Positions 1-40,493 of a stretch of 40,493 nt of DNA are shown piece after piece. Source of the stretch: Candidatus Nanopelagicales bacterium (GTDB lineage: Bacteria; Actinomycetota; Actinomycetes; S36-B12). The stretch is taken from the NCBI GenBank assembly GCA_030827125.1, contig JAURFD010000005.1, positions 117,046 through 157,538 on the forward strand, given 5' to 3'. Position 1 is the stretch's first letter; the number at the start of each line of letters is the position of its first letter. A model generated the notes under the pieces. It was given only the letters and a program-made list of their open reading frames with translations, made no database searches and was not told the origin of the DNA. The translations under genes and the position numbers were made by a program.

Positions 1-80
1 TAGGGCGACGCCTGAGCGGGTGTCGCCGCCAGGGCTGAGACGGCGAGAACCGCGATGCCAATACCGATGGACGTCTTCAC
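1..80 (-). CDS. Secreted protein, N-terminal fragment
   Basis: Only the first 26 codons are inside the window; the gene runs off the left edge on the minus strand. It starts with GTG at 80 behind a clear ribosome binding site (AAGGAG, 6 nt before the start). The visible residues form a signal peptide: VKTS, a hydrophobic stretch rich in I, A, V and L, then an A-Q-A cleavage-like site followed by S-P. The product is therefore probably exported. Nothing of the mature protein is visible, so no function can be given. It lies 32 nt downstream of the MFS transporter stop on the same strand and may be co-transcribed with it. Confidence 0.5.
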   Translation of the reverse strand, partial: MKTSIGIGIAVLAVSALAATPAQASP

Positions 81-112
81 GATGGACTCCTTCACGGACG
101 ATTGGGGGAAGC

Positions 113-1378
113 CTAGTCGCTTGCAGGGGCACCGAGGGCGCCCGGGGAATCGATATCGCGCAGGCTCTTGACGCGCAGCACGGCGAGCGCGGTGAGGACC
201 AGAAGAGCACTGATGGAGATCATGATCGTCATGACGCCGAAGCGCTCCGCGAGCACGCCGGAGAGGAACATCGCCGCGGGGGGAGCCACATAGAACGCCG
301 ATGTTTGGACACCGTACACACGGCCCTGAGCGTCGGGCGCGATGCGTATCTGCACGATGGTGTTAAGCAGCGGCTGCATCGGCCCCCAGGTGAGCCCGCA
401 TAGGAACGCGAACATCACAAAGATCGGCAGCGGCGGCAGGAAGGCGATCGGGATAAAGGTGAGCGAGGTACCGATGAGCGCCGCGTAGACGATCCGTCGT
501 TGTGTCATCCGACCGCTCAGCCAGCCGTACGAGAACGATCCGACGACGCTGCCCGCGGCCAGTGCAGCCAGGACGACGCCGAGACTCGTCGGGGATTTCA
601 ACTCCGTGAAGTATGCCGGGAGCAGCACTGCCTCCGTGGGGAGGTAGATCGCGGCCAGAACCATGACGGCGATCGTGATGGCGCGCAGGGTGTGATCGCG
701 CCAGATAAGGCGCGCGCCCAGAATCGCGTTCTGCCATGCGGACAGGGGCGCGATGCCAGCCTCTTCGCGCTCGGCCTTCGCGATCTGTCCAGCGTCACTC
801 ACGCGCAGCATGCCAATGAGGATGGCGGCAGTGACGAAGAGCGTGAAAGGTGCCCAGAACGCGGCGGTGTCACCAAAGATGGCGACCAGCAGAGAGCCCA
901 CCGCCGGGCCTGCAATCCAGCCCACCCCGAACAATCCTTCATGCAGTCCATTCAGCTGCGACACGGACATACCGCTGGCTTTGGCGACGTCGGGGATGAG
1001 TGCCTTGCGCGCCGTGTAACCGGCTGGGTCGAAGAAGGCGCCGAGCATGGCAAGGCCAAGGATGATCGCGACATTGAGGTCGGTGACGAGTGCGACGAGT
1101 GGAATCGCGGCTACGGAGATCGCGGACAGGATGTCCGAGATGATGCTGACGATACGCCGACCAAAGTGATCGACGGCCCATCCGGCGAGGGGACTCGACA
1201 CGACTCCTGGCAGTGATGACAGCGCAGCGACGAGCCCGGCCGCGGTCAGCGAACCGGTTCGCTGCAGGACCAGCCAGGGGATGGCCAGGACGACCACGCC
1301 ATTGGACATGCCGGACAGGAGGTTGGTGGACTCCAGCAGCACGATCGGCATCCAGCGGATGGAGCCCTGCGTGGCCAC
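113..1378 (-). CDS. MFS transporter, MFS_3/EntS-like
   Basis: A 421-residue integral membrane protein of the major facilitator superfamily, predicted to act as a proton-driven exporter in the cytoplasmic membrane. About twelve hydrophobic segments are visible in two halves. The signature loop between helices 2 and 3 (G-x-x-x-D-x-x-G-R-R) lies at residues 66-75 as GWAVDHFGRR, and a degenerate copy (SGRMTQRR) occurs near residue 290 in the second half. The start is GTG at 1378 with an AAGGAAGG ribosome binding site upstream. The pattern resembles the EntS/multidrug branch, but the substrate cannot be read from sequence and no biosynthetic genes adjoin it. It heads toward the secreted-protein gene at 80. 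Confidence 0.85.
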   Translation of the reverse strand: MATQGSIRWMPIVLLESTNLLSGMSNGVVVLAIPWLVLQRTGSLTAAGLVAALSSLPGVVSSPLAGWAVDHFGRRIVSIISDILSAISVAAIPLVALVTDLNVAIILGLAMLGAFFDPAGYTARKALIPDVAKASGMSVSQLNGLHEGLFGVGWIAGPAVGSLLVAIFGDTAAFWAPFTLFVTAAILIGMLRVSDAGQIAKAEREEAGIAPLSAWQNAILGARLIWRDHTLRAITIAVMVLAAIYLPTEAVLLPAYFTELKSPTSLGVVLAALAAGSVVGSFSYGWLSGRMTQRRIVYAALIGTSLTFIPIAFLPPLPIFVMFAFLCGLTWGPMQPLLNTIVQIRIAPDAQGRVYGVQTSAFYVAPPAAMFLSGVLAERFGVMTIMISISALLVLTALAVLRVKSLRDIDSPGALGAPASD

Positions 1379-1474
1379 GGCCAGCCGCCTTCCTTGGGGG
1401 TCGGCTCATGCTAGGCCGTGCCCTGGTCCTTGCCATCGGCGGCGCGCGGTGGGCGAGATCGAGGCGTAGGGGGG

Positions 1475-2860
1475 CTAGATCGCGATGCGTTCACCCTGAT
1501 CAGGAGTGACGGCGACGAGGTCGAGTTCGGATTCGATGCGGGCGGCGAGCGCGGCAGCGGCGTCGGCCTCGCCGTGATTGATGAACACCTGGTCCGGGGG
1601 CGGAGACATAAAGCCGAGCCACTCGATCAACTCATCGGCGTCGGCATGCACGCTGAAGGAGCCGATATCGACAACCTCGGCACGGACACGCACATAGCTG
1701 CCGTGGAACTTCATCTCTTGCACGCCCTCGAGCAGCATGCGACCCGGTGTACCCACCGCCTGGAAACCGGCGAGGATGACCGTGCACTCCGGTCGGGGGA
1801 GCAGCGCCTTGAGATGGTGAACGACGCGGCCACCCGTGCCCATGCCCGACGCCGACACGATGATGTGCTTGCCACCTCGATCAAGCATCATCGACTGCTC
1901 GGGCGTGCTCGCCGCATGGACGTTGGGCGGCACGATGCACTCGGGACCGGAGGCGATGATCCCGGAGCGGACCTCCGGGTCGCCGTCGGCGATGGACGAT
2001 CGGTACACATCCAAGGCGGCGAGCGCCATCGGACTGTCGACGTGGATGGGGACCTGGGGAATGCGCTGCTGCCCCATGAGATCGCGCAATGCCTTGAGGA
2101 TCACCTCGGTGCGGTCGACTGCGAAGGCGGGAATGACGACTGTGCCACCGCGCTGGAAGGTCCGTCGGATCGCATCGGCGAGCCGCTCCAGCCCCTCCTC
2201 ATCCGGCTCATGCTGGCGATCGCCGTACGTCGACTCGAGCACCACGGCATCGGCGTGAGCCGGATGCGCGGGTGCACGTAGCAGCGGATGGTTGTCGCGA
2301 CCGAGATCACCGCTGAACACCACGGATCGGCCCTCATCGCTGCGCAGCGTGAGGATGGCGGCGCCGAGGATGTGGCCGGCGGGCGTAAAAGTCGCCGTGA
2401 ACCCCGGAGTTGGCGCAAAGGGCGTGTCAAAGTCGATGGTCTGGATGAGATCGAGTGCGTGCTCGGCGTCCTCGGAGTCGTAGAGCGCGCGGGGCTGGGC
2501 GTGCCGGGAGTAGCCCTTCTTGACGGCGTACGCCGTGTCTTCCTCCTGCAGACGCGCACTGTCCCGCAGAACGATCGCAATGAGTTCGGCACTGTTGGGT
2601 GTGCAGTAGACCGGTCCGGCGTATCCGTCGCGGACGAGGGCCGGAAGGTAGCCACAGTGGTCGAGGTGCGCATGGCTGATGATCACCGCGTCGATCGTGG
2701 TCGGGTCGCGAGGGAAGGGGTCCCAGTTGCGCCTGCGGATCTCGCGCGGCCCCTGGAACATGCCGGTATCGACCAGGACCCGGTGATCGTCGTACTCGAC
2801 GAGCGTGCGGGAACCGGTGACGGTGCCAACGCCACCGAGGAAGGTGCAGAACGTGCCCAT
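1475..2860 (-). CDS. MBL-fold beta-CASP ribonuclease-like hydrolase
   Basis: A 461-residue cytoplasmic metallo-beta-lactamase-fold protein of the COG1236 (Ysh1/CPSF-like) type. The zinc-binding motif H-x-H-x-D-H is at residues 63-68 (HAHLDH). Further metal-ligand motifs follow: GHILG near 163, SGDLGR near 185 and a C-terminal SVHADADEL. The beta-CASP insert lies between about 205 and 335. The C-terminal RNA-specificity region has the typical GFQAVGTPGR and FINHGEADA motifs. Family members are nucleases acting on RNA; the substrate here is not known. The start at 2860 is ATG directly preceded by GAAGGT. It stands alone on the minus strand, between the MFS gene and the anti-sigma gene. Confidence 0.88.
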   Translation of the reverse strand: MGTFCTFLGGVGTVTGSRTLVEYDDHRVLVDTGMFQGPREIRRRNWDPFPRDPTTIDAVIISHAHLDHCGYLPALVRDGYAGPVYCTPNSAELIAIVLRDSARLQEEDTAYAVKKGYSRHAQPRALYDSEDAEHALDLIQTIDFDTPFAPTPGFTATFTPAGHILGAAILTLRSDEGRSVVFSGDLGRDNHPLLRAPAHPAHADAVVLESTYGDRQHEPDEEGLERLADAIRRTFQRGGTVVIPAFAVDRTEVILKALRDLMGQQRIPQVPIHVDSPMALAALDVYRSSIADGDPEVRSGIIASGPECIVPPNVHAASTPEQSMMLDRGGKHIIVSASGMGTGGRVVHHLKALLPRPECTVILAGFQAVGTPGRMLLEGVQEMKFHGSYVRVRAEVVDIGSFSVHADADELIEWLGFMSPPPDQVFINHGEADAAAALAARIESELDLVAVTPDQGERIAI

Positions 2861-2942
2861 ACCTTCAGTGAAGGGCGCGGATCACCCGGGCGGTAGGGGC
2901 GAAGGACCGTTGTTGCCGTGAGGCCTTCCTGGGACAGCGGCC

Positions 2943-3623
2943 CTAGGCGGGAAGGGTGCCGCGGGCGACGCTGATGGCGCTGTGCGTGGGATCGCCGTCG
3001 TACGCCTCAAGCGAGATGTCGACCACGGGGTAGTCGGCCAGGGAGACCCCCGGGGGCAGCGGGAACGACGACGACGATCCGGCGCCGAGGGTGCCCACCG
3101 CGATCATGGAGGACGCATCCGGGGCCAGGAGCCACACCTCGAAGTAGCCGTCAGTCTGCGGCAGATCGCTCACGTTGACAGCGAGTCGCTCGGCGCCATC
3201 GACGACCTCGACGGTCGCGGCTCCGCTCGTCGCATAGTCCTCGAGCGGATCGAGTGCCGCGCTCGCGACCACGGTAGTAGCCGGAGTGGTGGGTCGGGTG
3301 AGAGCGACTCCGACGACCCCGCCGAGGAGTACGCCGACCGCTGCGGCCACGGCGATCCAGGGAGCCCAGCGCCGCGCTGATCGAGCCGGCAGCGCGGTGA
3401 CGGTCGAGGGCTCGGCGATCTCCTCGGCAATAGCCGCCCAGATGTGCGGGGGCGGGGCGAGGAGTTCGTCGTCATGGAGCTCGCGGGCCGTGTCGACGAT
3501 GCGGCACAGGTCCTCCCAGCGATGCCGACATTCGTCACAGGTGAGCAGGTGCACCGCGTCGTCCGGTGAGGGAGTCTCGCCGAGGGCGAGCAGGGAGATT
3601 TCCTCCGGGTCACAGTGCTTCAC
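2943..3623 (-). CDS. RskA-like anti-sigma factor
   Basis: A 226-residue membrane-anchored anti-sigma factor. The cytoplasmic N-terminus carries a zinc-binding ZAS motif H-x3-C-x2-C (His25, Cys29, Cys32). A single transmembrane helix lies at about residues 86-110. The extracytoplasmic part resembles the RskA C-terminal domain (motif LPQTDGYFEVWLL). By family knowledge it holds the sigma factor at the membrane until proteolysis releases it. It starts with GTG at 3623 behind a strong GGAGGTGG site. Its first 14 nt overlap the end of the sigma gene, so the two are translationally coupled. It is the last gene of the sortase/sigma cassette. Confidence 0.88.
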   Translation of the reverse strand: MKHCDPEEISLLALGETPSPDDAVHLLTCDECRHRWEDLCRIVDTARELHDDELLAPPPHIWAAIAEEIAEPSTVTALPARSARRWAPWIAVAAAVGVLLGGVVGVALTRPTTPATTVVASAALDPLEDYATSGAATVEVVDGAERLAVNVSDLPQTDGYFEVWLLAPDASSMIAVGTLGAGSSSSFPLPPGVSLADYPVVDISLEAYDGDPTHSAISVARGTLPA

Positions 3624-4245
3624 GGTCCACCTCCAATCGGCGTCGCATGCGGTCTAGGGAACGGCGTATATGGCTCTTGACGGTCCCGAGCGGCAGGTCG
3701 AGCCGCTCGGCGATCTCGGCGTGCGTCAACTGTTCGTAGAACGCCAGCCGCATGATCGTGCCGGGCGGCTCCCCGAGCCGCTGCAGTTCGTCGGCGATGA
3801 GAATACGGTCAATGGCGTCGTCGACAGGAGTGATTTCGACACCGGGATCGGGTGTGTCGTCGGGAATTGGCTCGCGGGAGCGCTGTGACCAGCGGTCGGC
3901 GATGCGGCGCCGGGTGATGGTGAGCAGCCAGCCCGGCAGCGACCCCCTTGTCGGGTCGAAGGATGCTCGGGAGCGCCAGGCTGAGACAAAGGCCGCTTGG
4001 GTGATGTCGGCGGCCTCGTCGGTGTTGCCGGTGGCCCGGCGGGCGGTGGAGTAGACCAGGGGCGACCAGCGCTCGTAGACGGCGGCAAAGGTGGGCTCGC
4101 CACCGGTGGCGAAAGACTCGGCAAGGCGCTGGTCGGCGAGATCGGGGTCGCCCGGCCGGTCGACCGGGTCGGCCATGGTCATCGTGGCCCAGCCTCCCCT
4201 CCGCAGGCGTCGTTCGGCGTCTAGGCGCACCACTGTGCTACTCAT
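3610..4245 (-). CDS. ECF RNA polymerase sigma factor, SigK-like
   Basis: A 211-residue ECF-type sigma-70 factor. Region 2 spans about residues 42-115 (FAAVYERWSPLVYSTARRATGN, with DITQAAFVSAWRS). Region 4 spans about residues 150-205 and contains the helix-turn-helix HAEIAERLDLPLGTVKSHIRR. It overlaps the sortase stop by an ATGA junction and the anti-sigma start by 14 nt, so sortase, sigma and anti-sigma are probably one transcript. Pairing with an RskA-type anti-sigma suggests the SigK group, which recognises a CATCC-type -35. Such a site occurs upstream of the DUF4397 gene (5955-5980). Assignment to SigK is inference from partner and promoter. Confidence 0.88.
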   Translation of the reverse strand: MSSTVVRLDAERRLRRGGWATMTMADPVDRPGDPDLADQRLAESFATGGEPTFAAVYERWSPLVYSTARRATGNTDEAADITQAAFVSAWRSRASFDPTRGSLPGWLLTITRRRIADRWSQRSREPIPDDTPDPGVEITPVDDAIDRILIADELQRLGEPPGTIMRLAFYEQLTHAEIAERLDLPLGTVKSHIRRSLDRMRRRLEVDREAL

Positions 4246-5015
4246 GGAGTCTGCCCCGATTCGGCCTCGATTGCTACCGGGACTGCGGTGACCACGATGT
4301 TGTCGGTGTAACTCAAGGCGGACGGGTCGAAGGGGCCGCCACAGGTGATGAGGGTGAGCCGACTCGGCCCGGAGCGCGAGAAGAGTTCCCGCAGGGGGAC
4401 ACGGTTCTTGTCGAAGGCCTCGCGCGAGACAACCTCGTAGCGGATGGTGCTGCCATCCACGCGGTCGACGGCGATGCGATCACCCGGTGTGAGGGAACCG
4501 AGGTCGATGAACGCGCCGGCGCCCTGGTCGACTCCATCGCGGTGTCCGACGATGACCGTCGATCCTTCACCGCTGCCGGGCTTGCTGCTGAAGCGATACC
4601 AGCCGGTACGGCCGACATCGACCGGCACCTCGACCTGGCCCTGGGTGTCGAGGCCGACGACGTCGACCGGGGTGTTCAGGTCGAGAGCGGGGATGCGCAA
4701 AGTCTGCGGGCGTGGAGTCCGGTCGGGTCGAGGGAGCTCGGTGGCGTCGCGGCGGTCGAGACTGCGATAGGGGGAGTTTGTTGTCGGATCGGCCACAGTT
4801 GACGGAGCAGCGCCGGTGTCCGCCGAGCCGGAGTTGTCTTGTGATGCGTCACCATCTGGGTCAACGGAAGTGCCCGCGATGTCCGGGGTGGCAGGGCGAC
4901 TGCCGACGGAGTCCACATGCATGCCCGACCCCGCCGATGCGAGGCCCACCGTGCCGAGGCCAAGTGCGAGAGCACTGGCCGCGAGCACGAGGATCGCGGG
5001 GCGGGGTCGGGTCAT
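4242..5015 (-). CDS. Class F sortase with substituted arginine
   Basis: A 257-residue secreted cysteine transpeptidase-like protein. An N-terminal hydrophobic segment (residues 7-29) is followed by a low-complexity linker rich in D, S, T and P (30-100), then the sortase barrel (105-250). The catalytic histidine is in VGHRD (His158) and the cysteine in LITCGG (Cys225). Class F sortases normally continue after TCGG with a Y-R-D-N motif supplying the catalytic arginine. Here the codon is ACC, giving Y-T-D-N with Thr237, so activity may be altered. It starts with ATG at 5015, 65 nt after the DUF4397 gene, and ends in a 4-nt overlap with the sigma gene. Its likely client is the neighbouring DUF4397 protein. 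Confidence 0.85.
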   Translation of the reverse strand: MTRPRPAILVLAASALALGLGTVGLASAGSGMHVDSVGSRPATPDIAGTSVDPDGDASQDNSGSADTGAAPSTVADPTTNSPYRSLDRRDATELPRPDRTPRPQTLRIPALDLNTPVDVVGLDTQGQVEVPVDVGRTGWYRFSSKPGSGEGSTVIVGHRDGVDQGAGAFIDLGSLTPGDRIAVDRVDGSTIRYEVVSREAFDKNRVPLRELFSRSGPSRLTLITCGGPFDPSALSYTDNIVVTAVPVAIEAESGQTP

Positions 5016-5080
5016 GATGTGTCCTACCTACTCGTTCGTCAGGAACTCATCGTTCTGAGTGAACTGATCCGGATGGTGCG

Positions 5081-5902
5081 TTAGTTACGGCTTGCGGCCA
5101 GGCGGGTGCCTCCGGCCACGACCCCGGCAGCGCCGACGGCGGCCAGCGCCACGGCCCACAGGGGAAGTCCGGCAGTGGAGCCACCACCGGCGGGCACACC
5201 CTCGGGACCATCGGAGACACCGGAGATGACCTGGGTAGCCAGAGCGAGGTTCTCCTCGGCAGCCGAACCCCACGCGTAAGCGATGGTCACGGTGCCCTCT
5301 TCGAGCATGACGCCGGCCGGTCCAAGCACCGTGGTGTCGGTGCCCATGAGGTTCACCGAGGCCTCGTAGTCGCCCGCGGGCACCTCGGCCATGTCCTCAT
5401 TGGGGTTGGTGAGATCACTGAAGAGCACGTTGCCATCAGCCAGCACATCGACGGCCGGTGCGGCAGCGATGTGACGAACAATGAGGCGAGCCTCACCGGC
5501 AGCGAGCGAGCTCACGTCGTTCACGAATACGTTGAGCGCGGGATTGCCATCGGCATCCAGATTCGCCGTGACGGTGGCGTTAATGCCACCGGGGACGGTG
5601 ACACCCTCAGCGGCGAGGACCGGATCGGCGTCGTCAGGGGTCTGGCCGTCGCCGAAGACCGCGAGGTCGTAGTCACCCGCGGGGACCTCGACGGTCTGCA
5701 GGGTGCCGGGGGTGAAGTTATCGATGAGCAGTTCGCCGTTGGCGAAAACGTCGACGACATCGGCTCCGGCGCCCTCCGGGATCGCGTGGAGGACGGACAC
5801 GGTGGCCATCTCGGCGGCCTGCGCGGGCAGCGCCACCAGGCCGAGGGGCAGGGCGACCGCGGCGGCAGCGATGCCGGCGCGGGTGATGGAGCGTCGGGTC
5901 AT
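5081..5902 (-). CDS. Secreted DUF4397 surface protein
   Basis: A 273-residue exported protein. A signal peptide (positive MTRR, hydrophobic core, AQA cleavage site near residue 29) is followed by two related DUF4397-type beta-rich units. Unit one begins VSVLHAIPEG and contains VEVPAGDYDLAVFG; unit two begins RLIVRHIAAAPAVDV and contains AEVPAGDYEASV. The C-terminus has a glycine-rich spacer, a hydrophobic helix and a short basic tail (RLAASRN), the layout of a cell-wall sorting signal but without a canonical LPxTG. I chose ATG at 5902 over an upstream GTG because GGAAGG lies about 8 nt before it. A SigK-like promoter lies upstream. The function of DUF4397 is unknown. Confidence 0.85.
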   Translation of the reverse strand: MTRRSITRAGIAAAAVALPLGLVALPAQAAEMATVSVLHAIPEGAGADVVDVFANGELLIDNFTPGTLQTVEVPAGDYDLAVFGDGQTPDDADPVLAAEGVTVPGGINATVTANLDADGNPALNVFVNDVSSLAAGEARLIVRHIAAAPAVDVLADGNVLFSDLTNPNEDMAEVPAGDYEASVNLMGTDTTVLGPAGVMLEEGTVTIAYAWGSAAEENLALATQVISGVSDGPEGVPAGGGSTAGLPLWAVALAAVGAAGVVAGGTRLAASRN

Positions 5903-5954
5903 GAAGAGCACCTTCCGATTGGGCGGTCGCGGTCGACCGTCTCTGTGTGGTTCT

Positions 5955-5980
5955 TCCGTGCTAGGGACCCGTTTGGATGC
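5955..5980 (-). promoter_or_regulatory. SigK-like promoter of the DUF4397 gene
   Basis: On the minus strand a CATCC hexamer-like -35 (5976-5980) is followed after 16 nt by CGGAA (5955-5959). This resembles the CCATCC / CCGAAT consensus described for mycobacterial SigK promoters, and it lies 53 nt before the DUF4397 start. A second CCATCC occurs at 5071-5076 ahead of the sortase, but with a poor -10. That the local sigma factor reads this site is inference. Confidence 0.45.
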
Positions 5981-6061
5981 GGTGAGTTAAGAAAACTTTT
6001 CAACTCGCGCCGCCGGAAAACCCGGGTTAGCGTGTTGGGTTGACGCACGGAAGGACAGCAC

Positions 6062-6496
6062 ATGGCTCGGGTTGAGTTCACCGCGCGCAAGCAACTTCGT
6101 CTCCCAGCGCAGACCGTGTACGACGCTCTGGTGAATTGGCGTGGGCACGCCGATTGGGTCCCGATGACCCGGGTACGCATCGAAGAAGGTGACGGCGGTG
6201 TCGGAACGGTCTTCATCGCCACGACGGGTCTTGGCCCGGCTGCCCTTCCTGACCGCATGCGGGTCGAAGCCCTCGACGCAGAGGCCATGGCGGCCGACCT
6301 CGTCAAGATTGGTCCCGTCCTGCGGGGCGACGTGCGCATTGCTGTTTTGCCGCTGAGCAATACGACGTGCGAGGTGCAATGGCACGAGGACATCACGGTC
6401 CCGGTGCTGCCGAACTTCGCCGCGCCCCTGGTGGCCGCCGCGACCCAGAAGGCGTTCGAGAAGTCTCTGGATCGACTGGCCAAGCGACTTCGCTAG
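6062..6496 (+). CDS. SRPBCC family protein
   Basis: A 144-residue protein with the START/Bet v 1-like (SRPBCC, polyketide cyclase/dehydrase) pattern: an initial FTARKQLRLPAQTVYDALVNWRGHADWVP strand-helix unit, a middle beta-sheet, and a long C-terminal helix (APLVAAATQKAFEKSLDRLAKRLR). Such proteins bind hydrophobic ligands in a cavity. No ligand can be assigned. ATG at 6062 has a GGAAGGAC site upstream and a TTAGCGT -10-like element. It is divergent from the DUF4397 gene and its stop overlaps the P450 remnant tail to tail by 4 nt. Confidence 0.75.
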   Translation: MARVEFTARKQLRLPAQTVYDALVNWRGHADWVPMTRVRIEEGDGGVGTVFIATTGLGPAALPDRMRVEALDAEAMAADLVKIGPVLRGDVRIAVLPLSNTTCEVQWHEDITVPVLPNFAAPLVAAATQKAFEKSLDRLAKRLR

Positions 6497-6873
6497 GCGA
6501 GGACCACCGGGAGCGATCGCAGGCCGTGGATCATGCGGCCCGCGTTCTGCCGCGCGGGCCCAGCCGTTCGCCAGGCGGCAACGTCGGGGAAGCGCTGCAG
6601 CAGGTGTCGCCATGCGACCTCGGCTTCCATGCGCGCGAGAGCAGCGCCCAGACAGTGGTGCACGCCGAATCCAAAAGCCAGATGTCGCCGGGCATTGTCG
6701 CGGTGGATGTCGAAGGTGTCCGGGTCGGCGAAGACTCGTGGGTCTCGGTTGGCTCCGGCCAGCATGAGCACGAAGGTGCTCCCGCCCTCCAAAGTTGAGC
6801 CGTCCGGCAGCGCAATTGGCGCCAGCGCGTTGCGGAAAGTGTACTGCACCGGCGAGACGTAACGCAGAACTCC
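6493..6873 (-). pseudogene. Cytochrome P450 C-terminal remnant
   Basis: This stretch encodes only the last quarter of a cytochrome P450. The haem-binding loop FGFGVHHCLGAALARMEAE, with its cysteine ligand, and the preceding meander (DPRVFADPDTFDIHRDNARRHLAFG) are intact, as is the C-terminal sheet. The reading frame continues back through VLRYVSPVQYTFRN, which is the segment just after the K-helix ExxR. It then stops at the TAA of the adjacent methyltransferase, directly upstream in the same frame. About 280 N-terminal residues, including the I-helix and the ExxR glutamate, are missing. No convincing start exists; GTG at 6849 is poorly placed. It looks like a deletion derivative and cannot be an active P450. 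Confidence 0.8.
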
Positions 6874-7653
6874 TTAGACGTTCCACCAGACGGCAGCGAG
6901 CCGGCGCGGCATGCCCGCATCTGCTCGCTGCACGGCGGAGGCCACCTCGTCGGCACGATCCACCGGTAGGCACAGGCGGATGCAGGCCGACTCGGCCTGC
7001 GCGCGGGGGTTGAGCGGGATGCGCTGGGTGACGTCGTCGTACTCGACAAGATGCGCGTCGTACCCCGTCTCGCGGATGACGGTCAGAGCATCATCGGCGG
7101 CGGGGGAGACGGGTCGGTCGAGATCCCAGAACTGCTTCCATAGGGGGTTCATCCACGTGAGCGGATGCCGCACGGGAAGTTCGAGGACGACGCGACGGCG
7201 TGCATGCTCGGACAGGGCGCGCACGAAGGCAGGCAGCTCCCACACGTTGTAGGCGACGTGATGGCATACGACGACGTCCGCAATCGGCGTTTGGTCGGCG
7301 ACGTCGGGCCAGTCACCGAGGATGACCTCGCTCGCGACCCCGCGCTTGGCGGCGGCTTCGGCGAAGGCGTCGAGCATGCCCTGCTGGTGGTCAACACCGA
7401 TGAGGAGGCCTGCTGGTGGGACGAGGGCGAGGGCCGCGCGACCGCCCCCGCAGCCGACGTCCAGGACGGAGCCGCCCACGGGGAGTGCCTCGCGCGCGGC
7501 CTGATGTGCAGGGGAGTCGGGGATAGGGCCGTCCGGGGCGAGGAACTGCGCGACGGGGTGGATCCACGGGTCCTGCGGTGCCTGTGCGCGGATCTCGTCG
7601 GGGATGGCCCAGGAGGCCAGGTCGTCACGCCACTTCTGCGCTGCTGTCGTCAT
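6874..7653 (-). CDS. Class I SAM-dependent methyltransferase
   Basis: A 259-residue cytosolic methyltransferase. The SAM-binding motif I is VLDVGCGGGRAAL (about residues 64-76), followed by the acidic end of strand 2 (GVDHQQ). A motif IV-like DVVVCHHVAYNV lies near 130. The C-terminal part carries a hydrophobic WMNPLWKQFWDLDRP segment. The substrate cannot be read from sequence. ATG at 7653 has no ribosome binding site but follows TAGGAT by 6 nt, indicating a leaderless transcript. The stop TAA is fused directly to a P450 remnant in the same frame, so the last codons may themselves derive from the deletion junction. It is divergent from the hydratase gene. Confidence 0.8.
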   Translation of the reverse strand: MTTAAQKWRDDLASWAIPDEIRAQAPQDPWIHPVAQFLAPDGPIPDSPAHQAAREALPVGGSVLDVGCGGGRAALALVPPAGLLIGVDHQQGMLDAFAEAAAKRGVASEVILGDWPDVADQTPIADVVVCHHVAYNVWELPAFVRALSEHARRRVVLELPVRHPLTWMNPLWKQFWDLDRPVSPAADDALTVIRETGYDAHLVEYDDVTQRIPLNPRAQAESACIRLCLPVDRADEVASAVQRADAGMPRRLAAVWWNV

Positions 7654-7659
7654 GGTTCG

Positions 7660-7665
7660 ATCCTA
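7660..7665 (-). promoter_or_regulatory. Leaderless -10 (TAGGAT) of methyltransferase
   Basis: TAGGAT on the minus strand, 6 nt before the ATG at 7653, with no ribosome binding site between. Confidence 0.5.
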
Positions 7666-7670
7666 TGCGT

Positions 7671-7676
7671 CAGGAT
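7671..7676 (+). promoter_or_regulatory. Leaderless -10 (CAGGAT) of hydratase gene
   Basis: CAGGAT lies 6 nt before the GTG at 7683. The same hexamer and spacing precede the genes at 21497 and 33587, which decided the start chosen here. Confidence 0.45.
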
Positions 7677-7682
7677 GGGCGA

Positions 7683-8477
7683 GTGGACGGCGTAGAACTT
7701 GGTGCGCAGATCATCGCGGCGCGCTCGGCTGGTGAGTTGCTCGACGCACCGCTCGATCACGGTTTCGATTCCGGCGCGGCGTACGACGTCCAGCAGATGA
7801 TCACCGATTGGCGTCTGTCCCGCGGTATGACGATCGCCGGCTGGAAGCTCGGCTACACCTCGGCCGCGATGCGCGAGCAGATGGGAATCGCTGAGCCAAA
7901 CTACGGGCCGCTGCTGTCGGACATGATCCTGCCGTCGGGAGTGACGGTGCCATCGATAGCAGAGTCAGTAATTGATGAGCGTGGCCGCTTCGGTGTCGTG
8001 CATCCGCGTGTGGAACCGGAGATCGCGGCGGTGCTCGCGCGCGATGTCACGGACCCGCACGACATCGATAACGCTGTCGGCGAGTGGCGGCTGGCGATAG
8101 AGGTCGTCGACTCGGTGTGGCGCGACTACCGATTCGATTGGGCCCTGAACACGGCGGATGGTTCGTCGGCGGCGTACGCCGTGGTTGGTGATGCGGTAGC
8201 CGATCTGGGCAACCTCGAGGTGGAGATTGAGGTGGCGTCTGCTTCTGGGGAGGCCGAGGTGCGCCGCGGTCGGGCAGATGCGGCGATGGGTGATCCCCGT
8301 CATGCCCTGCGCTGGCTCGCGGAGCAACTGTCGTCCGCTCGCAAAGTGGGGGAGCCGGTGTTGCGGGCTGGCGACGTCGTCATCACCGGCGGGTTGACCC
8401 AGGCGATCCCACTTCCGGCGGGCGCCGTAGCGACCGCGCGCGCTGGTGATGCGTTAGTGACGGTGACGCGGGCCTAA
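7683..8477 (+). CDS. 2-keto-4-pentenoate hydratase-like protein
   Basis: A 264-residue protein of the fumarylacetoacetase-fold hydratase/decarboxylase family (MhpD/HpcG type). Characteristic motifs are GWKLGYTS, YGPLLSDMIL, the metal-ligand-like RVEPEIA, AIEVVDS and the C-terminal VITGGLTQAIPLPAG. Family members hydrate 2-oxo-4-enoic acids in meta-cleavage of aromatics. No other pathway gene lies nearby, so the substrate is open. I chose GTG at 7683, preceded at the usual 6-nt distance by CAGGAT, over ATG at 7665, which has neither a ribosome binding site nor a spaced -10. Longer in-frame extensions upstream would overlap the divergent methyltransferase. Confidence 0.8.
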   Translation: MDGVELGAQIIAARSAGELLDAPLDHGFDSGAAYDVQQMITDWRLSRGMTIAGWKLGYTSAAMREQMGIAEPNYGPLLSDMILPSGVTVPSIAESVIDERGRFGVVHPRVEPEIAAVLARDVTDPHDIDNAVGEWRLAIEVVDSVWRDYRFDWALNTADGSSAAYAVVGDAVADLGNLEVEIEVASASGEAEVRRGRADAAMGDPRHALRWLAEQLSSARKVGEPVLRAGDVVITGGLTQAIPLPAGAVATARAGDALVTVTRA

Positions 8478-8491
8478 CGAAGGCCGTGGCA

Positions 8492-8953
8492 TCACGACAG
8501 ATGCCGCCAAGCGTCGTCGATGAGCCAAAGATTCTGCCGACCCTCAACCGTCGGTGGCAGTACCTGTTCAAGGAGTGCGCAGACCTTCTCGGCATCATTG
8601 CGTGAGATCAGCGTCAACTGGGCAGTGCACTGCGGCGTACTGATGACCAGGTCGACGCGCGGCATCCCGCGGCCGGCACCCTTCGGGGTGACGGCAAGTA
8701 CCTGGATGCGTGTGACATCTGTCCAGGCCAGGCGCTGATTTCCGGCGAGGGAGAGGCCACGCTCATTGAGCTGCCAGGGGCGCAGCGCGCGCGCATAGGC
8801 AAGGAGGCCAGCTGCAACAAGAATTCCTCCGAGGATGATGGCCGGGAGTGAGCCGCGGAATCCGCGCAGCGCGATGATGACGCCTACCGCCACCGTGGCG
8901 GCGGTCAAGAAAGTGGCCATGCGACTGTTGCGTCGCAGGCGTACCTCGCGCAC
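8492..8953 (-). CDS. PH-like domain membrane protein
   Basis: A protein of about 153 residues with a basic N-terminus (VREVRLRRNSR), two transmembrane helices (about residues 14-30 and 36-55) and a soluble C-terminal domain. That domain starts RPWQLNERGLSLAGNQRLAWTDVTRIQV, the pattern of bacterial PH (YdbT/YcxB-like) domains, which follow two membrane helices. The C-terminus includes LISRNDAEKVCALLEQVLP. The role is unknown. GTG at 8953 sits just after the glutathione peroxidase stop; a TTG at 8968 and an ATG at 8920 are alternatives and none has a strong ribosome binding site. It probably shares a transcript with the peroxidase. Confidence 0.65.
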   Translation of the reverse strand: MREVRLRRNSRMATFLTAATVAVGVIIALRGFRGSLPAIILGGILVAAGLLAYARALRPWQLNERGLSLAGNQRLAWTDVTRIQVLAVTPKGAGRGMPRVDLVISTPQCTAQLTLISRNDAEKVCALLEQVLPPTVEGRQNLWLIDDAWRHLS

Positions 8954-8957
8954 GTGA

Positions 8958-9452
8958 TTAGGAGTCAAGGAGCGCGGTGATGTCGCCGGCGATCTCCGAC
9001 GGCTTGGTCGTTGGGGCGTAGCGCTTCACCGTGGTGCCATCGGGGGCGACGAGGAACTTGGTGAAGTTCCACTTGATGGCCGAACCGAGCTTGCCGCCCG
9101 CGCGATTCTTCACGTAGTCGAAGACCGGGTGTGTGTTGCTGCCGTTGACGTCGATCTTCGTCGACAGCGGGAAGGTGACGCCGTAGTTGACACGGCAGAA
9201 CTCCTCAATCTCGCCATCGTTGCCCGGCTCCTGGTGGCCGAACTGATCGCACGGGAAACCGAGGACGACCAGGCCGAGGGGGCCGAGTTCCTCATGCAGT
9301 TTCTGCAGGTCGTCGTACTGGGGGGTGAAGCCGCACTTGCTCGCCGTGTTGACCACGAGTACGGGCTTGCCGGTGAAGTCGGCCATCGGCACCTCGGCGC
9401 CGTGGTTGTCGGTGAAGGTCAGGTCATAGAGGGAGTCAGCCACGGACGTCAT
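8958..9452 (-). CDS. Glutathione peroxidase family (Cys-type)
   Basis: A 164-residue thioredoxin-fold peroxidase that reduces hydroperoxides in the cytosol. The peroxidatic residue is cysteine, not selenocysteine (NTASKCGFTPQY, Cys40). The second cysteine is in FPCDQFGHQEPG (Cys68) and the tryptophan/asparagine motif is WNFTKFLV. The length is typical of bacterial GPx/BsaA proteins, which usually use thioredoxin rather than glutathione. ATG at 9452 lies divergent to the SOS operon promoter; the intergenic space is 125 nt and holds the LexA box. Control by LexA in this direction is not indicated. Confidence 0.9.
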   Translation of the reverse strand: MTSVADSLYDLTFTDNHGAEVPMADFTGKPVLVVNTASKCGFTPQYDDLQKLHEELGPLGLVVLGFPCDQFGHQEPGNDGEIEEFCRVNYGVTFPLSTKIDVNGSNTHPVFDYVKNRAGGKLGSAIKWNFTKFLVAPDGTTVKRYAPTTKPSEIAGDITALLDS

Positions 9453-9480
9453 TGTTCCCCGTGGCCAGGGCAGGCGCCTC

Positions 9481-9508
9481 TTGACGACTGTCGGACCCTG
9501 GGTCTACT
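9481..9508 (+). promoter_or_regulatory. Promoter of the SOS mutagenesis operon
   Basis: A -35 TTGACG (9481-9486) and a -10 TCTACT (9503-9508) are separated by 16 nt. The LexA box begins 2 nt after the -10, where it would cover the transcription start, the position expected for repression. Confidence 0.55.
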
Positions 9509-9510
9509 GT

Positions 9511-9526
9511 TCGAACAGGTGTTCGA
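9511..9526 (+). promoter_or_regulatory. LexA (SOS) box
   Basis: TCGAACAGGTGTTCGA is an exact match to the actinobacterial LexA consensus TCGAAC-N4-GTTCGA. It lies just downstream of the -10 and 52 nt before the first gene of the DUF6504/HEPN/DnaE2/DinB operon. I saw no second copy in the window. Confidence 0.9.
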
Positions 9527-9577
9527 ATACCTGCTTCACGCGATCCACCGTGAGGAGCCCGCCGCGAGGAGGTGACC

Positions 9578-9862
9578 ATGGCCCGACAGTACGCCGCCCC
9601 AGTGACAGACGTTGCTCTCACTGCTCGTCGGCCGATGCGGTTCACCTGGCAGGGCCGGGGCTACGTCGTCACGGCTGTCCTCGGCCACTGGGTGAGTGGG
9701 GCTGCCTGGTGGCGGGCTCCGGAGCAGCCCAACGACGACACCCACACCTGGCGGGTGGAGGCCTTCCCTCGTTCGGCGTCCCGTTCGGCGATCGCGCGAT
9801 CCGGGGTCTATGACCTGTCCTGCTCCGGCGAGGGCTGGACCCTGCACCGCATCGCTGACTGA
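9578..9862 (+). CDS. DUF6504 family SOS-operon protein
   Basis: A 94-residue small protein, first gene of the LexA-controlled operon. Visible features are an N-terminal MARQYAAPVTDV, the motif PMRFTWQGRGYVVTAVLGHWV, a tryptophan-rich middle (GAAWWRAPE), WRVEAF and a C-terminal GVYDLSCSGEGWTLHRIAD. This matches the DUF6504 pattern commonly encoded beside actinobacterial error-prone polymerase genes; its biochemical role is not known to me. I chose ATG at 9578 because a near-consensus GAGGAGGT lies just upstream; a GTG two codons earlier is too close to that site. The next gene follows after 49 nt. Confidence 0.75.
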   Translation: MARQYAAPVTDVALTARRPMRFTWQGRGYVVTAVLGHWVSGAAWWRAPEQPNDDTHTWRVEAFPRSASRSAIARSGVYDLSCSGEGWTLHRIAD

Positions 9863-9911
9863 TCGACCTGCACGACACAGACCTGCACGACTTGAACCGA
9901 TGGGAGGCGTC

Positions 9912-10310
9912 ATGAGACCCACCACCCCGAGTGCTGACCTGCTCACTGCTGCTCAGCGTGGCCTGGTCGAGGCTGCCATCGCCGAGACCGCCGGTGAGCG
10001 TTATGCCCGCGCCCACCTCTCCGCGCTGCGTTCGGCCGCCGCGGTCCTCGCCGCGCGGGCTCAGCCCGCCAAAGGTCGGTCACGCCTGCGCAGTGTCTGG
10101 TCGCTCCTGGCCACCATCGCCCCGGAGTTGGGGGAGTGGGCCGACTTCTTCGCGGCCAGTGCGGCCAAACGTGCGGCAGCCGAGGCCGGCCTACCCGTCG
10201 TCACCCAGCGCGAGGCCGATGACCTCATGCGCGACGCCGAAATCTTCCACGACCAGGTGTGCTCCCTGTTGCACATCGACCGGCAGCAGGCCCTGCCGGC
10301 GACGGGGTGA
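9912..10310 (+). CDS. SAV_6107 family HEPN protein
   Basis: A 132-residue all-alpha protein of the SAV_6107 HEPN family. The first helices carry ERYARAHLSALRSAAAVLAARA, containing an R-x4-H motif (Arg30, His35) of the type that forms the RNase centre in many HEPN toxins. The second half contains RSVWSLLATIAPELGEWADFFAASAAKRAAAEAG, then TQREADDLMRDAEIFHDQV. Family members recur beside dnaE2/dinB in Actinobacteria, but their function is not established. ATG at 9912 has GGGAGG 4 nt upstream. It ends 10 nt before dnaE2, so the two are probably translated together. Nuclease activity is inference from the motif only. Confidence 0.82.
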   Translation: MRPTTPSADLLTAAQRGLVEAAIAETAGERYARAHLSALRSAAAVLAARAQPAKGRSRLRSVWSLLATIAPELGEWADFFAASAAKRAAAEAGLPVVTQREADDLMRDAEIFHDQVCSLLHIDRQQALPATG

Positions 10311-10320
10311 GGCGCGTGCC

Positions 10321-13300
10321 GTGGAGTTTGCCCACCTCCACGTGGCGTCGGCGTATTCGCTGCGTCACGGTGCTTCGATGCCGTCCGAACTCGCCGCGCA
10401 TGCGGCTGAGCATGGTCAGCCACTGCTCGCGCTCACCGATCGTGACGGTGTCTACGGTGCGGTGCGCTTCGTTCAGGCCTGTGCGGCACACGGCATCACT
10501 CCTGTCCTCGGTGTCGACCTAGCCCTCGACCTGCCACACGTTGGTGACGCTCAATCGCCTCTGCCTCCGGCGATTGGAGTGAGCCCGACCCGGGGCGGTG
10601 CGTGGGTGGACCCCCGCCATCCACGCGCCGTCCTCCTTGCCCGTGATCGACGCGGCTGGGCATCGTTATGTCACCTCATCAGTGCGGTGCATTCGACGCG
10701 GGCGACCGAGGGTGGTCACGCCGATGCCCGCGGTGTTGCCGCCACGATGGCGCAGATTGCTGCGCACTCCGATGGACTTATCGCGATGCTCGGCCCCCAC
10801 TCACCGATCCTCGAAGCTCTCGCCGTGCAACGACCCGATCTCGCCGACACTCTTGTCGCGCCCTGGCGCGAGATCTTCGGTGAGGCCCTACGTATCGAGG
10901 TCGTCAGTCACCGCGCTCAGCGCGGCACCCTCGCCACCATCGCCGCCGCCCGCGCCCTCGGCTGGGCCCGCGAACGCGGCATCACCCCCGTCCTCGCCCA
11001 TGCCGTCCGTTACGCCACCCCTCGCCAGGCTCGCGTGGTCGACGTCCTGGACTCTGCTCGACGGCTGGTCCCCCTCGATGAACGACACCGCGACCGGCCC
11101 AATGCCCAGGGCTTCCTCGCTCCCACGCCGTTCATGAGTCAGATCGCCGAGGAGATCGCCCGCGCTGCCGGAACGGGTCGGCGTACCGCCCGAGATCTCC
11201 TCGCCGCCGCCATCCACACCGCCCAGGAGTGCGCACTCACCCCCGCCGATCTCGGCATCGGCGAGATCGCCGTCCCCGAACTTGAGGTCATCGCCCCCTC
11301 AACCACCACCGCGAGTGTGCACTCCCGCGCAGGAAATCGTGGAAATCTTGCGCGGGAGTGCACACTCGGCGAGACAGCGGGGGATGCGCTCTTGCGGGCT
11401 CGCTGCGAGCGGGCGCTGGATCGTTACCGCGGTGCTGAGCGCATCGCCGCCCGCCACCGCCTCGAATCCGAACTCCACACCATCGCCACCCTGCAGTTCG
11501 CCACCTACTTCCTCACCGTCGCCGAGGTCGTCGACCTCACCCGCGCCCTCGGCATCCGGGTCGCCGCACGCGGATCGGGTGCGGGCAGCCTGGTCAACCA
11601 TCTCCTCGGCATCGCCGGCATCGACCCGATGCGCTACGGCCTACTTATGGAGCGCTTCTGCACCCCGCTACGCCGGCAACTTCCCGACATCGACATCGAC
11701 GTCGAGTCCGCACGACGCCTCGAGGTGTACGACGCGATCTTCGAACGCTTCGGTGCGCGAAGAGTTGCCACCGTGTCGATGATGGAGACCTATCGCGTAC
11801 GCCACGCCATCCGCGATGTCGGCGCGGCCCTCGCTCTGCCACCCGGTGAGGTCGATGCCCTCGCCAAGGCCTTCCCGCACATCCGTGCCCGTGATGCGCG
11901 CAACGCCCTGCACGACCTTCCCGAGTTGCGCACCTCAGGCCTCGGGCGCATGACCGAGCGTGGCGAACTCGATCACTTCTGGGAACTTGTCGAGGGCCTC
12001 GACGGCCTACCCCGCCATGTCGCCATGCATCCGTGCGGTGTCCTGCTCTCCGACACCAGCCTGCTCGATCGCACCCCGGTCGAGCCAAGCGGTCAGGGCT
12101 ATCCGATGAGCCAGTTCGACAAGGACGACGTCGAGACCCTCGGCCTGCTCAAACTAGATGTCCTTGGCGTGCGTATGCAATCCGCCCTCGCCCACGCCGT
12201 CGCCGAGGTCGAGCGTGTCGATCATGAACAGATCAATCTCGACGCTGTCCCCCTCGATGATCCGCGCACCTACGGCCTCATCTCCTCCGCACACACCCTG
12301 GGCTGCTTCCAGATCGAGTCACCCGGTCAGCGCGAACTCATCGGCAAGTTCGCACCCGAGACCTTCGACGACATCATCATCGACATCTCGCTCTTCCGGC
12401 CCGGACCGGTGAAGTCCGACATGGTCACGCCCTTTCTCAAAGCCAGGCAGGGCTGGGCCGATCCGATGTACGTCCACGACGACCTGCGCCCGATCCTCGC
12501 GGAGACCCAAGGTGTCGTCGTCTTCCACGAGCAGGTGCTGCGCATCGTCGCGACGATGACCGGCTGCTCCCTCGCCGAAGCTGACGAGACTCGCCGTGCG
12601 ATGGGGTCGCCGGAAGGTCAGGACGACGTACGCGCCTGGTTCTATCCCGCCGCCATCGCGCACGGCTATGACCTGGTGACGGTAGAGAAGGTGTGGGAGG
12701 TGCTGCGCGCCTTCGCCTCCTTCGGCTTCTGCAAGGCACACGCGGCGGCGTTCGCGCTGCCGACCTATCAGTCGGCGTGGTTCAAGGCGCACCATCCGGC
12801 GGCCTTCCTTGCCGGAGTGCTCACCCACGACCCGGGCATGTATCCCAAGCGACTCATCCTCGACGACGCGCGCAGCCTCGGCATCGCGATCCTGCCCCTC
12901 GACGTCAACCGCTCCGGTACGACGTACACCATCGAACGTGTCCTCCCCGGCGATGAGCCACCGCCCTCGATCCTCGGTGCCCCCTCGCGCTCGGCACCGC
13001 CACCGGAGTTGCCCGACGGTCGTGACTACGGCATTCGGCTCTCCCTTGCCGACGTCAAGGGCATGAGCGAGGCCGAGATGGAGCGCATCGTGACGCGCCG
13101 GCCCTACTCCTCGCTGTCGGACTTCTGGCATCGCGCCGCGGTGAGCCAACCGATTGCCGAGCGGCTGGTCCTCGCCGGAGGATTCGACTCGCTGTATTCG
13201 ATCGACACCGCGTACGCCGTCGAGGTCGGTCCGCATCTGCGGCGCCGCAACCGAGTGACCCGACGTGATCTGCTGCTGCAGGTGGCCGACCTCGCTCGCG

Positions 13301-14046
13301 GGGGACCGCGGCGCGCGAAGACCGAGAGCAACGTCGAGCAGTTGAGTTTCGACACTCTGCAGGTCGATGCGCCACCGCCCATCACCGGGCTGCCGGAGAT
13401 GGGGCCGGCCGATCGGGTACGCGCCGAGTTGGAGATCCTCGGCCTCGACGTCAGCCATCACGTGGTCGACTTCTATGCGCCGATGCTCACCGCTCTCGGG
13501 GCGATGCAGCCACCGCTGGTGCGCTCACGTGATCTGCTCAGTTGTCGCTCGCAGGGACAGATCCTCGTCGCGGGCGTCAAGGTGGCGACGCAGACACCGC
13601 CGGTGCGATCGGGTCGTCGCGTCATCTTCGTCACCCTCGATGACGCGACCGGACCGGTCGACGCGACCTTCTTCGACGATGCTCAAGGTCCCTATGCCAG
13701 CACGGTCTTCGCCTCCTGGTTGCTACTGGTGCGTGGTGAGGTACGCCGTACCGGTCCGCGCGGAGTGTCCGTGCGGGCCACCGGTGCCTGGGAACTCGGC
13801 CATGTGCACGCGGTGTGGTCGACCGGTGGCCTCGAGGCGGTCCGCGATCTCCTCGACGACGCGCCGCTGCCGACCGCGCCCACCGGATCGCGTCGGGTGC
13901 TCGTGCATGCCAGTGGGTTCCGCCAGTCGCCGTATGCCGACATCAAGCCCGCCGGCACCGATCCAAGCCGGGTGCCCACCGGCGACGAACACAAGAAGCC
14001 CCCCGCAAAGTTGTGGCACTCCAGCCCCGGGAGCAGCGGATGGTGA
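10321..14046 (+). CDS. dnaE2: Error-prone DNA polymerase DnaE2
   Basis: A 1241-residue C-family polymerase for damage-induced mutagenic synthesis. The PHP domain opens the protein (HLHVASAYSLRHGA, LLALTDRDGVYGAVRF). The polymerase core has the aspartate cluster PDIDIDVES (Asp456/458/460) and a third aspartate in LLKLDVLGVR (Asp613). Other core motifs are GCFQIESPGQRELI, FRPGPVKSDMVTPF and GFCKAHAAAFALPTYQ. A clamp-binding-like QLSFD lies near 1008 and an OB fold follows (about 1075-1160). The start is GTG at 10321 with GGTGAGG about 8 nt upstream; the open frame extends further upstream but only across the HEPN gene. Residues 331-349 are encoded by a 57-nt palindrome that looks like an in-frame insertion. 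Confidence 0.93.
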   Translation: MEFAHLHVASAYSLRHGASMPSELAAHAAEHGQPLLALTDRDGVYGAVRFVQACAAHGITPVLGVDLALDLPHVGDAQSPLPPAIGVSPTRGGAWVDPRHPRAVLLARDRRGWASLCHLISAVHSTRATEGGHADARGVAATMAQIAAHSDGLIAMLGPHSPILEALAVQRPDLADTLVAPWREIFGEALRIEVVSHRAQRGTLATIAAARALGWARERGITPVLAHAVRYATPRQARVVDVLDSARRLVPLDERHRDRPNAQGFLAPTPFMSQIAEEIARAAGTGRRTARDLLAAAIHTAQECALTPADLGIGEIAVPELEVIAPSTTTASVHSRAGNRGNLARECTLGETAGDALLRARCERALDRYRGAERIAARHRLESELHTIATLQFATYFLTVAEVVDLTRALGIRVAARGSGAGSLVNHLLGIAGIDPMRYGLLMERFCTPLRRQLPDIDIDVESARRLEVYDAIFERFGARRVATVSMMETYRVRHAIRDVGAALALPPGEVDALAKAFPHIRARDARNALHDLPELRTSGLGRMTERGELDHFWELVEGLDGLPRHVAMHPCGVLLSDTSLLDRTPVEPSGQGYPMSQFDKDDVETLGLLKLDVLGVRMQSALAHAVAEVERVDHEQINLDAVPLDDPRTYGLISSAHTLGCFQIESPGQRELIGKFAPETFDDIIIDISLFRPGPVKSDMVTPFLKARQGWADPMYVHDDLRPILAETQGVVVFHEQVLRIVATMTGCSLAEADETRRAMGSPEGQDDVRAWFYPAAIAHGYDLVTVEKVWEVLRAFASFGFCKAHAAAFALPTYQSAWFKAHHPAAFLAGVLTHDPGMYPKRLILDDARSLGIAILPLDVNRSGTTYTIERVLPGDEPPPSILGAPSRSAPPPELPDGRDYGIRLSLADVKGMSEAEMERIVTRRPYSSLSDFWHRAAVSQPIAERLVLAGGFDSLYSIDTAYAVEVGPHLRRRNRVTRRDLLLQVADLARGGPRRAKTESNVEQLSFDTLQVDAPPPITGLPEMGPADRVRAELEILGLDVSHHVVDFYAPMLTALGAMQPPLVRSRDLLSCRSQGQILVAGVKVATQTPPVRSGRRVIFVTLDDATGPVDATFFDDAQGPYASTVFASWLLLVRGEVRRTGPRGVSVRATGAWELGHVHAVWSTGGLEAVRDLLDDAPLPTAPTGSRRVLVHASGFRQSPYADIKPAGTDPSRVPTGDEHKKPPAKLWHSSPGSSGW
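11312..11368. repeat. In-frame palindromic element inside dnaE2
   Basis: Two perfect 20-nt inverted arms (11312-11331 and 11349-11368, beginning CGAGTGTGCACTCC) flank a 17-nt loop containing GGAAATC twice. Three more pairs, one a G-T wobble, extend the stem to 23. The whole unit is 57 nt, exactly 19 codons, so the dnaE2 frame is kept. It codes a serine-, arginine- and glycine-rich stretch between the PHP domain and the polymerase core, just after IAVPELEVIAPS and before GDALLRARCERAL. Confidence 0.85.
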
Positions 14047-14083
14047 GCGATTCGCGCGAGGATGGCCCTGTGAGGAGTCGGGC

Positions 14084-15319
14084 ATGAGCCGCAGTCAGAT
14101 CCGCCGCGTGGCGAGTCAGACCGACCTCGGCTCGGACGACACCGGCTGCACGATCCTGCACATCGACATGGACGCGTTCTACGCCTCCGTCGAACTCATC
14201 ACCCGACCGGAACTGCGCGGCAAGCCGGTCATCGTCGGCGGCGGTCAACGCGGTGTGGTGTTGTCGGCCACCTACGAAGCCCGCGCGATGGGCGTGCACT
14301 CGGCGATGCCGATGTCGCGAGCGCGTCGAGTCGCACCGGACGCGATCATCATCGAACCCAGCCACCATCGCTACGCCGAAGTCAGTGCGGGGGTCATGGC
14401 GCTGTTCAACTCCATTACCCCGCTGGTCGAGCCGCTCAGTCTCGATGAGGCCTTCCTCGACGTCTCCGGTGCCCTGCGTCGCCTCGGCTCACCGACGGCG
14501 ATTGCTGAGTTGATCCGTGCGCGCGTGTACGACGAGCAGCGGATCACCTGCAGCGTCGGCGTGGCGCCGACCAAATTCGTGGCCAAACTCGCCTCCACAC
14601 AGATCAAGCCGGACGGCCTGCTGGTCGTGCCGGCGGACAGGGTCGTGTCCTTCCTGCACCCCCTCCCGGTGGGCGCCCTCTGGGGAGTGGGGGAGCGAAC
14701 CGAGGAGCGGCTGGTCTCCCTTGGGCTGCGCACCGTCGGGGACATCGCCAATACGCCACTCGACACCCTCACCCGCGCCCTCGGTCAGGCAGCGGGACAG
14801 CGGCTGCACGACCTGTCCTGGGGTCGCGATGATCGACACGTCGTCCCCGACGTCGCGGAGAAGTCGATCGGCAATGAAGAAACCTTCGGTCGCGACGTCG
14901 ATGACCCTGAGGTGGTCGCGCGCGAGTTCCTCCGGCTGTCCCAGAAGGTCGCCGCCCGCGTACGCCGCCAGGGCCTACTCGGTCGGACCGTGGTCATCAA
15001 GGTGAGGTTCGCCGACTTCACCACGATCACCCGGTCGCGCACATTGCCTGAGCCCACCGATATTGGCCAGGTCGTCTACGCCACCGCCCGCGAGCTGTAC
15101 GCCGCCCTGGGGCTGCAGCGAGCTCGGATCCGCCTGGTCGGCGTACGCCTGGAGGGGCTCATCGAGGAATCGGCCCGGGTTGAGCAGTTGCTCTTCGACG
15201 CGCCAGGCTCCGACACGCCGGCAGATCGTCGGGCCGCGGAGGTCGCCGCAGACCGGCTGCGAGAGCGATTCGGGGACGATGTGGTCCGCCCCGCCCGGCT
15301 CTGGAGCGAGCCGGACTAG
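14084..15319 (+). CDS. dinB: Y-family DNA polymerase IV (DinB)
   Basis: A 411-residue translesion polymerase. Catalytic acidic residues are all present: HIDMDAFYASVE (Asp28) and SLDEAFLD (Asp121, Glu122). The palm, fingers (VVLSATYEARAMGVHSAMP), helix-hairpin-helix (LWGVGERTEERLVSLGLRTVGDIA) and little-finger domains follow in order. A clamp-binding QLLFD occurs near residue 370. ATG at 14084 has GAGGAG upstream. It is the last gene of the LexA-controlled operon, 37 nt after dnaE2. In many bacteria this place is taken by ImuB, which lacks the catalytic residues; here the protein is a catalytically intact DinB. Confidence 0.93.
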   Translation: MSRSQIRRVASQTDLGSDDTGCTILHIDMDAFYASVELITRPELRGKPVIVGGGQRGVVLSATYEARAMGVHSAMPMSRARRVAPDAIIIEPSHHRYAEVSAGVMALFNSITPLVEPLSLDEAFLDVSGALRRLGSPTAIAELIRARVYDEQRITCSVGVAPTKFVAKLASTQIKPDGLLVVPADRVVSFLHPLPVGALWGVGERTEERLVSLGLRTVGDIANTPLDTLTRALGQAAGQRLHDLSWGRDDRHVVPDVAEKSIGNEETFGRDVDDPEVVAREFLRLSQKVAARVRRQGLLGRTVVIKVRFADFTTITRSRTLPEPTDIGQVVYATARELYAALGLQRARIRLVGVRLEGLIEESARVEQLLFDAPGSDTPADRRAAEVAADRLRERFGDDVVRPARLWSEPD

Positions 15320-15419
15320 GGCCCCAGGATGAGGATTCCGGGACCAATCGGGGCTCCCGGGTTTCCAGAACCGGCCGGGGTGCCTATCCTGGGATCAATA
15401 ACGGTCAAGGAGGTGTCCG

Positions 15420-15824
15420 GTGCCGCTGTCGGAGCACGAGCAACGTCTGCTGGAGCAGATGGAGCAGGCCCTCTATGCCGAGGACCCCAAATTCGCCACA
15501 TCGCTGCGCAGTACCTCCGGCGGACGCGCCAGTCGCGGCCGTGCCGCATTGGGCATCCTCGTCCTCATCACCGGCGTCGCCATGCTCATGGGCGGCGTGA
15601 TTGTGCCGCTCATCCCCCTCGGTGTCGCGGGCTTCGTCATCATGACGATCGGCGCCACCTTGGCCTACCTCGGGCTTCGGTCGCGACCGGCGGCACCGGC
15701 GGAGACCGCGGACGGGGCGCCCGAGACTCCCCACGGCGGCGGGCAGCGTGCCCCGAAGCAGTCGTCCGGTTTTATGAACAACCTGGAAGATCGCTGGCGC
15801 AAGCGTCGCGATCAGGGCATGTAG
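15420..15824 (+). CDS. DUF3040 membrane protein
   Basis: A 134-residue actinobacterial DUF3040 protein. The diagnostic N-terminus MPLSEHEQRLLEQMEQALYAEDPKF is followed by two transmembrane helices (about residues 43-60 and 64-83) and a cytoplasmic tail rich in P, G and basic residues ending NNLEDRWRKRRDQGM. Its role is unknown; in many Actinobacteria it is encoded just before mraZ and the cell-division cluster. Here no mraZ follows. It starts with GTG at 15420 behind a near-perfect AAGGAGGTG. A TATCCT -10-like sequence is at 15385-15390, so it has its own promoter 100 nt after dinB. Confidence 0.88.
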   Translation: MPLSEHEQRLLEQMEQALYAEDPKFATSLRSTSGGRASRGRAALGILVLITGVAMLMGGVIVPLIPLGVAGFVIMTIGATLAYLGLRSRPAAPAETADGAPETPHGGGQRAPKQSSGFMNNLEDRWRKRRDQGM

Positions 15825-15827
15825 TCC

Positions 15828-15851
15828 CAGTTCTGTCATTTACAAGAACTG
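15828..15851. terminator. Hairpin between convergent genes
   Basis: CAGTTCT (15828-15834) and AGAACTG (15845-15851) form a 7-bp stem with a 10-nt loop in the 31-nt gap between the DUF3040 gene and the convergent alpha/beta hydrolase. There is no T-run, so termination is only plausible. Confidence 0.3.
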
Positions 15852-15855
15852 ACAA

Positions 15856-16722
15856 TCACACGCGCGTCGCGGACTCCACGCGCTGAAGATGTGCGAGAAC
15901 CTCGAGGAACACCCGATCCGGCGCGTCGTCGTGGGGATGATGCCCTGCATCGGCTATTTCCACCAGGCAACTACCGCTCAACGCTTCGTGGGCACGCCGG
16001 CCGTGCTCAATCGGGACCATGGCATCGGCGTCACCCCAGACGATGAGTACCTTCTCCGGGGCCAGGTGGCCGAGCCGATCGACCGCCTGCACCCGCTGGC
16101 CATCGGGGCCGATGACACCGCGAACCGTGGCCACGAAGCCGGTGAGGCGACGTTCATCGCGCAGCCTTTCCAACTTGTTCACAGTGCGCTCGCTCACGCC
16201 GCGATGGCGCAGTCCCAGTGCACCCAGGGCCTGCCGTGTCCACGTGAGGGCGCCGACCGTCCGCTCGCTCACCGCGGCCCGCAGGACGACCTCCGACAGC
16301 GGCAGGCTCGCTGCGCGCAGTCCCACATGGACGTCGGTGCCGAGCCCGCCGCTGGAGATGAGCACGAGCGATTCCACCCGCTCGGGGAACTGGTAGGTGA
16401 ATTGCAAACTCACCCCGCCGCCGAAGGAGTGACCCACCAGATGCACCCGGTCGATCCCGAGATGGTCCATCAGATCGCGGAGGGCGGAGGCGTTGGCGCC
16501 GAGACTGTAGTCGCCGTTGCCACCGTCGGTGTCGCCATGTCCGATGAGATCGACCGCGATCACCCGTCGACCTGAGGCCGCGACGGAGTCGCCGAATGCA
16601 CCCCAGGAGTCCATGCTGGAGCCCACCCCGTGCACCAGTAGCAGGGGAGTGCCCGTGCCGGGTGTGTCGGCGTAGGCCAAGGCCAGGCCCGGCAGTGCGG
16701 CGGTCATGCGTGCGAAGGGCAT
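15856..16722 (-). CDS. Alpha/beta-fold hydrolase
   Basis: A 288-residue cytosolic hydrolase. The oxyanion-hole strand is LLLVHGVGSSMDSWG, the nucleophile elbow is GHSFGGGVS (Ser about 98), the acid is in IVWGDADAMVP and the histidine in DAGHHPHDDAPD, so the triad is complete. The family includes C-C hydrolases, haloperoxidase-like enzymes and esterases; the substrate cannot be told. ATG at 16722 follows an AAAGGGAA site. Upstream, a TATAGT -10 overlaps a 13-bp palindrome of TetR-operator type, so an acyl- or lipid-responsive repressor encoded elsewhere may control it. Confidence 0.82.
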   Translation of the reverse strand: MPFARMTAALPGLALAYADTPGTGTPLLLVHGVGSSMDSWGAFGDSVAASGRRVIAVDLIGHGDTDGGNGDYSLGANASALRDLMDHLGIDRVHLVGHSFGGGVSLQFTYQFPERVESLVLISSGGLGTDVHVGLRAASLPLSEVVLRAAVSERTVGALTWTRQALGALGLRHRGVSERTVNKLERLRDERRLTGFVATVRGVIGPDGQRVQAVDRLGHLAPEKVLIVWGDADAMVPIEHGRRAHEALSGSCLVEIADAGHHPHDDAPDRVFLEVLAHLQRVESATRV

Positions 16723-16760
16723 GCTGGTTCCCTTTCCCTAGGTCTACCCGTCAGTAACCT

Positions 16761-16779
16761 ACTATACCGTAAGTTACGG
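16761..16779 (-). promoter_or_regulatory. TetR-type operator and -10 for the hydrolase
   Basis: A perfect 13-bp palindrome CCGTAAGTTACGG (16767-16779) directly abuts a TATAGT -10 (16761-16766, minus strand). Extra half-sites (ACCGTAGG at 16781-16788 and GTAACCTAC at 16754-16762) surround it. Position between -35 and -10 suits a repressor. No TetR gene is in the window. Confidence 0.45.
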
Positions 16780-16832
16780 AACCGTAGGCATGTTCGGGGT
16801 GGGCACGCAGCGGTCCCGAGGTCCGGGCTGAC

Positions 16833-19139
16833 TCAGGACCGCGTCTCGGCCGGCTCTCGGGCGGACTCGGGCTCCGACGCGATCACCTCACCACGACCGA
16901 CGAGCGATGCGGGGAGGACCACGCTGCGCCACTGCGCCGAACGATCCGCCGCCGTCCAGGCTGCCTTGCGCAGCACTGCGAGATCGGCGCGTAGTTCACT
17001 GGGTCCGGGCGCCAAGACCTGGTCCGGTACGGCGTACCGAAGTTGCTCGACCCACCACACAAGCCGGCGTAGGGCGGCGCGTTCGGGCTCTCCGAGCGGC
17101 AGTTGTGCGGCGAGGCGGTTGCTCGCCTGGCGCGGTGTATCGGCCGGTGACCAGCGCCAGCCAAGGTCCCGCGCCTCATCCCCCCACTCCTGCCAGGTCG
17201 CCTCGATGCGGGCGCGCGGATCGGCCAGCGAGGTACGCCGTCGTCGTCGCAGGCGGATCGCCGTGTGTGGGATCGCGATGAGCAGGAGTAGGACGCCGCC
17301 GATCGCTGCGACCGGCCACCAGGCGAGGGGAGAGCCGGATGTGTTGGCGGGCGCGGCATCGACGCGATCGGCAGGATTTGGCGTCGGGGCCGTGGGCTCC
17401 GGCGTGGCTTCCGGCGTTGCGTTGCGGCTGCGGCCGTAGTCCGGTTGTGTCACCCCGGCACCGATACGCGGCGTTGGCTCGAAGCGGACCCAACCGATCC
17501 CGGACATCCACAACTCGGGCCAGGCATGGGCATTGCGCGCTTGAACGACGTACTCGCCGTTGTCGTCCTCGACGCCGGAGGTGAATCCGATGACGACCCG
17601 AGAGGGGATCCCGACCGAGCGCGCCATGAGCGCCATCGTCCCGGCGAACTGCTGGCAGTAGCCGATGCGTTCGTCGAGGAATGACTGGAGCGGATCAGCC
17701 CCGTCGGGTGTGATGACCTGCGTGCTGTAGCTGTAGCCGCCGTCTCGGGTGAAGTAGTCGACGAGCGCGCGAGCCTTGGCGTAAGGGGTCTGTGCGCCAG
17801 CCGTCACCTCGTCGGCGATGCGTGCCATATCCGGGGTGATGCCGTCGGGTAGCGCTAGCCACGGCAACAACTGATCCGGTGCCCGCTTGCTGGCGTTTCT
17901 CAACTCGGCTCGGGTGGGGTCGAGTTGGTACGCCGTCACGGTGTAGTTCTGCTGCGCCGCACTCACTCCGGAGCCGGCGACGGTGCGCGTCTGCGGATCC
18001 CACGTCCAGCGATCGTCGAGCGGCTCACCGACTCCGCTCACCGCGGTGGCGGCGTACGGCACCGGCAATTGGGCGTTGTCGAGGTCGCTGATGGCAATGG
18101 CGGCGGTGAAGTCGGGCAGTTTTGCGACGCCGGGCGCGTCCGGTGGCTCGAGGCCATCGGACAGCGGCGTACGCACGGCAGGCTCACTGGCCCGCCACGT
18201 CTCGCCATCGAACTCGTCGAGCGCGACCAGTCGCAGGTAGTCGGGAGCCGGGCTGTCCGTGGTGTAGCGCAGCACCTCTCGCTCGGGATTGTCGACGAGA
18301 TCGCGACGCAGGGTGACGAAGGGGTCGATGCTGATGGATCCGGCGTCGCCGATGCCCGGTCGGGAACCGGAGGAACTCACGAAGACCGGCTCAGACAGGC
18401 CCGGGATCAGGTTTGGCAGCAGGACTGCGGCCAGGATGGCAACGACGGCGGCCTGGAGCGCGAGCAATCCAGACCAGGCGGAGGCTCGGGCGGCTCGCGG
18501 GTGTGCTCGAGGCCCGCTCGATGTGGTCATCGCGGCTTGGCGAGGGATGAGGGGACCCCAGGTGCGCGCGTCGTCGCGGGAGTCCACGGCCATGAGGAGG
18601 AGCCACCCAGAGACGGCGATCGGCAGCAGCCACCAGGTAACGCCGCCGGTGATCACTGCTGCGGGGAGCGCGTAGACGAGGAGGAGCGGGGCGCCCGCCA
18701 GCGCGGGTAGTCGCAGGGTGACCCCGATGACATCGACGACGAGGGCGACGAGCCCGAGACCGCCGACGGCGAGGAACACCAGGGTCGGATCGGTGGGAAC
18801 TGGCGACAGCACGGTCTCCGCCTCGGCGAGTGCGGTGCGGGTGAGGTCCTGAAGTTCGCTGATGGCCATGGGGCCGGGCAGGAATCCCAGCGCTGCGGCC
18901 GGCTGGACGAATAGCCAGGTCAGCCACGTGAGGAGCACGAGCAGTTGGGCGATGGGTTGCAGGGGAGGCGGCAGGCCCACACCGCGGGCAAGGGCGCCGG
19001 TGAGCGCCATGAGGGCGATCGCGACCAGGGTCGGCGGGACCCATGCCGGACCCGCGAAGAGCGGCAGGACACTCACGGTGGCCGTGATGGTGGCGAGTGC
19101 AGCAGCGGCAGTGGCGCCCAGGCGCATGCGCGCAATCAC
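16833..19139 (-). CDS. TgpA-type transglutaminase-like membrane protein
   Basis: A 768-residue membrane protein. Several N-terminal transmembrane helices (about residues 5-225) precede a large extracytoplasmic transglutaminase-like domain. It has the cysteine in RIGYCQQFAGTMALMARSVG, the histidine in VQARNAHAWPELW and the acidic WVRFEPTPR. A proline/threonine-rich linker, one more transmembrane helix (about 605-625) and a cytoplasmic DUF4129-like C-terminus follow. It starts with GTG at 19139, overlapping the DUF58 stop by GTGA, with GGGAGGT upstream. It is the last gene of a MoxR/DUF58/TgpA operon, a conserved actinobacterial set thought to act at the envelope. A longer upstream frame exists but lies inside DUF58. 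Confidence 0.88.
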   Translation of the reverse strand: MIARMRLGATAAAALATITATVSVLPLFAGPAWVPPTLVAIALMALTGALARGVGLPPPLQPIAQLLVLLTWLTWLFVQPAAALGFLPGPMAISELQDLTRTALAEAETVLSPVPTDPTLVFLAVGGLGLVALVVDVIGVTLRLPALAGAPLLLVYALPAAVITGGVTWWLLPIAVSGWLLLMAVDSRDDARTWGPLIPRQAAMTTSSGPRAHPRAARASAWSGLLALQAAVVAILAAVLLPNLIPGLSEPVFVSSSGSRPGIGDAGSISIDPFVTLRRDLVDNPEREVLRYTTDSPAPDYLRLVALDEFDGETWRASEPAVRTPLSDGLEPPDAPGVAKLPDFTAAIAISDLDNAQLPVPYAATAVSGVGEPLDDRWTWDPQTRTVAGSGVSAAQQNYTVTAYQLDPTRAELRNASKRAPDQLLPWLALPDGITPDMARIADEVTAGAQTPYAKARALVDYFTRDGGYSYSTQVITPDGADPLQSFLDERIGYCQQFAGTMALMARSVGIPSRVVIGFTSGVEDDNGEYVVQARNAHAWPELWMSGIGWVRFEPTPRIGAGVTQPDYGRSRNATPEATPEPTAPTPNPADRVDAAPANTSGSPLAWWPVAAIGGVLLLLIAIPHTAIRLRRRRRTSLADPRARIEATWQEWGDEARDLGWRWSPADTPRQASNRLAAQLPLGEPERAALRRLVWWVEQLRYAVPDQVLAPGPSELRADLAVLRKAAWTAADRSAQWRSVVLPASLVGRGEVIASEPESAREPAETRS

Positions 19140-20407
19140 CGGGCACCTCCCGGCCGGACGGCGAAGTCTCGGTTGTCGGCACGCGAAGCCGCAGCGTCGC
19201 GGCGCAGTCCAGCTCCGTGACCTCCGACGGCGGACCGCCACGCGGCGGCGATGGACCCGGGTCGGTCCGTGAGCGCGGCAGCCTGCCAACCGTCGGCGCG
19301 CAGTCGCTCGGATGCATCGGAGGCCGACACGGTGGCGGAGTCGTGCCAGGCGGCGGTGTCGACGATGAGGGCGATCCCGTGCTGACGAGTCGCACCGACC
19401 TGGGCCAAAGATCCGGGCCGACTGGTGAGCACCGCAATGCTGAGGTCGGGACCTGGGTAAATGCCGCCGGGTTCCCCCGAGGCGTTAATCAGGGCCAGTG
19501 CTTCGAGGATCGCCGCGGCCCCGGGTGCTCCAGACGCCTGAGAAACAAACGTGCGGCCATCGGCGGCACTGACCTTGACGCGCCAGCCATCGCGCAACAG
19601 GTGCAGCGCGATGCTCGCGACGGTGCTCAAGGCGATCTCAAGGGAGGCGCGGGGGCCGTTGCCCACGTGGTGGGCTGCGTTGAGGTCCACGGTGATCGAG
19701 GCTTGCCGGGTCCAGGGGCGCTCCTCGCGTCGGACCATGAGTTCGCCTGTGCGCGCCGTTGCCCGCCAGTGCACGCGACGCAGGTCGTCACCGAGCCGGT
19801 ACTCGCGCGGGATGATGTCGTCATCACCTCGAGAGGCGAGCGACGCGGTAGCCGCGTCCCCGCTGGCACGGTGATCGGCCTCGTGGGTCCCGTCGAGTTG
19901 CTCGATCCACGGCACCACCAGCACACCCTCGGTGGCCGTGAAGGATCGACGGAGGCGCACCAGTCCGAAGGGATCGATCGCGGTGACCGACAGCGGCCCC
20001 ACCTCGTGATAGCCGCGACGTTCGGCATGGATCGGGTAGCGCGTTGCTCGAACGCCCTGCGGGGGGACGCGTTCAATGATCCGCCGCGCGCTGATGCCGA
20101 GATCCGGGGGTACGGCGTCCTCGAGGAGAAGGGTCCCGGTTCGCATCGGCGAGAGGTTGGTGACGGAAAGTTCGACCTCGGCGGTAGTTCCGACTGGCAC
20201 GCGTGCCGGGGTCACGATGCGTCCCGCGCCAAGTCGCAGGTGGGCCCGGGCGACGAAGAGAGCGGCGATCAGGGGGAGGGCGACCAGGAGCACCGCGATG
20301 CGCAGAACATCGCGCTGACCGGAGAGTCCAGCACCGACTCCGAGGCCGAGACCCACCGCGATGAGCGCTCGACCCCGGAAGGTGATGGCCGCCAGGGCCG
20401 CCTTCAT
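19136..20407 (-). CDS. DUF58 domain protein
   Basis: A 423-residue protein with two N-terminal transmembrane helices (about residues 10-50), a beta-rich segment, and the DUF58 signature REYRLGDDLRRVHWRATARTGELMVRREERP near residues 200-230. The remaining part resembles a von Willebrand A-like fold, with LSIAVLTSRPG near the end. DUF58 proteins are partners of MoxR AAA ATPases. The start is ATG at 20407, 28 nt after the MoxR stop; the end overlaps the TgpA start. The biochemical role is unknown. Confidence 0.88.
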   Translation of the reverse strand: MKAALAAITFRGRALIAVGLGLGVGAGLSGQRDVLRIAVLLVALPLIAALFVARAHLRLGAGRIVTPARVPVGTTAEVELSVTNLSPMRTGTLLLEDAVPPDLGISARRIIERVPPQGVRATRYPIHAERRGYHEVGPLSVTAIDPFGLVRLRRSFTATEGVLVVPWIEQLDGTHEADHRASGDAATASLASRGDDDIIPREYRLGDDLRRVHWRATARTGELMVRREERPWTRQASITVDLNAAHHVGNGPRASLEIALSTVASIALHLLRDGWRVKVSAADGRTFVSQASGAPGAAAILEALALINASGEPGGIYPGPDLSIAVLTSRPGSLAQVGATRQHGIALIVDTAAWHDSATVSASDASERLRADGWQAAALTDRPGSIAAAWRSAVGGHGAGLRRDAAASRADNRDFAVRPGGAR

Positions 20408-20435
20408 GGACCGCGCCGATCAGATGCGGCGGACG

Positions 20436-21419
20436 TCACGATCCGGCCGGGATTGGCACGCGCGCCACGATCTCGCGCACGATCGACTCGGGCGTGGCTC
20501 GTGCCAGATGCGCGTCGGTGCTCAGAACGAGTCGGTGCGCCAGCACGGGCACCGCGAGGGACTGCACATCGTCGGGGAGCACATGTCCGCGCCCGGCGAG
20601 TGCCGCGGAGGCGCGAGCCGCGCGGACCAGGTGGAGCGCAGAGCGCGGCGAAGCGCCGAGACGCACTTGCGGATGGTTGCGTGTTGCGGCCACGAGATCG
20701 ACGACGTACGCATGCAGCGCTGGCGCGACATGAACCGCGCGCACCGCGTCGACCATCGCGCGAACCTCCGTGGCATCGGTGACGGGTGCCACCGCTTCGA
20801 GTGGGTTGTGCGCACCGTGCGCGTCGAGCATCGCGATTTCGCTCGCGCGGTCGGGGTAGCCCATGCTGAGTCGTGCCATGAAGCGGTCACGCTGTGCTTC
20901 CGGCAGCGGGTAGGTGCCTTCCATCTCCGCGGGGTTCTGCGTCGCCACCACCATGAAGGGTTGACCAAGAAGATACGTCGTCCCGTCGACGGTGGCCTGG
21001 CCTTCTTCCATGCACTCCAAGAGCGCCGACTGGGTCTTGGGTGAGGCGCGGTTGATCTCATCGGCGATGACGACGTTGGCGAAGATCGCACCCGGTCGGA
21101 ATTCGAAGTCGCGGGTGTCCTGGTTGAAGACGCTGACGCCGACGACGTCGCCGGGCAGCAGGTCGGGGGTGAATTGAATGCGCCGGGCCGAGCAGCCCAA
21201 AGATCGGGCGAGTGACTTGGCAAGGGTGGTCTTGCCGACGCCGGGGACGTCCTCAATGAGGAGGTGTCCGCCGGCGAGGAGTACGACGAGGGCCGTTCGG
21301 ATCGCCTCGGGCTTGCCGGAGATGACCTGCTGCACTGACCGGCCCACATCGGCGGCGCTGGCGAGCGCCGCACCGTCGGTCGGCGCGGGGGAGCCCTGGG
21401 CGAGCGCATCGGAGGTCAT
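20436..21419 (-). CDS. MoxR family AAA+ ATPase
   Basis: A 327-residue AAA+ chaperone-type ATPase. Walker A is DVPGVGKTTLAKS (about 57-69), Walker B VVIADEINRASPKTQSALLECMEE (Asp120, Glu121), sensor 1 VVATQNPAEMEGTYPLPEAQRDRF, and the C-terminal lid follows (PRSALHLVRAARA, DDVQSLAVPVLAHRL). It is first in the MoxR/DUF58/TgpA operon. MoxR proteins remodel or assemble partner protein complexes; the client here is probably among the following two gene products. ATG at 21419 is divergent from the MaoC gene, with a 77-nt shared promoter region. Confidence 0.92.
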   Translation of the reverse strand: MTSDALAQGSPAPTDGAALASAADVGRSVQQVISGKPEAIRTALVVLLAGGHLLIEDVPGVGKTTLAKSLARSLGCSARRIQFTPDLLPGDVVGVSVFNQDTRDFEFRPGAIFANVVIADEINRASPKTQSALLECMEEGQATVDGTTYLLGQPFMVVATQNPAEMEGTYPLPEAQRDRFMARLSMGYPDRASEIAMLDAHGAHNPLEAVAPVTDATEVRAMVDAVRAVHVAPALHAYVVDLVAATRNHPQVRLGASPRSALHLVRAARASAALAGRGHVLPDDVQSLAVPVLAHRLVLSTDAHLARATPESIVREIVARVPIPAGS

Positions 21420-21484
21420 GCTCGATTCTCACCCGAGTGGGCGTGTGAGGCCACCCCGAGGGGTCGATCGGCCCTCATCGTGGG

Positions 21485-21490
21485 CAGGAT
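21485..21490 (+). promoter_or_regulatory. Leaderless -10 (CAGGAT) of MaoC gene
   Basis: CAGGAT lies 6 nt before the ATG at 21497 and no ribosome binding site is present. Confidence 0.45.
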
Positions 21491-21496
21491 GGGCCC

Positions 21497-22033
21497 ATGG
21501 CTACCGTGCATCCCGCTCAGCTGGGGCGATTCTTCGACGACTATCAGGTGGGCGACACCTACCAGCATCCGTTCGGTCGGACGATATCCGAGGCCGACTC
21601 GACCTGGTTCACGCTGCTGACCTGCAATACGAACCAGAACCACTTCAATGCCCATCTCGCAGAGTCCAACCCGATCACCCAGGGCCGGATTATCGTCAAC
21701 TCCGGCTTCACGGTTGCACTTGTGCTGGGCCTATCGGTCATCGACATGAGCCAGAACGCCGTCGCCAACCTGGGCTGGACCGACATCCGGCTCACCCACC
21801 CGGTGTACGTCGGCGACACGATCTACGCCGAGAGCATCTGCATTGACAAGCGGGAGAGTTCGTCTCGACCGGAGATGGGCATCATCACGATGCGCACCCG
21901 CGGCCTCAATCAGGACGGCGATGAGGTCGTGTCGTGGATTCGCACCGTGATGATTCCGAAGCGCTCGTCCGGAATCGGGCAGGACTACTTCCCGCAGGCC
22001 AAGACCGGTCCGCTCGAGATGCCGACGTCCTGA
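21497..22033 (+). CDS. MaoC-like (R)-hydratase family protein
   Basis: A 178-residue hot-dog-fold dehydratase/hydratase. The catalytic pair is expected in LLTCNTNQNHFNAHLAES (residues about 39-56), followed by a hot-dog helix (ITQGRIIVNSGFTVALVLGL) and the strand DIRLTHPVYVGDTIYAES. Family members hydrate enoyl- or mesaconyl-CoA-type thioesters; the particular CoA ester is unknown. ATG at 21497 appears leaderless. The stop overlaps the VOC gene start by TGATG, so the two are co-translated and may act on the same pathway. Confidence 0.85.
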   Translation: MATVHPAQLGRFFDDYQVGDTYQHPFGRTISEADSTWFTLLTCNTNQNHFNAHLAESNPITQGRIIVNSGFTVALVLGLSVIDMSQNAVANLGWTDIRLTHPVYVGDTIYAESICIDKRESSSRPEMGIITMRTRGLNQDGDEVVSWIRTVMIPKRSSGIGQDYFPQAKTGPLEMPTS

Positions 22034-22422
22034 TGGGGAAGCCAATCGCACGACTTCAACTCACCGCACTCGACTGCCCCGACCCCGTCGCGCTCGCGGC
22101 GTTCTATTCCGAGATCACCGGATGGGCGGCGACCAGGCCGCATGAGGATCACCCGGAGTGGGTGCAGTTGGCCGCACCGGACAACGCCGTGACGCTCGCC
22201 TTCCAGCGAGTAGAGAACTATTCGGCGCCGCAGTGGCCAGGGCAGGTGCATCCGCAGCAGTTGCACCTTGACTTCCTCGTGTCCGACCTTGATGCGGGCG
22301 AGGCGGGCGTGCTGGCGGCGGGTGCGGTCAAGCATGAATTCCAACCCGCGCCGGATTCCTTCCGCATCTACCTCGATCCGGCCGGTCATCCGTTCTGCCT
22401 CGTGCTGGAGTCCGTCAGCTAG
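22033..22422 (+). CDS. VOC (glyoxalase-like) protein
   Basis: A 129-residue vicinal-oxygen-chelate fold protein made of two beta-alpha-beta-beta-beta units. The first is RLQLTALDCPDPVALAAFYSEITGW, the second HLDFLVSDLDAGEAGVLAAGA, ending YLDPAGHPFCLVLE. Putative metal-face residues are His in QLHLDF and Glu in LVLES. Such proteins include bleomycin-resistance-like and dioxygenase-like enzymes; specificity is unknown. ATG at 22033 overlaps the MaoC stop. Downstream is a long palindrome (22451-22503) before the convergent lipase gene. Confidence 0.78.
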   Translation: MGKPIARLQLTALDCPDPVALAAFYSEITGWAATRPHEDHPEWVQLAAPDNAVTLAFQRVENYSAPQWPGQVHPQQLHLDFLVSDLDAGEAGVLAAGAVKHEFQPAPDSFRIYLDPAGHPFCLVLESVS

Positions 22423-22450
22423 CGTCGCCGTGCGGCGTACCAGCACCCTT

Positions 22451-22503
22451 TGCCGACCGTTGTTGGGGTTTAGTGCCCGTCGACAGCCCAACAACGGACG
22501 GCA
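22451..22503. repeat. Palindromic element, CCGACCGTTGTTG type
   Basis: Arms of 17 nt (22451-22467 and 22487-22503) pair with a single A-A mismatch around a 19-nt loop. The left arm contains CCGACCGTTGTTG and the right CAACAACGGACGG. The same outer sequence, with the same A-A mismatch, recurs at 34256-34307. It lies between convergent genes and might also stop transcription from both sides, but there is no T-run. Confidence 0.7.
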
Positions 22504-22529
22504 CACGGTGAACGTGCGACGTCGCTGCG

Positions 22530-23786
22530 CTACTGGCCCGTGTCGCTGGGGAGTGGTACCGGGGTCGGTCCGTTGCAGGCCGCGGTCGCCGGCTTGCCGT
22601 CGAAGAGCTCGGACAACCAGGTGACGACCTGGGGTCCGGCGGTCTTCGCTGCAGCCAGGTGATCAATCTCGCCCATCCACAGCATCGTCAGCGTCGAACC
22701 TGCGGCGCACCACTCCTTTTGCAGTAGGGCGTTGGGCCACGCGAGCACGACCTGGTCCGCGGTGCCTTGCGCCACCATGACCGGCATGTCGGCCGGCAGC
22801 GGGTCCGGTGTCTGCTCGCGGACGACGTTCGCCCACGGCGGGGAGTCCATCGGGTCGATCGTGTAGTACTGGCCGCCGAGACCGTCGCGGAGCAGACCTT
22901 CGAGTGCGGCCGGGGCGATGCACTCATCGGCGAGACGCTCGGTGTTGTCGATTCCGGCGCCGGTAATCACGCCCTCAATCGGCAGGTCGGGATTCATGGC
23001 CGACCAGGCAATGGTCGCCTCCGGTCCGATCACCCAGCCCACGGCGGTATCCCACTGCGCGCCCACGATCTCGGGGAGTTCAGCCGCCGGTGCTGCGGCG
23101 GCCACGGCGATGAGGTCAAGTTCGGGGGCAATCTGCTCGGCGAGGTGACCGGCCCACAGCGAGGTGTGGCCGCCCTGTGAATGACCGTAGACGGCGTACG
23201 ACGAGCCGGCGTCGGCCTCACCCCAGTTGCGGATCGCGCGCACCGAGTTGACGACGTCGCTCACCTCAGCCTCAGCGACCAGGTACAGCTCAACTCCTGG
23301 TGTGCCGAGGCCGACGTAGTCGGTGGCAACGACGACCCAGCCCAGCGACATCATCTGCTCGAGCCAACCTGCCATGTCCTCGGTGCCATTGGGATTGCGC
23401 GATGGCGCGCACGCGACTCCCATACCGACCGTGCCGTGGGCCCACGCGACGACCTTGCGACCACCCTCTGGTGCCGGGACGTCGGGGACGAAGACCATGG
23501 CACCGGAAGCGGCTGTCGTGCCGTCCGGACGAGCAGAGACGTAGAGCATTCGGTACGCCGTACCCCCCTCGACGGTGAACATGGAGTCGTCGAAGGTGAG
23601 CGGTTCCACGCGGATCACGGTCCCTGGGTCGGTGGGGAGCGGACTCGGTGGTGTGTAGAAGGGATCGAGCGAGGCTTGTAGGTCCTGAGCCTTTGTGCGT
23701 TGGCCCATCACGGAGGCGACACCGAAGACCACTCCGGTCACGAGCGCGGCGAGGAGCAGGATTCCGATGACGCGGCCAGCCTTCAC
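22530..23786 (-). CDS. Secretory lipase (LIP family)
   Basis: A 418-residue exported hydrolase of the secretory lipase family (PF03583 type). An N-terminal transmembrane or signal segment (residues 5-27) is followed by the alpha/beta core. The oxyanion region is VVAWAHGTVGMG, the nucleophile AVYGHSQGGHTSLWAG, the acid VMVAQGTADQVV and the histidine MGEIDHLAAAK. Four cysteines outside the signal could form disulphides. The likely substrate is a lipid ester outside the cytoplasm. The start is GTG at 23786, 7 nt after TAGCCT, so leaderless. It ends 27 nt from the palindrome at 22451-22503. Confidence 0.85.
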   Translation of the reverse strand: MKAGRVIGILLLAALVTGVVFGVASVMGQRTKAQDLQASLDPFYTPPSPLPTDPGTVIRVEPLTFDDSMFTVEGGTAYRMLYVSARPDGTTAASGAMVFVPDVPAPEGGRKVVAWAHGTVGMGVACAPSRNPNGTEDMAGWLEQMMSLGWVVVATDYVGLGTPGVELYLVAEAEVSDVVNSVRAIRNWGEADAGSSYAVYGHSQGGHTSLWAGHLAEQIAPELDLIAVAAAAPAAELPEIVGAQWDTAVGWVIGPEATIAWSAMNPDLPIEGVITGAGIDNTERLADECIAPAALEGLLRDGLGGQYYTIDPMDSPPWANVVREQTPDPLPADMPVMVAQGTADQVVLAWPNALLQKEWCAAGSTLTMLWMGEIDHLAAAKTAGPQVVTWLSELFDGKPATAACNGPTPVPLPSDTGQ

Positions 23787-23793
23787 GAGCGAC

Positions 23794-23799
23794 AGGCTA
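23794..23799 (-). promoter_or_regulatory. Leaderless -10 (TAGCCT) of lipase gene
   Basis: TAGCCT on the minus strand is 7 nt before the GTG at 23786. Confidence 0.45.
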
Positions 23800-23882
23800 C
23801 GGCCTCAGGGGCGTTTCGTGCCGCTGTCCGTGCAGTAGCGTCGATTCACAGTCGACCACTGACCCACCGAAGGAGCCCCGCC

Positions 23883-24089
23883 ATGTCGAAGAAGGATGAG
23901 CACAGTGAGGCCACCGCAGCGCACCACAAGGACCGCGGAATCCTCAGCGACCTTGGCGAAGCGGCCGCCGAGACCCTGAGCGCGGCGGGCAAGGTGGTGG
24001 AGGCCACAGGCAAGGGGGCGTCAGACTTCGGCGCATCGGCGGATGATGCGCTGGAGAAGCACGAGGCACGCAAGCAGCAGCAGACCTGA
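23883..24089 (+). CDS. Small charged alanine-rich protein
   Basis: A 68-residue protein, not recognised. It is highly hydrophilic: an acidic/basic N-terminus (MSKKDEHSEATAAHHKDRG), a predicted amphipathic helix (LGEAAAETLSAAGKVVEATGKG) and a charged glutamine tail. There is no signal peptide or membrane helix. The composition resembles small stress-related (CsbD-like or antitoxin-like) proteins, but no family match is claimed. ATG at 23883 has GAAGGAG upstream. The stop touches the stop of the convergent protease gene without a gap. Confidence 0.6.
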   Translation: MSKKDEHSEATAAHHKDRGILSDLGEAAAETLSAAGKVVEATGKGASDFGASADDALEKHEARKQQQT

Positions 24090-25112
24090 CTACTCGGCGA
24101 AGGTCACCGATCCGCGCTCGGCGTCGTACGTCACCGTGAAGGCGGAGTACATCGCAGATCCGGCGTTGATGAGATTCGGCCCCTTGGGACTGACCTTGAC
24201 GGCGTTGAGGCCGAAGACCTTGCCCGCGTCGAAGTTCCACAAGTAGAACGCCGCGCCCGGCGCCCCCATCGACACCTCGGTGCCGGTGTCGAGCAACCCG
24301 ACGCGGTTGGTCGGCAGGCCCGCGAAGGCATCACCCTTGACGAACATGAACGGCGCCATGGAGTCGAAATACGTCGGCGCGCAGGTGCGGGCGAGGTCAC
24401 CGAACTGCCAGCAGACCGGTGCGGCCTTGTCATTCCAGTATTCACCACCGGTCGCAGAGACTCCCTGACTCGCCAGCGGGATAGTGGCGACTGCCTCGGA
24501 GGAGGGCAGCGCCCCGAGGACGAGTTCCCCGGTGCCGCCCGTGCGCAACGTGTTGGGGTGGAAGCGCAAACTCCAGTGGGCGCTGACGGCGCCGGGCAAC
24601 ACGGTGAGTGGATTGACAAGTTGCTGATCGGACAGGCCGATACCGAGGATGCCCTGGATGCCGGCCTGTGCGGCGGACTTGGTCCAGGAGTTGGACTTCA
24701 TCCACATGAAGTCAATAGGGAACTTCGCGTGGACCCCGGAGATGCTGAAGGGGGCGGTTCCGACCCGGCCGCTTAGCCGTTGGCCGTCGAACACCCAGCT
24801 GATCTTCTTCTTGGTGATGTTCACGCCGGCCGGGGTCTTCTTCCACGCACCCGGGAGCAGTCGCAGGCCGACGGAGCCGGTGTCGACCGCTACCCGGATC
24901 GGCTTGGAGTCGCCAATCGTGATGAGTGCCATCCCATAGAGTCCGCGCGTCTTGGGGGCCTGGATGAGATCGAGTGGGACCTCCACCAGGACCGGCTCAC
25001 CCGGAATGGCGGGGGCGACGGCAGTCGGGGCGGCGGTTGCGGCCGCCGGCACGAGGGCGAGGGCGGCGGCGGTTGCACCGATGAGGACCAGGCGAGCAGC
25101 GCGGAAGGTCAT
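24090..25112 (-). CDS. Secreted bilobal pepsin-like aspartic protease
   Basis: A 340-residue exported protein. A signal peptide (residues 1-28, ending TAA) is followed by two lobes that each carry an aspartic-protease motif: VAVDTGSVGLRLL (Asp77) and VGLLDTGTEVSM (Asp275). Other pepsin-like landmarks are GIQGILGIGL (about 151-160), GELVLGALP (195-203) and a C-terminal AFTVTYDAERGSVTFAE strand. Cysteines 234 and 244 may form a disulphide. The two-lobe order and spacing match family A1 (pepsin/shewasin) or the related DUF3443 group. Both aspartates are present, so activity is likely but unproven. ATG at 25112 lies 7 nt after TAGGGT and is leaderless. No propeptide is obvious. Confidence 0.72.
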   Translation of the reverse strand: MTFRAARLVLIGATAAALALVPAAATAAPTAVAPAIPGEPVLVEVPLDLIQAPKTRGLYGMALITIGDSKPIRVAVDTGSVGLRLLPGAWKKTPAGVNITKKKISWVFDGQRLSGRVGTAPFSISGVHAKFPIDFMWMKSNSWTKSAAQAGIQGILGIGLSDQQLVNPLTVLPGAVSAHWSLRFHPNTLRTGGTGELVLGALPSSEAVATIPLASQGVSATGGEYWNDKAAPVCWQFGDLARTCAPTYFDSMAPFMFVKGDAFAGLPTNRVGLLDTGTEVSMGAPGAAFYLWNFDAGKVFGLNAVKVSPKGPNLINAGSAMYSAFTVTYDAERGSVTFAE

Positions 25113-25119
25113 GTGCGTC

Positions 25120-25125
25120 ACCCTA
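25120..25125 (-). promoter_or_regulatory. Leaderless -10 (TAGGGT) of protease gene
   Basis: TAGGGT on the minus strand, 7 nt before the ATG at 25112. Confidence 0.5.
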
Positions 25126-25153
25126 CGGGGGTGTGTCCACCCAAGACCCCCGT
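25125..25153 (-). terminator. Hairpin after the 25171-25476 gene
   Basis: ACGGGGGT (25125-25132) pairs with ACCCCCGT (25146-25153) around a 13-nt loop, 18 nt after the stop of the small minus-strand gene and overlapping the protease promoter edge. It may insulate the two transcripts. Confidence 0.4.
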
Positions 25154-25170
25154 GCTGGCGCGGTAGCCGC

Positions 25171-25476
25171 CTAGTCCTTTGCGTAAATGTGGACGAGTTC
25201 CATGGCCTCGCGGATGGGCTCCTCAGTGAGATGAGGCTCGGCAAGCTCGCGGAACCGTACGAAGACACTCTCGTCCACGGCCTCCTCGGCCTCAAGGTCC
25301 GACTCGAAGATGCCGATTCCGCGAATCACCGCCCCGTCACGATCGCCGGTCACCAAAATCAAATCCTCGGTGGGATTCTCGTTGCCGAACTCGTCGGCGA
25401 ACTCGATATACGCGGCGAGGACCTCGTCATAGGACTCGGGTCGGACGAACATTGTGTACTCGATGACTGTGCTCAT
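25171..25476 (-). CDS. Hypothetical protein, 101 residues
   Basis: Not confidently recognised. The protein is acidic (many E and D), has no membrane segment, and alternates short strands and helices: TVIEYTMFVRPES, YDEVLAAYIEFADEFG, EDLILVTGDRDGAVIRGIGIFES, then a helix-rich C-terminus. This could be a small alpha/beta (ferredoxin-like or ABM-like) dimeric fold, but that is a guess from the pattern. ATG at 25476 is leaderless behind TACTGT. It is divergent from the patatin gene. Confidence 0.65.
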   Translation of the reverse strand: MSTVIEYTMFVRPESYDEVLAAYIEFADEFGNENPTEDLILVTGDRDGAVIRGIGIFESDLEAEEAVDESVFVRFRELAEPHLTEEPIREAMELVHIYAKD

Positions 25477-25483
25477 GTCGCGA

Positions 25484-25489
25484 ACAGTA
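25484..25489 (-). promoter_or_regulatory. Leaderless -10 (TACTGT) of 25171-25476 gene
   Basis: TACTGT on the minus strand is 7 nt before the ATG at 25476; no ribosome binding site is present. Confidence 0.45.
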
Positions 25490-25617
25490 GTGCCCCCGGG
25501 ATGTCGTCTCACGGCGTACCGAATTCGAGGCTGAAAACGGTATGGAGTGAGACGGATCGGCTGGCAGTGCCCGCGGTCGCCGCGATCCGGGCGAGGGTTG
25601 TCGCAGCGGTTCGTGAG

Positions 25618-25623
25618 TAGGGT
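25618..25623 (+). promoter_or_regulatory. Leaderless -10 (TAGGGT) of patatin gene
   Basis: TAGGGT is 6 nt before the ATG at 25630. The upstream region 25490-25617 is otherwise a non-coding divergent spacer in which I see nothing else. Confidence 0.5.
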
Positions 25624-25629
25624 TGACAC

Positions 25630-26544
25630 ATGATCGACGTCGCCCTCCCGCGTGACTTCGACGCTCGCTACGGCGCAGGTGTGGACCGGGCGCTGGTCCT
25701 CGGTGGGGGCGGAGTTTGGTTCGTCGCCTGGCAGACCGGTTTCCTTCGCCGACTCGGTGAACTCGACATCCACCTCGGCAATGCCGATCGATTCGTCGGG
25801 ACATCGGCGGGATCGATCGTCGCGAGCATCGTGTCCGGTGAGCGCCTGGCAGGGTTCGCCCGCACCGTCGACCTGCTGACCAAGGCCCCCAAGGTGCTCG
25901 ACCTCATCGCGCCGGCGGCCACCTTCGAACCCAGCCAGCAGCGGGCCCTTGACCTCTTCCGGCAGGCGCTTGGCAACGACGAAGCCACGCTGCGCCGCAT
26001 CGGGTACGCCGCGCTCGCAGCCCAGACGCCGTCGCGTGAGTCCACCGCGCGCAACCTCGCGCTCATCCTGCGCATGCGCCGATGGCCGTCGTCCCGCCTC
26101 CACATCACCTGTGTCGATGCCTACACCGGCGAACGCTGTGTCGTGACCGCGCAGCACGGCGTGCCGATCAACCGGGCGGCCGCCGCGAGCAGTGCGGTGC
26201 CGGGCATCTTCGCGCCCCAGCAGATCCTGGACCGTCGATGCATGGACGGCGGTGTCGCGGGGACCGGCGTCCATCTCGATGTCGTCGCGGGGGCGCGCAA
26301 GGCCGTCATCATCTCGCTGGTCGATGGAAGCGAGCAGTCGCTGCAGTGGGGTACGGCGACACCGGCGAGCATTCGGCAGGAGTACGACGACCTGCTGGCG
26401 ACCGGCACGGAGGCACTGCGCATCATCCCGGACGCCACCGTTCCGGAGGACGTGATGAATCCGGCCCTTGCCGCCGCCGCGGTCAATCACGGCGCGCGTC
26501 AAGCAGAGCGCATGGCCGGTGCAATCCGCTCCTTCTGGGCCTGA
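25630..26544 (+). CDS. Patatin-like phospholipase
   Basis: A 304-residue lipid acyl hydrolase. The glycine-rich oxyanion loop is LVLGGGGVWFVAWQTGFLRRL, the nucleophile VGTSAGSIVAS (Ser59), and the dyad aspartate is in CMDGGVAG (Asp206). The C-terminal part is helical and has no membrane anchor or signal, so it probably acts at the inner face of the membrane. The substrate is unknown. ATG at 25630 is leaderless. Its stop codon lies in the first copy of a 28-nt duplicated sequence shared with the end of the convergent methyltransferase. Confidence 0.88.
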   Translation: MIDVALPRDFDARYGAGVDRALVLGGGGVWFVAWQTGFLRRLGELDIHLGNADRFVGTSAGSIVASIVSGERLAGFARTVDLLTKAPKVLDLIAPAATFEPSQQRALDLFRQALGNDEATLRRIGYAALAAQTPSRESTARNLALILRMRRWPSSRLHITCVDAYTGERCVVTAQHGVPINRAAAASSAVPGIFAPQQILDRRCMDGGVAGTGVHLDVVAGARKAVIISLVDGSEQSLQWGTATPASIRQEYDDLLATGTEALRIIPDATVPEDVMNPALAAAAVNHGARQAERMAGAIRSFWA

Positions 26545-26597
26545 CCCGCGGGCTTTAGCGTCGGCGGACCTGATCCGCGGGCTTTAGCGGCGGCGGG
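26541..26597. repeat. 28-nt tandem duplication at a convergent junction
   Basis: Two copies with 29-nt period (26541-26568 and 26570-26597), sharing CCGCGGGCTTTAGCG and differing at a few positions. Copy 1 carries the patatin TGA; copy 2 carries the TAA of the minus-strand methyltransferase. It looks like a local duplication. Confidence 0.75.
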
Positions 26598-27192
26598 CAG
26601 TCGTCCAGAGGTACTGCTGGGTGTCGCCGTCGGGTCGCACGTGGTCAGCGATCTCGCTGCCAAGGCGTTCGAAGTCCTCGCCAAGTAGCGCCGTGACTGC
26701 CTCGTCGCTGTAGCGCCGCACCGGGAGCCCCGCACACATCTGTGGCCCCTCCGGCCCGAAGACGCCCATGATGGCGATCGATCCTGGATGCGTGCCCGCG
26801 AGCAACGTCGTGCGATAGCGCTCAACGTCGGCTTGATCGAGGAGGAAGTGCAGGACCGCCCGGTCGTGCCAGACGTCGTACTGCCGAGGGGGTGACCAGG
26901 TCAGCAGGTCAGCCTCGATCCAGGTCACATGCCCTGCTGCCGCGCCGAGCCGGCCACGCGCAATCGCCAAACCGACGGGGGAGTGGTCCACGCAGGTGAT
27001 GTCGGTGAAGCCGAGGGCGGTCAGGTCGTCGACCAGCACGCTGGCTCCCGCGCCGACGTCGACGAGGGACGCTTCGCTTGGCACGTTGAGGGCTTGCAGG
27101 AGCCGGACGCTCATCGACGCCTCGGCTTGGTACCAGCCACGCGTCGTGTCGCCAGCCTCATACGCGGTGTTCCAGTGCAGCGGAGTCGACAT
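26584..27192 (-). CDS. Class I SAM-dependent methyltransferase
   Basis: A 202-residue methyltransferase. Motif I is SLVDVGAGASVLVDDL (about 42-57), followed by the acidic strand-2 end CVDHSPVGLAIARGRL, then EADLLTW and the motif IV region YDVWHDRAVLHFLLDQADVERY, a pattern common in thiopurine/Tellurite-resistance-like methyltransferases. The substrate is unknown. ATG at 27192 sits in GTGATG, with AAGGAAAGGACAGG upstream, so this is a leadered start. It follows the VOC-fusion gene by 27 nt on the same strand and may be in one operon with it. Confidence 0.8.
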   Translation of the reverse strand: MSTPLHWNTAYEAGDTTRGWYQAEASMSVRLLQALNVPSEASLVDVGAGASVLVDDLTALGFTDITCVDHSPVGLAIARGRLGAAAGHVTWIEADLLTWSPPRQYDVWHDRAVLHFLLDQADVERYRTTLLAGTHPGSIAIMGVFGPEGPQMCAGLPVRRYSDEAVTALLGEDFERLGSEIADHVRPDGDTQQYLWTTARRR

Positions 27193-27219
27193 CACCTGTC
27201 CTTTCCTTCTTCGGACGGC

Positions 27220-28284
27220 CTATTCGATGGGAAGGGTGCCGAGGTCGTGTTCGATGACGTCGCGGTCCTCATCATCGAGGTCCACGGCAATTCGATAGGA
27301 CAGGTTGCGCTGCTCGCGTGCGGCATCCATGTCGCCGAGTACGGCGTACGCGCGGGCTAGCGCCTCGTGCGCCGACGCGGGTACGAAATCATCCACGCGC
27401 TCGGCATCGCAGATCGCGAGCGCGCGCTGAGCATGCTCAAGGGCCGCCGTGCCATCCCCGAGCACGGCGTAGGCGCGACTGCACTGCCACTCACCGATTG
27501 CCCACTGGGTGGGAGCGCCGACGCGACGCCAGTGCCACAGGCTTGCCTTCGCACACTGCACCATGGCGCCCGCCTGATCAGCATCCCGCTCGGTCAGGTC
27601 GAGCAGCCGCCATGTCGCGTGGAAGAGATCCATAGCGATCTGACGTTCGCGGTCCAGTGACGGCTCACCGAGGCCATCGGAGGCGAGGAATTGCGAGCCC
27701 TCGGGCGTCTGGAAGGCGGCGATCATGCCGGCGCCCAGATCGGCCTGCACGGTGACCGGGCCGACGAAGTCCAGGGAGTCCAGGAGCGCACGCACGCGTG
27801 CCGCATCCGGATGGAGCAGCGTCAGGGAGATGAACTGCAGCGGCGAGGCGGGAAGGCAGGGGGGAGCCACATCCCAACTAATAACTGACGGTGCCACACC
27901 ATCGAGCCGTAGACGGCCATCCGCGGGGATGCCGATCCGCCAGGTGAGGTCCCCACGCTGCATCGGCGTCATTTGGCCGAGGTCTTCACTGGGTGAGATG
28001 CGTGTGAAGTCTGGCGTGCGCACGACCCAGTGATGCAGCGCCGCTGGTCCACCAAACTCGTCGAGACCGAACCACCGCGGTCGATCCGGTCCCACCGCAC
28101 GCGGGTCGGTAGCGATGGCTTCGAGGTAGGTTCCTTCCCCGGTCGAGACGACCTGATTGTGCGTGCCCATACGCGGATGCTGGCCACCGCCGATCGGGCT
28201 CACCCCGAGGGCTGAGGAGATCGCCGCCGAGGCCTCCGCCAGCGTCGAACCTGCAACGACGAGGTGGTCCAAGACGCTGGGCAT
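27220..28284 (-). CDS. VOC (glyoxalase_3-like) domain fused to helical repeat domain
   Basis: A 354-residue two-domain protein. Residues 1-205 are a glyoxalase_3-like VOC domain: LDHLVVAGSTLAEASAAISSALGV, GGGQHPRMGTHNQVVSTGEGTYLEAIA, and a second half with FISLTLLHPDAARVRALLDSL. Residues about 208-354 are an all-helical region that reads like a stand-alone conserved protein with TPR-like helices: RQIAMDLFHATWRLLDLTERD, WRRVGAPTQWAIGEWQCSRAYAVLGDGTAALEHAQRAL, DFVPASAHEALARAYAVLGDMDAAREQRNLSY. Both units are normally found separately. The function is unknown. ATG at 28284 is leaderless behind TACTGT. Confidence 0.75.
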   Translation of the reverse strand: MPSVLDHLVVAGSTLAEASAAISSALGVSPIGGGQHPRMGTHNQVVSTGEGTYLEAIATDPRAVGPDRPRWFGLDEFGGPAALHHWVVRTPDFTRISPSEDLGQMTPMQRGDLTWRIGIPADGRLRLDGVAPSVISWDVAPPCLPASPLQFISLTLLHPDAARVRALLDSLDFVGPVTVQADLGAGMIAAFQTPEGSQFLASDGLGEPSLDRERQIAMDLFHATWRLLDLTERDADQAGAMVQCAKASLWHWRRVGAPTQWAIGEWQCSRAYAVLGDGTAALEHAQRALAICDAERVDDFVPASAHEALARAYAVLGDMDAAREQRNLSYRIAVDLDDEDRDVIEHDLGTLPIE

Positions 28285-28290
28285 GTCCGC

Positions 28291-28296
28291 ACAGTA
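28291..28296 (-). promoter_or_regulatory. Leaderless -10 (TACTGT) of VOC-fusion gene
   Basis: TACTGT on the minus strand is 6 nt before the ATG at 28284; the divergent exporter promoter lies 44 nt away. Confidence 0.45.
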
Positions 28297-28339
28297 CCGC
28301 TGGGTCGAACGGCGTGCGGCCGGCGTGCCGCGACCTGGT

Positions 28340-28345
28340 TACGCT
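28340..28345 (+). promoter_or_regulatory. Leaderless -10 (TACGCT) of TauE/SafE gene
   Basis: TACGCT is 6 nt before GTG at 28352, which is immediately followed by ATG. Confidence 0.45.
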
Positions 28346-28351
28346 CGCCGG

Positions 28352-29176
28352 GTGATGTCCGCTTCGACCTCTCCACCACGCGCCGCGTCGGTCGGCGATC
28401 TCGGCGTGGGCGGGGGTGCGGGCCTGACCGGCGGGCTCTTTGGTGTCGGTGGCGGGCTGGTCCTCGTTCCCTATCTCGTGCTCGTCCGCCACTGGCCGCA
28501 GAAGCAGGCGCAGGCGACCTCCCTCGTCGCCGTCGCGATGTCGGCCGTCGCGGGGGCCGCGACCTATGCCGTCTTTGGATCGGTCGCCTGGCTTGCCTTC
28601 CCCTTCATCCTCGTCGGTGGTCTCGCGGGTGCCGTGATCGGCAGCGCCGTCGTACGACGACTGCAGCCGTGGGCCTTGCAGTTGGGCTTCTCGGTGGTCA
28701 TCGTGCTCACGGCTATCAAGGTGGCGTTGACGCCGGTGGCCGATGATGCGGTGGCGCAGGTGCCGGACCTCAACGGGTGGCTCGTGCTGGGCTACCTCGG
28801 CGCGGGTGTGGCCATGGGCGTGCTGTCCGCCCTTCTCGGGATCGGTGGCGGACTGGTGCTTGTGCCAATCCTGGTCACGCTCTTCGGCTACACCCCGCAT
28901 CTCGCGGCCGGTACGTCGCTGGCGGTGATGGTGCTCATCGCCCTCACGGGTGCCGCGCGACAGACGAAGCCGGGTTACACCCTGTGGCGGCGGGGGGTGG
29001 TCCTCGGCGCCGCCAGTGCCGTGGGGGCCTTCCTCGGTGCTCGGATCGCGCTCGTGCTCCCGATGCAGGTCCTGGTGTGGCTCTTCGCAGTCCTGCTCGC
29101 GGTCGTCGCGGTCCGCATGTTCCTGTCGGGGTGGCAGGGTCGAGTCAGCGCGCGACAGGCGGAGGTGTCTCCCTAG
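28352..29176 (+). CDS. TauE/SafE family exporter
   Basis: A 274-residue membrane protein with about eight hydrophobic helices in two halves, each beginning with the family signature G-x-G-G-G-L-V-L-V-P (LFGVGGGLVLVPYLV near residue 30 and LLGIGGGLVLVPILV near 165). The family exports or takes up sulfite, sulfoacetate and other organic anions; no substrate is indicated. GTG at 28352 (or the adjacent ATG) fits a leaderless start. It is divergent from the VOC-fusion gene. A second member of this family is encoded at 36266-37054 but the two are only distantly similar. Confidence 0.85.
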   Translation: MMSASTSPPRAASVGDLGVGGGAGLTGGLFGVGGGLVLVPYLVLVRHWPQKQAQATSLVAVAMSAVAGAATYAVFGSVAWLAFPFILVGGLAGAVIGSAVVRRLQPWALQLGFSVVIVLTAIKVALTPVADDAVAQVPDLNGWLVLGYLGAGVAMGVLSALLGIGGGLVLVPILVTLFGYTPHLAAGTSLAVMVLIALTGAARQTKPGYTLWRRGVVLGAASAVGAFLGARIALVLPMQVLVWLFAVLLAVVAVRMFLSGWQGRVSARQAEVSP

Positions 29177-29313
29177 CGAGAGTGTCGACCTACTGGGGAC
29201 AGTGGACCTTCATCCCCTGTTTGCCTGCTTCGGGAAATGTGCACAGTCTGACCCGATGAATTTCTCCAATTCGACGGTTTACGGAGACCCGTTCGTGGGG
29301 TTACCGTTGCCTC

Positions 29314-29351
29314 GGCCCCTCGCAGGATCCCCCCCGAACCGGCGAGGGGCC
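29314..29351 (+). terminator. GC-rich hairpin, likely terminator
   Basis: GGCCCCTCGC (29314-29323) and GCGAGGGGCC (29342-29351) are a perfect 10-bp stem with an 18-nt loop, followed on the plus strand by TT. It lies between the TauE gene and the convergent PucR gene. The rest of 29177-29313 has no convincing coding sequence. Confidence 0.55.
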
Positions 29352-29365
29352 TTCACCTGTCCGCG

Positions 29366-30541
29366 CTATGCCCCAAATCGCGCGCGGAGAAGATCTAACT
29401 CGACGAGAAGCCGATCCTCACGATCCTCGAGGTCGATGTTGAGAATGTCGGAGATCTTGGCCAGTCGGTACCGGAACGTATTCGGATGGACGTGCACCTG
29501 CCGCGCGGCCTCACTGATATTGCCGTTGCTGGCGAAGTAGGCATCAAGGATTCCAACGGCTTCGTCCCGATCGGCAGCTTCGAGTGCACTGAGGCCGTGA
29601 AGGGGGCCGTCGAAGGGTTCATGCATCCCGGAGAGCATCTCGGCAACCTTCATGAGGGCCAGTTTGGCGCGCAGGGTGCGGGTGCTTCCCACCTGGCGCC
29701 CGGGTGTCTTCTGCAAGTAGGCGATGACGGAGTCTGCGTCCCGCCGTGAGGCGATCGCGTGACCGAGTCGTCGACCGACACGTCCCCCTCCCACGAGGAG
29801 CCGCGAGTCGGCGCGCGCGAACTCCTCGCCGAACTCGCGCGAGGAGTTCTGCACATCATCACCGTAGAAGACGACGTAGATGCGGTCCGTCTCGTGCATG
29901 ACCAGGCTCGGTGTCGGGACCGCGGCGGTGAGAGCGGGAAGCACTCGCTCGACCTGCTGCCGAAGGTCAGCATCATGACCGTGGTGAACGGCGACCACGC
30001 GCACGGGGCATTCCTGCGGTACACCGAGGTATTGGGCGAGGAGGTACTCGTCGTGGCTGCCGGCGAGAAGGAGCGAGACGAAGCGCTCGCGTTGGCGGCG
30101 CCGCAGATCCTCTTGGACCTGGAAGAGCAATGATGCCTGCTTCGCCGCTGCCGACATCATCTCCTCGGTGTCCGGATGCAGCGGTCCAGCGGACTCGGCG
30201 GCCCAGATGCTCCCGACCAGGACCCCGAGGACGCGGACCGCCGACACCACGCGGCGCTCTTGCACACCGGGAATCGGATCGACCGAGAAGACCTCGTCGC
30301 CCGCCGCCAACCGACGACTCGTTTCGAGAAGGACCTGCGTCTCGGCGTGCTCATCGGGCACGGCGCGCTGCAGGATGATGGCTTCGCGCCCCTTGTCAAT
30401 CGTCTGATTGAGAGTGGAGTGGGCCACCAAGCCCCAGGAGGCATCGTGGACGAGGATCGGACCGCCGACCTGCCAGGCGAGGCGGTTGCAGAAGGCGAAA
30501 ATGTCATCGAGCGGAGCTTCGATGACCTGGCCAGCGTTCAC
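29366..30541 (-). CDS. PucR family transcriptional regulator
   Basis: A 391-residue cytosolic regulator. The N-terminal two-thirds contain a GAF-like sensor region (LVHDASWGLVAHSTLNQ, VVSAVRVLGVLVGSIWAAE) and a GGDEF-like spacer (LVMHETDRIYVVFYGDDVQ). The C-terminal PucR helix-turn-helix is canonical: LDAYFASNGNISEAARQVHVHPNTFRYRLAKISDIL. The upstream frame has only TTG starts; GTG at 30541 has GAGGGAG at good distance and was chosen. Family members respond to small metabolites, often purines, and usually act on an adjacent operon, but no obvious target gene lies next to it. Confidence 0.87.
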   Translation of the reverse strand: MNAGQVIEAPLDDIFAFCNRLAWQVGGPILVHDASWGLVAHSTLNQTIDKGREAIILQRAVPDEHAETQVLLETSRRLAAGDEVFSVDPIPGVQERRVVSAVRVLGVLVGSIWAAESAGPLHPDTEEMMSAAAKQASLLFQVQEDLRRRQRERFVSLLLAGSHDEYLLAQYLGVPQECPVRVVAVHHGHDADLRQQVERVLPALTAAVPTPSLVMHETDRIYVVFYGDDVQNSSREFGEEFARADSRLLVGGGRVGRRLGHAIASRRDADSVIAYLQKTPGRQVGSTRTLRAKLALMKVAEMLSGMHEPFDGPLHGLSALEAADRDEAVGILDAYFASNGNISEAARQVHVHPNTFRYRLAKISDILNIDLEDREDRLLVELDLLRARFGA

Positions 30542-30626
30542 AGTGTCTCCCTCGCCACAACTTGGCAACAACTGCAGGGTACGACGTGAGCACTGGGACA
30601 GTCAGCCCAGTCAGTCGGGAACGGCC

Positions 30627-31277
30627 TCACCCGCGCATGATCCGCTCGGCGAAGTCGGCAAAGGCTTTGCAGCCCTCCTTGGTCATGCTCCCGTCTGCAT
30701 TGAGCCAGTCGGGATTCGTCATCGAGAGGGAATTCCAGCTGAAGATCCGCACGTTCGGATGGGTCTCGGCCAGACCAACGATGGCAGCGTTGGTCGACTG
30801 CTCGAAGGTGTAGCGCTCTGGGTCGTCAGGAATCTGAATTGTCGTGACGATGACGAGTCGATCCGGGCCCAGGACCTCCATGAGTTGCTCCAACTCGGCA
30901 GCGCTGGCCCCGCCGTTGGCGCCGATATGCACAAGGACGCCGCCGGGAATCGAATCCTCCATGGTGGCGAGGTCGGCAATGGCGTCGCTGATGCGTCGCT
31001 CGGACTTGGCGTCTACGGCGAAGTCGAGCTTCTTGAGGCACTTCTTTACACTGACCAACACGTAGTCGCCGTAGGCAAGCGCGGGGCCGTCATAGGGCGG
31101 TCGCGACGTGGGGATGGGCTCCGGTGTCGGGGTCGGCGTGGGCGTGCTGACGACCACGGCCTCGGGTTCGTCGGAAAAGAACCAGGGGCCGTCCGGGACC
31201 AGGACGGCGGTCCAGATGCCCATGGTGAACGCCGCAAGCATGGCCACGACGATGCCGAGGCTCTTGACCCAGGTCAT
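30627..31277 (-). CDS. Membrane-anchored SGNH-like protein lacking Ser/His
   Basis: A 216-residue protein with an N-terminal membrane anchor (residues 5-27), a Thr-Pro repeat linker (44-60) and an extracytoplasmic domain matching the SGNH domain fused to OatA-type acyltransferases. Landmarks are ALAYGDYVLVSVKK (residues 66-79), VLVHIGANGG (114-123) and NPDWLNADGSMTKEG (188-202). In active members block I reads GDS and block V DGxHL. Here Ser is Tyr72 and the His is absent, while Asn121 and Asp195 remain. It is therefore probably inactive or a binding protein. ATG at 31277 is leaderless behind TAAATT. It ends 11 codons' length from the DUF72 gene on the same strand. Confidence 0.7.
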   Translation of the reverse strand: MTWVKSLGIVVAMLAAFTMGIWTAVLVPDGPWFFSDEPEAVVVSTPTPTPTPEPIPTSRPPYDGPALAYGDYVLVSVKKCLKKLDFAVDAKSERRISDAIADLATMEDSIPGGVLVHIGANGGASAAELEQLMEVLGPDRLVIVTTIQIPDDPERYTFEQSTNAAIVGLAETHPNVRIFSWNSLSMTNPDWLNADGSMTKEGCKAFADFAERIMRG

Positions 31278-31284
31278 CTGCCGG

Positions 31285-31290
31285 AATTTA
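31285..31290 (-). promoter_or_regulatory. Leaderless -10 (TAAATT) of SGNH-like gene
   Basis: TAAATT on the minus strand is 7 nt before the ATG at 31277. It overlaps the DUF72 stop region. Confidence 0.4.
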
Positions 31291-32025
31291 GTCGCTTCCG
31301 GTGGATTCGGCCCCCGGTTCGAGCATGTCGCACAGGACGAGGGCGTTCTCCACGCCTGCGGACGAGGCTGTGTTGTCGAAGATCACGAGGGAATTTCCCG
31401 TGCGCGCGCGCAGATCCGTCGAGAGGGCGCTGAGTTGTTGACTCGTGTAGGGGCTTCGGTAGCGGCGTGGCTCCCCATGAAGTCGGTAGTACGCCGCACC
31501 ACCGCCCACCGGTTCGGTGGGGATGGTGGTCGTGACTTCCGTGAGGTCAAGGTCGGTGTACATGGATCGAGAGGCGTCGGCGAACCACGAGTCGTGTCTT
31601 GCCTCAACGGCGATCATCGCCGAGTAAGACGACCGCATACGTGTGAAGAAGGGGGCGGCACGCTCGGAATCGAAAGCCAGCGAGGGCGGCAACTGCACCA
31701 GCACCGCGTGCAACTTGTCACCGAGTCCGGTCACGGATTCCCAGAAAGTCGCGAGAGGAGCTTGTTCGGAGAGCTTCGCAAAGTGTGTGACGGCCCGAGC
31801 CATCTTGACGCTGAACGCGAAGTTGTCCGGGGTCTGCGCGGCCCAGCCCTCGTAGGTGATGCGTCGTACTGAGCGATAGAACGACACATTCACCTCGACA
31901 AGATTCAGTGCACTGGCGTATCTCTCGAGACCGGTACCGCCGGCACGCGGGAACCGAGATCGGTAGCGGCTCGTGGCCTCACTCCACCCGGCCAGCCCGA
32001 CCCGAACTCTGTCCCGAGGTGTCAT
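31288..32025 (-). CDS. DUF72 (YecE-like) protein
   Basis: A 245-residue TIM-barrel protein of the DUF72/YecE family. Landmarks are RVGLAGWSEA, YASALNLVEVNVSFYRSV, FAFSVKMARAVTHFAKL, LHAVLVQLPPSLAF, AVEARHDSWF, YYRLHGEPRRYRSPYTSQQL and VIFDNTASSAGVENAL. The function of the family is not established. ATG at 32025 overlaps the stop of the upstream alpha/beta hydrolase by ATGA, so the two are translationally coupled. Confidence 0.88.
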   Translation of the reverse strand: MTPRDRVRVGLAGWSEATSRYRSRFPRAGGTGLERYASALNLVEVNVSFYRSVRRITYEGWAAQTPDNFAFSVKMARAVTHFAKLSEQAPLATFWESVTGLGDKLHAVLVQLPPSLAFDSERAAPFFTRMRSSYSAMIAVEARHDSWFADASRSMYTDLDLTEVTTTIPTEPVGGGAAYYRLHGEPRRYRSPYTSQQLSALSTDLRARTGNSLVIFDNTASSAGVENALVLCDMLEPGAESTGSD

Positions 32026-32747
32026 GCCCCGGCCGACGCGGTTTCGAGGAGCAGACGGGCGGTGCCCTGAGGGTCCGTCAGCATCATGTCGTGACCCGTG
32101 GCGATCTCCCGCATCGTCCAGCCGTCGGTGCGGGCTCGCTCGATCGACAGCGCCAGCGGCGCGAGTGGTGGTGCCGTGTGCTCGATATACGTGCGCGGGA
32201 GCGCTTCCATCGGGGCTGGGTCGTAGTCGACCACCCCGCGGGAAAATGTGAGCGAGAAGTCAGTGAGTTTGCGACGTAGCTCGGCGGCCAAGGCGGGATC
32301 GGTGATGCCCCATCGATCGAGGAGACCGTCCGCGACCGGGATGCGCCAACCGTCGCCCGAGTCAGTGGCGAGCGCCTCGAACATTGTTCGCGACGACTCT
32401 GGCTCCACATCGAAGTTGGATTCACCGGGGTACTGCAGGAAGGCGCCGGCAAAGACAATCGCACGCACACGAGTCTCCAGGTGCTCCACGATCGGGCCGG
32501 CGAGGCCGCCGGAATACGAATGGAAAACCATGACCAGATTGTCGAGATCGTTGTAATTAACGACGTTCACGATGTCCTCAATGTGCGTGTGCACACTTGT
32601 CTGCGGCGTGAGCAGATGGACACGTTCGCCTTGGCCCGTCAGTGTCGGTGCCCACACGTCATGACCTGCATCGCGCAGAAGTGGTGCGACGTGGCGCCAG
32701 CACCAACCGCCGTGCATAGCACCGTGGACGAGGATGTAGGTCGACAC
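32022..32747 (-). CDS. Alpha/beta hydrolase, esterase/HNL-like
   Basis: A 241-residue cytosolic hydrolase of the plant methylesterase/hydroxynitrile-lyase-like branch: YILVHGAMHGGWCWRHVAPLL at the N-terminus and DVWAPTLTGQGER after strand 4. The nucleophile elbow reads VFHSYSGGLAG, so the usual G-x-S-x-G is changed to F-x-S-x-S. The histidine is in ATGHDMMLTDP. The serine and histidine are still present. The start is GTG at 32747, 7 nt after TAGGCT, leaderless. It is the first gene of a two-gene operon with DUF72. Confidence 0.8.
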   Translation of the reverse strand: MSTYILVHGAMHGGWCWRHVAPLLRDAGHDVWAPTLTGQGERVHLLTPQTSVHTHIEDIVNVVNYNDLDNLVMVFHSYSGGLAGPIVEHLETRVRAIVFAGAFLQYPGESNFDVEPESSRTMFEALATDSGDGWRIPVADGLLDRWGITDPALAAELRRKLTDFSLTFSRGVVDYDPAPMEALPRTYIEHTAPPLAPLALSIERARTDGWTMREIATGHDMMLTDPQGTARLLLETASAGA

Positions 32748-32754
32748 GACTGTC

Positions 32755-32760
32755 AGCCTA
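32755..32760 (-). promoter_or_regulatory. Leaderless -10 (TAGGCT) of hydrolase/DUF72 operon
   Basis: TAGGCT on the minus strand is 7 nt before the GTG at 32747. Confidence 0.45.
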
Positions 32761-32786
32761 GATCTGCTGGCAGCCCGCTGTCCGTG

Positions 32787-33263
32787 TCAGCCGGTTACGG
32801 CGTTGGCATCCCCGACGAGACTTGCGCCGCTTTCCCCGGAATCAATGGCCGAGATCTGTGCCTCGAGCGAGGCCAGTGCCTGGTCGCGCAGGGAGCGCGG
32901 TCCGTCGTGCCAGGGCGCGAAGGTCAGGTCCGCCAGCTGCTGACGGGCAGCTTGGAGTTCCACGAGGCCCTGTTCGCGGGCTTGCTCGACCAGATCGTTC
33001 ATCGATTGCCGGGTGTCCGGATCCAGATCGGGCCGTGACACTGCTGGCTGGACGTACTCGCGCATGGAGGCAATGCGCTGCTGCGCGATGACGAGGGCGA
33101 TCTCGGCCTGTTCGGTTGCGGCACTCACCTCGGCGGTCGCCGAGTCTTGCCAGCGTCGATCCAGGATCCAGCCAGCGGTGAGGATAAGGGCAAAGGCCGC
33201 CACGGCCGCGATCAGTAGTTGCGGGTGACGCTTGCGTGGCGCGCCGTACTCCAATTCCTCCAT
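32787..33263 (-). CDS. Membrane-anchored coiled-coil protein
   Basis: A 158-residue protein, not recognised. A short basic cytoplasmic N-terminus (GAPRKRHPQ) precedes one transmembrane helix (about residues 16-33). A long extracytoplasmic alpha-helical region rich in A, E, Q and R follows, with heptad-like spacing (TAEVSAATEQAEIALVIAQQRIASMREYV and SMNDLVEQAREQGLVELQAARQQLADL). The end is low-complexity. ATG at 33263 is leaderless behind TACGCT. The role is unknown. Confidence 0.65.
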   Translation of the reverse strand: MEELEYGAPRKRHPQLLIAAVAAFALILTAGWILDRRWQDSATAEVSAATEQAEIALVIAQQRIASMREYVQPAVSRPDLDPDTRQSMNDLVEQAREQGLVELQAARQQLADLTFAPWHDGPRSLRDQALASLEAQISAIDSGESGASLVGDANAVTG

Positions 33264-33271
33264 CGAACGGC

Positions 33272-33277
33272 AGCGTA
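33272..33277 (-). promoter_or_regulatory. Leaderless -10 (TACGCT) of coiled-coil gene
   Basis: TACGCT on the minus strand lies 8 nt before the ATG at 33263. Confidence 0.35.
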
Positions 33278-33371
33278 GGCCGGTTCGCGGATAACTGCAG
33301 CAATCTCGCGTGTTCCCCCGATGAGCAAGGCGCAGGAGGGGCTGCGCGAGGGCGAAGCGGTAGCTGAGGCC

Positions 33372-33587
33372 CTAGGAGTGTGGCTCCCGACGGGTGAGGT
33401 AGGGGTCGTGCAAGTAGGCGTTGAACACCAATGCGATCTCTTGTGCGAGATCGGTGGGGAGGTCGTCCTGCCCCAGCACTTCCCACCGTCGTTGGATGTC
33501 GCGGGCTAGTTCGGCCTGCGCTGGGGCTCCGCGGGCGATGACCTCGGCCAGCCGCTGCCATGCGCCATCCGCCGTCATCTCGCTCAT
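33372..33587 (-). CDS. Small hypothetical protein, 71 residues
   Basis: Not recognised. The protein is hydrophilic and mostly helical (GAWQRLAEVIARG, AELARDIQRRWEVLG, DLAQEIALVFNAYLHDPYLTRRE) with no membrane segment. ATG at 33587 follows CAGGAT by 6 nt. It is divergent from the lipoprotein gene at 33726; the 138-nt space between them is largely occupied by a 61-nt palindrome. Confidence 0.55.
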   Translation of the reverse strand: MSEMTADGAWQRLAEVIARGAPAQAELARDIQRRWEVLGQDDLPTDLAQEIALVFNAYLHDPYLTRREPHS

Positions 33588-33593
33588 GTGCTC

Positions 33594-33599
33594 ATCCTG
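33594..33599 (-). promoter_or_regulatory. Leaderless -10 (CAGGAT) of 33372-33587 gene
   Basis: CAGGAT on the minus strand is 6 nt before the ATG at 33587. Confidence 0.4.
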
Positions 33600-33633
33600 C
33601 TCGTTGCGCGGACCCAGCGCACCATGACCTCCT

Positions 33634-33694
33634 GTTGAGTGGCGCGTTGTTGACGGTTTTTGCGGCGAAAACCGTCAACAACCCGCCACTCAAC
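33634..33694. repeat. 61-nt near-perfect palindrome in a divergent promoter region
   Basis: Two 27-nt arms (33634-33660 starting GTTGAGTGGCG, and 33668-33694 ending CGCCACTCAAC) pair with one C-C mismatch around the 7-nt loop TGCGGCG. It sits between two divergent leaderless promoters (33594-33599 and 33714-33719), so it cannot be a terminator for either gene. Confidence 0.85.
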
Positions 33695-33713
33695 GATGAT
33701 TGTTGGCACGTGA

Positions 33714-33719
33714 GACGCT
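33714..33719 (+). promoter_or_regulatory. Leaderless -10-like (GACGCT) of lipoprotein gene
   Basis: GACGCT is 6 nt before the GTG at 33726; weaker than the other sites because its first base is not T. Confidence 0.3.
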
Positions 33720-33725
33720 GGAGCG

Positions 33726-34241
33726 GTGACTTCGCGAAACACGTCGGCCCGACCGCTCCTTGTCGGTCTCGCTGTTCTCGTGCTGGCCGCGCCCCTTTCG
33801 GCCTGTACGTCAAGCCCGGATGCAGCCCCGGACGCCACCGCGACGTCCACCGTAAGTGGCTCGGCCGGAACGGACACCGCCGATGGCGTACTGGATTGCT
33901 TCGCCGCGCGTGGGGCCATGGCCGACTACTCGACCGCTCTCGTGGAGTTAGCCAAGGGGCTTGAGGCCGAAAACGCCCTTCTCACGGTGGCCGCTGCTGA
34001 CTCCATGTCCTTTTGGGCCACGCGGGCCCTGGAGGAATTGCCGGGGGCGCCCGCCGAAGCGGCTGACTTCGTTGCGGCCTCTCAGGATGTCGCAACGCTG
34101 GTGAAGCAGGACCTGTCCGACGAGGTGCCGTTCCCCGAGATCATCAGGGACGTGACACAGGCCTTCGCGGCTGACGCCTTCACGGTCGGTGGCGACGCCT
34201 TGGATGACTACGCCGACCAGGTCTGCCCCGAGTCGTCCTGA
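33726..34241 (+). CDS. Lipoprotein of unknown function
   Basis: A 171-residue exported protein. The N-terminus is a lipoprotein signal (TSRNTSARPLLVGLAVLVLAAPLSAC) with lipobox L-S-A-C, so Cys27 is probably acylated. A Ser/Thr/Ala-rich spacer (28-52) leads to a helical domain with two more cysteines (LDCFAARG near 58 and DQVCPESS at the end) that may pair. The domain is not recognised. GTG at 33726 fits a weak leaderless start. Upstream lies the 61-nt palindrome; downstream, before the convergent permease gene, is another hairpin. Confidence 0.7.
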   Translation: MTSRNTSARPLLVGLAVLVLAAPLSACTSSPDAAPDATATSTVSGSAGTDTADGVLDCFAARGAMADYSTALVELAKGLEAENALLTVAAADSMSFWATRALEELPGAPAEAADFVAASQDVATLVKQDLSDEVPFPEIIRDVTQAFAADAFTVGGDALDDYADQVCPESS

Positions 34242-34255
34242 CCCTTCCCTTCGGT

Positions 34256-34307
34256 TCCGACCGTTGTTGTTGTTTCTTCAGCTCGAAAACCCACCACAAC
34301 GGACGGA
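34256..34307. repeat. Palindromic element, second CCGACCGTTGTTG copy
   Basis: Left arm 34256-34272 (TCCGACCGTTGTTGTTG) and right arm 34291-34307 (ending ACAACGGACGGA) pair imperfectly. The outer part, including the A-A mismatch, matches the element at 22451-22503. It lies between convergent genes and could also terminate transcription. Confidence 0.65.
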
Positions 34308-34317
34308 TATGGGAGTC

Positions 34318-35775
34318 CTAGACCTGGCCGATCCAGGTCGAGATCGGCTCGGAGGCGAAGTAGATGACGAAGGCGATCGCAACGACCCACATGACGACGG
34401 GGACCTCCGACCACTTGCGCTGGAAGATCCGGATGACGACCCAACTCACGAAGCCGGCGCCGATGCCGTTGACGATGGAGTAGGTGAACGGCATGAGCAC
34501 GATCGTGAGGAACGCCGGGATGCCGATGGCAAGATCCGTGAAGTCGATCTTGCGGACCTGCATCATCATCATCGCGCCCACGACCACCAGTGCGGGTGCG
34601 GCAGCCTCCCACGGCACGACGCTCACCAGCGGCGTGAAGAACATGGCAACAAGGAAGAGCGCCCCGGTCACCATCGCTGCGATCCCGGTGCGGGCACCAT
34701 CGCCCACGCCGGCTGCCGACTCGATGTACGCCGTATTGCTTGACGCGCTCGCCGCACCACCGACGATCGCGGCGGCCGCATCGACCGCCAAGATCGACTG
34801 CATGTGCGGGACGTCGTTGTCTTCGTCAAGCATGTCGCCCTCGGCCGCGATGCCGAACGCCGTACCCATGGTGTCGAAGAAATCCGTGAGCATGAGGCTG
34901 AAGACCGCGAGTCCCGCCGCGAGCACTCCGACGGCGGTGAATGCGCCGAAGAGGTTGAACTGACCGATGAGGGAGAAGTTCGGGGTGGCGATGATCGACT
35001 CAGGCAGTCCGGGGACATTCAGACCCCAGCCGGCGGGGTTGTCCTCGCTACGTCCTCCGACGCCGAACGCCGCTTCGACGATGATCGCGAGAATCGTGGT
35101 GGCAACGATGCCGATGAGCAGGCCGCCGCGGACCTTGAGGACAACGAGCACGCTCATGAGCAGCAGGCCGATCACGAAGATGAGCGCCGACCAGCCGGAG
35201 AGGTTGCCGTTGACGCCGAAGGTAATGAGCGGGTTGCCGGGACGGGCAATGCCCGCATCCACGAGGCCGATGAGGGTGATGAAGAGCCCGATGCCGACTC
35301 CGATGGCGAACTTGAGCGGCTCAGGGATCGCGTCGAAGACCTTCTTGCGTAGGCCGACCACGACGAGCAGGAGGACGAGGACGCCCTCGAGGATGATCAG
35401 GCCCATTGCATCGGCCCACGTCATCTGCGGTGCGAGGGTGAAGGCGACAACCGGGAGGAGGCCGAGGCCGGCCGCGATCGCTAGTGGGATGCGGCCGATG
35501 GCCCCCATGATGATCGACATCACTCCGGCGACCAGAGCCATGACGGCTGCTACGGCGGCGATGGAGTCTCCGACGTCGGTGAAGCCGCCAATGAGGGAGC
35601 CGGTGCCGTCCGTGCCAGTGCCGAGAATGAGTGGGCCGAGAACCACGATGTAGGCCATCGTCACGAAGGTGACGACCCCGCCGCGGATTTCGCGGCTGAG
35701 GGTGGATTTGCGTTTGGTGATTTCGAACCAGCGGTCGAAACCGGATGTGGTCTGGGGGGATTTGGTCGTCGCCAT
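34318..35775 (-). CDS. AzgA-type NCS2 purine permease
   Basis: A 485-residue inner-membrane transporter of the NCS2 family, AzgA-like (COG2252) branch, which imports hypoxanthine, guanine or adenine with protons. Landmarks are FVTMAYIVVLGPLIL, GLGLLPVVAFTLAPQMTWADAMG, the conserved IPEPLKFAIGVGIGLFITLIGL, VFSLMLTDFFDTMGTAFGIAAEGDM, and SSNTAYIESAAGVGDGARTGIAAMVTGALFL. The length and about 13-14 helices are typical. ATG at 35775 lies 6 nt after TAACTT, so the transcript appears leaderless, which argues against a purine riboswitch. A PucR-type regulator is 4 kb away on the same strand. Confidence 0.92.
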   Translation of the reverse strand: MATTKSPQTTSGFDRWFEITKRKSTLSREIRGGVVTFVTMAYIVVLGPLILGTGTDGTGSLIGGFTDVGDSIAAVAAVMALVAGVMSIIMGAIGRIPLAIAAGLGLLPVVAFTLAPQMTWADAMGLIILEGVLVLLLVVVGLRKKVFDAIPEPLKFAIGVGIGLFITLIGLVDAGIARPGNPLITFGVNGNLSGWSALIFVIGLLLMSVLVVLKVRGGLLIGIVATTILAIIVEAAFGVGGRSEDNPAGWGLNVPGLPESIIATPNFSLIGQFNLFGAFTAVGVLAAGLAVFSLMLTDFFDTMGTAFGIAAEGDMLDEDNDVPHMQSILAVDAAAAIVGGAASASSNTAYIESAAGVGDGARTGIAAMVTGALFLVAMFFTPLVSVVPWEAAAPALVVVGAMMMMQVRKIDFTDLAIGIPAFLTIVLMPFTYSIVNGIGAGFVSWVVIRIFQRKWSEVPVVMWVVAIAFVIYFASEPISTWIGQV

Positions 35776-35781
35776 GTGGGG

Positions 35782-35787
35782 AAGTTA
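35782..35787 (-). promoter_or_regulatory. Leaderless -10 (TAACTT) of purine permease gene
   Basis: TAACTT on the minus strand is 6 nt before the ATG at 35775. Confidence 0.45.
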
Positions 35788-35789
35788 GT

Positions 35790-35884
35790 GAGTCACGGGA
35801 TCGCCTCGTGGCAGATTGGCCGAGAAAGTGAACGGTAACCAAAGACACATGAAACGCGCGTGATGCCTGGTGACTCCGTGACTC
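35790..35884. promoter_or_regulatory. Paired inverted sites upstream of permease
   Basis: GAGTCACGG (35790-35798), inside the -35/-10 spacer of the permease promoter, is repeated inverted as CCGTGACTC (35876-35884), with a further GTGACTCC copy from 35870. The 95-nt arrangement could be two halves of a looping operator. No riboswitch fold was seen. Confidence 0.3.
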
Positions 35885-35905
35885 CTGGGGATCCGGAGGG
35901 TGTGC

Positions 35906-36247
35906 TCAGGGGCGTGGAGTGAATCCGAGGGGAAGGTCCGGCCGCTTGATCACGATGAAGTCCTCGGCGTCCTCCCCGAGCACGCGCCGGCCCATCGAGT
36001 AAGCGATGCGTCGTGCCTGCTCCTTGGCGAACTCCGCTCGGGGACCGGCGAAATGGTCGTCGACTGTCGCTGTCCAGATCTCTAGCCAGCGCTGCAGGTG
36101 CTCGGTCAGGTCCCTGTGTGCGACGTCAATGAAGATGGGTCCGAGCACAGCATCGTCAACTGCGCGCCCATAGAAGTCCAAGACCAGCGACTCGATATCG
36201 GTGCGCGTGATGATGTTCGGCCGCCTGGTGGCACCCTGGGATGTCAT
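35906..36247 (-). CDS. Truncated haemoglobin (group III) with internal deletion
   Basis: A 113-residue globin-like protein. The N-terminal half matches group III truncated haemoglobins (LVLDFYGRAVDDAVLGPIFIDVAH). The second half matches their G and H helices (EHLQRWLEIWTATVDDHFAGPRAEFAKEQARRIAYSM). In normal members about 40 residues separate these parts, including the E and F helices and the proximal histidine. Here the first part joins directly onto D-L-T-E-H-L, so that segment is absent with the frame preserved. A C-terminal extension follows. Haem binding in the usual way is unlikely. ATG at 36247 is 18 nt from the divergent TauE-like start; no clear promoter is seen for this side. Confidence 0.7.
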   Translation of the reverse strand: MTSQGATRRPNIITRTDIESLVLDFYGRAVDDAVLGPIFIDVAHRDLTEHLQRWLEIWTATVDDHFAGPRAEFAKEQARRIAYSMGRRVLGEDAEDFIVIKRPDLPLGFTPRP

Positions 36248-36253
36248 CAGGGC

Positions 36254-36259
36254 TAGTTT
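36254..36259 (+). promoter_or_regulatory. Leaderless -10 (TAGTTT) of 36266 gene
   Basis: TAGTTT is 6 nt before the GTG at 36266. Confidence 0.5.
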
Positions 36260-36265
36260 CGCACT

Positions 36266-37054
36266 GTGCCCGACGCCTGGACTCCGCTACTCATTGCCGT
36301 GGTCGGAGTCGCGGTCCTCCTCTATGGCGTCTCCAAGACGGCTATGCCGGTGCTCGGCGTACTCGCTGGTCCTGTGCTGGCGGCCGCGCTCGGCCCGACG
36401 ACGGCGTCGGCGTTCGCCGTACCTCTCCTCATCGCTGGTGATCTGGTGGCACTGTCCATCTACCGTCAGCACGCGGACTGGAAGCTCATCTGGCGCATCG
36501 TTCCCGGAGTTCTCCTCGGCTTTGGTGTCACAGCCTTGATGTTCGCCTTTCTCGATCAGCGCGTCATCGCGCGGATCCTCGGCGTTCTGATCTTGACGTC
36601 GGTCTTTCTGGAGCTGTGGCAGCGCCGTCAGAAGTCTCGCCAGATGGCGCAGGCCGATGCCGCTGGAGAGGTCTGGGTGGAGGCCAACCCGCACGTCCAC
36701 CGCGGGGCGGCAGCCTTCTTCGGGACCCTGGCGGGCATGACCACGATGGCCGCGAACGCCGGCGGCACGGCGATGACCCTCTACCTACTGAAGATGCGCG
36801 TGCCCATGCTCGCGTTTATGGGGACGTCTGCCTGGTTCTTCTTCATCCTCAACGTCGCCAAGATCCCGATCGTCGTAGGCCTGGGCCTGCTGGACGTTCA
36901 GTCACTCCTCGCCGATCTTGCCTTCCTGCCCATCATGTTGGTGGGCACGGTGTTGGGCATCGCAGTCTTCCGCCGGATGAATCAAACCCTGTTTGCCAAC
37001 CTAGCCCTCGCTCTGAGCGGGCTCGCTTCCCTCTGGTTGATCATCCACGGCTGA
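36266..37054 (+). CDS. TauE/SafE family membrane protein
   Basis: A 262-residue membrane protein with about eight hydrophobic helices, of the TauE/SafE (DUF81) anion exporter family. Landmarks are VLLYGVSKTAMPVLGVLAGPVLAAALGPTTASAFAVPLLIAGD in the first half and GTLAGMTTMAANAGGTAMTLYLLKMRVPMLAFMGTSAWFFFILN in the second. A charged cytoplasmic loop with RRQKSRQMAQADAAGEVWVE lies between. The substrate is unknown. GTG at 36266 is leaderless. The last 54 nt overlap the 3' end of the convergent antiporter gene; both frames look genuine there. Confidence 0.85.
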   Translation: MPDAWTPLLIAVVGVAVLLYGVSKTAMPVLGVLAGPVLAAALGPTTASAFAVPLLIAGDLVALSIYRQHADWKLIWRIVPGVLLGFGVTALMFAFLDQRVIARILGVLILTSVFLELWQRRQKSRQMAQADAAGEVWVEANPHVHRGAAAFFGTLAGMTTMAANAGGTAMTLYLLKMRVPMLAFMGTSAWFFFILNVAKIPIVVGLGLLDVQSLLADLAFLPIMLVGTVLGIAVFRRMNQTLFANLALALSGLASLWLIIHG

Positions 37055-38257
37055 CAGGCCGAGTATCCGCGCCAAGGGTGCGGCGGTGAGGCCGTAGACC
37101 GCCACCGTCACCGAGATGATGATGAAGATCGAAGGCAGCAGCCGGTCAGCGGTCGGAACGCTCAAGGACACCAGCGTGGCACCCACGCTCGATGCGGTGG
37201 CCGCGGCCACGATGCCGCGGGGACTCATCCAACCGACGAAGATGCGCTCCTGCCGAGTGAGGTCGCTGCGCTGAGCGGCGAGGAACACCACCAGTGGGCG
37301 CACCACGAGAATGAGGATCGCGCTCACCGCGATGGCCGGCAGGGCGATCTCGGCTACGGCCTCGACGGGCACCAACGCGGCGATCGACACGAAGAGCACT
37401 CCGATAGCCAACGCGACCACGGTGTTGAAGAAGGGACCGGCGTCCGCCAACGACTCGCCCCGCTTGAGCGCCACCCGGGCCGCGACAAAGCCCATGATGA
37501 GGGCGGTGAGCAGCCCGGCATCGTCGGCGAGGAAGTTGGCAAAGCCCGCTGCCACAATGACGGAGCCGATGATGACCTGGGTGCCGAGTTGGGAGTTCCC
37601 CCGCACCATCCGGCCGCCGATGAAGATCAGGGCGATGCCGATGCCCGCACACAGGATGCCGACGAGTAGGCCCTCGACGAATAGCAACGAGGCATCGAGG
37701 ATAGAAGGCTCATCCGTGGCCTTAATTACCTGAAAGATGACGACCGCAAAGAGTGCTCCCACGGGGTCGAGGAGGTTGCTCTCCCAGAGCAGGATCCCCT
37801 TCACCCGCGCATCGGGACGGGCAAAGGTGAGGATCGGCGTCACGACGGTAGGGCCGGAGACGACCACGATAGCCCCGAGCATCACGGCGATCTGCACACT
37901 CAGGCCCAGGATGTAGAAGGCGGCAGCAGATCCCACGATCGCCGTGATCGGCCAGCCGAACCACACCAGCCGTCGTACGACGGAGTGCTCATGGCGCTTG
38001 AGGGGGGAGTAGTTGAGCTCGGTACCGCCGTGGAAGAGGATGACAGCGACCAATAGGTTGACGATGACAGGGAAGGCCTCGCCGAGGATGGCGTCGGCGC
38101 GCAGCCCCGGCGCGATGGCGCCGAAGATGAAGCCGGCCGGCAGGAGCAGCACGAGGGCGGGGAGCTTGAGTTTGGGGGCGACAACCTGGCAGCCCACCGC
38201 GAGGCCGAAGGTGATGGCGGCCGCCAGCATCATCTGCGTGTCGGTGGGCTGCTCCAC
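37001..38257 (-). CDS. CPA1-type cation:proton antiporter
   Basis: A 418-residue inner-membrane antiporter of the NhaP-like CPA1 group exchanging Na+ or K+ for H+. About 12 helices are visible. Core landmarks are LLLPAGFIFGAI, VAVILFHGGTELNYSPLKRH, AIVVVSGPTVVTPILTFARPD, the ion-binding region LLWESNLLDPVGALFAVVIFQ (Asn-Asp type) and RIFVGWMSPRGIVAAATASSVG. A short acidic tail (DDQPEGSEPAQSEG) ends the protein, and it is this tail that overlaps the TauE-like gene. GTG at 38257 follows TAGGGT by 6 nt, leaderless. It lacks a C-terminal regulatory RCK domain. Confidence 0.88.
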   Translation of the reverse strand: MEQPTDTQMMLAAAITFGLAVGCQVVAPKLKLPALVLLLPAGFIFGAIAPGLRADAILGEAFPVIVNLLVAVILFHGGTELNYSPLKRHEHSVVRRLVWFGWPITAIVGSAAAFYILGLSVQIAVMLGAIVVVSGPTVVTPILTFARPDARVKGILLWESNLLDPVGALFAVVIFQVIKATDEPSILDASLLFVEGLLVGILCAGIGIALIFIGGRMVRGNSQLGTQVIIGSVIVAAGFANFLADDAGLLTALIMGFVAARVALKRGESLADAGPFFNTVVALAIGVLFVSIAALVPVEAVAEIALPAIAVSAILILVVRPLVVFLAAQRSDLTRQERIFVGWMSPRGIVAAATASSVGATLVSLSVPTADRLLPSIFIIISVTVAVYGLTAAPLARILGLSAVDDQPEGSEPAQSEG

Positions 38258-38263
38258 GGGTGA

Positions 38264-38269
38264 ACCCTA
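38264..38269 (-). promoter_or_regulatory. Leaderless -10 (TAGGGT) of antiporter gene
   Basis: TAGGGT on the minus strand is 6 nt before the GTG at 38257. The remainder of the gap 38270-38397 has no supported gene; a 33-codon plus-strand frame (38300-38401) has no ribosome binding site. Confidence 0.5.
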
Positions 38270-38397
38270 GTCTGCGGGCTCCCTTCCCAAGTCGCCGTCG
38301 TGGGTGACGTGGAGTCAGTGGGGGCGGGCTGCGACGCTGTCCTCACCGGTGTCCGGGGGATGATGCAGGCACTGGGCGTTGACGTCGTTCAGATGGG

Positions 38398-39258
38398 CTA
38401 GAGGGGTGCTGGCACGCGTCGACCACGACGTTCGGCTCCTACTCCCGCAATCACGACCAGCGCGATTCCGGCGTACTGCAGAGGCAGTGGGAGCTGGTGC
38501 AGGACGACGATGCCGATCACCAGGGCGATCGCTGGTTCGAGTGCCATGAGGGTGCCGAACGCCGCCTTCGTGAGTCGCCGCAGCGCATAGAGTTCCAATG
38601 TCCAGGGAATGAGTGGCAGCAGAATCGCTGAGCCCACCGCGATGACGATGACGCGAGCATCCAGATGACCCCAGACCGCGGGCAGACCGAGTGGAATAGT
38701 GACCACGGCCGCGACCGGTAGCGAGATTGCCAACGCGTCCACGCCCGTGAAGCGGTCACCGACATGCTGCGTGATGACGATGTAGAGCGCCCAGCCCACA
38801 GCAGCGATTGCGGAGCAGGCGACGCCGACGAGATCGGGCGTGCCGTTCCAGGGCTCTGTGAGCAGGAGTACGCCGACGAGGGCGAGCGCCGGCCATGCCA
38901 TGGCCTTGCGACTCGGGCTGTACCAGGCCGCGACCGTGAGCGGACCGAGGAATTCGATGGCGACGGCCATGCCCAGGGGAATGAGCGAGATGGCGGTCAT
39001 GAAGGCGACGGTCATCACGGCGGTGACGAGTCCGAGCAGGACCGGCGCGCGCAGTTCGTGCCACGACCACTGGCTGTAGCGGGGACGGGCAATGAGTACG
39101 AATCCGATGCCACCGAGAAGGAGCCGGAGCCAGGCGGCACCGCTCGCCCCAATGCTGTCGAAGAGGCCGACGGACACGGCCGCACCGAGTTGAACCGACA
39201 GCATGGCCCCCACCGCGAGGGTCCACGCGGGAACCCGATGCGTGGGTGCCGTTGCCAT
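38398..39258 (-). CDS. EamA (RhtA-like) drug/metabolite exporter
   Basis: A 286-residue inner-membrane protein with ten hydrophobic helices, arranged as two EamA repeats (first half ending at about 140, second starting DLVGVACSAIAAVGWALYIVITQHVG). The sequence LLGGIGFVLIARPRYSQW, MTAISLIPLGMAVAIEFLGPLTVA and LYALRRLTKAAFGTLMALEPAIALVIGIVVLHQ matches the RhtA/YedA branch that exports threonine, homoserine or other amino acids. ATG at 39258 lies 8 nt after a TATAGT that is part of a palindrome shared with the divergent XRE-cupin gene, its probable regulator. Confidence 0.9.
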   Translation of the reverse strand: MATAPTHRVPAWTLAVGAMLSVQLGAAVSVGLFDSIGASGAAWLRLLLGGIGFVLIARPRYSQWSWHELRAPVLLGLVTAVMTVAFMTAISLIPLGMAVAIEFLGPLTVAAWYSPSRKAMAWPALALVGVLLLTEPWNGTPDLVGVACSAIAAVGWALYIVITQHVGDRFTGVDALAISLPVAAVVTIPLGLPAVWGHLDARVIVIAVGSAILLPLIPWTLELYALRRLTKAAFGTLMALEPAIALVIGIVVLHQLPLPLQYAGIALVVIAGVGAERRGRRVPAPL

Positions 39259-39264
39259 GGCAGG

Positions 39265-39276
39265 GCACTATAGTGC
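39265..39276. promoter_or_regulatory. Palindromic bidirectional promoter/operator
   Basis: A perfect 12-bp palindrome GCACTATAGTGC (39265-39276) contains TATAGT on both strands: plus at 39269-39274 toward the XRE-cupin gene and minus at 39267-39272 toward the EamA gene. An overlapping AGTGCACT palindrome is at 39272-39279. It is a likely operator for the XRE-cupin protein. Confidence 0.6.
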
Positions 39277-39307
39277 ACTTTCAGCGCAACAGAACTGAGG
39301 TGTCGTG

Positions 39308-39889
39308 ATGGCTGATGAAGCACTCGTGGACCAGATGCCGCTGGCCATTGGCCGGCGAGTCCGCGACGCCCGGACATCGCGTGGGTTGACCCTGGATCAG
39401 CTTGCCGATATCAGCGGAGTGAGCCGCCGCATGATCGTCAATGTGGAGGGCGGCGCGACCAATGCCAGCATCGCCACGCTCCTGCGCCTTTCGACTGCCC
39501 TCGCGGTTCCGCTCGCCGAACTCGTTGACGATCGACCATCGGCGCCACTGGTGCTGACACGCGCGGCCGAGCGCACGCCGCTGTGGCACGGGGCGAGTGG
39601 CGGCACGGCTGAGTTGGTGGCGTCGTCGGACATGCTGGAACTGTGGGAGTGGCACCTTCAGCCGGGTGAGGCGTATGTGTCTGAGCCACACAGTGCTGGC
39701 ACTCGCGAACTACTTCACGTGCACTCCGGTCGGCTCGATGTAGATGTCGCAGGGGAGCGGGTCACGGTGCTGGCTGGTGATGGCGTGAGTTTTGGCGCTG
39801 ACGCGCCGCACGGCTACTTCTGTGCGGGGCGCAGGCCGGTGCGCTTCTCGATGACTGTCCTGGAACCCATGTCCAGGATGCGGCCATGA
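39308..39889 (+). CDS. XRE-cupin transcriptional regulator
   Basis: A 193-residue regulator. The N-terminal XRE helix-turn-helix (residues about 10-65) reads IGRRVRDARTSRGLTLDQLADISGVSRRMIVNVEGGATNASIATLLRLSTAL. The C-terminal half (about 85-185) is a cupin sensor, with WEWHLQPGEAYVSEPHSAGTRELLHVHSGRLDVDV and GDGVSFGADAPHGYF. I chose ATG at 39308 with TGAGG 7 nt upstream, over GTG at 39305. It is divergent from the EamA exporter and overlaps the B3/B4 gene by 4 nt. By analogy it senses the exporter's substrate, probably an amino acid; this is inference. Confidence 0.9.
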   Translation: MADEALVDQMPLAIGRRVRDARTSRGLTLDQLADISGVSRRMIVNVEGGATNASIATLLRLSTALAVPLAELVDDRPSAPLVLTRAAERTPLWHGASGGTAELVASSDMLELWEWHLQPGEAYVSEPHSAGTRELLHVHSGRLDVDVAGERVTVLAGDGVSFGADAPHGYFCAGRRPVRFSMTVLEPMSRMRP

Positions 39890-40493
39890 TGGCGTCGTGG
39901 GAGGGCGACCTAGCAGCGGCCACGATCGACCCCGAGGTGTTCGCGCTGCGCCCCGACTATGTCGCTGTCCTCATCGTGGCGCGGGGACTTGTGCCGGGTG
40001 ACCCCAGCGTGGCGAGTGAGGAGGCGCTGTGTGAGGCCGAAACTGTCGCTGCTCAGGCCCTGGAGGGCGTTGAGGCGCACGACCTGCCGACCATCGCTGA
40101 ATGGCGCTCGGCATTCGCCGCGTTCGGTGTGAAGCCCCGCGAGGCCCGCTCCAGTGCGGAGGCCCTGCTTCGGCGTGTGGGCGCCGGGCTGCCGCGCATC
40201 GATCGACTCACCGACATCTACAACGCGGTCTCCGTGATCCATCAAACACCCATCGGTGGTGAAGACCTCACCGGCTACGTCGGTGCGCCGCGTCTCTCGG
40301 TGGCTCACGGTGACGAGACCTTTGACACGATGGCGAATGGAGAGCCGACCGCTCAGATCGCCTCGGCTGGTGAGGTCATTTGGCGGGACGCGGTCGGTGT
40401 GACCTGCCGTCGCTGGAATTGGCGCCAGTGCGTGCGCACTCGGCTCACGGCCAGGACGACCGACGCCTTGTTCATCATCGATGCGCTTGACAG
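39886..40493 (+). CDS. B3/B4 tRNA-binding domain protein, 3'-truncated by window
   Basis: The first 202 residues of a free-standing B3/B4 domain protein (COG3382), related to the editing domain of the phenylalanyl-tRNA synthetase beta subunit. Visible landmarks are the start MMASWEGDLAAATIDPEVFALRPDY, then FAAFGVKPREARSSAEALLRR, LPRIDRLTDIYNAVSVIHQTPIGGEDL, GEVIWRDAVGVTCRRWNWRQCVRTRL and TTDALFIIDAL. The gene continues past the right edge. It starts ATGATG, overlapping the regulator stop by 4 nt, so it is translationally coupled. Such proteins are proposed to edit mischarged tRNA or bind amino acids; the pairing with an amino-acid-type exporter suggests a shared small-molecule ligand. Confidence 0.8.
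   Translation, partial: MMASWEGDLAAATIDPEVFALRPDYVAVLIVARGLVPGDPSVASEEALCEAETVAAQALEGVEAHDLPTIAEWRSAFAAFGVKPREARSSAEALLRRVGAGLPRIDRLTDIYNAVSVIHQTPIGGEDLTGYVGAPRLSVAHGDETFDTMANGEPTAQIASAGEVIWRDAVGVTCRRWNWRQCVRTRLTARTTDALFIIDALD

Follow-up and report, generated by a model that had tools for sequence, protein, structure and literature searches.

Among the described systems of dispersed palindromes, the REP/REPIN-RAYT systems comprise, as described in PMC3116915 and PMC3733652, short palindromic repeats that are mostly extragenic, with some located in replication or repair genes, that lie near or flank one dedicated gene, and that carry compensatory changes. The Rickettsia palindromic elements (RPEs) are grouped with the CGTC repeats and described as lacking a dedicated transposase in PMC3733652, and according to a review (PMC3943268), the target on which the EDxHD enzyme I-Bth0305I forms a dimer is nearly 60 bp long. 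Here, we report a palindromic element that invites comparison with all three. It is located in a stretch of 40,493 bases (hereafter, the window) of a genome designated G000, and the features of the window are collected in Table 1.

The element resides within a polymerase gene, where an earlier note on this DNA had described perfect 20-nt inverted arms and a loop containing GGAAATC twice, both of which we confirmed. The same note held the arms to be extendable to 23; the stem, read inward, does reach 23 pairs, but only with one G-T pair counted. As RNA, the palindrome folds with -50.8 kcal/mol (z -7.8; 0 of 200 shuffles were equally good). Moreover, no other palindrome in the window with a span of 50-66 nt reaches 20/20, and the window gave no Rfam match above the gathering score. 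As had been claimed, the unit equals 19 codons in the frame of the polymerase gene; it encodes ASVHSRAGNRGNLARECTLG without an in-frame stop, and follows the PHP domain (6-197) and precedes the DNA_pol3_alpha domain (359-617 of P0001). Because the structure model of the DnaE2 fragment is poor (pLDDT 54.6), the "linker" position rests on these domain borders. The host protein is a DNA polymerase III of the alpha type, and its finer name, dnaE2, which we retain from the earlier note, is partly backed by profile matches: the gene scores above the cut-off for the superfamily polc only, and reaches 616 bits against PRK05672 ("error-prone DNA polymerase"), under the cut-off of 939. A second, more distant homologue of this polymerase is present in G000 (G000:C3).

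Table 1. Features of the window, in positions of the 40,493-base stretch
Feature	Position	Strand	Basis or remark
Palindromic element, 57 bp, in frame in dnaE2	11312..11368	.	Sequence, fold, other copies
Left arm, begins CGAGTGT (common to the genus family)	11312..11331	+	Perfect 20-nt inverted arm
Centre, 17 nt, GGAAATC twice	11332..11348	+	Sequence
Right arm, ends ACACTCG	11349..11368	+	Perfect 20-nt inverted arm
dnaE2 (DNA polymerase III alpha-type), host gene	10321..14046	+	GTG start at 10321 is the author's reading
Second palindrome belonging to the system, TGAGTGGCG type	33634..33694	.	Likeness to a nuclease-flanking palindrome

The dnaE2 palindrome is a member of a genus-wide family of mostly 57- or 58-bp palindromes with covarying arms. 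The earlier note had staked its reading on further copies of the arm in the genome, and these are plentiful: blastn located 15 distinct places in G000, including the dnaE2 copy (E 3.3e-4 or better), and a covariance model built from 51 genus copies located at least 34 (up to E 0.026). Since the model searches scored a set number of candidates (150 of 2798 in G000), these copy numbers are lower bounds. At E 0.01, the model matched 8 of 11 genus genomes, with at least 65 strand matches in G000, 40 in G007, 33 each in G003 and G004, 16 in G009, 14 in G002, 9 in G001, and 4 in G006, and had no match in G005, G008, or G010. Family matches in G018 and G025 were dropped, as their interior is not palindromic. 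Searches of 72,556 plasmid records returned four weak matches, and 50,697 phage records returned none.

A pattern search, with seven bases fixed at each end (the CGAGTGT start thus follows from the choice of pattern) and 45-75 nt allowed, found 60 places in nine genomes, of which 43 are 58 nt long, 14 are 57 nt, 2 are 59 nt, and 1 is 56 nt. Across all 60, the cells of the outer 20 arm positions are paired in 89.4%, compared with 75.4% after shuffling (maximum 77.3%), and 172 double changes were counted, compared with 66.9 (maximum 85); without the seven fixed pairs, pairing is 83.7% versus 62.1%. An alignment of 51 of these places (A2) gave 91.5% pairing and 141 double changes, figures that are raised by the omission of nine rows (six of G003, two of G001, and the single one of G010), mostly less symmetric, and among its five measures, the number of pairs showing a double change was reached in 52 of 500 shuffles. 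The correction of quasi-palindromes by template switching is a known mutational process, and it too would yield compensatory changes; were it to equalise the arms here, symmetry and covariation would be uninformative on protein binding. However, self-correction of this kind accounts neither for the tight length range (57 of the 60 places have 57 or 58 nt, with 45-75 allowed) nor for the dispersal of the family, its association with a nuclease gene, and the replacement of copies by the arm type of their own genome, which are described below, and we therefore consider it highly improbable.

To locate the copies relative to genes, 95 were fetched in the genus (the 34 of G000 and part of those from seven other genomes). 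Sixty-one of these lie within 40 nt of the stop codon of a coding-like frame, whereas random positions in the same loci averaged 4.75 and never exceeded 9 in 20 rounds. Such a placement, along with the strong fold, is what one would expect of RNA hairpins kept at gene ends for transcription termination or mRNA stability, but several observations make this quite improbable: (i) with both strands considered, 1 of the 95 copies has a run of at least four T no more than 20 nt away, and the G+C hairpin followed by a T run that characterises intrinsic terminators is thus lacking; (ii) of 162 non-Watson-Crick cells, 35 are G-T, which is close to, and does not clearly exceed, the 1 in 6 that equal substitution rates would give; (iii) two sites are inside genes; (iv) the sequence of the palindrome goes with that of the nuclease; and (v) the flanks of the copies, rich in C on the left and in G on the right, pair with their own partner little better than with swapped ones (147 of 2000 shuffles were as good). 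Intrinsic terminators were not favoured on account of the lacking T runs, and insertion into pre-existing terminator hairpins, which may apply to some copies, gained little from the flank comparison. Both the G-T proportion and the missing T runs are in line with a double-stranded-DNA reading that does without RNA. Separately, palindromes of other sequence were seen just after the dnaE2 stop in titled actinobacterial records (L176, L187, L190, L205, and L218, at ~6760-6955), and some such background palindromes after dnaE2 stops in other families look like ordinary terminators.

Two coding sites were established, namely dnaE2 and an Lhr-like helicase gene, each occupied in G000, G004, and G007, and all six coding copies are 57 nt long. 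An automatic coding test flagged only the three dnaE2 copies, and the helicase copies were recognised from the open frame; a few further fetched copies have an open frame running into the element. The helicase gene is of the DEAD-box type, with its best match to PRK09751, which we take to be Lhr, and its palindrome (L121 1501-1557; G000:C6:40501-40557) has the GSGKT helix and VLYISPLKAL on either side. Each of the 12 other G000 copies with a CGAGTGTGC start measures 58 nt; the dnaE2 copy is one base shorter, and it is by this that the frame is kept.

Comparison with relatives indicates that both coding palindromes have been replaced in place by G000's own types in the G000 lineage. At the dnaE2 site, G000 and its closest relative, G004, share 89-90% identity over the 1-kb flanks, yet G004 carries another arm type there and the 57-mers match at 32 of 57 positions; G004 and G007, with flanks 73-83% identical, match at 45 of 57. 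At the helicase site, where the orthologous copies in G004 and G007 are of another arm type than that of G000, flanks of G000 and G004 are 81-82% identical, and the 57-mers match at 30/57 (G000-G004), 32/57 (G000-G007), and 51/57 (G004-G007). At each site, the G000 arms match another copy of their own genome at 39 of 40 positions, and it is this likeness, combined with the mismatch to relatives despite similar flanks, that argues for replacement.

The element is absent from the dnaE2 genes of G003, G008, and G010, which bears out the earlier description of an inserted, protein-coding palindromic repeat. The clean 57-nt gap proposed as its mark was found in part: a gap exists relative to G003 and G010, but by match lengths the three occupied species are 63, 60, and 72 nt longer, so that the gap of 60-72 nt exceeds the palindrome. 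In the dnaE2 gene of G006 (L034), a right-end stub of the palindrome, ACACTCGGCGC, is present in frame and looks like an in-frame deletion scar. An intergenic insertion of ~140 nt at G003:C29:25216 (L154, compared with L243) contains a palindrome plus further hairpin-like sequence, and is absent from G008, G004, and G000. Neither a target duplication nor an exact empty site was found in the dnaE2 and G003:C29 comparisons, the gaps being longer than the palindrome in both.

Pairs of palindromes ~1 kb apart (G000:C9, G007:C71, G009:C110, and G038:C7) enclose homologous genes. The N-terminal part of the encoded protein matches PADLOC AbiEi profiles in 32 of 32 members, and the C-terminal part matches DUF559 in 30 of 32 (E 0.01). 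Its AF2 model (pLDDT 94.4) aligned in VIA-align with AbiEi (6y8q; Z 14.0, rmsd 5.0, 160 aligned), with the catalytic domain of I-Bth0305I (3r3p; Z 12.4, 2.6 A over 95 residues), with 3hrl (Z 11.2), and with Vsr (1cw0; Z 9.3, 2.5, 98 aligned). Foldseek alone returned 6y8q at E 6.8e-5 and 3r3p only at E 0.017; a sequence profile finds 3hrl (E 0.00015) and 3r3p (E 0.0015). Matches to MenT, ANT, and other structures were taken as shared fold only. Asp220 and Glu231 (D220 and E231) are invariant, and Glu187 and Asp246 (E187 and D246) nearly so, in 32 rows, and these four would be the catalytic residues. From profiles and model together, the partner is thus predicted to be an AbiEi-like domain fused to an EDxHD/Vsr-like (DUF559) endonuclease domain. 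In a full unit, a palindrome is followed, mostly after 80-260 nt, by the gene and then, mostly after 0-45 nt, by another palindrome of the same type. At two loci (L110 501-558 and L090 206-262), the stop of the nuclease frame (..PSVE stop) falls within the 3' palindrome, such that gene end and palindrome overlap.

The second palindrome of the window (19/20), apparently outside genes and between divergent reading frames, equals at 57 of 61 bases a palindrome that flanks a nuclease gene of G000 (G000:C82:25020-25928), and is absent from the 34 covariance-model places of this genome. A further 17/20 palindrome at 22445-22509 of the window, with CCGTTGTTGGG/CCCAACAACGG arms, is perhaps a terminator.

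Nuclease profile matches were found in 10 of 11 genus genomes (E 1e-5), 74 of 166 genomes of the order (1e-10), and 204 of 296 genomes sampled from the class (1e-25). We scanned 51 of the 54 loci obtained from those genus and order matches that came with a locus (the three left out, L276, L284, and L285, are weak) for palindromes with at least 17/20 arm matches and a span of 50-66 within 330 nt, a strong locus being one of 110 bits or more. A palindrome adjoins the gene in 27 of 34 strong loci, on both sides in 16, and in 5 of 17 weaker homologues, on both sides in 1. Seven of the strong loci had first been met via their palindromes (L257-L260, L267, L270, and L287; 6 of the 7 score); among those found by profile alone in the same order, the proportion is 21/27. 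The palindrome density in nuclease flanks is 1.66/kb, versus 0.039/kb across 80 dnaE2 loci taken without selection (29 palindromes over 742,502 bases) and 0.026/kb at 600 nt or more from the gene in the nuclease loci themselves (2 in 77,229). In other orders, under a wider criterion (span 44-90, 450 nt; 0.076 expected per locus), a palindrome was found in 21 of 25 loci and on both sides in 14, with ~1.9 expected; these 25 are the best-scoring loci among the matches listed, and 10 of them come from one family. The expected chance rate for both sets is 0.03-0.08 palindromes per locus.

The palindromes also resemble each other across the gene that they enclose: left and right palindromes of one gene (16/20 or better, n=22) had a mean arm score of 21.0 versus 7.0 (0/5000 shuffles). 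Further, nuclease identity correlated with palindrome similarity (r 0.65, 0/5000, n=49), a correlation that may reflect common descent alone, some loci being close relatives of each other. Spans in other orders range over 46-90 nt, and length is thus not fixed class-wide; at four such loci (L335, L336, L324, and L330), the nuclease-flanking palindromes measure 72-90 nt (GTTGATCTTGGAGTAA type) or 46 nt (CAGAGAAGTGGGGCACC type). At L280 (G005:C237:2567-3349), a weak DUF559 homologue lies between two near-identical 60-nt palindromes of the GGCGATCGCTATGTCATC type, from which the system may reach beyond the strong clade. Nuclease genes and family palindromes do not always coincide. By the criteria above, 7 of 34 strong loci and 4 of 25 in other orders (11/59) have no palindrome; G004 (92% complete) has palindromes and no nuclease match at E 1e-5; the commonest arm type of G000 flanks none of the nucleases found in G000, and a relative of that type flanks one in G009; and G005, G008, and G010 have nuclease matches without a covariance-model match, G005:C179 having a palindrome of another type.

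AbiEi antitoxins bind inverted repeats at their own promoters. Given the AbiEi-like N-terminal part, the palindromes could accordingly be operators only, through which this domain regulates its own gene, with the repeats spread by some transposase or by another process. The 5' palindrome present in 21 of the 27 palindrome-positive strong loci fits this explanation, as do the palindromes of G004, where no nuclease was found. A 3' palindrome, however, is present in 22 of the same 27 loci, and D220 and E231, presumed to belong to the active site, are invariant, although a protein acting solely as a repressor would have no need of them. Moreover, one chromosomal site differs among three genomes, with palindrome-nuclease-palindrome in G009:C110, a palindrome alone in G007:C16, and one palindrome plus a nuclease remnant in G003:C1 (between G009 and G007, the two flanks are 75.7% and 83.9% identical), which indicates that a gene-bearing unit can become a solo palindrome, or the reverse, and which an operator does not explain. 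We consider the operator explanation unlikely on these grounds. The PADLOC AbiEi matches of all members also raise an antiphage device, in which the nuclease is the effector and the palindromes are self-marks or decoys; but flanking on two sides, solo copies, and in-place replacement are unexpected of a defence operon, and this explanation is very unlikely.

The explanation that we consider probable is that the palindromes are dispersed, non-autonomous repeats of a REP-like system whose partner is a nuclease and not a transposase, each palindrome serving as a dimer site and spreading by homing-like repair. Most likely, the nuclease would act as a homodimer, for which the palindrome (mostly 56-66 bp) would be a double-stranded binding site of two-fold symmetry. 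Such binding would explain why the palindrome is symmetric and hardly varies in length, why its arms match and covary, and why arm type goes with nuclease, with no need to invoke RNA. Repair of a break in or close to the palindrome from another copy would lead to in-place replacement, as in dnaE2 and the lhr-like gene, and would occasionally copy the palindrome to new sites, mostly just downstream of genes; for new insertion at palindrome-free sites, the proposed mechanism offers no detailed account. Tolerance of the dnaE2 copy may stem from its length of 57 nt, the absence of an in-frame stop, and its position between two domains, PHP and polymerase.

Several observations sit uneasily with this homing-like explanation. 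Toxicity would be expected of a dimer with 34 cutting sites in its own genome, unless it cuts rarely or only under certain conditions. The mismatches in occurrence noted above also count against it, namely palindromes without a nuclease match in G004, the commonest G000 arm type without a nuclease in its own genome, nuclease matches without a family match in G005, G008, and G010, and the 11 of 59 loci without a palindrome, as do the 46-90 nt spans in other orders and the lack of a target duplication or exact empty site in the comparisons made. Further, the likeness to 3r3p is only E 0.017 by Foldseek alone, and the similarity correlation may be common descent. We advance only tentatively a wider reading that might apply to the whole class: a family of nuclease-driven homing palindromes, in which an AbiEi-EDxHD homodimer would cut a symmetric site of ~60 bp, and repair would homogenise and spread copies without a transposase, even within genes if the frame holds, with many arm types, each having its own nuclease clade.

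The system resembles REPIN-RAYT in having dispersed palindromes that flank a partner gene, but the partner is another enzyme, an AbiEi-EDxHD nuclease instead of a Y1 HUH transposase. Indeed, the Y1 transposase domain PF01797 was found in 0 of 11 genus genomes (E 0.1), with control matches in 8 of 14, and a RAYT partner was rejected for the genus on this basis; nor does GTAG stand at the repeat foot of any model-found copy, these starting with related ends. REP/REPIN, the best-studied palindromic repeats of bacteria, go with a Y1 transposase, whereas here three lines of evidence (position, the left-right sequence match, and joint inheritance) tie an enzyme of a different class to the palindromes.

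RPEs are about 100-150 nt long. The earlier note had likened the element to them, and this analogy holds for the tolerated in-frame insertion in protein genes and there only: lineage and sequence differ, the repeat is not a specially coding element, as most fetched copies lie near gene ends, and a partner gene, which the comparison did not foresee, is present. Moreover, the CGTC end given for RPEs in PMC3733652 is absent here, the dnaE2 element ending in CGAGTGT and ACACTCG. The earlier reading was thus right on an in-frame inserted repeat with many copies and is partly supported, being too narrow otherwise. MITEs are likewise short, non-autonomous repeats that share their ends with a gene-bearing element; here, however, the whole unit is one palindrome and no transposase is known, and no target duplication was seen between occupied and empty sites, which differ by more than the palindrome.

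With I-Bth0305I, the partner protein shares a catalytic domain, as judged from sequence and model, and the dimer target of that enzyme, as given in the review (PMC3943268), approximates the palindrome in length; with Vsr, it shares the catalytic fold. It differs from both in its AbiEi-like N-terminal domain, the two flanking palindromes, and the dispersed copies, and its cleavage activity is a prediction. Homing endonucleases cut a target and are copied into it, and by analogy the in-place replacement would fit such a process. Among the matches listed in open-access PMC literature, none links DUF559 or EDxHD nucleases to dispersed palindromes, and the system may thus be undescribed. The comparison suggests a testable function for DUF559/AbiEi-like genes of unknown role, and sets beside the known systems palindromes whose replacement in place has kept the frame of two genes, one for a DNA polymerase and one for a helicase.
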